DNA of 41,327 bases from Akkermansiaceae bacterium (GTDB lineage: Bacteria; Verrucomicrobiota; Verrucomicrobiia; Verrucomicrobiales; Akkermansiaceae), in the NCBI GenBank assembly GCA_029866215.1, contig JARWZU010000059.1, positions 1 to 41,327 of the forward strand, given 5' to 3'. Below the pieces are notes generated by a model. It worked only from the letters and a program-made list of their open reading frames with translations, ran no database searches and had not been told where the DNA came from. Position numbers and translations under genes: made by a program. Below, in pieces: positions 1 through 41,327 of this stretch. Numbering within the stretch: position 1 is the stretch's first letter; every line of letters starts with the position of its first letter.

Positions 1-246
1 GTGCCCGTCTGGGATTCCGTGCTCGGTAACCACCGACTTCCCGCCGGCAAGGCTTTTCCTGTTGTTAAGGCGCGGCTGAGTGTTGGCGAGTTCAAGGGCG
101 AAAAAGACGTGGCTCAGACCGATACGGTTGCCGTGTTCAACGTCTCCCTCAAGCAGGGACAGACCATGCTGCGCGGCACCTTCCTCGAGGATCAAGGCAA
201 GGAGATCTGCGGTGCCTATTACGTCAGCGTCCGCCGGCTTGATTGA
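1..246 (+). CDS. Sulfatase, C-terminal end only (5' part outside window)
   Basis: The first 81 codons are open from the window edge to a TGA stop. The translation aligns with the last part of the next sulfatase downstream: LPAGKAFPVVKARL here matches FPAGVALPIAKARV there, and both end in KEICGAYYVSVRRLD. In the neighbour this segment follows the alkaline-phosphatase-like fold and forms a small beta-rich C-terminal domain. The fragment is therefore the end of another sulfatase paralogue whose catalytic part lies upstream of the window. The GTG at base 1 is not its start. The next gene begins 22 bases after the stop, which fits a shared transcript. The catalytic residues cannot be judged from here. 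Confidence 0.8.
   Translation: MPVWDSVLGNHRLPAGKAFPVVKARLSVGEFKGEKDVAQTDTVAVFNVSLKQGQTMLRGTFLEDQGKEICGAYYVSVRRLD
198..243 (+). repeat. 46-bp exact direct repeat, copy 1
   Basis: The 46 bases encoding the last residues of the upstream sulfatase fragment are identical to bases 1978-2023 at the end of the next sulfatase gene. The flanking C-terminal coding sequence is clearly diverged. The two copies are 1780 bp apart, about the length of one gene plus spacer, as expected for a tandem duplication unit. Confidence 0.9.
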
Positions 247-268
247 ATGCCATCAAAGAAATGTAATC

Positions 269-2035
269 ATGAAACACAGTTTCACACTCCTCACGACCCT
301 GCTGCTGGCTCCTCTGGCAGCGCTAACCGCTGCGGATATCGGCGCCAAACCTAACGTCATTATTGTCTTGGTCGATGACCAAGGGTATGGCGACTTGTCC
401 TGCCACGGCAATCCCGTGATCAAGACACCGCAACTCGACCAGCTGCACGCCGAGAGCGTGCGCTTCACCGATTTTCATGTGGCGCCAATGTGTACGCCGA
501 CGCGCGGCCAGCTCATGACCGGTGTTGACTGCCTTCGCAACGGCGCGATGAATGTCAGCAGCGGGCGGACTTTTTTACGCCGCGAATTTCCGACCATGGC
601 GGATTTATTTGGCGCGGGCGGGTATCGCTGCGGCATCTTCGGCAAGTGGCACCTGGGTGACAACTATCCTTACCGGCCGCAGGATCGAGGGTTCCATGAA
701 AGCATCTACTTTCCCTCGTCGCACATAGGCAGCGCGCCCGATTTCTGGAACAATAACTACTTCGACGACACCTACACTCACAACGGCCAGCGCGAGCAGT
801 TCAAGGGTTACACCACCGACGTCTTCTTCAACGAGGCCATGAAATGGATGGGCCAACAGGCGGCGGCCAAAAAGCCGTTCTTTTGTTACCTGCCGACCGC
901 AGCCGCGCACGGGCCGCTCAATGTGCCGCAGAAATACAGCGACCTCTACAAGGACCAGAAGTCCGATGTCGCGAAATTCTTCGGTATGATCGCCAACATC
1001 GATGAGAACATGGGGCGTCTGGAGACGTTCCTGGCGTCGAATGGCCTGCGCGAAAACACCATCGTCATCTTCATGACCGACAACGGCGGTACTCTCGGTG
1101 TGCCGGTTTTCAACGCCGGCATGCGCGGGAGAAAGACCGAACTCTGGGAGGGCGGGCATCGCGTGCCATGCTTCATTCGCTGGCCCGGCGGCAAATTCCG
1201 AACGCCCGGCGACGTGGCCGAGTTGACCGAGGTTCAGGACATCCTGCCGACATTGGCCGAGCTGTGTTCGTTGCCGAAGTCGAAGGCGCGTTTCGACGGC
1301 ATGAGCCTTGCTCCGCTGCTGCGAGGCCAGAGCAATGTCCTGCCAGACCGCATGCTGGTAGTCAACTTCAGCCGCATGAACGGTCCCGTGCCGACCAAAG
1401 ATGGGGCCGCCGTGCTGTGGAAACGCTGGCGCCTGTTAGGAGACCGCATTTTGTATGACCTGACGACAGATCCAGGACAGAACGAAAACGTCATCGGGAA
1501 GCATCCCGAGGTGGCGGCCAAGATGAGCGCCCATCTCGACGCCTGGTGGCGAACTGTAGAGCCTTCCATCAATGACTTTGGTGCCACGATCATCGGCAGC
1601 GAAGCCGAGAACCCCAGCCTGCTGTCACCACCTGAATGGCAAGACGTGTTTTTCGATCAGGGCGCCCAAGTACGCCGTGGCCAGAAGAGCAACGGCGAGT
1701 GGAACGTCATCGTCGATCGTGCCGGCAGTTACGAGTTCGAGTTGCGCCGTTGGCCGCGCGAGGCCGACGCGCCGATTGCCGCCGGTCTGCCTGTCCATAC
1801 GCACACCCTCGGGCAGTTCCCGGCTGGCGTGGCACTTCCCATTGCCAAGGCCCGCGTGAAGATCGGCAGCGTCGATGTCAGCAGCGCGGTGTCGGCCGAT
1901 GCGAAACAGGTGACGTTCAAGGCGGAACTGCCGTCCGGGCGTACGAAACTGCAAACCTGGTTCTACGACGGCGACGACAAGGAGATCTGCGGTGCCTATT
2001 ACGTCAGCGTCCGCCGGCTTGATCGCGTTCCATAA
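269..2035 (+). CDS. Secreted sulfatase (S1 family, formylglycine type)
   Basis: 588 residues. Hydrolyses sulfate esters, probably on a polysaccharide, outside the cytoplasm. Residues 1-22 form a signal peptide (MKH followed by a Leu/Ala core and LTAA). The metal-binding pair D36-D37 lies in VLVDDQGYGD. The formylglycine site is C75 in CTPTRG, a canonical C-x-P-x-R motif followed by LMTG. GKWHLG (K126, H128), H214 and DNGG (D271, N272) complete the expected S1 active site. Residues of about 480-588 form a beta-rich C-terminal domain shared with the upstream fragment. The ATG at 269 was chosen because it starts the signal peptide; the frame is open further upstream but that part overlaps the preceding gene. 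The specific sulfate ester cannot be read from the sequence. Confidence 0.93.
   Translation: MKHSFTLLTTLLLAPLAALTAADIGAKPNVIIVLVDDQGYGDLSCHGNPVIKTPQLDQLHAESVRFTDFHVAPMCTPTRGQLMTGVDCLRNGAMNVSSGRTFLRREFPTMADLFGAGGYRCGIFGKWHLGDNYPYRPQDRGFHESIYFPSSHIGSAPDFWNNNYFDDTYTHNGQREQFKGYTTDVFFNEAMKWMGQQAAAKKPFFCYLPTAAAHGPLNVPQKYSDLYKDQKSDVAKFFGMIANIDENMGRLETFLASNGLRENTIVIFMTDNGGTLGVPVFNAGMRGRKTELWEGGHRVPCFIRWPGGKFRTPGDVAELTEVQDILPTLAELCSLPKSKARFDGMSLAPLLRGQSNVLPDRMLVVNFSRMNGPVPTKDGAAVLWKRWRLLGDRILYDLTTDPGQNENVIGKHPEVAAKMSAHLDAWWRTVEPSINDFGATIIGSEAENPSLLSPPEWQDVFFDQGAQVRRGQKSNGEWNVIVDRAGSYEFELRRWPREADAPIAAGLPVHTHTLGQFPAGVALPIAKARVKIGSVDVSSAVSADAKQVTFKAELPSGRTKLQTWFYDGDDKEICGAYYVSVRRLDRVP
1978..2023 (+). repeat. 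46-bp exact direct repeat, copy 2
   Basis: Identical to bases 198-243. It encodes the common C-terminal motif of two adjacent sulfatase paralogues and lies just before the stop codon of the second one. Confidence 0.9.
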
Positions 2036-2048
2036 GAGAGAAATAGTC

Positions 2049-3632
2049 ATGAAGCACAACTTCACCCTCCTCGCGATCCTGCTGCTGACGCCGCTGGCGG
2101 CACTAACCGCTGCGGAGCAACGTCCCAACGTTATCGTCATTCTCGCCGATGACCTGGGCTACAGCGACCCCGGTTGCTTCGGCGGCGAGATCAGCACCCC
2201 GGCCATCGACAGCCTCGCCAAGCAAGGCACCCGCCTGACTCAATTCCGCAACGGCGGCATGTGCGTCGTGTCGCGCGCGTCGATGCTCACCGGGAATTGG
2301 TGGCCGAAAGCACTGCCGGATTTCACCAAAACCCCGCTTCTATCGGAAATCCTGCATGACTCCGGATACCGCACCGCGCTCGTCGGGAAATGGCATTTGC
2401 AAGGCCATCCGATGAACCGCGGATTCGACCACTTTTTCGGATTTCTCGAAGGGTTTTCCGATCACTTCGGCGGCTCGTCTAGCTATCGCCTGGACCGCTC
2501 GCCGTTTACCGAATTCGGGCCGGATTATTACAGCAGTGATCAATTCACCGACCGCGCGATCCAGTTCATCACCTCGCCAAAACCCAATGAAAGCAGAAAG
2601 CCGTTTTTTCTCTATCTGAGTTATCAGGCACCGCACAATCCGCTCCAGGCACCCAAAGCTGATATCCTCCGCCATCGAGGAAAATACCTCGCTGGCTGGC
2701 AGGCCATCCGCGAAGCGCGTTTCAAGCGGCAAAAGGAATTGGGCATCGTTTCCGCAGACGCCACCCTCCCAGCTTATCCCGAAAACCTCCCCCAATGGGA
2801 ATCGCTTGCTCCGGCCCAGCGGGACCTCGAAGACCTTCGCATGTCCGTTTACGCGGCGATGGTCGAGCGCATGGATGCCGGAATCGGTAGATTGTTGAAG
2901 GCTCTGTCTGAAACAGGAAAATTGGACAACACCCTGATCCTGTTCCTCAGCGACAACGGAACCGACCCATTCTCCGTGGGAGACAAAAGCCTTCTGGCAC
3001 AGGGTAAATTGCCGGGTGACCGCAATTCCAACTGGCAGCCCGGCAACGGCTGGGCCTACGCCTGCGTCACCCCGTGGAGACTCTACAAAATCAGTCAGCA
3101 CGCGGGCGGCGTCACCACCGGAGGCATCGTCCGCTGGCCTGCCGCCACGCAAAAACGGGATGTGATCACCATCGCGCCGCTGCACATGATCGATATCATG
3201 CCGACGGTGCTCGATGCCGCCCGCGTTCCTGACACGCTAGCAGCCCGCGACGGCGAGTCCTTCCTCCCGCTCATCCAAGGCCGGCCGTGGCAGCGGAAAA
3301 GCCCGCTCTTTTTCCAATACATGGACAACCGCGCCATCCGTACGGCGGAGTGGACGCTGGCAGAAATTGATGGCACCGGTTGGCAGTTGTTCGATACTCG
3401 GAAGGATCCCCTAGAGACGATCGATCTCGCAGCTTCGAATCCCGAAGTTCTCAACGACCTGAACAACCGCTGGCTTGGATGGTGGAAGGCCCAAAGCGGC
3501 AAACCCGCCTACACCCCGGAATCGACTAAGGTCGGCGCTCATTACAAACCTCAAGGCGACCGGGGATCCGGCATCTCCTATGTGCCCAGCGCCATGCCAT
3601 CCGCACTTTCCGACCACTATCCGCTTCCTTAA
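2049..3632 (+). CDS. Secreted sulfatase with atypical C-V-V-S-R site
   Basis: 527 residues, S1 sulfatase fold. The signal peptide (residues 1-22) is nearly the same as that of the preceding gene, at DNA level too. Metal ligands D34-D35 are in ILADDLGYSD. The modifiable residue is C72 in CVVSRASMLTG, so the proline of the usual C-x-P/A-x-R signature is replaced by valine. The other hallmarks are intact: GKWH (K114, H116), H196 in APHNP, and SDNG (D302, N303). A longer segment before the final catalytic lysine region, ending in TTGGIVRWP, marks a different subfamily from the first sulfatase. The start lies 13 bases after the previous stop, behind a weak purine-rich AGAGAGA. Either the maturation enzyme tolerates valine or activity is altered; this is not decidable here. 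Confidence 0.92.
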   Translation: MKHNFTLLAILLLTPLAALTAAEQRPNVIVILADDLGYSDPGCFGGEISTPAIDSLAKQGTRLTQFRNGGMCVVSRASMLTGNWWPKALPDFTKTPLLSEILHDSGYRTALVGKWHLQGHPMNRGFDHFFGFLEGFSDHFGGSSSYRLDRSPFTEFGPDYYSSDQFTDRAIQFITSPKPNESRKPFFLYLSYQAPHNPLQAPKADILRHRGKYLAGWQAIREARFKRQKELGIVSADATLPAYPENLPQWESLAPAQRDLEDLRMSVYAAMVERMDAGIGRLLKALSETGKLDNTLILFLSDNGTDPFSVGDKSLLAQGKLPGDRNSNWQPGNGWAYACVTPWRLYKISQHAGGVTTGGIVRWPAATQKRDVITIAPLHMIDIMPTVLDAARVPDTLAARDGESFLPLIQGRPWQRKSPLFFQYMDNRAIRTAEWTLAEIDGTGWQLFDTRKDPLETIDLAASNPEVLNDLNNRWLGWWKAQSGKPAYTPESTKVGAHYKPQGDRGSGISYVPSAMPSALSDHYPLP

Positions 3633-3655
3633 CCCATTACTCATAACCCCACAGC

Positions 3656-5065
3656 ATGCAATACCGCACACTTCTTGTCCTCGGCGGACTTGCCCTATCA
3701 GCGCTGCCCAGTGCCGGCATCGTGCTGGATTTTGTGCCCAAACCAAACGTCATCGTCATCCTCACCGATGACCTTGGCTACGACGACGTCGGGTGCTACT
3801 GGACGCCGGACAAGCGCCCGGGCTTCGAGAAGATCCAGACACCGAATATCGACCGGCTCGCTGCCGAGGGTGCCCGGTTCACCGACTACTACGCACCGTC
3901 CTCCGTCTGCACCCCGTCCCGCGCGGCACTCATGACCGGCTGTTACCCGGTGCGCGTGGGATTACCCGGCATCCTCTTCCCCGCGTCCCCGACTGGGCTG
4001 AACCCCGACGAGGCCACCCTGGCTGAAATCTTGAATAAACGCGGCTACGCCACCGCCTGCGTTGGGAAGTGGCACCTCGGACACCTGGCCCCATTCACCC
4101 CGCGCCAGCAAGGCTTCGATTCGTTTTACGGGATGATGTTCCCCAACGACATGCAACCCTTTGTCCTCCACCGCGATGAGACGGTCGTCGAGCCGAAGCC
4201 CGACCAGAAGACGCTCAACGAACGGTTCACCGAGGAGGCGGTAAAGTTCGTGCGGGCGAAGCGCGAGGAACCCTTCTTCCTCTATCTCTCCTACAGCGGG
4301 CCGCATATCCCGCTGCACGTCCCCGACCGCTTCCGTGGCAAATCAGCGCGGGGCTTATATGGCGACGTCGTGGAGCACTTGGACTCGGGCGTCGGCGAGG
4401 TTTTGAAGGCACTCGACGAAACCGGGCTCGCGGACCGGACGATCGTCGTGTTCACCTCGGACAATGGACCGGACACGCGCGGACCCTACGACAAGCGCGG
4501 CCAGGCCTTCCCCCTGCGGGCGGCCAAGGCGACCACGCGGGAGGGCGGCGTGCGTGTTCCGTGCGTGATGCGCTGGCCGGGTCACATTCCTGCCGGCATG
4601 GTCAGTAGCGAAATCGCGTCCTCGATGGACCTCCTACCGACGGTGGCCGGTATCACCGGAGCGCAGCCTCCGCAGGACCGGATCATCGATGGAAAGGACA
4701 TTCTCCCGCTGATGACCAAGCCCGGTGCGCCGAGTCCTCACGACGCGTTCTACTACTATTACGGGGAAAAACTAGAGGCGGTCCGCAGCGCGAACTGGAA
4801 GCTCGTCTTCCCGCGCACTGCAATGGACGACACCCCGTATGAGCGGAAGCCGGGTGCCGCGAAGGAGGCACTTCTGCCCGAGGCGCTCTACGATCTCGCG
4901 GCGGACGTGGGCGAGACGACGGACGTGATTGGAAAACACCCAGAGGTTGCGGCGCGCCTGCGCACCCTAGCGGAGCGGATGCGCGAGGATATTGGTGACT
5001 CCTCCACCAAGCAGAAGGGCAAGAACCGCCGCCCCGTGGGCCTGGTGCCTGCTTCGGGGCAGTGA
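3656..5065 (+). CDS. Secreted sulfatase (arylsulfatase A-like, S1)
   Basis: 469 residues, the shortest sulfatase of the cluster. A hydrophobic N-terminus (MQYRTLLVLGGLALSALPSA) serves as the signal peptide. D38-D39 in ILTDDLGYDD bind the metal. The formylglycine site is C85 in CTPSRAALMTG, a fully canonical C-x-P-x-R signature. GKWHLGH, SGPHIPLH and SDNGPD follow in the usual order, and the sulfate-binding lysine is expected in the AAKATTREGG region. The C-terminus is Lys/Arg-rich and lacks the extra beta domain of the first sulfatase. It begins 23 bases after the previous stop and belongs to the same probable transcript. It is close to the large ARSA/N-acetylgalactosamine-sulfatase-like group, but the substrate cannot be assigned from sequence alone. 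Confidence 0.93.
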   Translation: MQYRTLLVLGGLALSALPSAGIVLDFVPKPNVIVILTDDLGYDDVGCYWTPDKRPGFEKIQTPNIDRLAAEGARFTDYYAPSSVCTPSRAALMTGCYPVRVGLPGILFPASPTGLNPDEATLAEILNKRGYATACVGKWHLGHLAPFTPRQQGFDSFYGMMFPNDMQPFVLHRDETVVEPKPDQKTLNERFTEEAVKFVRAKREEPFFLYLSYSGPHIPLHVPDRFRGKSARGLYGDVVEHLDSGVGEVLKALDETGLADRTIVVFTSDNGPDTRGPYDKRGQAFPLRAAKATTREGGVRVPCVMRWPGHIPAGMVSSEIASSMDLLPTVAGITGAQPPQDRIIDGKDILPLMTKPGAPSPHDAFYYYYGEKLEAVRSANWKLVFPRTAMDDTPYERKPGAAKEALLPEALYDLAADVGETTDVIGKHPEVAARLRTLAERMREDIGDSSTKQKGKNRRPVGLVPASGQ

Positions 5066-5101
5066 TGCCGCGCTCACGACAACTTAACCAAGAACAAACT
5101 A

Positions 5102-6682
5102 ATGAGACCCATCAGCCACTTGCTCACAGCAGTCATCGCTGCCCTGACACTCGCAGGAGTTTCCGCGACGGCCGAGCAGCGCCCCAATGTCATCTTCATC
5201 CTCGCTGATGACTTGGGGTGGAGTGATACGAATCTCTATGGGACGACGAAATTCCTTGAAACACCGAACATCGACCTTTTGGCCAAACGAGGGATGACGT
5301 TCACGAATGCCTACGCGGCGAATCCGCTCTGTTCGCCCACACGAGCGAGCATCTTGACCGGCCTGTATCCGGCAAGGGTCGGCATTACAGCGCCTGTCTG
5401 TGATCTCCCGGCCCTGCGTCTTGAAGCCAAGTTGGTGGAAAAGGCCCCGCCGTTTCAGCGAGCCCGGCAAGTAGACAGCGCAACACGACTCAAGACCGAG
5501 TATTACACCCTAGCCGAAGCCTTGCACGATGCTGGCTATACGACCGGGCATTTTGGCAAATGGCACCTGGGCGAGGAGCCGTACAGTCCACTTGAGCAGG
5601 GCTTCGACGTGGATGTGCCGCATTATGCTGGTCCTGGACCAGCCGGTAAAAACATCGCACCCTGGCGTTATCCGGCGAAATTAAATTTCACGGGTAAGCC
5701 AGGTGAACACATCGAAGACCGCATGGCGAACGAGGCGATAAAATTTATCCGGGCGAATAAAGATAAATCATTCTTCCTCAACTACTGGGCGTTTTCTGTG
5801 CACGCCCCGTTTGACGCGAAAGCTGACCTTGTAAAGAAATACGCGGCCAAGGCGGACCCGAATAATCCGCAGCGGTGCCCTGTCTATGGTGCGATGGTGC
5901 AGACTTTCGATGAAAATGTCGGGCAGTTGATCCGCGTGCTCGATGAATTGAAGATCGCCGACAACACGATCATCGTTTTCTTTTCTGACAACGGGGGGAA
6001 TATGTATGATCGTGTCGACGGCATCCGGGGGACGATGTTTGATATAAATGATCCCGTTAACGGCATCACGCCTACCAGCAATGCGCCGCTGCGTGGTGGC
6101 AAAGCGACAATCTATGAAGGGGGCACGCGGGTGCCGTGTGTTGTGGTCTGGCCCTCCAAGGTGAAGCCGGCCTCTCGCAGCAATGCGTTCCTGTCGAGCG
6201 TCGATTGGTATCCCACCCTGCTCGACATGACCGGAGTAACGCCTAAAGAGGCAGTGAAGTTCGACGGTGTGAGCCAGAAGCCGGCCTTGCTCGGTTTAGG
6301 CACCCCGCGCGACACGGTATTTTGTTGTTTTCCGCATTACGCCCCGGCAACCGGCGGTGTTCCCTCCGTGTGGGTCCGGCGCGGCGACTGGAAGCTCATT
6401 CGTTTCTTCTGCGACGGCCCGGAGCAAACCGATCGCTTTGAACTTTATCATCTGAAAAATGACATTGGCGAGACGAAGAACGTGGCTGCAGATCATCCGG
6501 ACGTGGTCAAGAATGGCGATGCCCTGATTGGCCAGCACTTGAAAGACATCAATGCCGTGATTCCCGTGAAAAACCCGGCTTATGATTCAACCGCAAAGCC
6601 TCCGGAACCTGGGAAGAAATCGCAAAAGGCTAAAGCGCCTGTCGACAACAAGTCGAGCGGCGGGAAAGACATTCGGCAGTAA
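5102..6682 (+). CDS. Secreted sulfatase (S1) with basic C-terminal tail
   Basis: 526 residues. The signal peptide covers about residues 1-24 (ending SATA). D36-D37 in ILADDLGWSD and C77 in CSPTRASILTG give the metal site and a canonical formylglycine motif. GKWHLGE, SVHAPFD and SDNGGN are present, followed by LRGGKATIYEGGTRVP, which carries the sulfate-binding lysine seen in many exo-acting S1 enzymes. After the fold ends, the last 35 or so residues are Lys/Pro/Ser-rich (for example PGKKSQKAKAP), probably a flexible tail. The gene starts 36 bases after the preceding stop on the same strand. Its sequence is the most distant from its neighbours, so it was probably recruited separately and not made by local duplication. 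Confidence 0.93.
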   Translation: MRPISHLLTAVIAALTLAGVSATAEQRPNVIFILADDLGWSDTNLYGTTKFLETPNIDLLAKRGMTFTNAYAANPLCSPTRASILTGLYPARVGITAPVCDLPALRLEAKLVEKAPPFQRARQVDSATRLKTEYYTLAEALHDAGYTTGHFGKWHLGEEPYSPLEQGFDVDVPHYAGPGPAGKNIAPWRYPAKLNFTGKPGEHIEDRMANEAIKFIRANKDKSFFLNYWAFSVHAPFDAKADLVKKYAAKADPNNPQRCPVYGAMVQTFDENVGQLIRVLDELKIADNTIIVFFSDNGGNMYDRVDGIRGTMFDINDPVNGITPTSNAPLRGGKATIYEGGTRVPCVVVWPSKVKPASRSNAFLSSVDWYPTLLDMTGVTPKEAVKFDGVSQKPALLGLGTPRDTVFCCFPHYAPATGGVPSVWVRRGDWKLIRFFCDGPEQTDRFELYHLKNDIGETKNVAADHPDVVKNGDALIGQHLKDINAVIPVKNPAYDSTAKPPEPGKKSQKAKAPVDNKSSGGKDIRQ

Positions 6683-6738
6683 ATCGAAAAAGCCAGCGAC
6701 GCGATGTAGGCAATATCAAATATAAACGGATAGATAAG

Positions 6739-8169
6739 ATGAGAGACACGATCGCATTCCTAACCGCTTGGTTGCTGGTGCCGTTGGCGGCTCTAAACGC
6801 TGCTGATGCACCGAGGCCTGGAGGAAAACCCAACGTCATCTTCATCGTCGTTGACGACCTCGGTTATGGCGAACTCGGTTGCTATGGCGGGAAAGACATC
6901 CCGACACCGCACCTCGATTCGCTCGCGGCGAGTGGGGCACGTTTCACGAATGGGTATGTCACCGCGCCGTTTTGCGCGGCCTCGCGTGCGGCGCTGATGA
7001 CCGGTCGCTACCAGACGCGGTTTGGTTTTGAGTTCAATCCGATCGGCGCGATGAACGCTGCGCCGGGCATCGGCTTGCCAGTCGCCGAGAAGACCGTGGC
7101 CGACCGTCTGCGGGACGCGGGTTACGCCACGGGGCTGGTCGGCAAGTGGCACCTGGGCGGCACCGCGCCGTTTCATCCGCAGCGGCGCGGCTTCGATGAG
7201 TTTTTTGGCTTTCTGCATGAGGGGCATTACTATTTGCAGCCGCCGTGGCAGGGCGTTACGACCTGGCTACGCCGAAAAACGCTGCCCGATGGCGGCCAGG
7301 GCCGCTGGACCGCCCCAGATGGTCGCATCGTGTGGAGCACGCACCTCGGTTATAACGAACACGAATACGACACTGACAACCCACTGTTGCGAAGCAGCCA
7401 GCCGGTGGATGAGAAGGGAAACCTCACCGATGTCTTCACGCGTGAAGCTTGCGACTTCATCGGGCGGCATCGCTCGCAGCCGTTTTTCCTCTACCTCGCC
7501 TACAATGCCGTCCACAGCCCCATGCAGGGTGCGGATGACTGGATGGAAAAGTTTGCGCACATCAAGGACATCCAGCGCCGGATCTTCGCAGCGATGCTCG
7601 CTCAGTTGGATGATCGTGTCGGTAAGGTGCTCGCAAAGCTGCGCGAGAGCGGCACCGAGGAAAATACGCTGGTGTTCTTCGTCAGCGACAATGGCGGGCC
7701 GACTAAAGAACTCACGTCCAGCAACGCTCCGTTGCGCGGCGAAAAGGGTGAGCTGTGGGAGGGCGGCATTCGCGTGCCTTTCATCGTCTCGTGGAAAGGC
7801 CATGTTCCGGCCGGTCGGGTCATCGATGCTCCGGTTGTTTCCATAGACGTGACTGCTACGGCATTGGAGCTTGCCGGCGTCGGAGCGAGTCAGGCGAAGC
7901 TCGATGGTATCAGCCTCATGCCAGTGCTGACGGGTAAGACGGCGGAGATGGCCGAACGGCCACTGTTCTGGCGTGTGGGCGAGCAGAACGCCGTGCGCAG
8001 TGGCGATTGGAAGCTCATCCGCATTGGCAAGGAATGGAAACTCTACGATCTCGCTCACGACATCAGCGAGAGCACCAACCTCGCGACCAAAGAGCCCTCC
8101 CGCGTGCGACAGATGTTAGCGCTTTGGGAGCAATGGAATGGTGAACAAATTGAACCGCTGTGGAGATAG
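6739..8169 (+). CDS. Secreted sulfatase (S1), C-x-A-x-R type
   Basis: 476 residues. The signal peptide ends at LAALNAAD, resembling those of the first two sulfatases. D39-D40 lie in VVDDLGYGE. The formylglycine site is C79 in CAASRAALMTG; alanine replaces proline at the middle position, a variant known to be accepted in bacterial sulfatases. GKWHLGG, AVHSPM and SDNGG are present, and NAPLRGEKGELWEGG carries the sulfate-binding lysine. The ORF ends with TAG 11 bases before the next gene, and the 56-base gap before it is the longest in the cluster. It is predicted to desulfate the same glycan as its neighbours but at a different position, because the subfamily features differ. Confidence 0.93.
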   Translation: MRDTIAFLTAWLLVPLAALNAADAPRPGGKPNVIFIVVDDLGYGELGCYGGKDIPTPHLDSLAASGARFTNGYVTAPFCAASRAALMTGRYQTRFGFEFNPIGAMNAAPGIGLPVAEKTVADRLRDAGYATGLVGKWHLGGTAPFHPQRRGFDEFFGFLHEGHYYLQPPWQGVTTWLRRKTLPDGGQGRWTAPDGRIVWSTHLGYNEHEYDTDNPLLRSSQPVDEKGNLTDVFTREACDFIGRHRSQPFFLYLAYNAVHSPMQGADDWMEKFAHIKDIQRRIFAAMLAQLDDRVGKVLAKLRESGTEENTLVFFVSDNGGPTKELTSSNAPLRGEKGELWEGGIRVPFIVSWKGHVPAGRVIDAPVVSIDVTATALELAGVGASQAKLDGISLMPVLTGKTAEMAERPLFWRVGEQNAVRSGDWKLIRIGKEWKLYDLAHDISESTNLATKEPSRVRQMLALWEQWNGEQIEPLWR

Positions 8170-8180
8170 GTTCGCCATCC

Positions 8181-9410
8181 ATGCAACACCCGCTCGTACG
8201 ACTCATTACTTTTTTGTTAGCGCCGCTGGCCTCGTTGCAGGCTTCGGATGTGCTGGGGCCCGTAACGAACCGCCCGCTCGTCGGTGTCATCCGCTGGGAC
8301 GGCTACAACGGCCACCCAGTCGTCACCAAGAAGCAAGAGATGGGATTCCTCAAGCCAGAGAAGTGGCATTCTCGTGCGCCATGGTTTTTCCGTAAGACAG
8401 GAGATTCTGCGCATCCGCTCGAGTTCAATCCGTCGTACGACAAGAGCATCATCCGTAAGATCACCGACGAGGAAATTGAGTATGCTGCATCCGCCGGGGT
8501 CGATTACTGGGCATTTTGTTATTACGCAAAATACAAGGGCGGCTGGGGGCTGCGCGACAATTTCGAGGCCTACCTTACAAGCCCTTTAAGGAGCCGGATC
8601 AAGTCGAGCATCATCTTGCTCGGTGAGCATGTCGGCAAAGGGCTTTCCTCTGCCGCCAGTGCGGCTCCGGATGCTGCCAAAAGAGACTGGGAGAACCTTG
8701 TAAACGAGATCGTTCCGCTCCTGTGCGATCCGTCCTACCAAAAGGTTTGCGGCGGCCGTCCGCTCGTCTATCTCATGCAGCCAGACGAACTTTCGAAGAT
8801 TCTCGGCGATGCTGTGGGCAAGAGTGCGTCGGTTGAAAAACTGCGCGCGGCGGTCACCTTTCTCCGTGAACGTTCGCAGGCGGCGGGCGCGGGCGATCCT
8901 TACATTGTCGGCATGAATGCCGGAGGGATCTGGTCGGCGATGCATGTGGATCAGGCGGGCCTCAATGCGGTTTCCGCCTACCGAGGAGCGTTCGGCAGCA
9001 CGCCGGAGGGAACGCCGTACGCGCAGTTGTGGGATCAAATTTGTAAAAACTTTATCGATGGAGAAATCGGGCTCGGCAGCAATCCGAAGCGCGAGATCGT
9101 CGTTCCGCTGATGAGCGGTGCGAGCCACGAGCCGCGGCATGCGGCCCAGCCGGATCAGTTCAGTGCAGGCCACTACCGCGAGCCTGCACCGGGTGAGTTC
9201 AAATCCCATGTGCTATCGGGACTGGATTGGGCGTTTTTGAACAAGAAGAACTGCCCAGCACAGAGCGTGCTGATCTATGCGTGGAATGAACATTCCGAGG
9301 GCGGCTTCATCTGCCCGACGATGGGCAAGCCGCCGGACTACAAGCCCAACACCCGCCTGCTCGATGAACTAGGCGCCGCAATTCATGAATGGAGGCCCAA
9401 GCCTAATTGA
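8181..9410 (+). CDS. Secreted GH99/WbsX-like glycoside hydrolase candidate
   Basis: 409 residues. An in-frame GTG at 8160 would overlap the upstream stop codon; the ATG at 8181 was chosen because it starts a clean signal peptide (MQHPLVRLITFLLAPLASLQ) and follows purine-rich GGAGATAGG. The mature protein begins with PLVGVIRWDGYNGHP, then GVDYWAFCYYAKY, and near the end YAWNEHSEGGFICP. This layout (early beta strand with a Trp, YWAFCYY, and a late WNE-EGG motif) is that of the GH99-like/WbsX (beta/alpha)8 proteins often found in polysaccharide loci with sulfatases. The likely role is endo-type cleavage or trimming of the glycan backbone, but the reaction is not proven for close relatives. It is the last gene of the sulfatase transcript. 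Confidence 0.75.
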   Translation: MQHPLVRLITFLLAPLASLQASDVLGPVTNRPLVGVIRWDGYNGHPVVTKKQEMGFLKPEKWHSRAPWFFRKTGDSAHPLEFNPSYDKSIIRKITDEEIEYAASAGVDYWAFCYYAKYKGGWGLRDNFEAYLTSPLRSRIKSSIILLGEHVGKGLSSAASAAPDAAKRDWENLVNEIVPLLCDPSYQKVCGGRPLVYLMQPDELSKILGDAVGKSASVEKLRAAVTFLRERSQAAGAGDPYIVGMNAGGIWSAMHVDQAGLNAVSAYRGAFGSTPEGTPYAQLWDQICKNFIDGEIGLGSNPKREIVVPLMSGASHEPRHAAQPDQFSAGHYREPAPGEFKSHVLSGLDWAFLNKKNCPAQSVLIYAWNEHSEGGFICPTMGKPPDYKPNTRLLDELGAAIHEWRPKPN

Positions 9411-9574
9411 GTTCGTTAGTGAACCTGCCTCAGCGCAAATTCTCGCGGATCTTGTCGGCAGTTGAAGAAGGAAACCAACGCACCATGGGTTCGCCCATTG
9501 GGTGAAAGAGCGCTGAATTTCAGATTCACTCCAGCAGTTCTAATGGTAAAATCGCGTGAATATGAAGATTGGTC

Positions 9575-11341
9575 TTATTGATTGAACCCCTTGTGATTCA
9601 TGAACTCCCAAATGCGACCCATCCAAGTATAACTGCCCGTGTCCGGCGCCGCCTTCCGCTGGAAACAGTGCCCGCGTCCGACAAGTGTGTGGAGATCGGA
9701 CTGGATTCCCATTCGGCGGAGCTGCTCCCAGCATTTCACTGAATTCATCGCCGCCCAAGGGTCCGTATCGCCGTGGATGAAAAGCATCGGACACGTCGCG
9801 AGGTCGAACGAGAACTCAGGAACGGGTCGCGAGTCGTCCTCGTTGCCGCCCTTCGCATTCACGATCTCCGCGCCGTCTGTGAGGCTGTACGCCGGATAGA
9901 TCGCCACCGCCCACTTTACGTTGCACGGAAGTTTGTCGAGGTCGTCGATCGGTAAATAGGAACGGCTCTTCGAGCTGGTCGCGCCCATGAGCGTGAGGTG
10001 TCCGCCGGCCGAGGAACCCATGATGCCGATACGTTCCGGATCGAGCCCCTTGGCTGCCGCCTCGCTGCGGACGATTCGGATGACGCGCTGCAGATCCTGC
10101 CAAGCGGTCGTGTGCTTTGCCAGCCCTCCCAGCGGACGTGGCGTGCGGTATTTCATGGTCACCACCGTCATGCCTTTTTCATTTAAAAAACGCCGCGCCG
10201 GAGCGACTTCGAAATCGTCTGGGTTGTTGCCCATGTAGCCGCCACCCGAATAGATGATCTGGATTGCCTTCGTCTTGAGATTCTTCGGCATGTGCCACTC
10301 GAGGTAGGGTAGGCACTGGTTCGTCTGCACATCCGGCATCTTGCCTGCTGGCCAGACCGGCTCCTTGCGGTATTCGCCGCGTGCATCATTGTTTGGATAG
10401 CGGGTCATCAGTTCCTCCTCCGCACCGAGCTTCCCGTCAAAATTCATCTGGCGGACGTACTCGGCGACACGGTCGAGCCAGTGGTCGTAGGCGGTGCCAT
10501 TTTCGCCTTTGCTCGAGTCACCCATGAAGCCGTGCGGGCGGTCGGCAAAAAGGTGGATCTCGGCGGGTATTTTCATCCTGCGGAGTTGGCGGTAGATCTG
10601 CGTGGAGCCGTTCGGCGAATAGCCGTCTGTTCCGCCGTGGAAGAGCGCCATCGGGCACGTCTTCGCGTCGAACTTGAACACGTCCGAGAGCTTGGCGTCG
10701 ATCGCGTCGCCCTCGCGCGTGTTGGGACCGACGAGTCCGTCGGTGAGTGCATAGGCGGTGAAGATTGGCACCGCCCAGCTGAGGTGGCAGGGGAGTTGGT
10801 CGAGCGCGTCGACCGGTGCGTACCCCGGCGTAAGCGCGCTTGTCGCGAGCAAGACCGTTAGGTGCGAGCCTGCGGAGAACCCGAACGCTCCGATTTTCTC
10901 GGGATCGAAACCGCGCTTCTCCGCATCGTTGCGCATCAGGCGGACGGCGCGCTGCCCGTCCTCCCACGCGCTCTGGTAGATCGGTAACCCTCGCGGACGC
11001 GGCGTCCGGTAGGTGAGGCTCGCGCAGACGAATCCGAGCTCGGTGAACTTCTTCGCCGCCCGGTCAATCCACACCCCGTCACAGCAATTCTGATAAGCGC
11101 CGCCGGAAATGAGCAACACGCATCCGCCATTTTTCACCGCCGGTGCCTCGTACCAGTCCAGATGCGGCATCGCATGATCCGCGGCCTTGAAACCCGGTGC
11201 CTGCACTTCTTGTGTGGTCGCCGCGATCTGGTGGGCTTGGAAGTCTGGAATCTTTCCTTCCGGCCAAAGCGCAACCCGCTCACCGGCAAGTGTCAGAACG
11301 GCGGTCCATAACCAACAGCTGAGTATCAATATGTTTTTCAT
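9575..11341 (-). CDS. Secreted two-domain alpha/beta-hydrolase esterase
   Basis: 588 residues with two paralogous hydrolase domains in one chain. The signal peptide is MKNILILSCWLWTAVLTLAG. Domain 1 (about 22-300) has S156 in GFSAGSH, D239 in HGGTDGYS and H270 in RPHGF. Domain 2 (about 325-588) has S444 in GSSAGGH, D527 in HGDTDPW and H558 in GRGHCF. Both therefore keep a full Ser-Asp-His triad, and both share the landmarks YRTPRP, LPC and YxLTDG. They resemble BD-FAE/acetyl-xylan-esterase-like enzymes, which remove acetyl or aromatic ester groups from glycans. The start was set at 11341 because it gives the signal peptide and sits 9 bases behind a strong GAGGAG; an earlier in-frame ATG gives no sensible N-terminus. 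It is the last gene of the minus-strand set, convergent with the sulfatase transcript. Confidence 0.88.
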   Translation of the reverse strand: MKNILILSCWLWTAVLTLAGERVALWPEGKIPDFQAHQIAATTQEVQAPGFKAADHAMPHLDWYEAPAVKNGGCVLLISGGAYQNCCDGVWIDRAAKKFTELGFVCASLTYRTPRPRGLPIYQSAWEDGQRAVRLMRNDAEKRGFDPEKIGAFGFSAGSHLTVLLATSALTPGYAPVDALDQLPCHLSWAVPIFTAYALTDGLVGPNTREGDAIDAKLSDVFKFDAKTCPMALFHGGTDGYSPNGSTQIYRQLRRMKIPAEIHLFADRPHGFMGDSSKGENGTAYDHWLDRVAEYVRQMNFDGKLGAEEELMTRYPNNDARGEYRKEPVWPAGKMPDVQTNQCLPYLEWHMPKNLKTKAIQIIYSGGGYMGNNPDDFEVAPARRFLNEKGMTVVTMKYRTPRPLGGLAKHTTAWQDLQRVIRIVRSEAAAKGLDPERIGIMGSSAGGHLTLMGATSSKSRSYLPIDDLDKLPCNVKWAVAIYPAYSLTDGAEIVNAKGGNEDDSRPVPEFSFDLATCPMLFIHGDTDPWAAMNSVKCWEQLRRMGIQSDLHTLVGRGHCFQRKAAPDTGSYTWMGRIWEFMNHKGFNQ

Positions 11342-11350
11342 CGTATCATT

Positions 11351-11356
11351 CTCCTC
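11351..11356 (-). promoter_or_regulatory. Shine-Dalgarno GAGGAG deciding the esterase start
   Basis: Read on the minus strand, GAGGAG lies 9 bases before the ATG at 11341. It supports this start over an upstream ATG at 11419. It is the clearest ribosome binding site among the degradation genes, most of which have weak or no such site. Confidence 0.7.
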
Positions 11357-11516
11357 GTTTTTTTGTGACCACCACGGCGTTCTTGATACATGTCCCACCG
11401 AGAATCTCGATGGTTTCACGCGATGATGCCTGAATGCTTGGAAACTCCTTGTGAGGAGATACGCAGCTTCGGTCGGAACTTTAATTCGTCTCCTACGCAG
11501 TAGTTGCGTTAGAAAG

Positions 11517-13067
11517 CTAGGGTTTCGGCATCGTGATCATCGGAAAATCATCGGTGCGGAAAGGCGTGACCGGCAGGTCGGCGGCGGAATAAAGATTGCA
11601 CACTGGATTGTCGGCCCAGGCGTATCGGACGGCGATGGGTGCCGCCACTTCCGGACTGCTCACCACCACATCGTTGTTTCCAACAACCGCTCCAGTGGCC
11701 CAATGCCAGACTTTGTCGGCACCACAGACGGCGAAGCCCTTGACTTCATCCACGCCGAAGGGGCGCAGTTTGCTGCCGAAGCAATCGAGGGTGACAGTGG
11801 CTTTATTGCCATCGACGGTGAGTTTTTTGAACTCGGGACTGCGATACGGCAGCTTCATGCCGTAATCCTTGACCAAGGCCCAACGTACGAGGCGGGCAGC
11901 CACGTCTTGTTTGTTTTTTGGATGAATGTCTTTGCCTTCGCCAAGGTCAATGATCACGGCTTGGCCAGTGTTCTTCAATTGCATCGTCTTGGTCTGTGAC
12001 TCCCGCAGTTCAGCCCAGGTGCTTTGGCCGGGAACGGGTTTCTGCGGCAAATAGTTGGCCAGTTGTACCCAGTAGAACGGAAAATCCCCCTGTCCCCACT
12101 CCTTGCGCCACTGCTCGATTAGAAAAGGAAACAGACTGGCATATTCGTGCGCTGTAGGCGCATTGCTCTCACCTTGATACCAGATGACCCCCTTGATGCC
12201 GTAACCAATCGTTGGATTGAGAACCCCGGCGAAAAGGTTGCCAGCACGCTGTTGACCGGCGAGCCATTGCTCGGGAGATGCAGGAGCGCGCGGCGGTGCC
12301 AACTTCCCTGCCTTTGCCTTCTCTGCATCCGCCTTCCATTTGATCATGGCTTGCTCGTAATCCAGCTTCGACTTTTCGGTCTGGAGGGCGGCCTCTTTTT
12401 GTACGGCTTTTTCAATGAGGAGCTTGAAACGCGAATCCTGTTCCAACGTCGAGCGGCGGACCCAGGCCTCGGCGGCGGACCCACCCCATGCGTTGTCGAT
12501 CAAACCAACCGGCACGTTAAGGATTTGGTGGAGGTAACGCCCGTAAAGAAACCCCACCGCACTGAACTCACTCGCGGACGCGGGCGTGGAGGCCTTCCAC
12601 TCGCCTTTGAAATCATTCTGCAATTCCTGCGTGCCGACCTTTGGGACGGAGATCAGCCTGAGATTTGGTAGTTGGGTCGCTGCCGCCTCTAAATCCCCGT
12701 TGATCGCTTGGGTCAGTTGCCATTCCATATTGGACTGGCCCGAGCAAACCCACACTTCGCCAATGAGCACGTCCTGAAGTTCGCGTTTTGTCGAACCTGT
12801 GATGGTGAGGGTCTGTGGTGTGGCGTTCGCGGGCAGCGGCGCCAATTTCACCGTCCATCTGCCGTCGGCACCGGCGATGGCGGAATGGTTTTGACCGGCA
12901 AAAGAAACGGAAATCTTCGTTCCAGGAGTGTCCCAACCCCAGATTGGGTCGGCCTGATTTTGTTGCAGCACCATGTGGTCGCCGATGATTGCGGGAAGCT
13001 TTAATTCCGCATGCAATGCGCCGGAAGACGCGAGACCCATTGCCAGAAGCGATAAGAGTTTTTTCAT
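11517..13067 (-). CDS. Secreted sialate-type O-acetylesterase (SASA family)
   Basis: 516 residues. Signal peptide residues 1-20 (MKKLLSLLAMGLASSGALHA). It then follows the sialate 9-O-acetylesterase layout: an N-terminal beta domain beginning LPAIIGDHMVLQQ, the SGNH-like nucleophile S112 in CSGQSNMEW, the oxyanion block GVIWYQGESNA, and the catalytic Asp/His region DIHPKNKQDVA. A charged helical insert (about residues 225-270, rich in Lys, Glu and Ala) is common in this family. Despite the family name, members in polysaccharide loci mostly remove O-acetyl groups from plant or algal sugars, and no sialic acid genes are present here. It lies 42 bases after the rhamnosidase gene on the same strand, so the two are probably co-transcribed. 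It would strip acetyl groups that block the rhamnosidase. Confidence 0.9.
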   Translation of the reverse strand: MKKLLSLLAMGLASSGALHAELKLPAIIGDHMVLQQNQADPIWGWDTPGTKISVSFAGQNHSAIAGADGRWTVKLAPLPANATPQTLTITGSTKRELQDVLIGEVWVCSGQSNMEWQLTQAINGDLEAAATQLPNLRLISVPKVGTQELQNDFKGEWKASTPASASEFSAVGFLYGRYLHQILNVPVGLIDNAWGGSAAEAWVRRSTLEQDSRFKLLIEKAVQKEAALQTEKSKLDYEQAMIKWKADAEKAKAGKLAPPRAPASPEQWLAGQQRAGNLFAGVLNPTIGYGIKGVIWYQGESNAPTAHEYASLFPFLIEQWRKEWGQGDFPFYWVQLANYLPQKPVPGQSTWAELRESQTKTMQLKNTGQAVIIDLGEGKDIHPKNKQDVAARLVRWALVKDYGMKLPYRSPEFKKLTVDGNKATVTLDCFGSKLRPFGVDEVKGFAVCGADKVWHWATGAVVGNNDVVVSSPEVAAPIAVRYAWADNPVCNLYSAADLPVTPFRTDDFPMITMPKP

Positions 13068-13109
13068 GTGTCGCTGGAGTCTATGTTTATCTCTTCTTTT
13101 GTGAAGCGA

Positions 13110-15878
13110 TTAAAAGGCAGCCGTGAATTGGTAAGTGCCGGAGCCGAGGGTGAGTTGAGAGCCGTTGATGTCGCTGATGCCGGGGCGGCCAGCGGCGGGT
13201 GCGCCGCCTTCGCGGATTTCACCGGTCACGGGCAGGGTGAGCTCGGCGGTGGTATTCGGCGGAACCGTGATTTCTGCGACGAATTGTTTTCCTACGATTT
13301 TCCACGAACAGGCGAGCTTGCCGTGGCGGGTCTCGGTGGAGGCGGCGGCATGGGTGATCGTTCCGGTGGGCTTCGGGGCGATTTTGACGCGGTCGAAACC
13401 GGGGGCTGCGCGGTCGATGCCTGCGAGTTCGCCAATCATCCACTCGCAGACGGCGCCGAAGGCATAGTGGGAAAACGAGTTCATGGCTGGTTCATGAACG
13501 CCGCTCTCTTTGATGTAGGAATTCCAGCGCTCCCAGATGGTGGTGGCACCATTGTCTACCTCATAGCCCCAGCTCGGGTATTCATGTTGCTGCATGAGGA
13601 CGCCGGCGAGGTCGTGGTGGCCTGTGGCGGTGAGAGCGGGAAGCAACGGGCGGGTGCCAAGGAAACCGGTCGTCATCTTGTTGCCATTCTCCTTCACGAG
13701 GGCGACGAGATGATTGGAGGCGGCGGCGCGCAAGCCCTTGGGGATGAGATCCAAAAACAGGGCCATGGCGTATGCGGTCTGGTTGTGAACCACCAGTTTG
13801 CCGTCAGCTTTCAGATATGTTTTTTGAAAACTGGCATTCACCTTGGCTGCCAGTGCCTTGTATTTCGCGGCATCGGCTGGGTTGCCGATGGCGGTGGCCA
13901 TTTCCGCCATGAGTGCGGCATCGTGCGCGTAGTAAGCGAGGTCAATGAATGGAACTGGCGTCGTCACTTTTCCGACAGAAAGCCAGTCACCGTAGCCGCT
14001 TTCGTCACTCGATCCCTTCAATTCGGGATCGTGGAGGGCGCGCCAGTCCATGAAATCATTCATTTTCCGCCAATGCTCGACGATGACGCGGGTGTCGCCA
14101 TAGACCTGCCAGATCGTCCACGGGCAGATGACGCCCGCGTCCATCCATCCGGCGGAGTGATGCTCGTTAGGGCGGGCCAGCGGGCGCGGTGCGTATGAGG
14201 GGTAGGGGCCGTCGTCCCATGCATCGTCGTTGAGATCACGCAACCACTTCGTGTAGAACGAGGCGATGTCCGCGTTGAAGGTGGCGGCGCGCACGTAGAT
14301 CTGGGCGTCGCCCGTCCAGCCCATGCGCTCGTCGCGTTGCGGGCAGTCGGTTGGCATCTCAAAGAAATTCGCGCGCTGAGTCCAAACCATGTTCTTGTAG
14401 AGTTGATTCAGCATCGGGTCGGAGCATTCGAATGAGCCGTGGTAGGGGACATCCGAGTGGATGACGATGCCCGTGACTGCATCGAGGTCGGGTGTTCCTG
14501 GGAACCCGGTGAGTTCGATGAATTGGAATCCGTGATAGGTAAACTCGGGCGTCCAGATTTCGCCGGCGGGGTCGCCCTTGAGGATGTAAGTGTCGATTGA
14601 GCGAGCGCAGCGGAGGTTCTCGACGCTGAGGCGGCCGTCCTTGTGGAGCATTTCGGCATAACGAATGGTGACCTTATCACCGGCCTTGCCCTTGACCTTC
14701 AGTCGGGCGACCCCGGAAATGTTTTGGCCGAGGTCGAAAATGAAGACTCCGGGTTGGAGCTCCTTCACCGATTTCGCGGCCATTTCCTCGATCGGGCGGA
14801 CTGGCACACCGGGATGCGGCTCGACTTTTGAATCGGTGCCGGTCTTGCAAACGGCGGATTCCCATGCCGAATCGTCGTAGCCGACGGTGGTCCATCCGGT
14901 GAGTTCCTTACGGGCGTCGTAGGTTTCGCCCATCAAGATGTCGCTCTCGGTGATCGGTCCCAGTGAGGTCTTCCACGAGGGATCGCTGATGATCGTCTGG
15001 CGGGTACCATCCGTCATCTCGAGTTCCAACTGGACACGCACGGCAGGAGCTACGCCGTAATAGTAGCGGCCGCTGATTCCGGGGACGCTGCCTTCTTGGT
15101 CGGTCAGCAACCCATAGGCGACATAACCGGCGTACCAACCGTCGGCGAGCGTGGCACCAAGCGCATTTTTCCCCTCACGCACGAGGCGGGTGACATCATA
15201 GGTCTGCGAGTGGATGCGGCGCTGGTAGGCGGACCAGCCTGGGGCGAGGCGCTCGTCAGAGACGCGCTTGCCATTGAGTTCTAACGTGTACACCCCGAGC
15301 GCCGTGGCGTGGATGGTGGCGCGTGCGATGGCGGGGGCCTCGAACTCCTTGCGGAAATATTTCGCGGGGGTCACCGTGAGTTGGCCTTTTTTCGCGTCGC
15401 CGACGAAATTTTGAATGTTCTCTCGGGTGACGAACGACTGCTCGTTCTTGGCACTGATCCAAAGTGCGCTCCAATCCTCCGCAGCGAGCAATCCTACGCT
15501 GAACGTCGCGGGCTCGCTCCAAGTGGACTGGTCGCCGCGGTCGTCCCAGATGCGGACCCGCCAGAGGGCGTGGTTGCGCGAGGTGAGCGGGGTTCCTGCG
15601 TATTCGATTTGGTCGGTGGCGGCGGAGTTGACCTTGCCAGACGTCCAAAGAAGGTTTTTGTCAAAGCCCGTGCCATCTGCGGCGACCTGGATTTCGTAGG
15701 CGGACTGGCGGAGGCCGCGGGCAGCGGGATCGGTGGCGGCCAATTTCCATGAGAAGCGCGGTTTGGTGGTAGCGACTGCGAGCGGCTTGGTGTGATATTC
15801 GCAGCGGAGATCGTGTGCCACGGGCGCGGCCGCAAAAATGGGTGCGACCAAGAAAAGAGCGAGAATTGAGAATTTCAT
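13110..15878 (-). CDS. Secreted alpha-L-rhamnosidase (GH78)
   Basis: 922 residues, the usual length for GH78. A short signal peptide (about 1-18, ending FAAA) precedes an N-terminal Fn3-like domain beginning HDLRCEYHTKPL. Then comes the jelly-roll domain with LNGKRV, LAPGWSAYQ and LADGWYAGY, and the (alpha/alpha)6 catalytic barrel. The GH78 acid signature DCPQRDERMGWTGD is at residues 511-524 and contains the conserved Asp and Glu residues; the second carboxylate is in TIWERWN, followed by the NSFSHYAFGAV motif. It releases terminal alpha-L-rhamnose by inversion. It is first in a minus-strand set with the acetylesterase and the double esterase. The spacing to the next gene and the location opposite the sulfatases indicate a joint role on a rhamnose-containing sulfated glycan. 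Confidence 0.95.
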   Translation of the reverse strand: MKFSILALFLVAPIFAAAPVAHDLRCEYHTKPLAVATTKPRFSWKLAATDPAARGLRQSAYEIQVAADGTGFDKNLLWTSGKVNSAATDQIEYAGTPLTSRNHALWRVRIWDDRGDQSTWSEPATFSVGLLAAEDWSALWISAKNEQSFVTRENIQNFVGDAKKGQLTVTPAKYFRKEFEAPAIARATIHATALGVYTLELNGKRVSDERLAPGWSAYQRRIHSQTYDVTRLVREGKNALGATLADGWYAGYVAYGLLTDQEGSVPGISGRYYYGVAPAVRVQLELEMTDGTRQTIISDPSWKTSLGPITESDILMGETYDARKELTGWTTVGYDDSAWESAVCKTGTDSKVEPHPGVPVRPIEEMAAKSVKELQPGVFIFDLGQNISGVARLKVKGKAGDKVTIRYAEMLHKDGRLSVENLRCARSIDTYILKGDPAGEIWTPEFTYHGFQFIELTGFPGTPDLDAVTGIVIHSDVPYHGSFECSDPMLNQLYKNMVWTQRANFFEMPTDCPQRDERMGWTGDAQIYVRAATFNADIASFYTKWLRDLNDDAWDDGPYPSYAPRPLARPNEHHSAGWMDAGVICPWTIWQVYGDTRVIVEHWRKMNDFMDWRALHDPELKGSSDESGYGDWLSVGKVTTPVPFIDLAYYAHDAALMAEMATAIGNPADAAKYKALAAKVNASFQKTYLKADGKLVVHNQTAYAMALFLDLIPKGLRAAASNHLVALVKENGNKMTTGFLGTRPLLPALTATGHHDLAGVLMQQHEYPSWGYEVDNGATTIWERWNSYIKESGVHEPAMNSFSHYAFGAVCEWMIGELAGIDRAAPGFDRVKIAPKPTGTITHAAASTETRHGKLACSWKIVGKQFVAEITVPPNTTAELTLPVTGEIREGGAPAAGRPGISDINGSQLTLGSGTYQFTAAF

Positions 15879-15989
15879 GAATGATGGAAGGCCTGCGTGG
15901 AGTGACGAACGCAGAGGGGTTTATTGGAGTTTATCGGAAAGATCTGGATTGGTTAGCTGGTTAGGGTCTTCGAAATTTACAATTTGAAC

Positions 15990-16009
15990 AATCATCCCTA
16001 GGGATGATT
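15990..16009. promoter_or_regulatory. Perfect 20-bp palindrome, candidate operator
   Basis: The arms AATCATCCCT and AGGGATGATT are exact reverse complements with no spacer. The centre is 112-131 bases upstream of the rhamnosidase start codon, where a regulator site would be plausible. A short T run follows on the plus strand, but an arm pair with no loop makes a poor terminator. Its regulator is unknown and none is encoded in the window. Confidence 0.5.
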
Positions 16010-16147
16010 TTTGCATTAAAGTCGGCAGGTGTTGGATTGGCGAGAACCAAAGACTTCCACGGCGTCTAGGAAGCCGATTTCTCGGGGAAATCCTCGGTTT
16101 GTTCAAGAAGTTGAAATGACGTCCGGCGACGCGCGGGGCGTTTTTTT

Positions 16148-16380
16148 GCGCCAAGGGAAAGATCCCGCGTCGTAGGGGGAAAAAAATCTGCGGTGCGGGA
16201 TAAATCCCCTGCCTCAGGGGGAATTCCCCTTGCGGCAGAAAGTTCATCCCCAGAGGCAAGGGATTTTCCCCATGAGGCAAGGGATAGCTTCCCCATAGCG
16301 TAAGGGGAAATCCCTTGGCGTAAGGGGAAGATCCCTTGACGTAAGGGATTGTCCTCCTGAGTCAGGGGGAAGACGGCCCC
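16148..16380. repeat. Array of about 11 degenerate 19-23 bp hairpin units
   Basis: Consecutive units run approximately: 16148-16166, 16167-16189, 16190-16209, 16210-16229, 16230-16251, 16252-16271, 16272-16294, 16295-16314, 16315-16335, 16336-16357, 16358-16380. Most have the plan (G)CGTAAGGGGAANNTCCC or GGCAAGGGATTTTCCCC: a short head (TTGGCG, ATGAGG, TTGACG), then a G-rich half and a C-rich half that can pair. Unit lengths vary, so no reading frame is kept. Examples are GGCGTAAGGGGAAGATCCC and GAGGCAAGGGATTTTCCCC. The array is intergenic and carries no cas genes or constant spacers. Confidence 0.75.
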
Positions 16381-16452
16381 GTGCGCGGCAGGGTGGACCG
16401 AAAGCTCGCCGGTTCGCCGGCTCGCCTTAGGGTTCGGAGAAATACAACCCCG

Positions 16453-17145
16453 TCACGCCCCCGCGCTGCCTTGGATCAGCCATGAGCGTTTTGCTGGCGT
16501 GATGTGAGGGGGTTTGAGGTAAATCGGTTGCGGGGAGGATTGCTGCCATTCGTCGCGAGCGGCTTGTGGGGCGGCGATCCATGCCTGCCAGAGCCGCTCG
16601 GCAGTCGGGATTTCTTGGAGGATCTGGCTCTTGAGCTCTGGAGTCATCGGCCATTGCGTTGGGGGCTCGAATGAAATGACGGAAACGCCGTCGGCGATGG
16701 CTTGTGCGACGACCGCTGCCAAGCCACTTGCGTCGGTGAGTTCTGGCGGCCGGGTGAGGTGTGAGTGCTCCATGGTGGCAGTCCAGTAGCTGCCGCGGCG
16801 GGCGTCACCTACGGCGATGCAGCGCGCACCCATTTTGGCCGATGGCACGGCTAGGATCGATGGCACGGCGACGGCGGGGCAGTTTGACGCGATCGCCACG
16901 CCTTGAGCGGCGGCGATGCCGACTCGGGTGCCGCTGTAGCTGCCGGGTCCGCTACCGACGAGGATTAGGCCAACGCTCGCGACGGCATGGGAGCCGAGGA
17001 GTTCTTCGAGCGGCCCGAACAAGCCGGCGTTGTGGTTTCGGTCGCTGGTGAATTCTTGTTGTTGGATGGGTTGGTCGGCCATGATGGTGGCAAGCGATCC
17101 ATGTGGGGTGGATGTCTCGAGAACCAAACTGAGCTGACCATTCAT
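16453..17145 (-). CDS. tsaB: tRNA threonylcarbamoyladenosine biosynthesis protein TsaB
   Basis: 230 residues, the usual TsaB length. It is the non-catalytic partner of TsaD in making the t6A modification of tRNAs that read ANN codons. The N-terminus LSLVLETSTPHGSLA is the first ASKHA-fold phosphate loop, and GSGPGSYSGTRVGIAAAQG is the TsaB signature. The start was placed at 17145 (MNGQLSLVLET); an upstream in-frame ATG at 17181 adds twelve residues that do not fit the family. The C-terminus holds the typical P-x-YL-x-P-end (PIYLKPPH). The gene is divergent from the thioredoxin-fold gene, with 165 bases between the starts. Confidence 0.9.
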   Translation of the reverse strand: MNGQLSLVLETSTPHGSLATIMADQPIQQQEFTSDRNHNAGLFGPLEELLGSHAVASVGLILVGSGPGSYSGTRVGIAAAQGVAIASNCPAVAVPSILAVPSAKMGARCIAVGDARRGSYWTATMEHSHLTRPPELTDASGLAAVVAQAIADGVSVISFEPPTQWPMTPELKSQILQEIPTAERLWQAWIAAPQAARDEWQQSSPQPIYLKPPHITPAKRSWLIQGSAGA

Positions 17146-17310
17146 GGGCCGATTGTAAGAACATCCGCGGAGGGCTGCCAACCCGGATTCGCAGAAAGAA
17201 CCGGCAACGATGAAATTCCACGGGCGCGGTGGCTCACGGGGTGGGGTAGAAATTTTTGCGTCGTCTGAAAATTCTTGCAGGAAACGGGTGATTCGGTCGG
17301 TAATACACGC

Positions 17311-18459
17311 ATGATTCAGTCCACTCGATTGCTATTTGTGACGTTGGCGCTTTTCACCTCGGTGATGGCTCAGGAGATTCCGAAGGTTTTGGCACTTGGT
17401 GCCGCGGCGCCAGATTTCTCCTTGCCGGGGACGGATGGGAAAACGCATTCCCTCGCCAGCTTTAGCGAGGCGAAGGTGCTTTGTCTCGTGTTCACCTCCA
17501 ACCATTGCCCGGATTCCGTGGGAGCCGCGCCGAGAATGGAGCCGATCTATCAGGAATACCGCAACAAGGGCGTCGCTTTCGTGGCGGTCAATGGCAACAA
17601 CCCCGACAGCTTAATGCCTGCGGAGTTAGGGTACTCGCCGTTTGGGGATTCGTTTGAAGAGATGGCACCGTTTGCCAAGGACTATGGTTGGACATTTCCT
17701 TATCTCTACGATGGCGAGAAGCAGGAGCTGTCCACCGCGTGCGGTGCGCAATCGACCCCGCATGTTTTCATTTTCGATGCGCAGCGGAAATTGCGATACA
17801 CCGGTCGCATGGACGATGGTGGGCGCAATCCTGGAGCGGTGGAGAAAAGCTATGTGCGTGATGCATTCGATGCGCTGCTCGCTGGCGGTGAGGTGAAGGA
17901 ATCGATCACCCGCTCGTTTGGATGCTCGACCAAGTGGCTGTTCAAAAAGAAGCGTGTCGCGGAGAGTCAAGCGGCATGGAAGCAAAAGCCTGTGACGGTG
18001 GCAGATCTTGATGAGGCGACCGCCAAGCAATTGCGCGCCAATGGCACTGAAAAGCTGCGATTGATTAACTTCTGGTCCACCACGTGCGGCCCATGCGTGA
18101 AGGAGTTTCCTGATCTCATCGATACGGGTCGCCGCTTTCAGACTCGGGCGGTGGAGTTCGTGTCGGTGAGTCTTGATCCGGTTGCTCAGCGACCTGCAGT
18201 CGTCAAATTTCTCGAGTCCCGTCACGCGGCGACGCCTGATGAAATCGCGGCGACGGTGAAAGCCGAGGGCCGTACATCGAACAACTACCACTGGAACGGT
18301 GGCAATCCGGACAAGCTCGCGCAGGCGATCGATTCTGAGTGGTCGGGCGCTCTGCCGCACACGGTGCTGGTGGGGCCACGCGGGAAGATCCTCTGGCGCC
18401 ACACCGGGGAAGTGGATGCTGTCGAACTCCGCCGTGAAATTTTAAAAGGCTTGCAGTGA
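17311..18459 (+). CDS. Secreted protein with two thioredoxin-like domains
   Basis: 382 residues. A TTG at 17275 extends the frame, but the ATG at 17311 starts a clear signal peptide (MIQSTRLLFVTLALFTSVMA). Domain 1 (about 25-190) is an AhpC/TSA-type redoxin with APDFSLPGTDGKTHSL and a single cysteine, C66 in SNHCPDS, in place of a C-x-x-C pair. Domain 2 (about 225-380) is TlpA/ResA-like with C259-G-P-C262 in STTCGPCVKEFP and the cis-proline loop ALPHTVLV. It probably acts in the periplasm as a thiol-disulfide reductant or in disulfide repair of exported proteins. The fusion of a one-cysteine redoxin to a CGPC domain suggests that one domain may serve the other. It ends 4 bases before the convergent rhomboid gene. 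Confidence 0.82.
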   Translation: MIQSTRLLFVTLALFTSVMAQEIPKVLALGAAAPDFSLPGTDGKTHSLASFSEAKVLCLVFTSNHCPDSVGAAPRMEPIYQEYRNKGVAFVAVNGNNPDSLMPAELGYSPFGDSFEEMAPFAKDYGWTFPYLYDGEKQELSTACGAQSTPHVFIFDAQRKLRYTGRMDDGGRNPGAVEKSYVRDAFDALLAGGEVKESITRSFGCSTKWLFKKKRVAESQAAWKQKPVTVADLDEATAKQLRANGTEKLRLINFWSTTCGPCVKEFPDLIDTGRRFQTRAVEFVSVSLDPVAQRPAVVKFLESRHAATPDEIAATVKAEGRTSNNYHWNGGNPDKLAQAIDSEWSGALPHTVLVGPRGKILWRHTGEVDAVELRREILKGLQ

Positions 18460-18463
18460 TCGG

Positions 18464-19759
18464 TTAGTTGGCCGCCGAGCCACCCATCACGATCAGCCAA
18501 ATGGATAGAGCGGCGGTGGCGATGAGAACCACCATCGTAAGAGAGCCGGCGGCGCGGTCAGTGAGAGTCGAGCGTGGGCGGGTGGGGGATGCAGATTTCG
18601 GGAAAACGATGGCTGCATAGATCATGCCTGCGAGGAGTCCGCCGAGGTGTGCGGCATTGTCGATGTATCGGAAGCCGACCAAGCCGATCAAGGCGGTCAA
18701 GACGACACCGCCCGCGAGTCGCCGACGGGCGGAGCGTGGGACAAGCCGTGCATGAAGCGTCTCGAACACCAAGAGGAACCCGAGAAGTCCCATCAATCCG
18801 CCAGACGCGCCCACGGTCGGAGCGGCGACGAAGCGCACCGATGCCTCACCGCCGACGCAGGCCGCAAAGAGGAACACCATCGGCACGTGGGGCCAGCGCG
18901 CAAATACCTCCACCCGTTTTCCGAGGTAGATGAGCGCCGATGCATTCATGAGGAAATGGACGATATTCCCGTGCAGGAAGGGTGCGGTGAAAAGGCGCCA
19001 CCACTCGCCTTGGAGGTAGCGGTCTTTCATGAGTCCGGCGGTGGCGGTGCCATCCCAGCTTTTGAAAATCGAGAGCAATGAGCCCAAGCCTTCACTAGGG
19101 TAATGAGATAGAATCTGTGCGAGGCCGACCAAGGCGATCAGCCCCATGAGCACTTTGGTGAGCGGGGCTTTTTGGCGTCCTAGCCAAATTTCAAAGCGGA
19201 TCGCGGGGACATTTTTGGCGATCCCCGCGGCGTCCCAACTCGGCAGTTGCAGGCGGCGCTTGCGTGCCTGGTACCATGGGATGAAGGCGAAGATCACGAA
19301 CGCCAGCAGGGCCAAGCCACACCGAGTGGAGTCTAGCATGGCCAGCAACGCGAAGAGCAAGCGCGTGGCGATGGGCGCTTGTTCTACCGTCGAGATGCCG
19401 AGGTTCTGGAAAAACGTGAGTGCGCACAAGCTCGCGAGAATCCAGCCGAGCAAACGCAATTTGCGGGTGGCGGCCGAGAGGTCGGTCTCCGTCCAGTGGG
19501 TGCGTGCGGTGCGCAGGGCATCGCCCATTTCATTGAGTTCTTCGGGCACTCGCATGCGCCCGTGGGCGGGAGTCCAGACGAGCATCACGCTGCCATCTGG
19601 ATCGTCGCGAACCGCGTGGGTCAGCGATTCAAGTGATTCGCACGGGTGAGGATTTCCTTTCGGATCGACCCATCCCCAGCCTGCGGGGGACTCGGGAAAT
19701 GCGTTTTCTCTGGCCCACACCGGGACCTCGGATTCTCCCTCAATGGACTCATTCACCAT
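18464..19759 (-). CDS. Rhomboid-family intramembrane serine protease
   Basis: 431 residues. The catalytic dyad is S319 in VGASGGLMG and H371 in NAAHLGGLLAG, with the family motif EWWRLFTAPFLHGNIVHFLMN-type segment at about residues 252-271. Several hydrophobic segments before (about 104-120, 131-162, 203-215) and after the dyad make a polytopic inner-membrane protein. The N-terminal soluble part (about 13-75) has WGWVDPKGNPHP and DGSVMLVW, resembling a GYF_2-type interaction domain; this is tentative. It would cleave membrane-anchored substrates within the bilayer. It follows secG by 21 bases on the same strand, so the two are probably co-transcribed. Confidence 0.9.
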   Translation of the reverse strand: MVNESIEGESEVPVWARENAFPESPAGWGWVDPKGNPHPCESLESLTHAVRDDPDGSVMLVWTPAHGRMRVPEELNEMGDALRTARTHWTETDLSAATRKLRLLGWILASLCALTFFQNLGISTVEQAPIATRLLFALLAMLDSTRCGLALLAFVIFAFIPWYQARKRRLQLPSWDAAGIAKNVPAIRFEIWLGRQKAPLTKVLMGLIALVGLAQILSHYPSEGLGSLLSIFKSWDGTATAGLMKDRYLQGEWWRLFTAPFLHGNIVHFLMNASALIYLGKRVEVFARWPHVPMVFLFAACVGGEASVRFVAAPTVGASGGLMGLLGFLLVFETLHARLVPRSARRRLAGGVVLTALIGLVGFRYIDNAAHLGGLLAGMIYAAIVFPKSASPTRPRSTLTDRAAGSLTMVVLIATAALSIWLIVMGGSAAN

Positions 19760-19780
19760 GAGAGATCGCCGCGGATGGCC

Positions 19781-20296
19781 TTATTTGTCCTTTGGAGCGC
19801 TTCCGGAATCCACTGGCGCGGGAGTTCCCGTAGGAGCAGGCGCAGGTGCTGGAGTCTCGGCAGGAGCGGGAGTTTCCGCAGGAGCTTGGTTGGCTGGCGC
19901 AGGAGTTTCCGCAGTGGCGGGGGCGGACTTAGGAAGTTCTAAGCTCAGAGACTTGGGAGCTTCTTGGGCGGCAGGTGGAGCGACTTGAACCTTCGGTGCC
20001 AAGTCAGCCTTGGTCACGGTGCTGGCCGTTTTGTTCTTTTGGCCGATCAATACTGCCAGCGTGAGGCTAAGCAGGAAGAACAACGAACCAAGATAGACCG
20101 TGCCTTTTTGCAGCACATCCGTGGTGCGGGCACCGAACATTTGATCGGTCATGCCACCGCCGAATGCTGCGCCCAGTCCCTCTTGCTTGGGGCGTTGCAT
20201 CAGAATGATAAGGGTCATCAGCAAGCAGACGATCAGGAAGATCACCAGCAAAAGGTTGATACTAATGGAGAGCCAGTCGATTACAGCAAAAGTCAT
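19781..20296 (-). CDS. secG: Protein translocase subunit SecG
   Basis: 171 residues. It is the small accessory subunit of the SecYEG channel. Two transmembrane helices are seen (about residues 8-31 and 65-85), separated by the SecG cytosolic loop ILMQRPKQEGLGAAFGG with MTDQMFGARTTDVLQK. The frame is open well upstream, but the ATG at 20296 fits the family N-terminus and keeps the gene clear of the divergent neighbour. After the second helix the last 80 or so residues are an Ala/Pro/Glu-rich repetitive tail (TPAPAETPAP type). Such an extension is much longer than in E. coli SecG, although some Gram-negative SecG proteins have Pro/Ala tails. Confidence 0.93.
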   Translation of the reverse strand: MTFAVIDWLSISINLLLVIFLIVCLLMTLIILMQRPKQEGLGAAFGGGMTDQMFGARTTDVLQKGTVYLGSLFFLLSLTLAVLIGQKNKTASTVTKADLAPKVQVAPPAAQEAPKSLSLELPKSAPATAETPAPANQAPAETPAPAETPAPAPAPTGTPAPVDSGSAPKDK

Positions 20297-20449
20297 GGGC
20301 GGAAGAACATGGGTGGCGGTTGCGGTCTTGTAAAGAGGGGAGTTTCCGGAATTTTTCACCCCACCATGGGCAGGCGAGAACTCGGGTTTCCTGCCGATTT
20401 TGGTTTTTTGGCTGTTCGCCGGGTTGGTACGGCGTATCTCATCAGCGGC

Positions 20450-21586
20450 ATGCGATTCATTCGGTGGTGCAGTTTTTTGGTTTGTTTCCTCAACTTCGCG
20501 CCCTCGCTTGGTGCCCATCAGGTGGCATCGGTGGAGTTTGAATTCCATAAACTGGCTGCGGAGTGGTCCTTGGATGGGGAAATGGATGTGGCCTACATGT
20601 TGCCCGAAACCCGCAATGTCCCTGGTGGTCTTCCGCTGAGTCGGCAAGCGGTGATGCGCTCGTCGCCGGCAGAGTTTGAGCGAATCCGACGCGCAACCGA
20701 AGCGACCTTGCGCATGTTGCTCCGGTTTACTTTTGCGGGGAAAGAACTGCCATGGCGGGTCGAGTTTCCTGATTTCAAAAAAACGCCATTTGCTCTACCC
20801 GAGGAAGCGGGGGATGTCGCGTTGCTGTCGGTTCGTCTCGTGATCGATCCGGTTGGTGGGGCGGGGGATTTGCAGATTCACTGGTCCGGTGAGCAGGAGA
20901 CTGAGCTGATCGTGATGAGCCAGAACGCTGGTGACGAAAACGTGGTGAGTGTGTTGCCCGGCGGGCAGATCATGCTGCTCAAGCAGGAGGATTCGGGGGA
21001 ATCGGCCGTCACCGAAAAGCCCCTTACAGGTGGCTGGGTTCAGATGGGGTTTCACCATGTGCTGCCCAAGGGCTTGGATCATTTGCTGTTCATTATTGGG
21101 CTTTTCCTGCTGCTTCCGAAGTGGCGACCGTTGATGGGGCAGTCGTTGCTATTCACGGTTGCGCACTCGATCACCTTGGCGCTTGCGGTGTTTTCGGTGA
21201 TCGAGGCGCCATCGCGTCTGGTTGAAATTTTGATCGCGGTGAGCATCGCATGGATTGGGATTGAAAACCTAGTGACTCGCAAGCTTGGCAGGCAGCGCTT
21301 GGTGCTGGTGTTTTGCTTTGGATTGTTGCACGGCCTTGGGTTTGCCAGCGTGCTCGCCGAAAAGTTAGGCGGCATTCCACGCACGCAACTCGTTGGTCCT
21401 TTGCTGGGCTTTAACGTCGGGGTGGAACTGGCACAGGTCAGTGTTCTCGGTTTGGCATTTCTCGTGCTTTGGCCGCTGAGGAAATGGGCGTCTCAGTTGC
21501 AAACTGCGGGCTCGGTGTTGGTAGCGCTTGCGGGTCTGGTTTGGGCCGTACAGCGCACGTTTTTCCCTGCGTCGCCGATCTTTTGA
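20450..21586 (+). CDS. HupE/UreJ-like membrane protein
   Basis: 378 residues. The frame is open upstream across secG, but the ATG at 20450 starts a signal peptide (MRFIRWCSFLVCFLNFAPSLGA). Residues 22-190 are an exported domain without a recognised fold. From about residue 198 the HupE/UreJ_2 membrane domain begins: GFHHVLPKGLDHLLF (H202-H203, D210, H211), then VAHSITLALAV (H239), then GLLHGLGFASVL (H294), with about five or six further helices. The conserved His and Asp residues are those proposed to bind a metal in the family, whose named members take part in nickel uptake for hydrogenase and urease. No such enzyme is encoded nearby, so substrate and role stay open. It is divergent from secG. 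Confidence 0.82.
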   Translation: MRFIRWCSFLVCFLNFAPSLGAHQVASVEFEFHKLAAEWSLDGEMDVAYMLPETRNVPGGLPLSRQAVMRSSPAEFERIRRATEATLRMLLRFTFAGKELPWRVEFPDFKKTPFALPEEAGDVALLSVRLVIDPVGGAGDLQIHWSGEQETELIVMSQNAGDENVVSVLPGGQIMLLKQEDSGESAVTEKPLTGGWVQMGFHHVLPKGLDHLLFIIGLFLLLPKWRPLMGQSLLFTVAHSITLALAVFSVIEAPSRLVEILIAVSIAWIGIENLVTRKLGRQRLVLVFCFGLLHGLGFASVLAEKLGGIPRTQLVGPLLGFNVGVELAQVSVLGLAFLVLWPLRKWASQLQTAGSVLVALAGLVWAVQRTFFPASPIF

Positions 21587-21587
21587 G

Positions 21588-21695
21588 CTAGGCGATGGTC
21601 ACTTGATTGCCAAGTGCGTGGAATGCTTTGGCAAGTGCCCGGCCGATGCTCGATCCGCCACCGGTGATGAGAATGGCTGAGATGTCTAACGATCG
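21588..21695 (-). pseudogene. Decayed N-terminus of a short-chain dehydrogenase gene
   Basis: Read on the minus strand, the frame gives ILITGGGSSIGRALAKAF followed by HALGNQVTIA and a TAG stop. This is the Rossmann beta-alpha-beta start of an SDR, close to the DltE-type sequence. An in-frame TAA lies just upstream at 21696-21698. The rest of the gene (about 200 codons with the YxxxK site) is missing, so this is a relic. It is wedged between the HupE-like and AddB-like genes. Confidence 0.75.
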
Positions 21696-21706
21696 TTAGG
21701 TTGGCA

Positions 21707-24427
21707 TCAAGACTGGATCATTTCGTGGAGCGTTCTGCCCGCAGCGAGGACTGCATAGTCGTCGTACGTCACTTTCTCGGCGGGCGGCATGAAGACCTTT
21801 TGATTGATTTGCTCGACCACCCAAGCGGTGCAGGATTTGGCCGCGATTAGATCGTTCGTGTCGAAGCCGTCCCAGCGGTGAAGCTCCACCTTCGACGCGG
21901 TAGCACCGAGCGTGAAGTAGCAGGGCTCGGGCAGGGGTTCACCTGCTTCGACAAGGGACAACGCGTAGAGTGGAAGTTGGAGGTTGTGCCATAGGAACTC
22001 GGCGGGCTTGCCCTTTTCCTCGTCTTGATAGACGGCGGGGCAATCCCGACTCAGGTGCGATGGGAGAGTGCTCGATTCGCTCACTTTCTTGCGGTGCGCC
22101 TGGATCACGCCACCGACGTCGCCCGATTTGTAATCGATGACTCGAAGCTGGCCGGTTTCGTGATGGCGGTCGATGCGGTCGATCTTTCCGGTGATGAAAG
22201 ATTCGCCGAAAGTGAGATGAATTTTGCGTTCGACGTCGATGGTGCGCCAACCTTCCGCGTAGAGTTTTGCTTGGGTGGCAGCGACCCATTGAAATCGATG
22301 CCAGAGAGTTTCTTTTTGGATTCGGATGGCGAGTGGCACTCGCTTGCCAAACCATTCTGCGACCACGCGATCCAGTTCTGCGGCAAATCGGCGGTGCAAG
22401 GATTCGGCATCAGGGATGTTGCGGGCATCCACGTCGGCGCCCCAACGCTCGAGCACTTCATGGGCCACGTTGCCGAAGTCGCGCGCGCTCCACTCAGACC
22501 GGGTGGGATCGGAGGATCTCATGCGTTGGACATGCTTGAGATAGTAGCGAAATGGGCAACTGAGATAGTCGCTGAGGGAGGTGACACCGATCTTTTGGGG
22601 AGGCTCGGCTGATGGGATTTGCCATTTAAAATCATCGTGCCAGCGGAGACCGGCGTCGGGTGGTTCGACCTCTTTAAAAAGCAATTCGACACGGTCGGGG
22701 AGTGCGTCACGCTCACAGGCTAACAGCACCCGAGATGGCAGCAAGGGCTCGCCGCCCGCAGCGGATTTACCACAGATCACATCGACTCTGCCACCCACTC
22801 GCCTTGATTCGAGCATCGAGTGATACAAGAATGCGTCACGTGAAGCGCGGTCGGCATCCATGATGAGGCCGAGTCGTTCGCGGCTCGATTCGCTGAGCCA
22901 AGGTTCTCCACCGCTTCGCGCAGGGATCTTGCCTTCGTTCATGCCACACAGCACGAGATGGCTGCCCGGCTCGTGGAAAAGTTCTAACCAGCCTTGGATG
23001 TCGAGCACTCGTCCATCCGGCGGCCGCGATGGTGGGGTCGGAAGGTCTGACCGCATGAGATCGACCCAGAACCCGGGCCCGCGCTTCACCATGCCGATGA
23101 TTGGCGCGGCTTGCTCCAGCCAATCGATCATGCTATCGGAAACTTGCTCCGCTTCAGGGCTGATTTGCCCGATGATTTCTAGCAGGCGCTTCATCGTTCC
23201 TTTGAACTGACCGTCTAGCATGCTTGCCCGCCAGCCTTCGAGCGCCACTGCGGCCTTACAAAGTTCGTCAGCCTCCGCCTTTTCATTTTCGTAGTGGAAA
23301 TCACCTTCGGCCACGCGGCGTTTCAGATTCTCGAGAGTATTTACCATCCAACGATCTCTGAGAGTGGCTAGGGTTTTGGCTTTTTGTGCCCGTTTGCCGG
23401 AAACGAGGATGCCGGTCTCTGGCAACTCGAGCAACGCCGCGAGATTGGCGAGGGTTGGCTCGGAAATCCAGTGGCTCCAGAGCCTGCACCAGTGGGAAAG
23501 CCCGCCCACGACCGGCGTGGCCGCTGGGTGGAATGCCACCCATCCTTCGCGGGTAAACAACCGCACCAATTCATCGCCGACCTCGGCATCGGCCGATCCG
23601 ATGGCAACTTCGTTCGATGGGGACATGGCGTTGGCTACGATTTTCAAGGCTTCCGCGGCTTGCTGGCGAGGGTCGGCCACGACTTGCATGCTGGTGCTTG
23701 CCGATGACAAGGGGCGTTTTGACCAACTGGGCAAGGGGCGGCCGATTTGGGAAAATTGAGTGGATTCTGATTTAGGGGCACCGATGAGCGCCACCACCGG
23801 CAAGCTCCATGACGCCATCGCGCGTTCGACGAGTGGCGGCATTTCGGCCACCCCCGCAAGGACAATTTGTGAGATCCGCTCGGGCATGCGAAGCCCTTGG
23901 GAAATGATCTGGCTGCGGCTGTTGAGGTTCCAGTCGGCCAAGCATCGCTCGACCCGTTGTTCCAGCGCGGCCAACGCATTCCAGCGCTCGTTTTCGACTG
24001 AGTTGCTGAGTTTCGTGGCCGCGATGGCGATGGAGAGTCCATTTTCTTGCAGCGAATGCCGCAGGCGGACCATTTCCTTTGCGAGTCCACCTGCCCAGTT
24101 GGTTTCGTCCTTGGGTGGCTTGGGAAACAATGCCTCGAAATCCGACCAGTCGTCGACCGATTCTAACACCTCGACCCATGCGACTTGCTCGATCCAGTCC
24201 GCAGCGGCTTCTTCGTCGCGTGCCTGCAAAAACGACCCAGGTGTGGCCATCTTCGGCGAGAGGATGGCGCCACCCGCCTCGGCCATCGCTTCGCGGAGAC
24301 GTCGACCACTCTGAGCGGTGGGAACCACGACCAGCATGCGGGGCAGCTCATCACGCCTCGCAAGCAGCCATGCCACGGCTTCGGCTAGAAATGGACGATC
24401 CCATCCGAGAAACTTGCGCTCGATCAT
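21707..24427 (-). CDS. AddB-like PD-(D/E)XK exonuclease
   Basis: 906 residues. The N-terminal half resembles an inactivated helicase: VVVPTAQSGRRLREAM stands where a Walker A loop would be, and no GKT/S is present. The C-terminal nuclease shows SCPFRYYLKHV, GNVAHEVLE, GKIDRID and RVIDYKSG, with Asp, Asp and Lys of the PD-(D/E)XK centre, and LQLPLYAL. This is the architecture of AddB/RexB, the partner of AddA in processing DNA double-strand breaks. The cluster of three C-terminal cysteines that, with the SCPF cysteine, holds an iron-sulfur cluster in AddB is absent. No AddA helicase is next to it. Start: the ATG at 24427 was chosen; an in-frame GTG at 24448 with GGGAGG almost adjacent is an alternative. 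A hairpin (CTCCCG, 7-base loop, CGGGAG) lies at 24451-24469. Confidence 0.85.
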   Translation of the reverse strand: MIERKFLGWDRPFLAEAVAWLLARRDELPRMLVVVPTAQSGRRLREAMAEAGGAILSPKMATPGSFLQARDEEAAADWIEQVAWVEVLESVDDWSDFEALFPKPPKDETNWAGGLAKEMVRLRHSLQENGLSIAIAATKLSNSVENERWNALAALEQRVERCLADWNLNSRSQIISQGLRMPERISQIVLAGVAEMPPLVERAMASWSLPVVALIGAPKSESTQFSQIGRPLPSWSKRPLSSASTSMQVVADPRQQAAEALKIVANAMSPSNEVAIGSADAEVGDELVRLFTREGWVAFHPAATPVVGGLSHWCRLWSHWISEPTLANLAALLELPETGILVSGKRAQKAKTLATLRDRWMVNTLENLKRRVAEGDFHYENEKAEADELCKAAVALEGWRASMLDGQFKGTMKRLLEIIGQISPEAEQVSDSMIDWLEQAAPIIGMVKRGPGFWVDLMRSDLPTPPSRPPDGRVLDIQGWLELFHEPGSHLVLCGMNEGKIPARSGGEPWLSESSRERLGLIMDADRASRDAFLYHSMLESRRVGGRVDVICGKSAAGGEPLLPSRVLLACERDALPDRVELLFKEVEPPDAGLRWHDDFKWQIPSAEPPQKIGVTSLSDYLSCPFRYYLKHVQRMRSSDPTRSEWSARDFGNVAHEVLERWGADVDARNIPDAESLHRRFAAELDRVVAEWFGKRVPLAIRIQKETLWHRFQWVAATQAKLYAEGWRTIDVERKIHLTFGESFITGKIDRIDRHHETGQLRVIDYKSGDVGGVIQAHRKKVSESSTLPSHLSRDCPAVYQDEEKGKPAEFLWHNLQLPLYALSLVEAGEPLPEPCYFTLGATASKVELHRWDGFDTNDLIAAKSCTAWVVEQINQKVFMPPAEKVTYDDYAVLAAGRTLHEMIQS

Positions 24428-24521
24428 CCCGCAATCATGTTTCGCCACACCTCCCGGATCAAGCGGGAGTTACGGGATTGTTCAGATCGCCTAATCGATC
24501 CAGCGCGCTGGGCGCGGGCGC

Positions 24522-25610
24522 TTAGGCCTTGGCGAGCGCGGCGATGTCCCAGAGCGGTTGGTTGAGCTCCGCATTGATCTCGTTGAACTCGGCGACCTCG
24601 GCTGGGGTGAAGAGCAGTCCACCGGCTTCGTCAGAACGCTTGCGGGCACCGGCTTCGATTTGACCAGGCAGCATCGACGCTTCATTGCCATGGCCGAGGA
24701 TGTCGTCGAGCACGGCCTTCAGGTTTTGGATCTGGTTACGTCCTTGGGCGAAATTGCCACCGGATAGCGCGTCTGGATGGATGACTTGGAAGTAGAAAAC
24801 TGGGGTGTTTTTCTCGCCAGAAATGCTCATTTGGCGGCCGCGGATTGTTGGCAGCGAGCCGCCGATTAGGCCTCCGAAAATCTCATTGAGCAGTGACATG
24901 CCGTAGCCCTTGTGACCGCCAAATGGCAGAAGTGCTGCCACTTCGTTCGGGTCGTTGGTGGGTTGGCCATTGGCATCGACTGCGGCTCCCGGCGGCAGCA
25001 TTTTTCCTTCGCGCTTCAGTGCTTGGACGCGGCCCATCGCCACGGTCGAGGTCGCCCAGTCCATCACGATCGGGAAGCCGTTGGCCTCGGTGCTTGGGAT
25101 GCCCCATGAGTGCGGGTTGGTGCCGAGCGTTGGGAATTTCCCGCCGAATGGCACGACTTCAGCCAAGGCCGAGGTGCAGTTGGTGTACGCGTAGTAACCG
25201 CGTTCCGCAGCCTCCATCACGTAGCCGCCACCCCAGAGGTAGTGGAAAGCATTGTCCACCGCGATTTGGGCGATGCCATATTGGTCCGCAAGCTCGATGG
25301 CGCGATCGATGGCGCGGTAGGCGACCGATTGGCCGAGTTTCTTGTTCGCATTCCAGCGTTCCGAAGCAGGGAAGCGCGACGGCAGGACCTCGATTTCTGC
25401 GCCCGGAGTACAGCCACCAGCGGCGGAACCAAAGAGGTGGTCGAGGTGCAATGCCTTTAGCGCATGGTGAGTGCGAATCCCATGGCGGGCGGCCTCAGCA
25501 GCGAGTTTTGCGCCTTCCGCAGACTCGTCGGCGGTGTAGCCACGGGATTGGTAAGCGAGTGAAACGAGGGCATCGTGGTCTTTGCGCGGAATGACGAGGA
25601 ATTCGGACAT
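24522..25610 (-). CDS. Ldh-family (malate/lactate-type) dehydrogenase
   Basis: 362 residues, typical for the LDH2/malate dehydrogenase oxidoreductase family, which reduces or oxidises 2-oxo/2-hydroxy acids with NAD(P) and is unrelated to classical Rossmann LDH. Landmarks are AARHGIRTHHALKA near residue 45, AVDNAFHYLWGGGYVMEAA, FPTLGTNPHSWGIP, and PFGGHKGYGMSLLNEIFGG. The family also contains ureidoglycolate and 2,3-diketogulonate dehydrogenases, so the substrate is open; 2-keto acids from deoxysugar breakdown would be one fit, by inference only. The ATG at 25610 gives MSEFLVIPRKDHDALV. It lies between the AddB-like gene (74 bases or more) and the kinase gene (192 bases) on the same strand. 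Confidence 0.88.
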   Translation of the reverse strand: MSEFLVIPRKDHDALVSLAYQSRGYTADESAEGAKLAAEAARHGIRTHHALKALHLDHLFGSAAGGCTPGAEIEVLPSRFPASERWNANKKLGQSVAYRAIDRAIELADQYGIAQIAVDNAFHYLWGGGYVMEAAERGYYAYTNCTSALAEVVPFGGKFPTLGTNPHSWGIPSTEANGFPIVMDWATSTVAMGRVQALKREGKMLPPGAAVDANGQPTNDPNEVAALLPFGGHKGYGMSLLNEIFGGLIGGSLPTIRGRQMSISGEKNTPVFYFQVIHPDALSGGNFAQGRNQIQNLKAVLDDILGHGNEASMLPGQIEAGARKRSDEAGGLLFTPAEVAEFNEINAELNQPLWDIAALAKA

Positions 25611-25802
25611 GGTTGAGTAATGGGTCTAAATGAGCAGCGAAGTTGACAAAATTTGCCCACATGTCGAGTCGGATGAAATGTGGATCCTAGAAGATGGGTC
25701 AGAGGCGGGTTCTGTCCTATGCTTTGATTTCAGGCACTCACCGGTGTGGTGGCCATCGCGAAGCACGAGTTGGAAATTTAGGCCTGTGCTTGTGGACGGC
25801 TT

Positions 25803-26927
25803 CTAAATCGTATCGGCGTAGCCCCTGACGATTTTTTCCATTTCAGGAAGGTTCCTTTCGATCGCTCGGACAAGGGCGAACTGGTTGCGACAACGGTCGA
25901 GGTTGTGGCTGGGGTGTTTGATTTTGAAATAGGTATCTCCTTGGAGGTAATCGGTGAGAAATCGGATACCGCATTCGAGGGTGAGCAGCTTGCCTGAGAA
26001 CGCAAGATTCGCGATTTCCGTGGCATTCAAGAATGAGTTGGTGGCTCCGAGGTAGCCGCGTGCAAATGCGTCAAAGCGGTCGAGGCGAACGTCGTGGGTG
26101 CTGATTTCCGTGTCGTCCTCGAGCGCGGTCGGCGTACCGCTCCGGACCATGTCGCCGAAGTCATAGAGCGATGAACCGGGCATGGTGGTATCAAGATCCA
26201 CCACGCAGACCCCTTCAGCAGTCACGTCGTCTAACAGTACGTTATTGAGCTTCGTGTCGTTGTGGGTGACACGTTCAGGGATGTCGCCCGAGGCGATGAG
26301 GTCCGTGATGCGAGCGCAGTCACTTGAACGAGATAGGGCGAAATCGATGAGGTCTTTCACTTGGGCCGCCCGGTTTGAAGTGTCGGTCTCGATGGCCACG
26401 CGCAAGGCGTCGAGGCGTTTCGGTGTGTGATGGAAGTCAGGGATGGTTTCATGGAGTCGCTCGCCGCCGATATCGGCTACGAGTTTCTGAAAATTCCCAA
26501 AGGCCTTGGCCACTTGAAATGCCTGTTCATTGGTTTCGATGAGATCGTAGCTGCGTGCGCGTTCGATGAGTGGGTAGGTTCTCCAAGCGTTTCCTTGGGT
26601 ATCGAATGCGAATGCTTTGCCATCCAGTGCGGGGATGCAGGTGAGCGTGCGGCGGTAGGCCTCGGGGTGCTCATCGGCAAGCAGGCGGCCCAGTGAGTGG
26701 TGGGTCACGCGCGAGATGTTTTCCATCAACGCGTGAGGGTCCTTGAAGACGTGCGTGTTGATACGCTGGAGGACGTAGCGGATGCGTTGTCCCGCTTGGT
26801 CGAAGCTGACGCAGTAGGTGTCGTTGATGTGGCCTGAGCCATACGGGAAGCCGTGCACGAAGTCGGCACGCATGTCGAAGAGGGCGGAAATCTTGCGGAG
26901 ATTTGGCGGCTTGGGCTTGGAAGTCAT
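25803..26927 (-). CDS. Aminoglycoside-phosphotransferase-fold kinase, NahK-like
   Basis: 374 residues from the ATG at 26927; upstream in-frame ATGs at 26948 and 26996 are possible but add no conserved sequence. The N-lobe has GFPYGSGHINDTY, a glycine-rich nucleotide loop, and YVLQRIN with the lysine-position strand. The catalytic loop THNDTKLNNVLL contains D224 and N229, and VVDLDTTMPG holds the metal-binding D244/D246. This pattern is that of N-acetylhexosamine 1-kinase and related sugar kinases more than of antibiotic kinases. It could phosphorylate an amino sugar at C1 in salvage of glycan breakdown products. No lacto-N-biose phosphorylase or epimerase is present nearby, so the substrate remains inferred. 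Confidence 0.8.
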   Translation of the reverse strand: MTSKPKPPNLRKISALFDMRADFVHGFPYGSGHINDTYCVSFDQAGQRIRYVLQRINTHVFKDPHALMENISRVTHHSLGRLLADEHPEAYRRTLTCIPALDGKAFAFDTQGNAWRTYPLIERARSYDLIETNEQAFQVAKAFGNFQKLVADIGGERLHETIPDFHHTPKRLDALRVAIETDTSNRAAQVKDLIDFALSRSSDCARITDLIASGDIPERVTHNDTKLNNVLLDDVTAEGVCVVDLDTTMPGSSLYDFGDMVRSGTPTALEDDTEISTHDVRLDRFDAFARGYLGATNSFLNATEIANLAFSGKLLTLECGIRFLTDYLQGDTYFKIKHPSHNLDRCRNQFALVRAIERNLPEMEKIVRGYADTI

Positions 26928-27415
26928 CGGATCATGTCGGCGCGTCATAAGGGAACGGCTTGCGGCGCATGATCTGAAGATCACTTTCGAGGTCAATGCT
27001 CATCTTGCAGATGGTCGGCAATCGACTGAATAGAAAAGGTTAGGGAGTCAGGCAGTTTCCCGGGATTTCACTTCGTAGTGGCGGGAGGTTGAGCCATGGC
27101 GGTGGTCGGGGCCATCGTCCTCTGGTAGAAGTTTACGGACGCACTCAACCTTCAAGGCTTGAGGGGTGACGTTCACGTACAAGGGTGCGGGTTCCTGCGC
27201 CCGCTCACTTCGTCGAATGCATTGAAAGAAGCGCATGCCCTGCTCCGCAAGCAGGTTCCCGCGATGGCGCGGGATCGTCTCATGGCTCCGGGCATCGAGC
27301 GCGGGGCAAATTTGGAGCGAAATGGATCGGTGGCTCAGGCACTTTAAAAACGGTATCTAGCAGCGCTCTGGGATCTTTGATAATGGAGCTATCCTAGCAG
27401 AACAGCTCGCAAGTT
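26928..27415. other. Gene-poor stretch between kinase and response regulator
   Basis: 488 bases. The only candidate is a 62-codon minus-strand frame (27048-27236) encoding a charged peptide with APLYVNVTPQALKVECV and EDDGPDHRHGSTSRHYEVK. Its frame stays open well upstream of its first ATG, with no recognisable homology, so it may be the tail of a lost gene. A perfect hairpin CCCGCG-ATGG-CGCGGG lies at 27258-27273. No RNA gene was recognised. Confidence 0.4.
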
Positions 27416-27901
27416 TCAGAAGGACTTGGGGCGTTTATTCAGTACCAGCCAGTAAAGCCCCATGTCGCTGATCGCTTCTGAGAAATTATCAAACTCCACG
27501 GGTTTCACGATGTAGCTGTTGGCACCCATTTTGTAAGACTCGATCAGGTCGCTTTCTTCTTGGGATGAGCTCAACATCACCACTGGAACGATTTTGGTTT
27601 TTTCGTTGGCCTTGAGTTGACGTAGCACTTCGAGTCCGCTGACTTTGGGTAACTTGAGATCGAGTAGAACGACCTTGGGGAGATGTAGGGGGTCGCGGCC
27701 GGAATACTCATCTTTCGCAAAAAGGAAATCGAGGGCCTGCTGGCCATCGCTCACATGAATGAGGTTGTTGGCAAGATTGCGCTTTTTTAGAGCTCGGATA
27801 GTAAGGGTTGCGTCGTTTTCGTTATCTTCGACGAGGAGGATTTCGACCGAATCCAATTCGTTGTTTTGCTTCTGCTGGGGTTCTAGCAAAGTAGAGTTCA
27901 T
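27416..27901 (-). CDS. Stand-alone response regulator (REC domain only)
   Basis: 161 residues: one receiver domain and no output domain. The acidic pocket is E25-D26 in LLVEDNENDA, the phospho-acceptor is D81 in VLLDLKLPKVSG, the switch Ser/Thr lies in MLSSSQEESD (111-113), and the conserved lysine is K133 in YIVKPVEF. The LNxxRPKSF-like end and the insert after DEYSGRDP resemble Rcp1-type regulators, which work with phytochrome-like or hybrid histidine kinases. No kinase gene is in the window, so its partner is elsewhere. It would relay phosphate or act by protein binding. The start ATG at 27901 lies in an A/T-rich region with its own upstream space, suggesting a separate promoter. Confidence 0.9.
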   Translation of the reverse strand: MNSTLLEPQQKQNNELDSVEILLVEDNENDATLTIRALKKRNLANNLIHVSDGQQALDFLFAKDEYSGRDPLHLPKVVLLDLKLPKVSGLEVLRQLKANEKTKIVPVVMLSSSQEESDLIESYKMGANSYIVKPVEFDNFSEAISDMGLYWLVLNKRPKSF

Positions 27902-28023
27902 GGTAAGAGGGATTATGCACGAATACCGCTACGGCAGGGATGCACTTGGATGTTAGGCGGATTGTGATTTTGCCACCAACTTGGATGAAAGGCAAATTAA
28001 ATTGGGTTCATCTCAGTTTTTTT

Positions 28024-28047
28024 TGATTCGCTTTTTTGAGCGAATCA
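28024..28047. repeat. 9-bp stem hairpin between glycosidase and regulator
   Basis: TGATTCGCT and AGCGAATCA are perfect reverse complements around a TTTTTG loop. It lies 87 bases past the glycosidase-like stop (minus strand) and upstream of the response regulator. The T run is before the hairpin on the plus strand, so on the minus strand it is followed by A residues. This is not a standard intrinsic terminator in either direction, though it could still stop or stabilise the glycosidase mRNA. Confidence 0.45.
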
Positions 28048-28133
28048 CTCGGCTGCCCCTTCATCCGATGGTTCGGAGACCCTTACCACGCGCTATCAGC
28101 AAAAGCCTTGAAACAGCGCCTTGAGGGCGTGCA

Positions 28134-30641
28134 TCAACGCAATTCAATGTCTGCCGTTTCGCCAGGCATTAGAACCAGTTCCTTGGTGACGCTTCCATTT
28201 TGAATCACCGTAAGATGGTGCGTCTGGCTGCGTCGCTCTACCACCACGTCGAAGTTGCGATCGAATGCTCGGATTGCGCGCAGTGCCATGCGTGGCCAGC
28301 CATCCGGCAGGCGAGGGGTGCAATTGAAGCGATTCAATCCGGTGGGTTGCAGGCCAAATAATCCTTCTGTGTAGATTCGGCAGTAGAGGCCACTTTCGGA
28401 CGAGAGGTGGCGTTGGTCGCCCTCGGGCCAAGCCTCGACGGGGTAGGGGACGTGGTCGCCTAGGAGTCTGCGGTTGGTGTAGTTGGTGAGGTAGCGCAGT
28501 CCTGTTGCCGTTTCTCCCGCCTGGAGGACACCGCGGAGACCATAGAGGGTCGAGCGGTCCCAGAAGGCAAGGTCTCCGGCTTGGGAAGCCAGTCCATCGG
28601 ACGTCCAGAGGCGTGGCGAGAATAAGGCGGCGATGGTGCCTTCGCGGCGTTCAGTTAGGCCCATGCAAAGAGGTAGACAAATCCAGGAACGCAGCACGTC
28701 GTTGCCCTCGTGATACCGGTAGGTTTTGAAACCTTCGACGTTGGCACCGAAGTAGTTTTCAATCGCCTTCGCCATGGCGTCGGCTTGTTGATCGTAGGTT
28801 TTTGCTTCAGCCTCGAAACCTAACGAACGTCCGAGGATTGCTGCGGAGCGCAATCCTCCGTAATACAACGAGGAGGTGGATAGATTCGCTTTTCCCGTGG
28901 GTAGGCGGCCTTCGAGTTCATCGCTATCAGATGCAATGACGCCTGCGGGAGTCGTCTGGCGGCGGGAGTACTCGTGGCACCATGCGATGGCTGGCCAAAG
29001 TTCATGAGCGATGGCTTTATCGCCGCGTGCGAGGCAGAAGCGTGCACAGCCATAGGCATACATCGCTGCATCGCCACGGTCTCCGTCTGCACCGCCAAGT
29101 CCGATCCCTTCGGAGTAGAGTGAAGAGGGGATCAGCTTGTAATCCGGCTTCATGTGCTTTTGGAAAAGACGATAAGTGTCGAGTGAAGCTTGATTTCCGT
29201 TTGGGTCACCGAGAAAGGGGAAAAAAGGGCCAGAGTATTCTGCGTTATCGTTGCACCATGCCGCTGCGTAGTATGCCAGTCCGCCTGGCGCGAGCATCAT
29301 GCCATTGCGGGTGGCATTGATCGCCTCCGCGACTCGGAGCTTGCAGAAGGCGAAGGCGCGGTCGAGCTCAGGCTCAGGGGTTTCCAGTCGGAGATTCTGT
29401 TGGATTCCGGCAACGTAGGCGCGGCGCGCGCGTTCCTCGGCCTCGATGTCGATTTTTCGAGGTGCTGCATTGGACAAGCGGCCGCTGAACTCAACAGCAA
29501 ACGTGAGCTCTGCGCCCGGTGCGATGATCGACGACGTGGGCGCGGTGCAAGTGACGTCGGTGAGGTTGAGTCCATAGGGGCCTTCGATTTCATGATGCAC
29601 CTTGAGAGGGGCAACGTTCACGGTGACTGGGGCTTTCCCAGTGTTGCGCAGCGTCCATCGATCGATGGTGGTGGATAAGGTCGTGGATGGAAAGGTGCAG
29701 CGGGTGATCGCGAGGTTGTTGCTGGCCTTGCCCTCGATGGTGAGCGTACCATCGAGTAGCACGCGGCTCACGGTGATGGGACCAAGGGCTTGGCCATCAA
29801 CGGTGATTTTGGGCTCAGTTTCCTCGGCGTTGTAGTGGCGGATTACCCCATCGAACATGCCATTTTTTCCCTTGCGGTGTCCGGGCCAGACGACACTGCG
29901 TCTCATCGAGAGGGCGTGATTTGAGTCGACCCTGTAACGCACGACTTGCCCCACATGCAGGCCACCTTGTTCGATGAAATCCGCATGAGGGAGTCGTGGA
30001 TCATTCGGGACATTCCACTCGGTGGTGATACCATTGCCAAGAACCCAACGCGGCGGAGTGGGAGGGGCTGCGATGGTCTTTGGCTTGGTGCCCTCGAAGG
30101 TGAAAACCGCATCGGCCCATGCGGCCTCGTCTTGGTCCGAGCCATCGAAGCCGTCGTTGACCCGCAGAGTGATCTGCTTCACACCTGTGAGGTTGAGGTC
30201 AACGGGATGCGCATTCATGCCACCGCGCATGATCGGGCTGCACCAGAGGACCTTGCCGTCACCTTCGATGACAAATTCGGCACTTGCGGATTTTGGCACT
30301 AACCTTTCATTTCCGGTGATGCCGACCTGGGCGGTGAAGCGAGAGCACCCACCTGCTAGATCGAGATGTAGGACGCTTGGGGAATGGGTCCCGAAGCCAT
30401 GGGCGAAGTGTCGTCCAGCGATGCGGATCGGATGGTCGCTTGCCGAGCGATCGATCCCGGGTTTGCCTTCGTTTTGTTGGACGTTAGTGAGGTCGAGGGA
30501 GGATAGCTGGATCTCCGTGGCGGTGGCTAGCGTGGCGAACCATGGGAAAACTCCAAGTAGTGCGATGACCATCGGCGCGACTCTTGCAGATTTGGGGGAC
30601 GACCCATTAAATGAGAATGTGCTATGGATGGGACGAACCAT
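28134..30641 (-). CDS. Secreted NPCBM-domain glycosidase-like protein
   Basis: 835 residues. A long charged N-region precedes the hydrophobic signal core (VIALLGVFPWFATLATA, about 25-41); a start at 30572 is also possible. Residues of about 42-185 form an NPCBM carbohydrate-binding domain (HFAHGFGTHSPSVLHLDL, VGITGNE, LRVNDGFDGSDQDEAAWADA). A beta-sandwich region follows, then from about 410 a helical barrel of six-hairpin glycosidase type, with LAYYAAAWCNDNAEYSGPF, GDRGDAAMYAYGCARF, DSDELEG and YPVEAWPEGDQRHLSSES. Acidic residues in these blocks are the likely catalytic ones. The closest fold relatives are glycogen-debranching/GH63-GH95-like enzymes. It is alone, apart from the sulfatase locus, but could share its substrate range. 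The family assignment is by fold only. Confidence 0.72.
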   Translation of the reverse strand: MVRPIHSTFSFNGSSPKSARVAPMVIALLGVFPWFATLATATEIQLSSLDLTNVQQNEGKPGIDRSASDHPIRIAGRHFAHGFGTHSPSVLHLDLAGGCSRFTAQVGITGNERLVPKSASAEFVIEGDGKVLWCSPIMRGGMNAHPVDLNLTGVKQITLRVNDGFDGSDQDEAAWADAVFTFEGTKPKTIAAPPTPPRWVLGNGITTEWNVPNDPRLPHADFIEQGGLHVGQVVRYRVDSNHALSMRRSVVWPGHRKGKNGMFDGVIRHYNAEETEPKITVDGQALGPITVSRVLLDGTLTIEGKASNNLAITRCTFPSTTLSTTIDRWTLRNTGKAPVTVNVAPLKVHHEIEGPYGLNLTDVTCTAPTSSIIAPGAELTFAVEFSGRLSNAAPRKIDIEAEERARRAYVAGIQQNLRLETPEPELDRAFAFCKLRVAEAINATRNGMMLAPGGLAYYAAAWCNDNAEYSGPFFPFLGDPNGNQASLDTYRLFQKHMKPDYKLIPSSLYSEGIGLGGADGDRGDAAMYAYGCARFCLARGDKAIAHELWPAIAWCHEYSRRQTTPAGVIASDSDELEGRLPTGKANLSTSSLYYGGLRSAAILGRSLGFEAEAKTYDQQADAMAKAIENYFGANVEGFKTYRYHEGNDVLRSWICLPLCMGLTERREGTIAALFSPRLWTSDGLASQAGDLAFWDRSTLYGLRGVLQAGETATGLRYLTNYTNRRLLGDHVPYPVEAWPEGDQRHLSSESGLYCRIYTEGLFGLQPTGLNRFNCTPRLPDGWPRMALRAIRAFDRNFDVVVERRSQTHHLTVIQNGSVTKELVLMPGETADIELR

Positions 30642-30997
30642 GGGTTTTGTGATTTAAGATGTCAGAAGCTGGTAAGGATGGAATGGATCTCCAATGGAGT
30701 GGGGTTAGTTACGGGCGATTGGGCTTTCACCATACAAAAATCTGCATGCTGGGCTATGAATGCGGATTTCACGACTTGAGAATCCATAAGAAAAAATTCT
30801 GCTTGCGGGTGGACACTGGGTTTGTAACCTAATCGTCAAGCAGCCGTACTGGTACCCCCCGCTTAACGCTCAATCTTACGAATCGAGATTTCCGGAGAAG
30901 TACCCCCCAAGCTGCATTTGCACCATTTCAGGCGCTTGCGTCGTACTTTGGGTAAATCCGGAACTCCCCTAATCAGAACGTTTAGAAAAAGAAACAA
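30642..30997. other. Intergenic region with inverted and direct repeats
   Basis: 356 bases between divergent genes, with no convincing ORF. An imperfect inverted repeat (AAATCTGCAT at 30738-30747 and ATGCGGATTT at 30760-30769, one mismatch) lies about 100 bases upstream of the glycosidase-like start and could be an operator. GTACCCCCC occurs twice, at 30852-30860 and 30900-30908. Confidence 0.45.
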
Positions 30998-31672
30998 ATG
31001 ACAAAATCGCGCCCTCCTCACTTCGAGGTCATCATTGCCAACTTTCAATTTTGGGATACCCTTGATAGGGTTTTAAATCTTGTACAAGTTTACGATGTTT
31101 CCATTCCCAAGGGAAAGCGAGGAAGGAAGCCAGCTGGATCTGCCGATGTCCTGCGCGCAGCGGTTGTTCTGCTGCATTCGGGTCTCGAGGAGTTCTTGAG
31201 AGCGTTAATCAAGGCTGGCTGGCCACACAGCACAGAGAACATCTTGAATCAGGCTTCCTTGGCGGTGGATGATCGAGGGGGGCAACCGGCAAAGCTCTCT
31301 CTCGGTAAATCACGCAAGCACCGAGGGCGGTCAGTTGATGAATTGATCACTGAGTCTGTAAATCAGTATTTGGAGGCGTCGGATTTTAACCATTTGAGGG
31401 AGATTAAGGTGAAACTCACTTTACTGGGGGTCGACCTCAGTTGCGGTGATTCCTACTACGCAGCCATTGCGCAGCTCACTGAAAGACGACACCAGATTGT
31501 CCACAGGGGAGATGTGAATGAGCAACAAGGTAGCGGACATCATCCGACGAGGTCCATCTCAGCCAGTACCGTTCGAACATGGGCCGATGCCGTATGTGGC
31601 TTTGTAAGTGCGGTTGGGAAGAACTATACAAAAACAAGGATGGGTGCCGAAACCCAAAGGGTTGGGAGATAG
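30998..31672 (+). CDS. HEPN-motif protein, possible RNase
   Basis: 224 residues, soluble and without a signal peptide. The C-terminal half carries TERRHQIVHRGD: R164 and H169 form the R-x4-H signature of HEPN domains, followed by the R-G-D seen in the RiboL-PSP/MAE_28990-type HEPN group. An earlier helix has LLHSGLEEFLRALIKAGWP (about 58-75), matching the first long helix of these four-helix folds. HEPN proteins are commonly metal-independent RNases in toxin-antitoxin, CRISPR-associated and abortive phage-defence settings. No antitoxin-like MNT or other partner is next to it, so a defence role is inference. The flanks are gene-poor and the neighbouring regions hold decayed genes, consistent with an acquired island. 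Confidence 0.6.
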   Translation: MTKSRPPHFEVIIANFQFWDTLDRVLNLVQVYDVSIPKGKRGRKPAGSADVLRAAVVLLHSGLEEFLRALIKAGWPHSTENILNQASLAVDDRGGQPAKLSLGKSRKHRGRSVDELITESVNQYLEASDFNHLREIKVKLTLLGVDLSCGDSYYAAIAQLTERRHQIVHRGDVNEQQGSGHHPTRSISASTVRTWADAVCGFVSAVGKNYTKTRMGAETQRVGR

Positions 31673-32081
31673 CGATGAGCCTGTCGGTCGTCGGACAGGG
31701 GCCTAGGGTGCTGCTTCGCAAGGCAGTGCACCAGCTCGCTGCAGGGTGCTTGGTCACCTACCGTTCACCGCGCGGCGTCATTTTGAGCGAGGAATCAATG
31801 CAGTGACTCGTCCCCGCCGTCCTCGTCGAAATTTCCGATGGCTGAAGGTGCTCTAACACGGTCAGAGTGTTGAGATTGATGGGGTGGGGGGATTCATCGA
31901 CTAGACGCTCCCAGCACACATCGGAGTAACCTGATTTTAGTGAGATCGTGGCCCTCTGCTGGCCTTTGGGAAAAAATTGCATCGAACCCACTTTTGTAGT
32001 GGCGGTTGCACATCGATTGTGTATACCTTGCACATGCATCCAATACCCCCACTTCAATTACCCAGTATCAGCCCCTAAAAG
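31673..32081. other. Gene-poor stretch before the truncated prepilin
   Basis: 409 bases. An imperfect hairpin (CCTGTC at 31680-31685 with GACAGG at 31694-31699) directly follows the HEPN gene but has no T run. TTGCACAT occurs twice, at 32006-32013 and 32028-32035, exactly 22 bases apart and about 50 bases upstream of the prepilin start. A 99-codon minus-strand frame (31758-32057) has no recognisable features and probably is not a gene. Confidence 0.45.
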
Positions 32082-32237
32082 ATGATCCACCACACACACG
32101 CACAGCCGACGGCTCGTTTCATTCGCCCGAGGTTGCGACCGCAGGGTTTCACGCTGATTGAAATTCTCGTCGTCATCGCCATCATTTCGGTGCCAAACAT
32201 GGACAGCACGTTGAATAAATCAAATGACGTCGCTTGA
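32082..32237 (+). pseudogene. Truncated prepilin-type N-terminus
   Basis: An ATG frame of 51 codons, too short to stand out among longer frames. It encodes a basic leader and then the type IV prepilin signature GFTLIEILVVIAIIS: the cleavage glycine is G22, the mature start F23, and the fifth mature residue E27. The hydrophobic helix stops after about 14 residues at VPNMDSTLNKS and the frame ends with TGA. Intact pseudopilins continue for 100 residues or more, so this is a remnant or a very small pilin-like protein. It ends 24 bases before the large cassette A-like gene. Prepilin-motif proteins (cassette B, C, D) normally accompany that gene, so this is probably a deleted cassette member. Confidence 0.7.
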
Positions 32238-32261
32238 TAGCTTTGAATGAAATATTGAATC

Positions 32262-35200
32262 ATGAAAAATCCTAGAATCATAAATCTTCGTGGTTACCAA
32301 TTCCATTTCCTCAATGGATTCGCCCTCATTGCCACCTTGTTGCTGATGATCCTGCTCACCGTGATTGCTGTCGGTCTGCTTTCCCTGTCCAGTATCACAC
32401 TCAGGTCCTCAACTCATGGCACAGCTATGCAGACTGCCCGCGCGAACGCGCGAATGGCGATGATGCTCGCTCTGGGAGAACTTCAAAACACGCTGGGTCC
32501 GGATCAACGGGCTACGGCGCGCTCCGAAATGCTGGCGGAGAAACCCGCTTACCCGAAGATTACCGGCGTTTACAAGTCGGTCCTGCCGGGTTTGCCTACC
32601 GATCCAGCCGCCTATTTCAAGAAATTGAGAACTGATAGCAAAGACCAGGTCACTTGGCTCGTGTCATCTGCAAAACCAGTAACCGATCCGGTCACCCAGA
32701 CGCCAGAGGCTCTCAGTGATGATGGGAACGCGGCGACTGTGGATATAGCTGAAATGCAGACAGCGTATGATCCCACTGGGAAATTGTTTCTCATCAAGGC
32801 GGGCAAAATAGCGACGAAGAGCGATTCTGGGACCACCACAGGTTCCTACGCCTGGTGGGTAGATGACGAAAGCCAAAAGGCGAAAATCAATGTGACCACG
32901 CCGGAAAAATTGGCAACGGGCACCAATTTCGACGAGCACTGGGCTCTGGCTCCAGCCCAACAGTCGAACTTCTTCAAAGTCGATAACAACCCGGCAAGCA
33001 GCACCTACAGTCCAGTCACCATCACGGGTTACGATGCCAAAGACACGACGGCGACCCAAAAACTGATCAGCATGAGCCAGGCGGACATTCCCTACAGGAT
33101 CGGGGCCGAAAAGGATTGGTTCCGGAAGAATCAGACGGACTTCACCACTTGGTCACAAGGATTGCCGATTGACGTTTCCCAAGGGCGGCTGAAGCAGGAT
33201 CTGAGCGCCTATCTGGAAACAGGCGCCGGGCCGGCCGATACAGATCCGGTGATTCGTAAGAGTGGTGACCCGGGCTTCACTGGGCCCATTTTTTCAGAGC
33301 TGGATTACTCAGCGAATGACATGCCGCGTTTCGGCCTGATCAAAAGCTGGAATAAGACCGGGGCCACGGTGACCGATTTTGATACGGGAGGAACGGAGTC
33401 CAAGGTGCATACTAACACAGAGAACGGGATTCATCCGGTCATCCTCCGGGCTGGCATCTACTATGCCCCCTATTTTGATCCCATGGTAGGAACTGAAGAT
33501 GTGGATGTTGGTGTGGTGGGAAACAAGAAACCTGCCCATTTCATCACATGGAAGTTGGCAGCTTTTCCGCGGGTGACCATTTGGAATCCAACGAGCGTGC
33601 CTATCACGGATCCCTGGCTCCTCTATCAAGTAGGGGTCACCAACCATGTCATGCTCTATCAAAAGAATGGTTCTGATAGCAGTGGTGCTGCTTCCGATGA
33701 CAATAACAACCTTTATTGGCGGACTTTTGTGAAAGCAGTTAATGGTTCGGACAACAATAAGTTCGCTTTCAACAACATGATGAATGCAAACCAGTGGAGT
33801 TACTCGGTTCCGTCGGGCTCAGGCACAGGCAAGAGCACCATGCCTCTTCACACTTACGCACTCAGGCTGGACACTCCATTGTTGCCCGGACAAACGCGGA
33901 CTTTTTATCCCGGGACCAGCGGCGAGCTTTTGAAGACCTATGGGAAAACGGGTTCACCACGCTTTGTGGATATCAACAACTCCAATGTGGCAGCCGGGAA
34001 CGTGATGACCTCAACGCCTGCACCGAACAACTACTTCCGGGTCGCCCAGATCGCAGGCACGGAGTTTACCAGTAAGATCTATGCAAAGAGTTCCACCGGC
34101 GACATTCCAATGACGACGCCGCCGGCTGTTCCGCAGTTTCTCGAAACCTATCTCTATATCCGCCAGGCAGAGAGCGGGCCTGCTTTCGAAGGCACATGGA
34201 CACATGGCTGTGATTACCGCTTGCTTAAGCCCGGGAGTTCGGACCCGCCTGCTTTGCTACAGGAAGTCTTTTCCGCGGAGCACGCCGATACTTCCGGTGG
34301 TGCTAGTGGTGCAACGAAGGGCCTTCCCACCTACTCGATCAGCAACGCCTCACAATATGACGACCCTGACGACGGAGTGTCGGCAAAGGGCTACACACTC
34401 GTGAAATTCTATTCCGATCCGAACCGCGAACTGACGTCACGGCGTGGACATCAAATTTACATCAGTTATGCGTTGGAAGATCCCAAAAACGACTTCAACA
34501 GTATTTATAAGGACAGTAGCAAGCAGCTCTCCGTCTTTGCAAACTACAACCCGCGCTCCCGCTATGTTTTCCCAGGTACCTACGAGGAGAATAAGACCGG
34601 GGTTGGAGGTCCGACATTCGATTCGAACGTCCAAGGGGTTCGGCAGGAGCTCTATTCGGAGGGACGTCCGGAGGCAGCCTGGCTCACGGATTGGTCATTG
34701 GACAAGGAAAGTGGCTATGGCACGGACAAGGACTTCGGTAGCCCGGGACTTTATGATCTAAACCTGTCATCGAACGGATTAGTCTATCCGCTTTTTGATT
34801 TTCCACGTGCCAGGGACGGCGTGCTTTCGTTGGGAGAACTTCAGGGAGTGAATTTCGCGACGTATCCTTGGCAACCGGGAAATGCTTTTGGTAACAGCAG
34901 GGCTGATCCCCGCGTTCCTTCCAACCAGCTGGCCGTCGAGATCCCCCAAACCGAGGATCATCCTTACATCAAGTCACTCTCGTTAGGAAATAATCGCTAT
35001 GTAGACTTATCATGGCTGTTGAACTTCTCGATCTGGGATCGCTTTTTTGTGTCGACCATTCCTTATGGCGATAGTTCCTTCCAATCGAAAGCTGGCAATG
35101 TGCTGCGGAATGGGCGCCACAAGCTGACCGGGCGCGAAGGGCAGGACTCCGGCACAGCGCTGGTGGATTCGGCGACTAACGGCTACACCAAGGCAGCGGG

Positions 35201-36044
35201 CAACATCGTGGTGGACGGAGCATTCAACGTGAACACCACTTCGGTGGCAGCTTGGAAACAGTTCCTCAGTGGGAATTTCAATCTCAAGGTTCCAGTGAAA
35301 AACACGATTGGAAGCAGTGAAAGTTCTCCCTCTGACCAGACGGTTTTCCCCCGTTTGCTGTATCCCTATCGAGGTGAGGCTGCCAAAGGCTCCATGGATG
35401 TGGGATCCAGTGATTCCGCCACGAAGGGCGCGTTTTCCGCAAACCGTTCTCTAAATGACGAAGAATTGCAGAAACTGGCGGAAAAAATTGTCGAAGAAGT
35501 GCGCTTGCGCGGCCCGTTTCTTTCCTTGGCGGATTTTGTCAATCGGAAGCTCGTCGACGCGGCGGACACCAGCATGGGCAAATGGGCTGGGCTTTCGGGA
35601 ACTTTGCAAACCGCCATTGACCGGGTGACGGTGGAGGACAAGATGATCAATAGTCATCTGGAGGCCGACAGTGACCTGATGTATAAGAAGGATGAAGTTC
35701 CCGCCTATCTCCAACAGTCGAACACAGTCGGCCGGCCGGATAACATTCCTCAAAGCCGCCTTGCCGGTGCTCCGGGTTCCCTGACGCAAGCGGACATCCT
35801 ACGCACCGTCGGTCCGATGCTCACGACTCGCGGCGACACATTCCGGATTCGTGCTTACGGCGAGTCCCGAAATCGGCAGACCAACAAAAGTGAGGCCGAA
35901 GCGTGGTGCGAAGTCGTGGTTCAACGCGTTGCCACGCCGGTAGACGGTGCCGACGATTTGGTCGCGCCGAATGAGACGCTGTATCGTTTCGGGCGGAAAT
36001 TTCAAATCGTTTCATTTCATTGGCTGAAAAAAGCCGAACTCTAA
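32262..36044 (+). CDS. Verru_Chthon cassette protein A-like, very large prepilin-like protein
   Basis: 1260 residues. After a short N-terminus comes a prepilin-like segment: G19 then FALIATLLLMILLTV and GLLSLSSITLRSS, without the Glu5 of classical pilins. Residues 55-75 (ARANARMAMMLALGELQ) are the helical continuation seen in PilX/GspK-like minor pilins. The long remainder is Ser/Thr/Asn/Gly-rich and probably extracellular or envelope-exposed; it includes SYAWWVDDESQKAKIN, a phrase typical of the family, and EEVRLRGPFLSLADFVN near the C-terminus. It closely fits the Verru_Chthon cassette protein A family, whose role is unknown but which is found beside other prepilin-type proteins in Verrucomicrobia. 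The next gene starts 4 bases after its stop, so the two are co-transcribed. Confidence 0.82.
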   Translation: MKNPRIINLRGYQFHFLNGFALIATLLLMILLTVIAVGLLSLSSITLRSSTHGTAMQTARANARMAMMLALGELQNTLGPDQRATARSEMLAEKPAYPKITGVYKSVLPGLPTDPAAYFKKLRTDSKDQVTWLVSSAKPVTDPVTQTPEALSDDGNAATVDIAEMQTAYDPTGKLFLIKAGKIATKSDSGTTTGSYAWWVDDESQKAKINVTTPEKLATGTNFDEHWALAPAQQSNFFKVDNNPASSTYSPVTITGYDAKDTTATQKLISMSQADIPYRIGAEKDWFRKNQTDFTTWSQGLPIDVSQGRLKQDLSAYLETGAGPADTDPVIRKSGDPGFTGPIFSELDYSANDMPRFGLIKSWNKTGATVTDFDTGGTESKVHTNTENGIHPVILRAGIYYAPYFDPMVGTEDVDVGVVGNKKPAHFITWKLAAFPRVTIWNPTSVPITDPWLLYQVGVTNHVMLYQKNGSDSSGAASDDNNNLYWRTFVKAVNGSDNNKFAFNNMMNANQWSYSVPSGSGTGKSTMPLHTYALRLDTPLLPGQTRTFYPGTSGELLKTYGKTGSPRFVDINNSNVAAGNVMTSTPAPNNYFRVAQIAGTEFTSKIYAKSSTGDIPMTTPPAVPQFLETYLYIRQAESGPAFEGTWTHGCDYRLLKPGSSDPPALLQEVFSAEHADTSGGASGATKGLPTYSISNASQYDDPDDGVSAKGYTLVKFYSDPNRELTSRRGHQIYISYALEDPKNDFNSIYKDSSKQLSVFANYNPRSRYVFPGTYEENKTGVGGPTFDSNVQGVRQELYSEGRPEAAWLTDWSLDKESGYGTDKDFGSPGLYDLNLSSNGLVYPLFDFPRARDGVLSLGELQGVNFATYPWQPGNAFGNSRADPRVPSNQLAVEIPQTEDHPYIKSLSLGNNRYVDLSWLLNFSIWDRFFVSTIPYGDSSFQSKAGNVLRNGRHKLTGREGQDSGTALVDSATNGYTKAAGNIVVDGAFNVNTTSVAAWKQFLSGNFNLKVPVKNTIGSSESSPSDQTVFPRLLYPYRGEAAKGSMDVGSSDSATKGAFSANRSLNDEELQKLAEKIVEEVRLRGPFLSLADFVNRKLVDAADTSMGKWAGLSGTLQTAIDRVTVEDKMINSHLEADSDLMYKKDEVPAYLQQSNTVGRPDNIPQSRLAGAPGSLTQADILRTVGPMLTTRGDTFRIRAYGESRNRQTNKSEAEAWCEVVVQRVATPVDGADDLVAPNETLYRFGRKFQIVSFHWLKKAEL

Positions 36045-36048
36045 AATC

Positions 36049-36861
36049 ATGAAAAGCCTGAACACTTTGTCGCTAGCTGCACTCATCAGCAGATCCGCTC
36101 TGCTGGTCTCGTTGCTCTCGGGACTTTCAATTGCAGCCGTCGCTCAAGGAGATGGTGGGCCCAGTTTTTCCCAAGAGGAATTGAAGGCGCTTGAGGCACT
36201 GCCAGCCATACCGCGGCGGCAGGCGCGTAGTCCCGGTGAGTTTGCTTTCGCCGTTTTTTCCTTTGGTAAATCCTCCGAAGAATATTTCTATCTCCGCAAT
36301 AAACTTCCGGAAATGATCATCTTCAACACAGGAGTGATTCGCCGCTTTCAGTATGCGGATACACCAGATGGTGTCCTGGTGTTTTATAAAAAAACCACCA
36401 ATTCAGCTGGCGAACAAAAGCTGCGCGCCGTAGGCCGAATGATTCTTCCGTCCGGTTCGCGTGACGGTATCGTTCTCTTCATGCCGGATGTGCCGGATGA
36501 GGGTGAGAAGGAAGCGCGCACCATGCCATACGTTGATCTAGCGAGTGGCGCGTTTCGTCCAAGTGATATCCGGTTGGTCAATATGACGACCCAGCCGCTG
36601 ATGGTGCTATTGGATGAAAAGCCGGTGAATGTGGCCCCCATGGCGGACGTTGTAAGAAAGCACAATCCGAGTTCAAAGATCTTTCCCGTAAAAGTCGGTG
36701 TGCAAACAAGTGGGAAACTACAGATGCTCTATTCGAATGTATTTCAGTTTGAGCCTCAAAACCGCGTGCTTTTTCTCATCGTTCCCGATTGGAACAAAAC
36801 CAACTCAGGGGCGCCTGTGCGGTGTATGATCTACAAGGATAACGGCGTGATCTCCGGATGA
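36049..36861 (+). CDS. Secreted protein of unknown function, cassette A partner
   Basis: 270 residues. A signal peptide of about 33 residues (core ALISRSALLVSLLSGLSIAAV, cleavage near VAQ) precedes a Glu-rich linker (QEELKALEALP). The rest is a mixed alpha/beta domain with GEFAFAVFSFGKSSEEYFYLRN, VLVFYKKTTN, DIRLVNMT and NRVLFLIVPDW, suggesting a beta-sandwich with repeated short strands. No catalytic motif is recognised. It starts 4 bases after the cassette A-like gene, so the two proteins probably act together at the cell envelope. The family is not recognised, and the function remains open. Confidence 0.75.
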   Translation: MKSLNTLSLAALISRSALLVSLLSGLSIAAVAQGDGGPSFSQEELKALEALPAIPRRQARSPGEFAFAVFSFGKSSEEYFYLRNKLPEMIIFNTGVIRRFQYADTPDGVLVFYKKTTNSAGEQKLRAVGRMILPSGSRDGIVLFMPDVPDEGEKEARTMPYVDLASGAFRPSDIRLVNMTTQPLMVLLDEKPVNVAPMADVVRKHNPSSKIFPVKVGVQTSGKLQMLYSNVFQFEPQNRVLFLIVPDWNKTNSGAPVRCMIYKDNGVISG

Positions 36862-37438
36862 AGATCAGCCCTCAGGAGTTGATTCGGTGGAAATTGAATC
36901 TTACCAATTCAAATTCCCGGAAAAGCTGAAAATAGCTTACCCGCTAGGGGGGGGGATTTCAGGCTTGAACGAGAAAATCCTCTTCCCGCCAATGCTTTGT
37001 AGATTAGCCGTATAACGGAAGATTTTTCAGATAGCTGTCAGAGGCGTAGAGACGGCCGTATCTGCTACCGGTGATTTCCGTGGCCATCCCGATCTTTGTC
37101 AGCTTGGTTAGGGATGTGGTGGTCGTGGCCGGGGAAAGCTCCGTGACAAATCCCTCCACGAGGATTCACCCGCGTCCGCGATCAACGTCCCTGCCAATAT
37201 CCAAGCGGAAATCAGTAAAAAAGCGAAATACGAGGCCTACCTGAAGCAACGCAACGCCCCTGCGGCGACCGGTCGCTGAAGGTTCACGTCCACATAGACC
37301 TCCTTGAACTAGCCTTTTTGAATACCGATCTCCCAAGCGACACAACCCGGTCGGCCCGAGTATGCAAATTTGAGAGGTTCCGCGCTGGCAAATCCGCAGA
37401 GAGAGGGGACCGAGCAACCCGAGTGCGAGTGGGGAATA
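36862..37438. other. Gene-poor stretch with decayed gene fragments
   Basis: 577 bases between the cassette partner gene and gmk. It contains a run of nine G (36947-36955), the minus-strand Fic relic listed separately, and a plus-strand frame ending with TGA at 37277-37279 that reads INVPANIQAEISKKAKYEAY and then LKQRNAPAATGR. The latter looks like the end of a real protein but is not identified. The fragments overlap on opposite strands, as expected for joined debris. Confidence 0.5.
37004..37165 (-). pseudogene. Decayed C-terminus of a Fic-family gene
   Basis: On the minus strand the frame reads ILVEGFVTELSPATTTTSL, then TKLTKIGMATEITGSRYGRL and YASDSYLKNLPLYG before TAA. This matches the winged-helix tail that ends many Fic (AMP-transferase-type) proteins, where a helix pair is followed by EITG-R-RNRLY-YD-YL. 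An in-frame TGA lies directly upstream (37166-37168), and the HPFxxGNGRxGR catalytic core is absent from the window. It is a relic of an accessory gene. Confidence 0.6.
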
Positions 37439-38035
37439 CTAGCGAATCCTCGAAATGCGCATGCGCTCGGCAGCAAGGAGCGCCTTGAAATCAGCGTAAT
37501 CCTGTTCGCGAGTTGAGGAGAGCAAGCGGTAGGTGTATTCGCGCCAGTGACTCATTTCTTCTAGAGCATTGGTCATGCGCAAGGCGATGGTTTCCGCGTC
37601 GTCGGTTCCGCGACCGGAGAGGCGGCTTTGGAGTTCCTCCTCGCTTGGCGGCATCACAAATAGATCAGCCAACGCGATGCGGATGCTTGGATCCTCGCAG
37701 GCGCGTACTTTTTCTGCGCCTTGAACGTCGATGTCCATGACGACGTCGGTGCCGGCGTTGAGGTGGCTGATCACCTCGGATTTGAGTGAGCCGTAGAGAT
37801 TTCCGTGTACGATGGCGTGTTCAAGGAATTCGCCAGCGTCGAGTTTTTGCTGAAAAACCTCGCGAGTGAGGAAATGGTAGTCCTTGCCGTCTTGTTCACC
37901 AAGGCGCGGCGCGCGGGTGGTGCAAGAGATCGAATAGTGGGCTTGTCCCGAGTCGGCCAGTTGGCGGCAGAGCGTGGTTTTGCCGGATCCTGATGGACCT
38001 GAAACAACAAGAAGGATGCCGGTGCGTGCGGACAT
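37439..38035 (-). CDS. gmk: Guanylate kinase
   Basis: 198 residues, standard length. It transfers phosphate from ATP to GMP in the cytosolic nucleotide pathway. The P-loop is GPSGSGKTTL (residues 13-22). The GMP-binding parts are SISCTTRAPRLGEQDGKDYHF, DAGEFLEHA and HGNLYGS; DVVMDIDVQGAEKVR is the Walker B-like segment; and SRLSGRGTDDAETIALRM is the lid with its arginines. The ATG at 38035 is correctly placed for the family (MSARTGILLVVSGPSG). It is divergent from the winged-helix regulator, with 142 bases between the starts, and its downstream side is the gene-poor debris stretch. Confidence 0.96.
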   Translation of the reverse strand: MSARTGILLVVSGPSGSGKTTLCRQLADSGQAHYSISCTTRAPRLGEQDGKDYHFLTREVFQQKLDAGEFLEHAIVHGNLYGSLKSEVISHLNAGTDVVMDIDVQGAEKVRACEDPSIRIALADLFVMPPSEEELQSRLSGRGTDDAETIALRMTNALEEMSHWREYTYRLLSSTREQDYADFKALLAAERMRISRIR

Positions 38036-38177
38036 GGGTGCTGGTGTAGCGGCGAAGGGTGGGGAGAATCGAGAAGTTTCTTTGAATTTTCGGAAATCTC
38101 GCGTTGAATGCGGGTGGTTCTCGCCACGGCAATTTTCCCGTTTGCCGAGGTAGTACCGAAAGGCGATATTTTCCGCA

Positions 38178-38846
38178 ATGCCCTTGTTTCATCCAGTATT
38201 TCAAGACTTGATCAAGCCCCAGTGGGTTGCGGTGCTTCAGGAGCTCAAGCTTTCGGGAGGATTACCCGCTAGCGAGTTGTCGAGGCGGTTGGAGGTCAGC
38301 TACATGGCGGTGAAGCAGCAGTGCGAGGAGCTGAAGAAGATCGGGTACTTGGAGCGCTCAAGGGTTCCCCGGACGGTCGTGGGCCGACCTGAGATATTCT
38401 ACAATCTCAGCGATAAGGCTGATTGGCTTTTTCCATCGGCTGGGGTGGGATTTAGCATCGAATTGTTAGATGCCACGAAGGCACTGTTTGGTGATAGCAC
38501 TCCCGATAAGCTTTTGTTCCAATATTTTCAGAAGCTCGAAGCGAAATGGCAGCCAGTGCTCGCGAAGTCGAAATCTTTGGTCGAGCGCGCGACGAAGCTG
38601 GCCTCCTTGAGGGAGAAAGAGGGAGGGTTCGTCAGGTGCGGCTATGATCCTGAGACAGGGTTCCGCATTGAGGAGTTTCACAATCCGCTACAGCGGATCT
38701 TTGAGCGTTATCCTCGGGCGGTCGCCATGGAATTGCGGATGATCGAGCAGTTGTTAGCGACCAAGGTGACTCGCCGGGAGGTGTCCGATGCGAGGTCTGG
38801 CCAGCCCAAGGTAATTTTTGATGTGCCAACTCTTGGAAATCCTTAG
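38178..38846 (+). CDS. Winged-helix transcription regulator (SufR/ArsR-like)
   Basis: 222 residues. The DNA-binding domain is residues 12-78: helix WVAVLQELKLSGGLPASELSRRL, the turn with VSYMAVKQQCEELKKIGYL, and the wing SRVPRTVVGRPEIFYNLSDKA. The C-terminal part (about 100-215) has FHNPLQRIFERYPRAVAMELR, which resembles the ligand-binding tail of SufR-like regulators of iron-sulfur genes. The cysteines that hold the cluster in true SufR (C-x12-C-x13-C-x14-C type) are not found, so it probably senses something else or acts through another ligand. No operator could be assigned. Divergent placement next to gmk does not by itself link the two. Confidence 0.75.
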   Translation: MPLFHPVFQDLIKPQWVAVLQELKLSGGLPASELSRRLEVSYMAVKQQCEELKKIGYLERSRVPRTVVGRPEIFYNLSDKADWLFPSAGVGFSIELLDATKALFGDSTPDKLLFQYFQKLEAKWQPVLAKSKSLVERATKLASLREKEGGFVRCGYDPETGFRIEEFHNPLQRIFERYPRAVAMELRMIEQLLATKVTRREVSDARSGQPKVIFDVPTLGNP

Positions 38847-38906
38847 ATGGATTTTCAACCGGCTCCGCTCCATGAATGAATCTGACGATTTAAAAATCCA
38901 AGTCCT

Positions 38907-41327
38907 ATGAAATTCCCCTATCTCATCGTTGCCGCAGCGTTTCTGTCGTGGGCGGCCGTTGCATGTAAAAAGTCTGATCCTGCCGTCGCGCAGCGGATCG
39001 CTGAGCTTGAGAAAAAAAACCGCGAGGCAAGTGAGCGTCAGGGCGAACTTGAGCGGCAGATCGAGGATCAAAAGTTGGCGGTCGAGCGTGACGCAATCGA
39101 GCGAGAGCGCATGCAACTGGAGACCGATCGCGAAGCGCTTGAGCGGCGCACCCATGAGGTCGGGGCCGCCGAGAATGAGGCCATCCGCAATCGCGAGCTT
39201 ACGTTGGCCCATCGCGAAAAACAGCTGGAGCAGCAAAAATCGACGCTCGAGGCGAAGGGCGATCGGCTCGAGCAGCAAGACCAGCAACTGAGCGAGCGCG
39301 AACGTGAGGTTGCAGGCAGGCAAGCATTGTCGGTCAAGCCGACCGAACCGCGCGGCGCAGTGGGGGATTATGGGATGTTTTACGATTCGCTCTCGTCGTA
39401 TGGCTCATGGTTTGAGACGCCAGACTATGGGTATGTTTGGCAACCTGTTGCGGTTCGGGATGCGATGTGGCGGCCCTACTACCGTGGACGTTGGGTATGC
39501 AGTGACCGTGGCTGGACCTGGTTGTCGGAAGAGCCATTCGGTTGGGCAACCTATCACTACGGTCGCTGGGCGTTGCTGCGTGGTCGCGGATGGGTCTGGG
39601 TGCCCGGGACTGAGTGGGCACCTTGTTGGGTTTCATGGCGCGAAAATGATCGCTACATCGGATGGGCACCGCTTCCTCCTGAGTCGCTGGCTTATCGTGG
39701 GCGCTCATGGGATGCGGCGGTCGATGTGCAACTGGGGATCGGGGCAGGGTGGTATCATTTCATGGAGGTCCGACATTTCGCGGACCCTGTCTATCGCTAC
39801 CGCTTGCCCGCTACGCAGAGTATCTCATTCTATCAGCAGACCACGAACATCACTTTCATTCATACTGAAAATCGGCAGGTCATTTGTGGAGGGCCGGGCT
39901 ACAAGAGGCTTTCAGATCGGATTGGCAAGCCGCTGCCATTTTATCGGTTAGAACTGGACCAACGAGCACGGCAAAGTCGCGACACCTTGGGCATGCGTTC
40001 AAGGGTCGAGGGAAATCGGCTGGTCGTGAATGCGCCTAACATCGACGCTGAATGGAATGAAGGGTTGAAGCCGAAGCGCATCAAAGGACGGATGGATCAA
40101 GTTGCAGTGGAGCGCGATAGCGGCTTGAAGAAGGAGGTTGGTGAGAATTTTCGACGCAGTCGCGAGGAAGGACGCGAGAAGGCGAAGCAAAGCATCGCCG
40201 CACTCGGAGGAAGCGAGAATTTTGAGCGAGTTCGCAATGAGAAATTGAAGGAAAATCGCCAAAGGACCGATGCCTTGTATAAGCAAACGCAAGGTCATGA
40301 GGTAGATAGCAATCGCGAGGCTCCTCCGGCGGAAGAGCAAAGGATTGAGAAGGATGCGGCAATAGAAAATCCGGTTGTGAGGAAGGCGCAGGATCAACAA
40401 GTAGCAGAGGACAAACGTTCCCGGTCTTCGCAGGATCTGAGGGGCCTCGGTAAGCCGCAGCGGCCAGCGCGCGAGTCAACCAAATCCAATGCGACTGTGC
40501 CGCAGCGTTCGGAGATACCCCAAGATCAGGTTCATCAGGAAGTCGCTGAAGGTGCGCAGAATGATCAAGTGCGAGATCGAGCTCCAGCAGAACAGCGTCG
40601 CGATGTTGAGAAGCAGGCAGCGGAGCAACAAGAGGCCCAGGCGCGTCAGAGCCAAGCGGAGCAGAAGCGTGTGGTGGATCAGGCTCGTCAAGAAGCACAG
40701 GAAGCCGCTCGAAATGCGCAGCAAGAGCAAGTGCGAGATCAAGCTCTAGCAGAAAAGCGTCGTGCGGTGGAGAAGCGGACTGCGGAGCAACAAGAAGCCC
40801 AAGCGCGTCAGAGCCAAGCGGAGCGTAAGCGTGTGGAGGATCAGGCTCATCAAGAAGCACAGGAAGCCGCTCGAAAGGCGCAGCAAGAGCAAGTGCGAGA
40901 TCAAGCTCTAGCAGAACAGCGTCGCGATGTTGAGAAGCAGGCAGCGGAGCAACAAGAGGCCCAGGCGCGTCAGAGCCAAGCGGAGCAGAAGCTTGTGGAG
41001 GATCAGGCTCGTCAAGAAGCACAGGAAGCCGCTCGAAATGCGCAACAAGAGCAAGTGCGAGATCAAGCTCTAGCAGAACAGCGTCGTGCGGTGGAGAAGC
41101 AGACTGCGGAGCAACAAGATGCCCAAGTACGTCAGAGCCAGTTGGAGCGACAAGCTGAGCAGGCCCAAGCCGCCCGAGAAGAAGCGATGCAGCAGCAGCG
41201 TGAGGAGGCTCAACAGCGACAAGCCGAGCAAGCGCGTGCCGCCCGAGAAGAAGCGATGCAGCAGCAGCGTGAGGAGGCCCAACAGCGACAAGCTGAGCAA
41301 GCCCAAGCCGCACGAGAAGAAGCGATG
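38907..41327 (+). CDS. Repeat-rich lipoprotein with DUF6600-like domain (3' end outside window)
   Basis: At least 807 codons, open from the ATG at 38907 to the window edge with no stop, so it is easily missed. The N-terminus MKFPYLIVAAAFLSWAAVAC has a lipobox-like AVAC with C20 as the lipidation site. Residues 25-140 form a Glu/Arg/Gln-rich coiled coil. Residues 153-258 are a Trp/Tyr-rich DUF6600-like domain (YGSWFETPDYGYVWQP, GRWVCSDRGWTWLSEEPFGW, WVPGTEWAPCWVSWR, YIGWAPLPPE). After a linker, residues of about 554 onward are long Gln/Glu/Ala/Arg coiled-coil repeats: a 54-residue unit, then a 23-residue unit. The protein is probably an envelope-anchored, extended coiled coil. Shadow ORFs on both strands, one of 410 codons on the minus strand (40081-41313), are artefacts of the repeat composition. 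Confidence 0.85.
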   Translation, partial: MKFPYLIVAAAFLSWAAVACKKSDPAVAQRIAELEKKNREASERQGELERQIEDQKLAVERDAIERERMQLETDREALERRTHEVGAAENEAIRNRELTLAHREKQLEQQKSTLEAKGDRLEQQDQQLSEREREVAGRQALSVKPTEPRGAVGDYGMFYDSLSSYGSWFETPDYGYVWQPVAVRDAMWRPYYRGRWVCSDRGWTWLSEEPFGWATYHYGRWALLRGRGWVWVPGTEWAPCWVSWRENDRYIGWAPLPPESLAYRGRSWDAAVDVQLGIGAGWYHFMEVRHFADPVYRYRLPATQSISFYQQTTNITFIHTENRQVICGGPGYKRLSDRIGKPLPFYRLELDQRARQSRDTLGMRSRVEGNRLVVNAPNIDAEWNEGLKPKRIKGRMDQVAVERDSGLKKEVGENFRRSREEGREKAKQSIAALGGSENFERVRNEKLKENRQRTDALYKQTQGHEVDSNREAPPAEEQRIEKDAAIENPVVRKAQDQQVAEDKRSRSSQDLRGLGKPQRPARESTKSNATVPQRSEIPQDQVHQEVAEGAQNDQVRDRAPAEQRRDVEKQAAEQQEAQARQSQAEQKRVVDQARQEAQEAARNAQQEQVRDQALAEKRRAVEKRTAEQQEAQARQSQAERKRVEDQAHQEAQEAARKAQQEQVRDQALAEQRRDVEKQAAEQQEAQARQSQAEQKLVEDQARQEAQEAARNAQQEQVRDQALAEQRRAVEKQTAEQQDAQVRQSQLERQAEQAQAAREEAMQQQREEAQQRQAEQARAAREEAMQQQREEAQQRQAEQAQAAREEAM
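40566..41143 (+). repeat. 162-bp tandem repeat, about 3.5 copies, in frame
   Basis: Unit starts are at 40566, 40728, 40890 and 41052, each exactly 162 bases (54 codons) apart and marked by CAAGTGCGAGATC. Copies 1 and 3 share CGTCGCGATGTTGAG and GAGGCCCAGGCG, while copies 2 and 4 share CGTCGTGCGGTGGAG and GCCCAA, an A-B-A-B order. The fourth copy degrades after about 90 bases. Identity is high at the DNA level, indicating recent expansion. Confidence 0.9.
41163..41327 (+). repeat. 69-bp tandem repeat, about 2.4 copies, reaching window edge
   Basis: Units start at 41163, 41232 and 41301, exactly 69 bases (23 codons) apart, each encoding AREEAMQQQREEAQQRQAEQ with minor changes. The last copy is cut by the window end, so the total number is unknown. 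The block directly follows the decayed fourth copy of the 162-bp repeat. Confidence 0.9.

Follow-up and report, generated by a model that had tools for sequence, protein, structure and literature searches.

The locus

The window, meaning the whole stretch of DNA that was analysed, is the complete contig C69 and has 41327 bases. At its end lies an open reading frame for a predicted lipoprotein with a DUF6600 domain (Pfam family PF20245). The frame is open because contig C69 stops within a tandem repeat. The coordinates of the gene, its parts and its closest neighbour are collected in Table 1.

Table 1 Features of the DUF6600 locus, in window coordinates unless another contig is named.
Feature	Position	Strand	Details
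Winged-helix MarR/SufR-like gene	38178..38846	+	Ends 60 bp upstream of the DUF6600 gene
DUF6600 lipoprotein gene, 5' part	38907..41327	+	Starts with ATG; 807 codons, stop-free; 3' end absent at contig end
Signal peptide and lipobox (A-V-A-C)	38907..38966	+	Residues 1-20; predicted acylated Cys20
N-terminal helix, predicted	38979..39323	+	Residues 25-139, about 115 residues; AlphaFold2
DUF6600 (PF20245), Trp/Tyr/Gly-rich	39384..39683	+	Residues 160-259; E 6.5e-36
Conserved region after DUF6600	39684..40226	+	Residues 260-440; conservation profile
162-bp (54-residue) tandem repeats, Q/A/E/R-rich	40536..41140	+	3.7 copies
69-bp (23-residue) tandem repeats	41146..41327	+	2.6 copies, reaching the contig end; repeat also on C79
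Antisense frame, 410 codons, shadow	40081..41313	-	Shuffles, substitution bias, stops in relatives
3' continuation	C79 (genome G000; locus L006, 6360-6797)	-	69-bp repeat in frame, 145 codons, then stop

The winged-helix protein matches both of its models below their cut-offs: SufR at 50.3 bits over residues 19-194 (cut-off 178.8), and MarR_2 at 24.4 bits (cut-off 27). Beyond it, on the opposite strand, is a guanylate kinase gene.

Among further genes in the window, a plus-strand gene at 32262-36044 encodes 1260 residues, with N-terminal matches to Verru_Chthon cassette protein A and to the GspK minor pseudopilin that are far below cut-off. The next gene, at 36049-36861 on the same strand, has no Pfam or NCBIfam family at E 0.01. 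There is also a HEPN_RiboL-PSP domain protein at 30998-31672 on the plus strand (36.8 bits, cut-off 28.4). On the minus strand are an 835-residue protein with an NPCBM domain at 28134-30641 (123.5 bits) and an alpha-L-rhamnosidase at 13110-15878.

Coding frame and antisense frame

The frame had originally been described as 807 codons without a stop, and this is correct. When the bases were shuffled, none of 500 shuffles left it fully open. Substitutions also behave as in a coding sequence: over codons 1-448, the plus frame differs from the two nearest relatives at codon positions 1, 2 and 3 in 22, 15 and 83 places for one, and in 34, 31 and 155 for the other. A profile search finds a single DUF6600 gene in this genome. 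A real gene for a DUF6600-family lipoprotein almost certainly begins here, and the frame is its 5' part.

The frame had also been described as running off the window. It is indeed open-ended, but the contig itself ends at 41327, so the cut is one made by assembly. A related claim, that automated stop-based calling misses this gene, holds for listings of closed open reading frames only. Ordinary gene callers would be expected to report genes that are partial at an edge.

Part of this stretch is also open on the minus strand, for 410 codons, which invites the reading that the true gene lies there or in another frame. Chance can provide this length in a sequence of such composition, as one of its longer runs. 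With synonymous codons shuffled, the longest antisense run has a median length of 282 codons; the observed 414 is attained in 19 of 500 shuffles. Three of the 49 relatives' frames (L038, L043 and L051) also have an antisense run of over 400 open codons in this register. Against this, every one of the 49 has stops in the antisense register, 6 to 43 of them across the gene, and it is the plus frame that has the third-position bias, the Pfam domain and the conserved lipobox. A minus-strand or out-of-frame gene is rejected on the codon-position bias, the shuffles and these stops, and its probability is negligible. The antisense and out-of-frame pieces are shadows, as had been proposed.

Lipobox, helix and conserved domain

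The predicted protein starts with a short signal peptide that ends in a lipobox cysteine, the mark by which a bacterial lipoprotein is recognized. The original prediction named this cysteine as C20, and an alignment of 30 sequences has it in at least 95% of them. The residue at lipobox position -3 is Ala, where Leu is usual.

Next comes the predicted helix. Its AlphaFold2 pLDDT is 82-84 over residues 31-70 and drops to about 37 where the helix ends. The spacing from the cysteine to DUF6600 is 128-138 residues in 26 rows from the genus, with the lipobox placed by rule. In the L036 row the lipobox was placed on an earlier cysteine, Cys15, and its spacing of 137 should read 132.

What had been called a DUF6600-like domain is a full-length match to PF20245, and one well above the curated gathering cut-off of 27: 127.9 bits in the genome search and 122.9 bits with hmmscan. 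This is the most conserved part of the protein, with an identity of 0.71-0.87 per 20 residues over residues 161-260. Every one of the 31 sequences in alignment A2 is a PF20245 match as well. WXXGXW was matched by a single domain out of 31, at E 0.18, and this was given no weight.

Conservation continues to around residue 440, and a variable linker separates this region from the repeats. Residues 260-440 match no further Pfam family at E 0.01, and the 807-codon protein matches no NCBIfam model at the same threshold.

The missing 3' end

The repeat DNA with which C69 ends has matches on a single other contig of the 88 in this genome. This is C79, and the matches are at its very end, on the minus strand (bases 24470-24568 and 24605-24786 of 24796). 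The tail read from C79 ends in ...QQDGQQGPGN, followed by a stop. The original prediction could be checked by extending the sequence until a stop was found, and this is where the stop is reached. Compared by eye, the bases closing C69 resemble those opening the C79 tail and are not identical to them. This means that repeat copies may be missing between the two.

On C79 the tail is followed by a gene for an MFS transporter, oriented convergently. Genomes G251 and G254, the two nearest relatives, have the orthologue of this transporter (89% and 88% identity) at the start of a contig, with the same repeat tail and stop directly preceding it as on C79. Their DUF6600 genes are on other contigs and stay open to the contig end, at 733 and 704 codons (records JAPJNB010000074.1 and CAILVZ010000135.1). 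The window genome, G251 and G254 are all split alike, so three genomes have been broken at the same place.

Between the C79 and G251 tails, 10 synonymous and 2 nonsynonymous codons differ out of 44; first, second and third codon positions account for 1, 1 and 10 changes.

It could be that C79 holds the end of another repeat-tailed gene that has nothing to do with C69. The gap has no spanning read, and in the remaining loci that were read no MFS gene was found beside DUF6600. In genome G252 the two are on one contig, with the MFS gene about 6.8 kb away and on the upstream side. This neighbourhood has therefore been seen only in the three nearest genomes. An unrelated C79 would however have to be reconciled with a genome that has just one DUF6600 gene, with repeat DNA confined to two contigs and to their ends, and with both nearest relatives showing the same two-contig split next to the same MFS neighbour. 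That makes it very improbable. It is close to certain that the gene was split by assembly within its own tandem repeat, and that the 145 codons on C79 are its 3' end.

The repeat tail and the coiled coil

The long repeat region that had been noted consists of 162-bp and 69-bp tandem repeats, the copies of which match one another at 88-93% as DNA. Over residues 541-807 the tail is 27% Q, 22% A, 17% E and 13% R, and E, R and K together make up about 33%.

Coiled coils were looked for by comparing the hydrophobic pattern at heptad positions a and d with shuffles, in windows of 28 residues. In the N-terminal helix, 1 of 8 windows is above the shuffles (residues 25-52, p 0.04). The hydrophobic periodicity of this helix peaks at 3.62, with a shuffle p of 0.084. 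In residues 441-804, none of 25 windows beats the shuffles; the best of them, at 497-524 in the linker, has a p of 0.07, and the best within the repeats on C69 has one of 0.15. The tail on C79 has 0 of 9 such windows, with a lowest p of 0.89.

Other periods are present. The power at 3.5 residues in three repeat stretches is 0.7, 4.5 and 1.2. In the 54-residue repeats, a period of 4.16 exceeds all 500 shuffles, and the 23-residue repeats on C79 have a period of 3.83 with a power of 50.7. These periods are close to 54/13 and 23/6 and are taken as harmonics of the repeat units.

The coiled coil of the original prediction is thus weakly borne out near the N-terminus and unsupported in the repeats, and the description of it as very long finds no support in a tail whose windows show no heptads on either contig. 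The tail rather appears to be a polar extender, helical or disordered, than a heptad coiled coil.

Single alpha-helix (SAH, or ER/K) segments are a useful comparison. Like them, the tail is long, polar, helix-favouring and heptad-free, and its repeats have 18 acidic-to-basic pairs (E-to-R) at i,i+3, a z of 3.6 against shuffles. Other charge spacings are weaker: at i,i+4, R-to-E pairs have a z of 2.3 and E-to-R pairs one of -0.5. For the tail on C79, charge spacings have z values from -0.6 to 2.2. Classical SAHs are also far more charged than this tail.

Occurrence in relatives

With the window's own genome excluded, 58 relatives were searched and 42 of them have DUF6600. The genus accounts for 27 (of 36 searched) and the rest of the order for 15 (of 22). 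A phylum-wide search found it in 16 of 193 genomes, this time with the own genome counted, and 15 of these are above cut-off.

The comparison of architectures is based on 49 frames. Of 46 DUF6600 places outside the own genome, 40 were read. Genomes G003, G010, G024, G025, G027 and G035 were excluded, and the G025 copy is nevertheless included as L038. The 30 genus loci are made up of 20 from searched genomes, L084, and nine named records. L039, L040, L042, L043 and L044 are assumed, on the basis of similarity, to be genus members. As L041 and L049 are the same contig, the 49 frames are 48 distinct ones. One further oddity is L067 (G042:C77), a DUF6600 match with one TGA in frame, which could reflect a damaged gene or a fault in the assembly.

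In the genus, 26 of 30 loci pass the strict lipobox rule, and the other four (L037, L040, L052 and L054) have the cysteine by eye. Runs rich in Q/E/R/A/K and at least 100 residues long are present in 27 of the 30. With the lipobox, helix spacing and polar tail in nearly all genus copies read, this architecture is normal for the genus, and the original view that it is unusual has to be dropped. The gene is an ordinary member of a family already found in close relatives.

PF20245 is defined by its domain alone. In this subfamily the domain is joined by a lipobox, a helix of near-fixed length and a polar repeat tail. The order of lipobox, helix, DUF6600, conserved region and Q/E/R/A-rich tail is the same in related genes such as L041 (JAIXQH010000067.1) and L045, which is from the single-contig genome G004. 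Nine named loci have 54-91% identity (best segment) to residues 1-448 or nearly so.

What does differ by species is the sequence and length of the tail repeats. In complete genus genes, the C-terminal part after the conserved region measures 285-645 residues. Outside the genus, 8 of the 19 other loci from the order pass the strict lipobox rule and 11 have a Q/E/R/A/K-rich run of this length. Instead of such a run, L069, L071 and L080 have Pro/Lys-rich tails. By eye, the signal peptides of these three and of L078 and L079 lack a lipobox cysteine. The anchor is therefore not universal in the family.

Frames are cut by the end of a contig on the 3' side in 12 of the 49 relatives' frames and on the 5' side in none. 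All 12 are true contig ends. This imbalance is partly expected, as the 3' part is the longer one. DUF6600 repeats tend to break draft assemblies, in these 12 relatives as well as in the window. Since the gene breaks at its repeats, draft genomes can mislead by holding truncated copies.

The winged-helix neighbour

A winged-helix gene is upstream of DUF6600 in 25 of 30 genus loci and in 0 of 19 other loci from the order. One of the five genus loci that lack it, L064, has only about 210 bases upstream. In G234, from another genus of the same family, the winged-helix gene and the domain share a strand and are about 0.6 kb apart.

Nine genus genomes have no DUF6600. This absence is taken from the genome profile search; a protein search, run without a separate positive control, was empty as well. 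Of these nine, 5 keep the winged-helix gene, G007 among them with a partial copy. An obligate partnership is rejected on this count: the winged-helix gene persists without DUF6600, and is therefore a common neighbour, not an obligate one.

The sister genus g18, which may be gut Akkermansia, has DUF6600 in 0 of 17 listed genomes. The winged-helix neighbour is also absent in all 6 of the g18 genomes tested for it (E 1e-10). With both genes missing, the pair was either lost there or never gained.

Proposed role

A sequence search of the PDB has no relative better than E 0.2. The AlphaFold2 models, made with ten sequences each, are poor, with a mean pLDDT of 47.8 for A1 (428 aa) and 48.8 for A4 (117 aa). 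Both have short strands at Gly-x-Trp motifs, which are not relied on. A search of one literature library found no paper naming DUF6600, and none on 'YXWGXW repeat-containing protein'.

From the sequence the following can be proposed. The protein would be processed, acylated at the predicted Cys20 and anchored in a membrane. This is probably the outer membrane, given that there is no Asp at +2; the +2 Asp sorting rule comes from E. coli. The helix of about 115 residues, with its near-fixed length and perhaps paired near its start, would set the distance to DUF6600. This Trp/Tyr-rich domain would then bind a partner in the envelope, most plausibly a glycan, and the Q/A/E/R tail would serve as a polar extender, helical or disordered and of variable length.

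An envelope spacer lipoprotein with an aromatic, perhaps glycan-binding, domain is a tentative suggestion, and one with a less than even chance of being right. One observation that speaks for it is the near-constant spacing from cysteine to domain, as against the wide range in the C-terminal part.

That same range also suits a surface adhesin, in which a repeat tail exposed on the outer face would bind neighbours or polymers and changes in repeat number would tune its reach. The repeats are similar DNA copies, of a type able to change in number, and the lack of the domain in the listed g18 genomes would suit a habitat-linked role. On the other side, the tail is very polar, and Pfam and NCBIfam searches find no adhesin domain. 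An adhesin is considered unlikely, more so than the spacer.

A bolder version of the spacer would have the near-fixed helical ruler and the freely varying tail form a spacing device for the envelope of this genus, with slipped-strand length change and control by the winged-helix gene. This is speculative and quite improbable.

For the best explanation overall, which combines the identity of the gene, the split over two contigs and a role in the envelope, the probability is put at roughly 0.6. With it, a domain of unknown function gains a setting in one genus: a predicted lipoprotein with a near-fixed helix, a variable repeat tail and frequently a winged-helix neighbour.

DUF6600 has no match in phage records and viral contigs. 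Matches are present in 9 plasmid records, the best at 85 bits, with identities of 29-44%. On a Legionella adelaidensis plasmid, the annotated DUF6600 gene adjoins genes of the alpha-amylase family, a weak hint of a link to carbohydrates.
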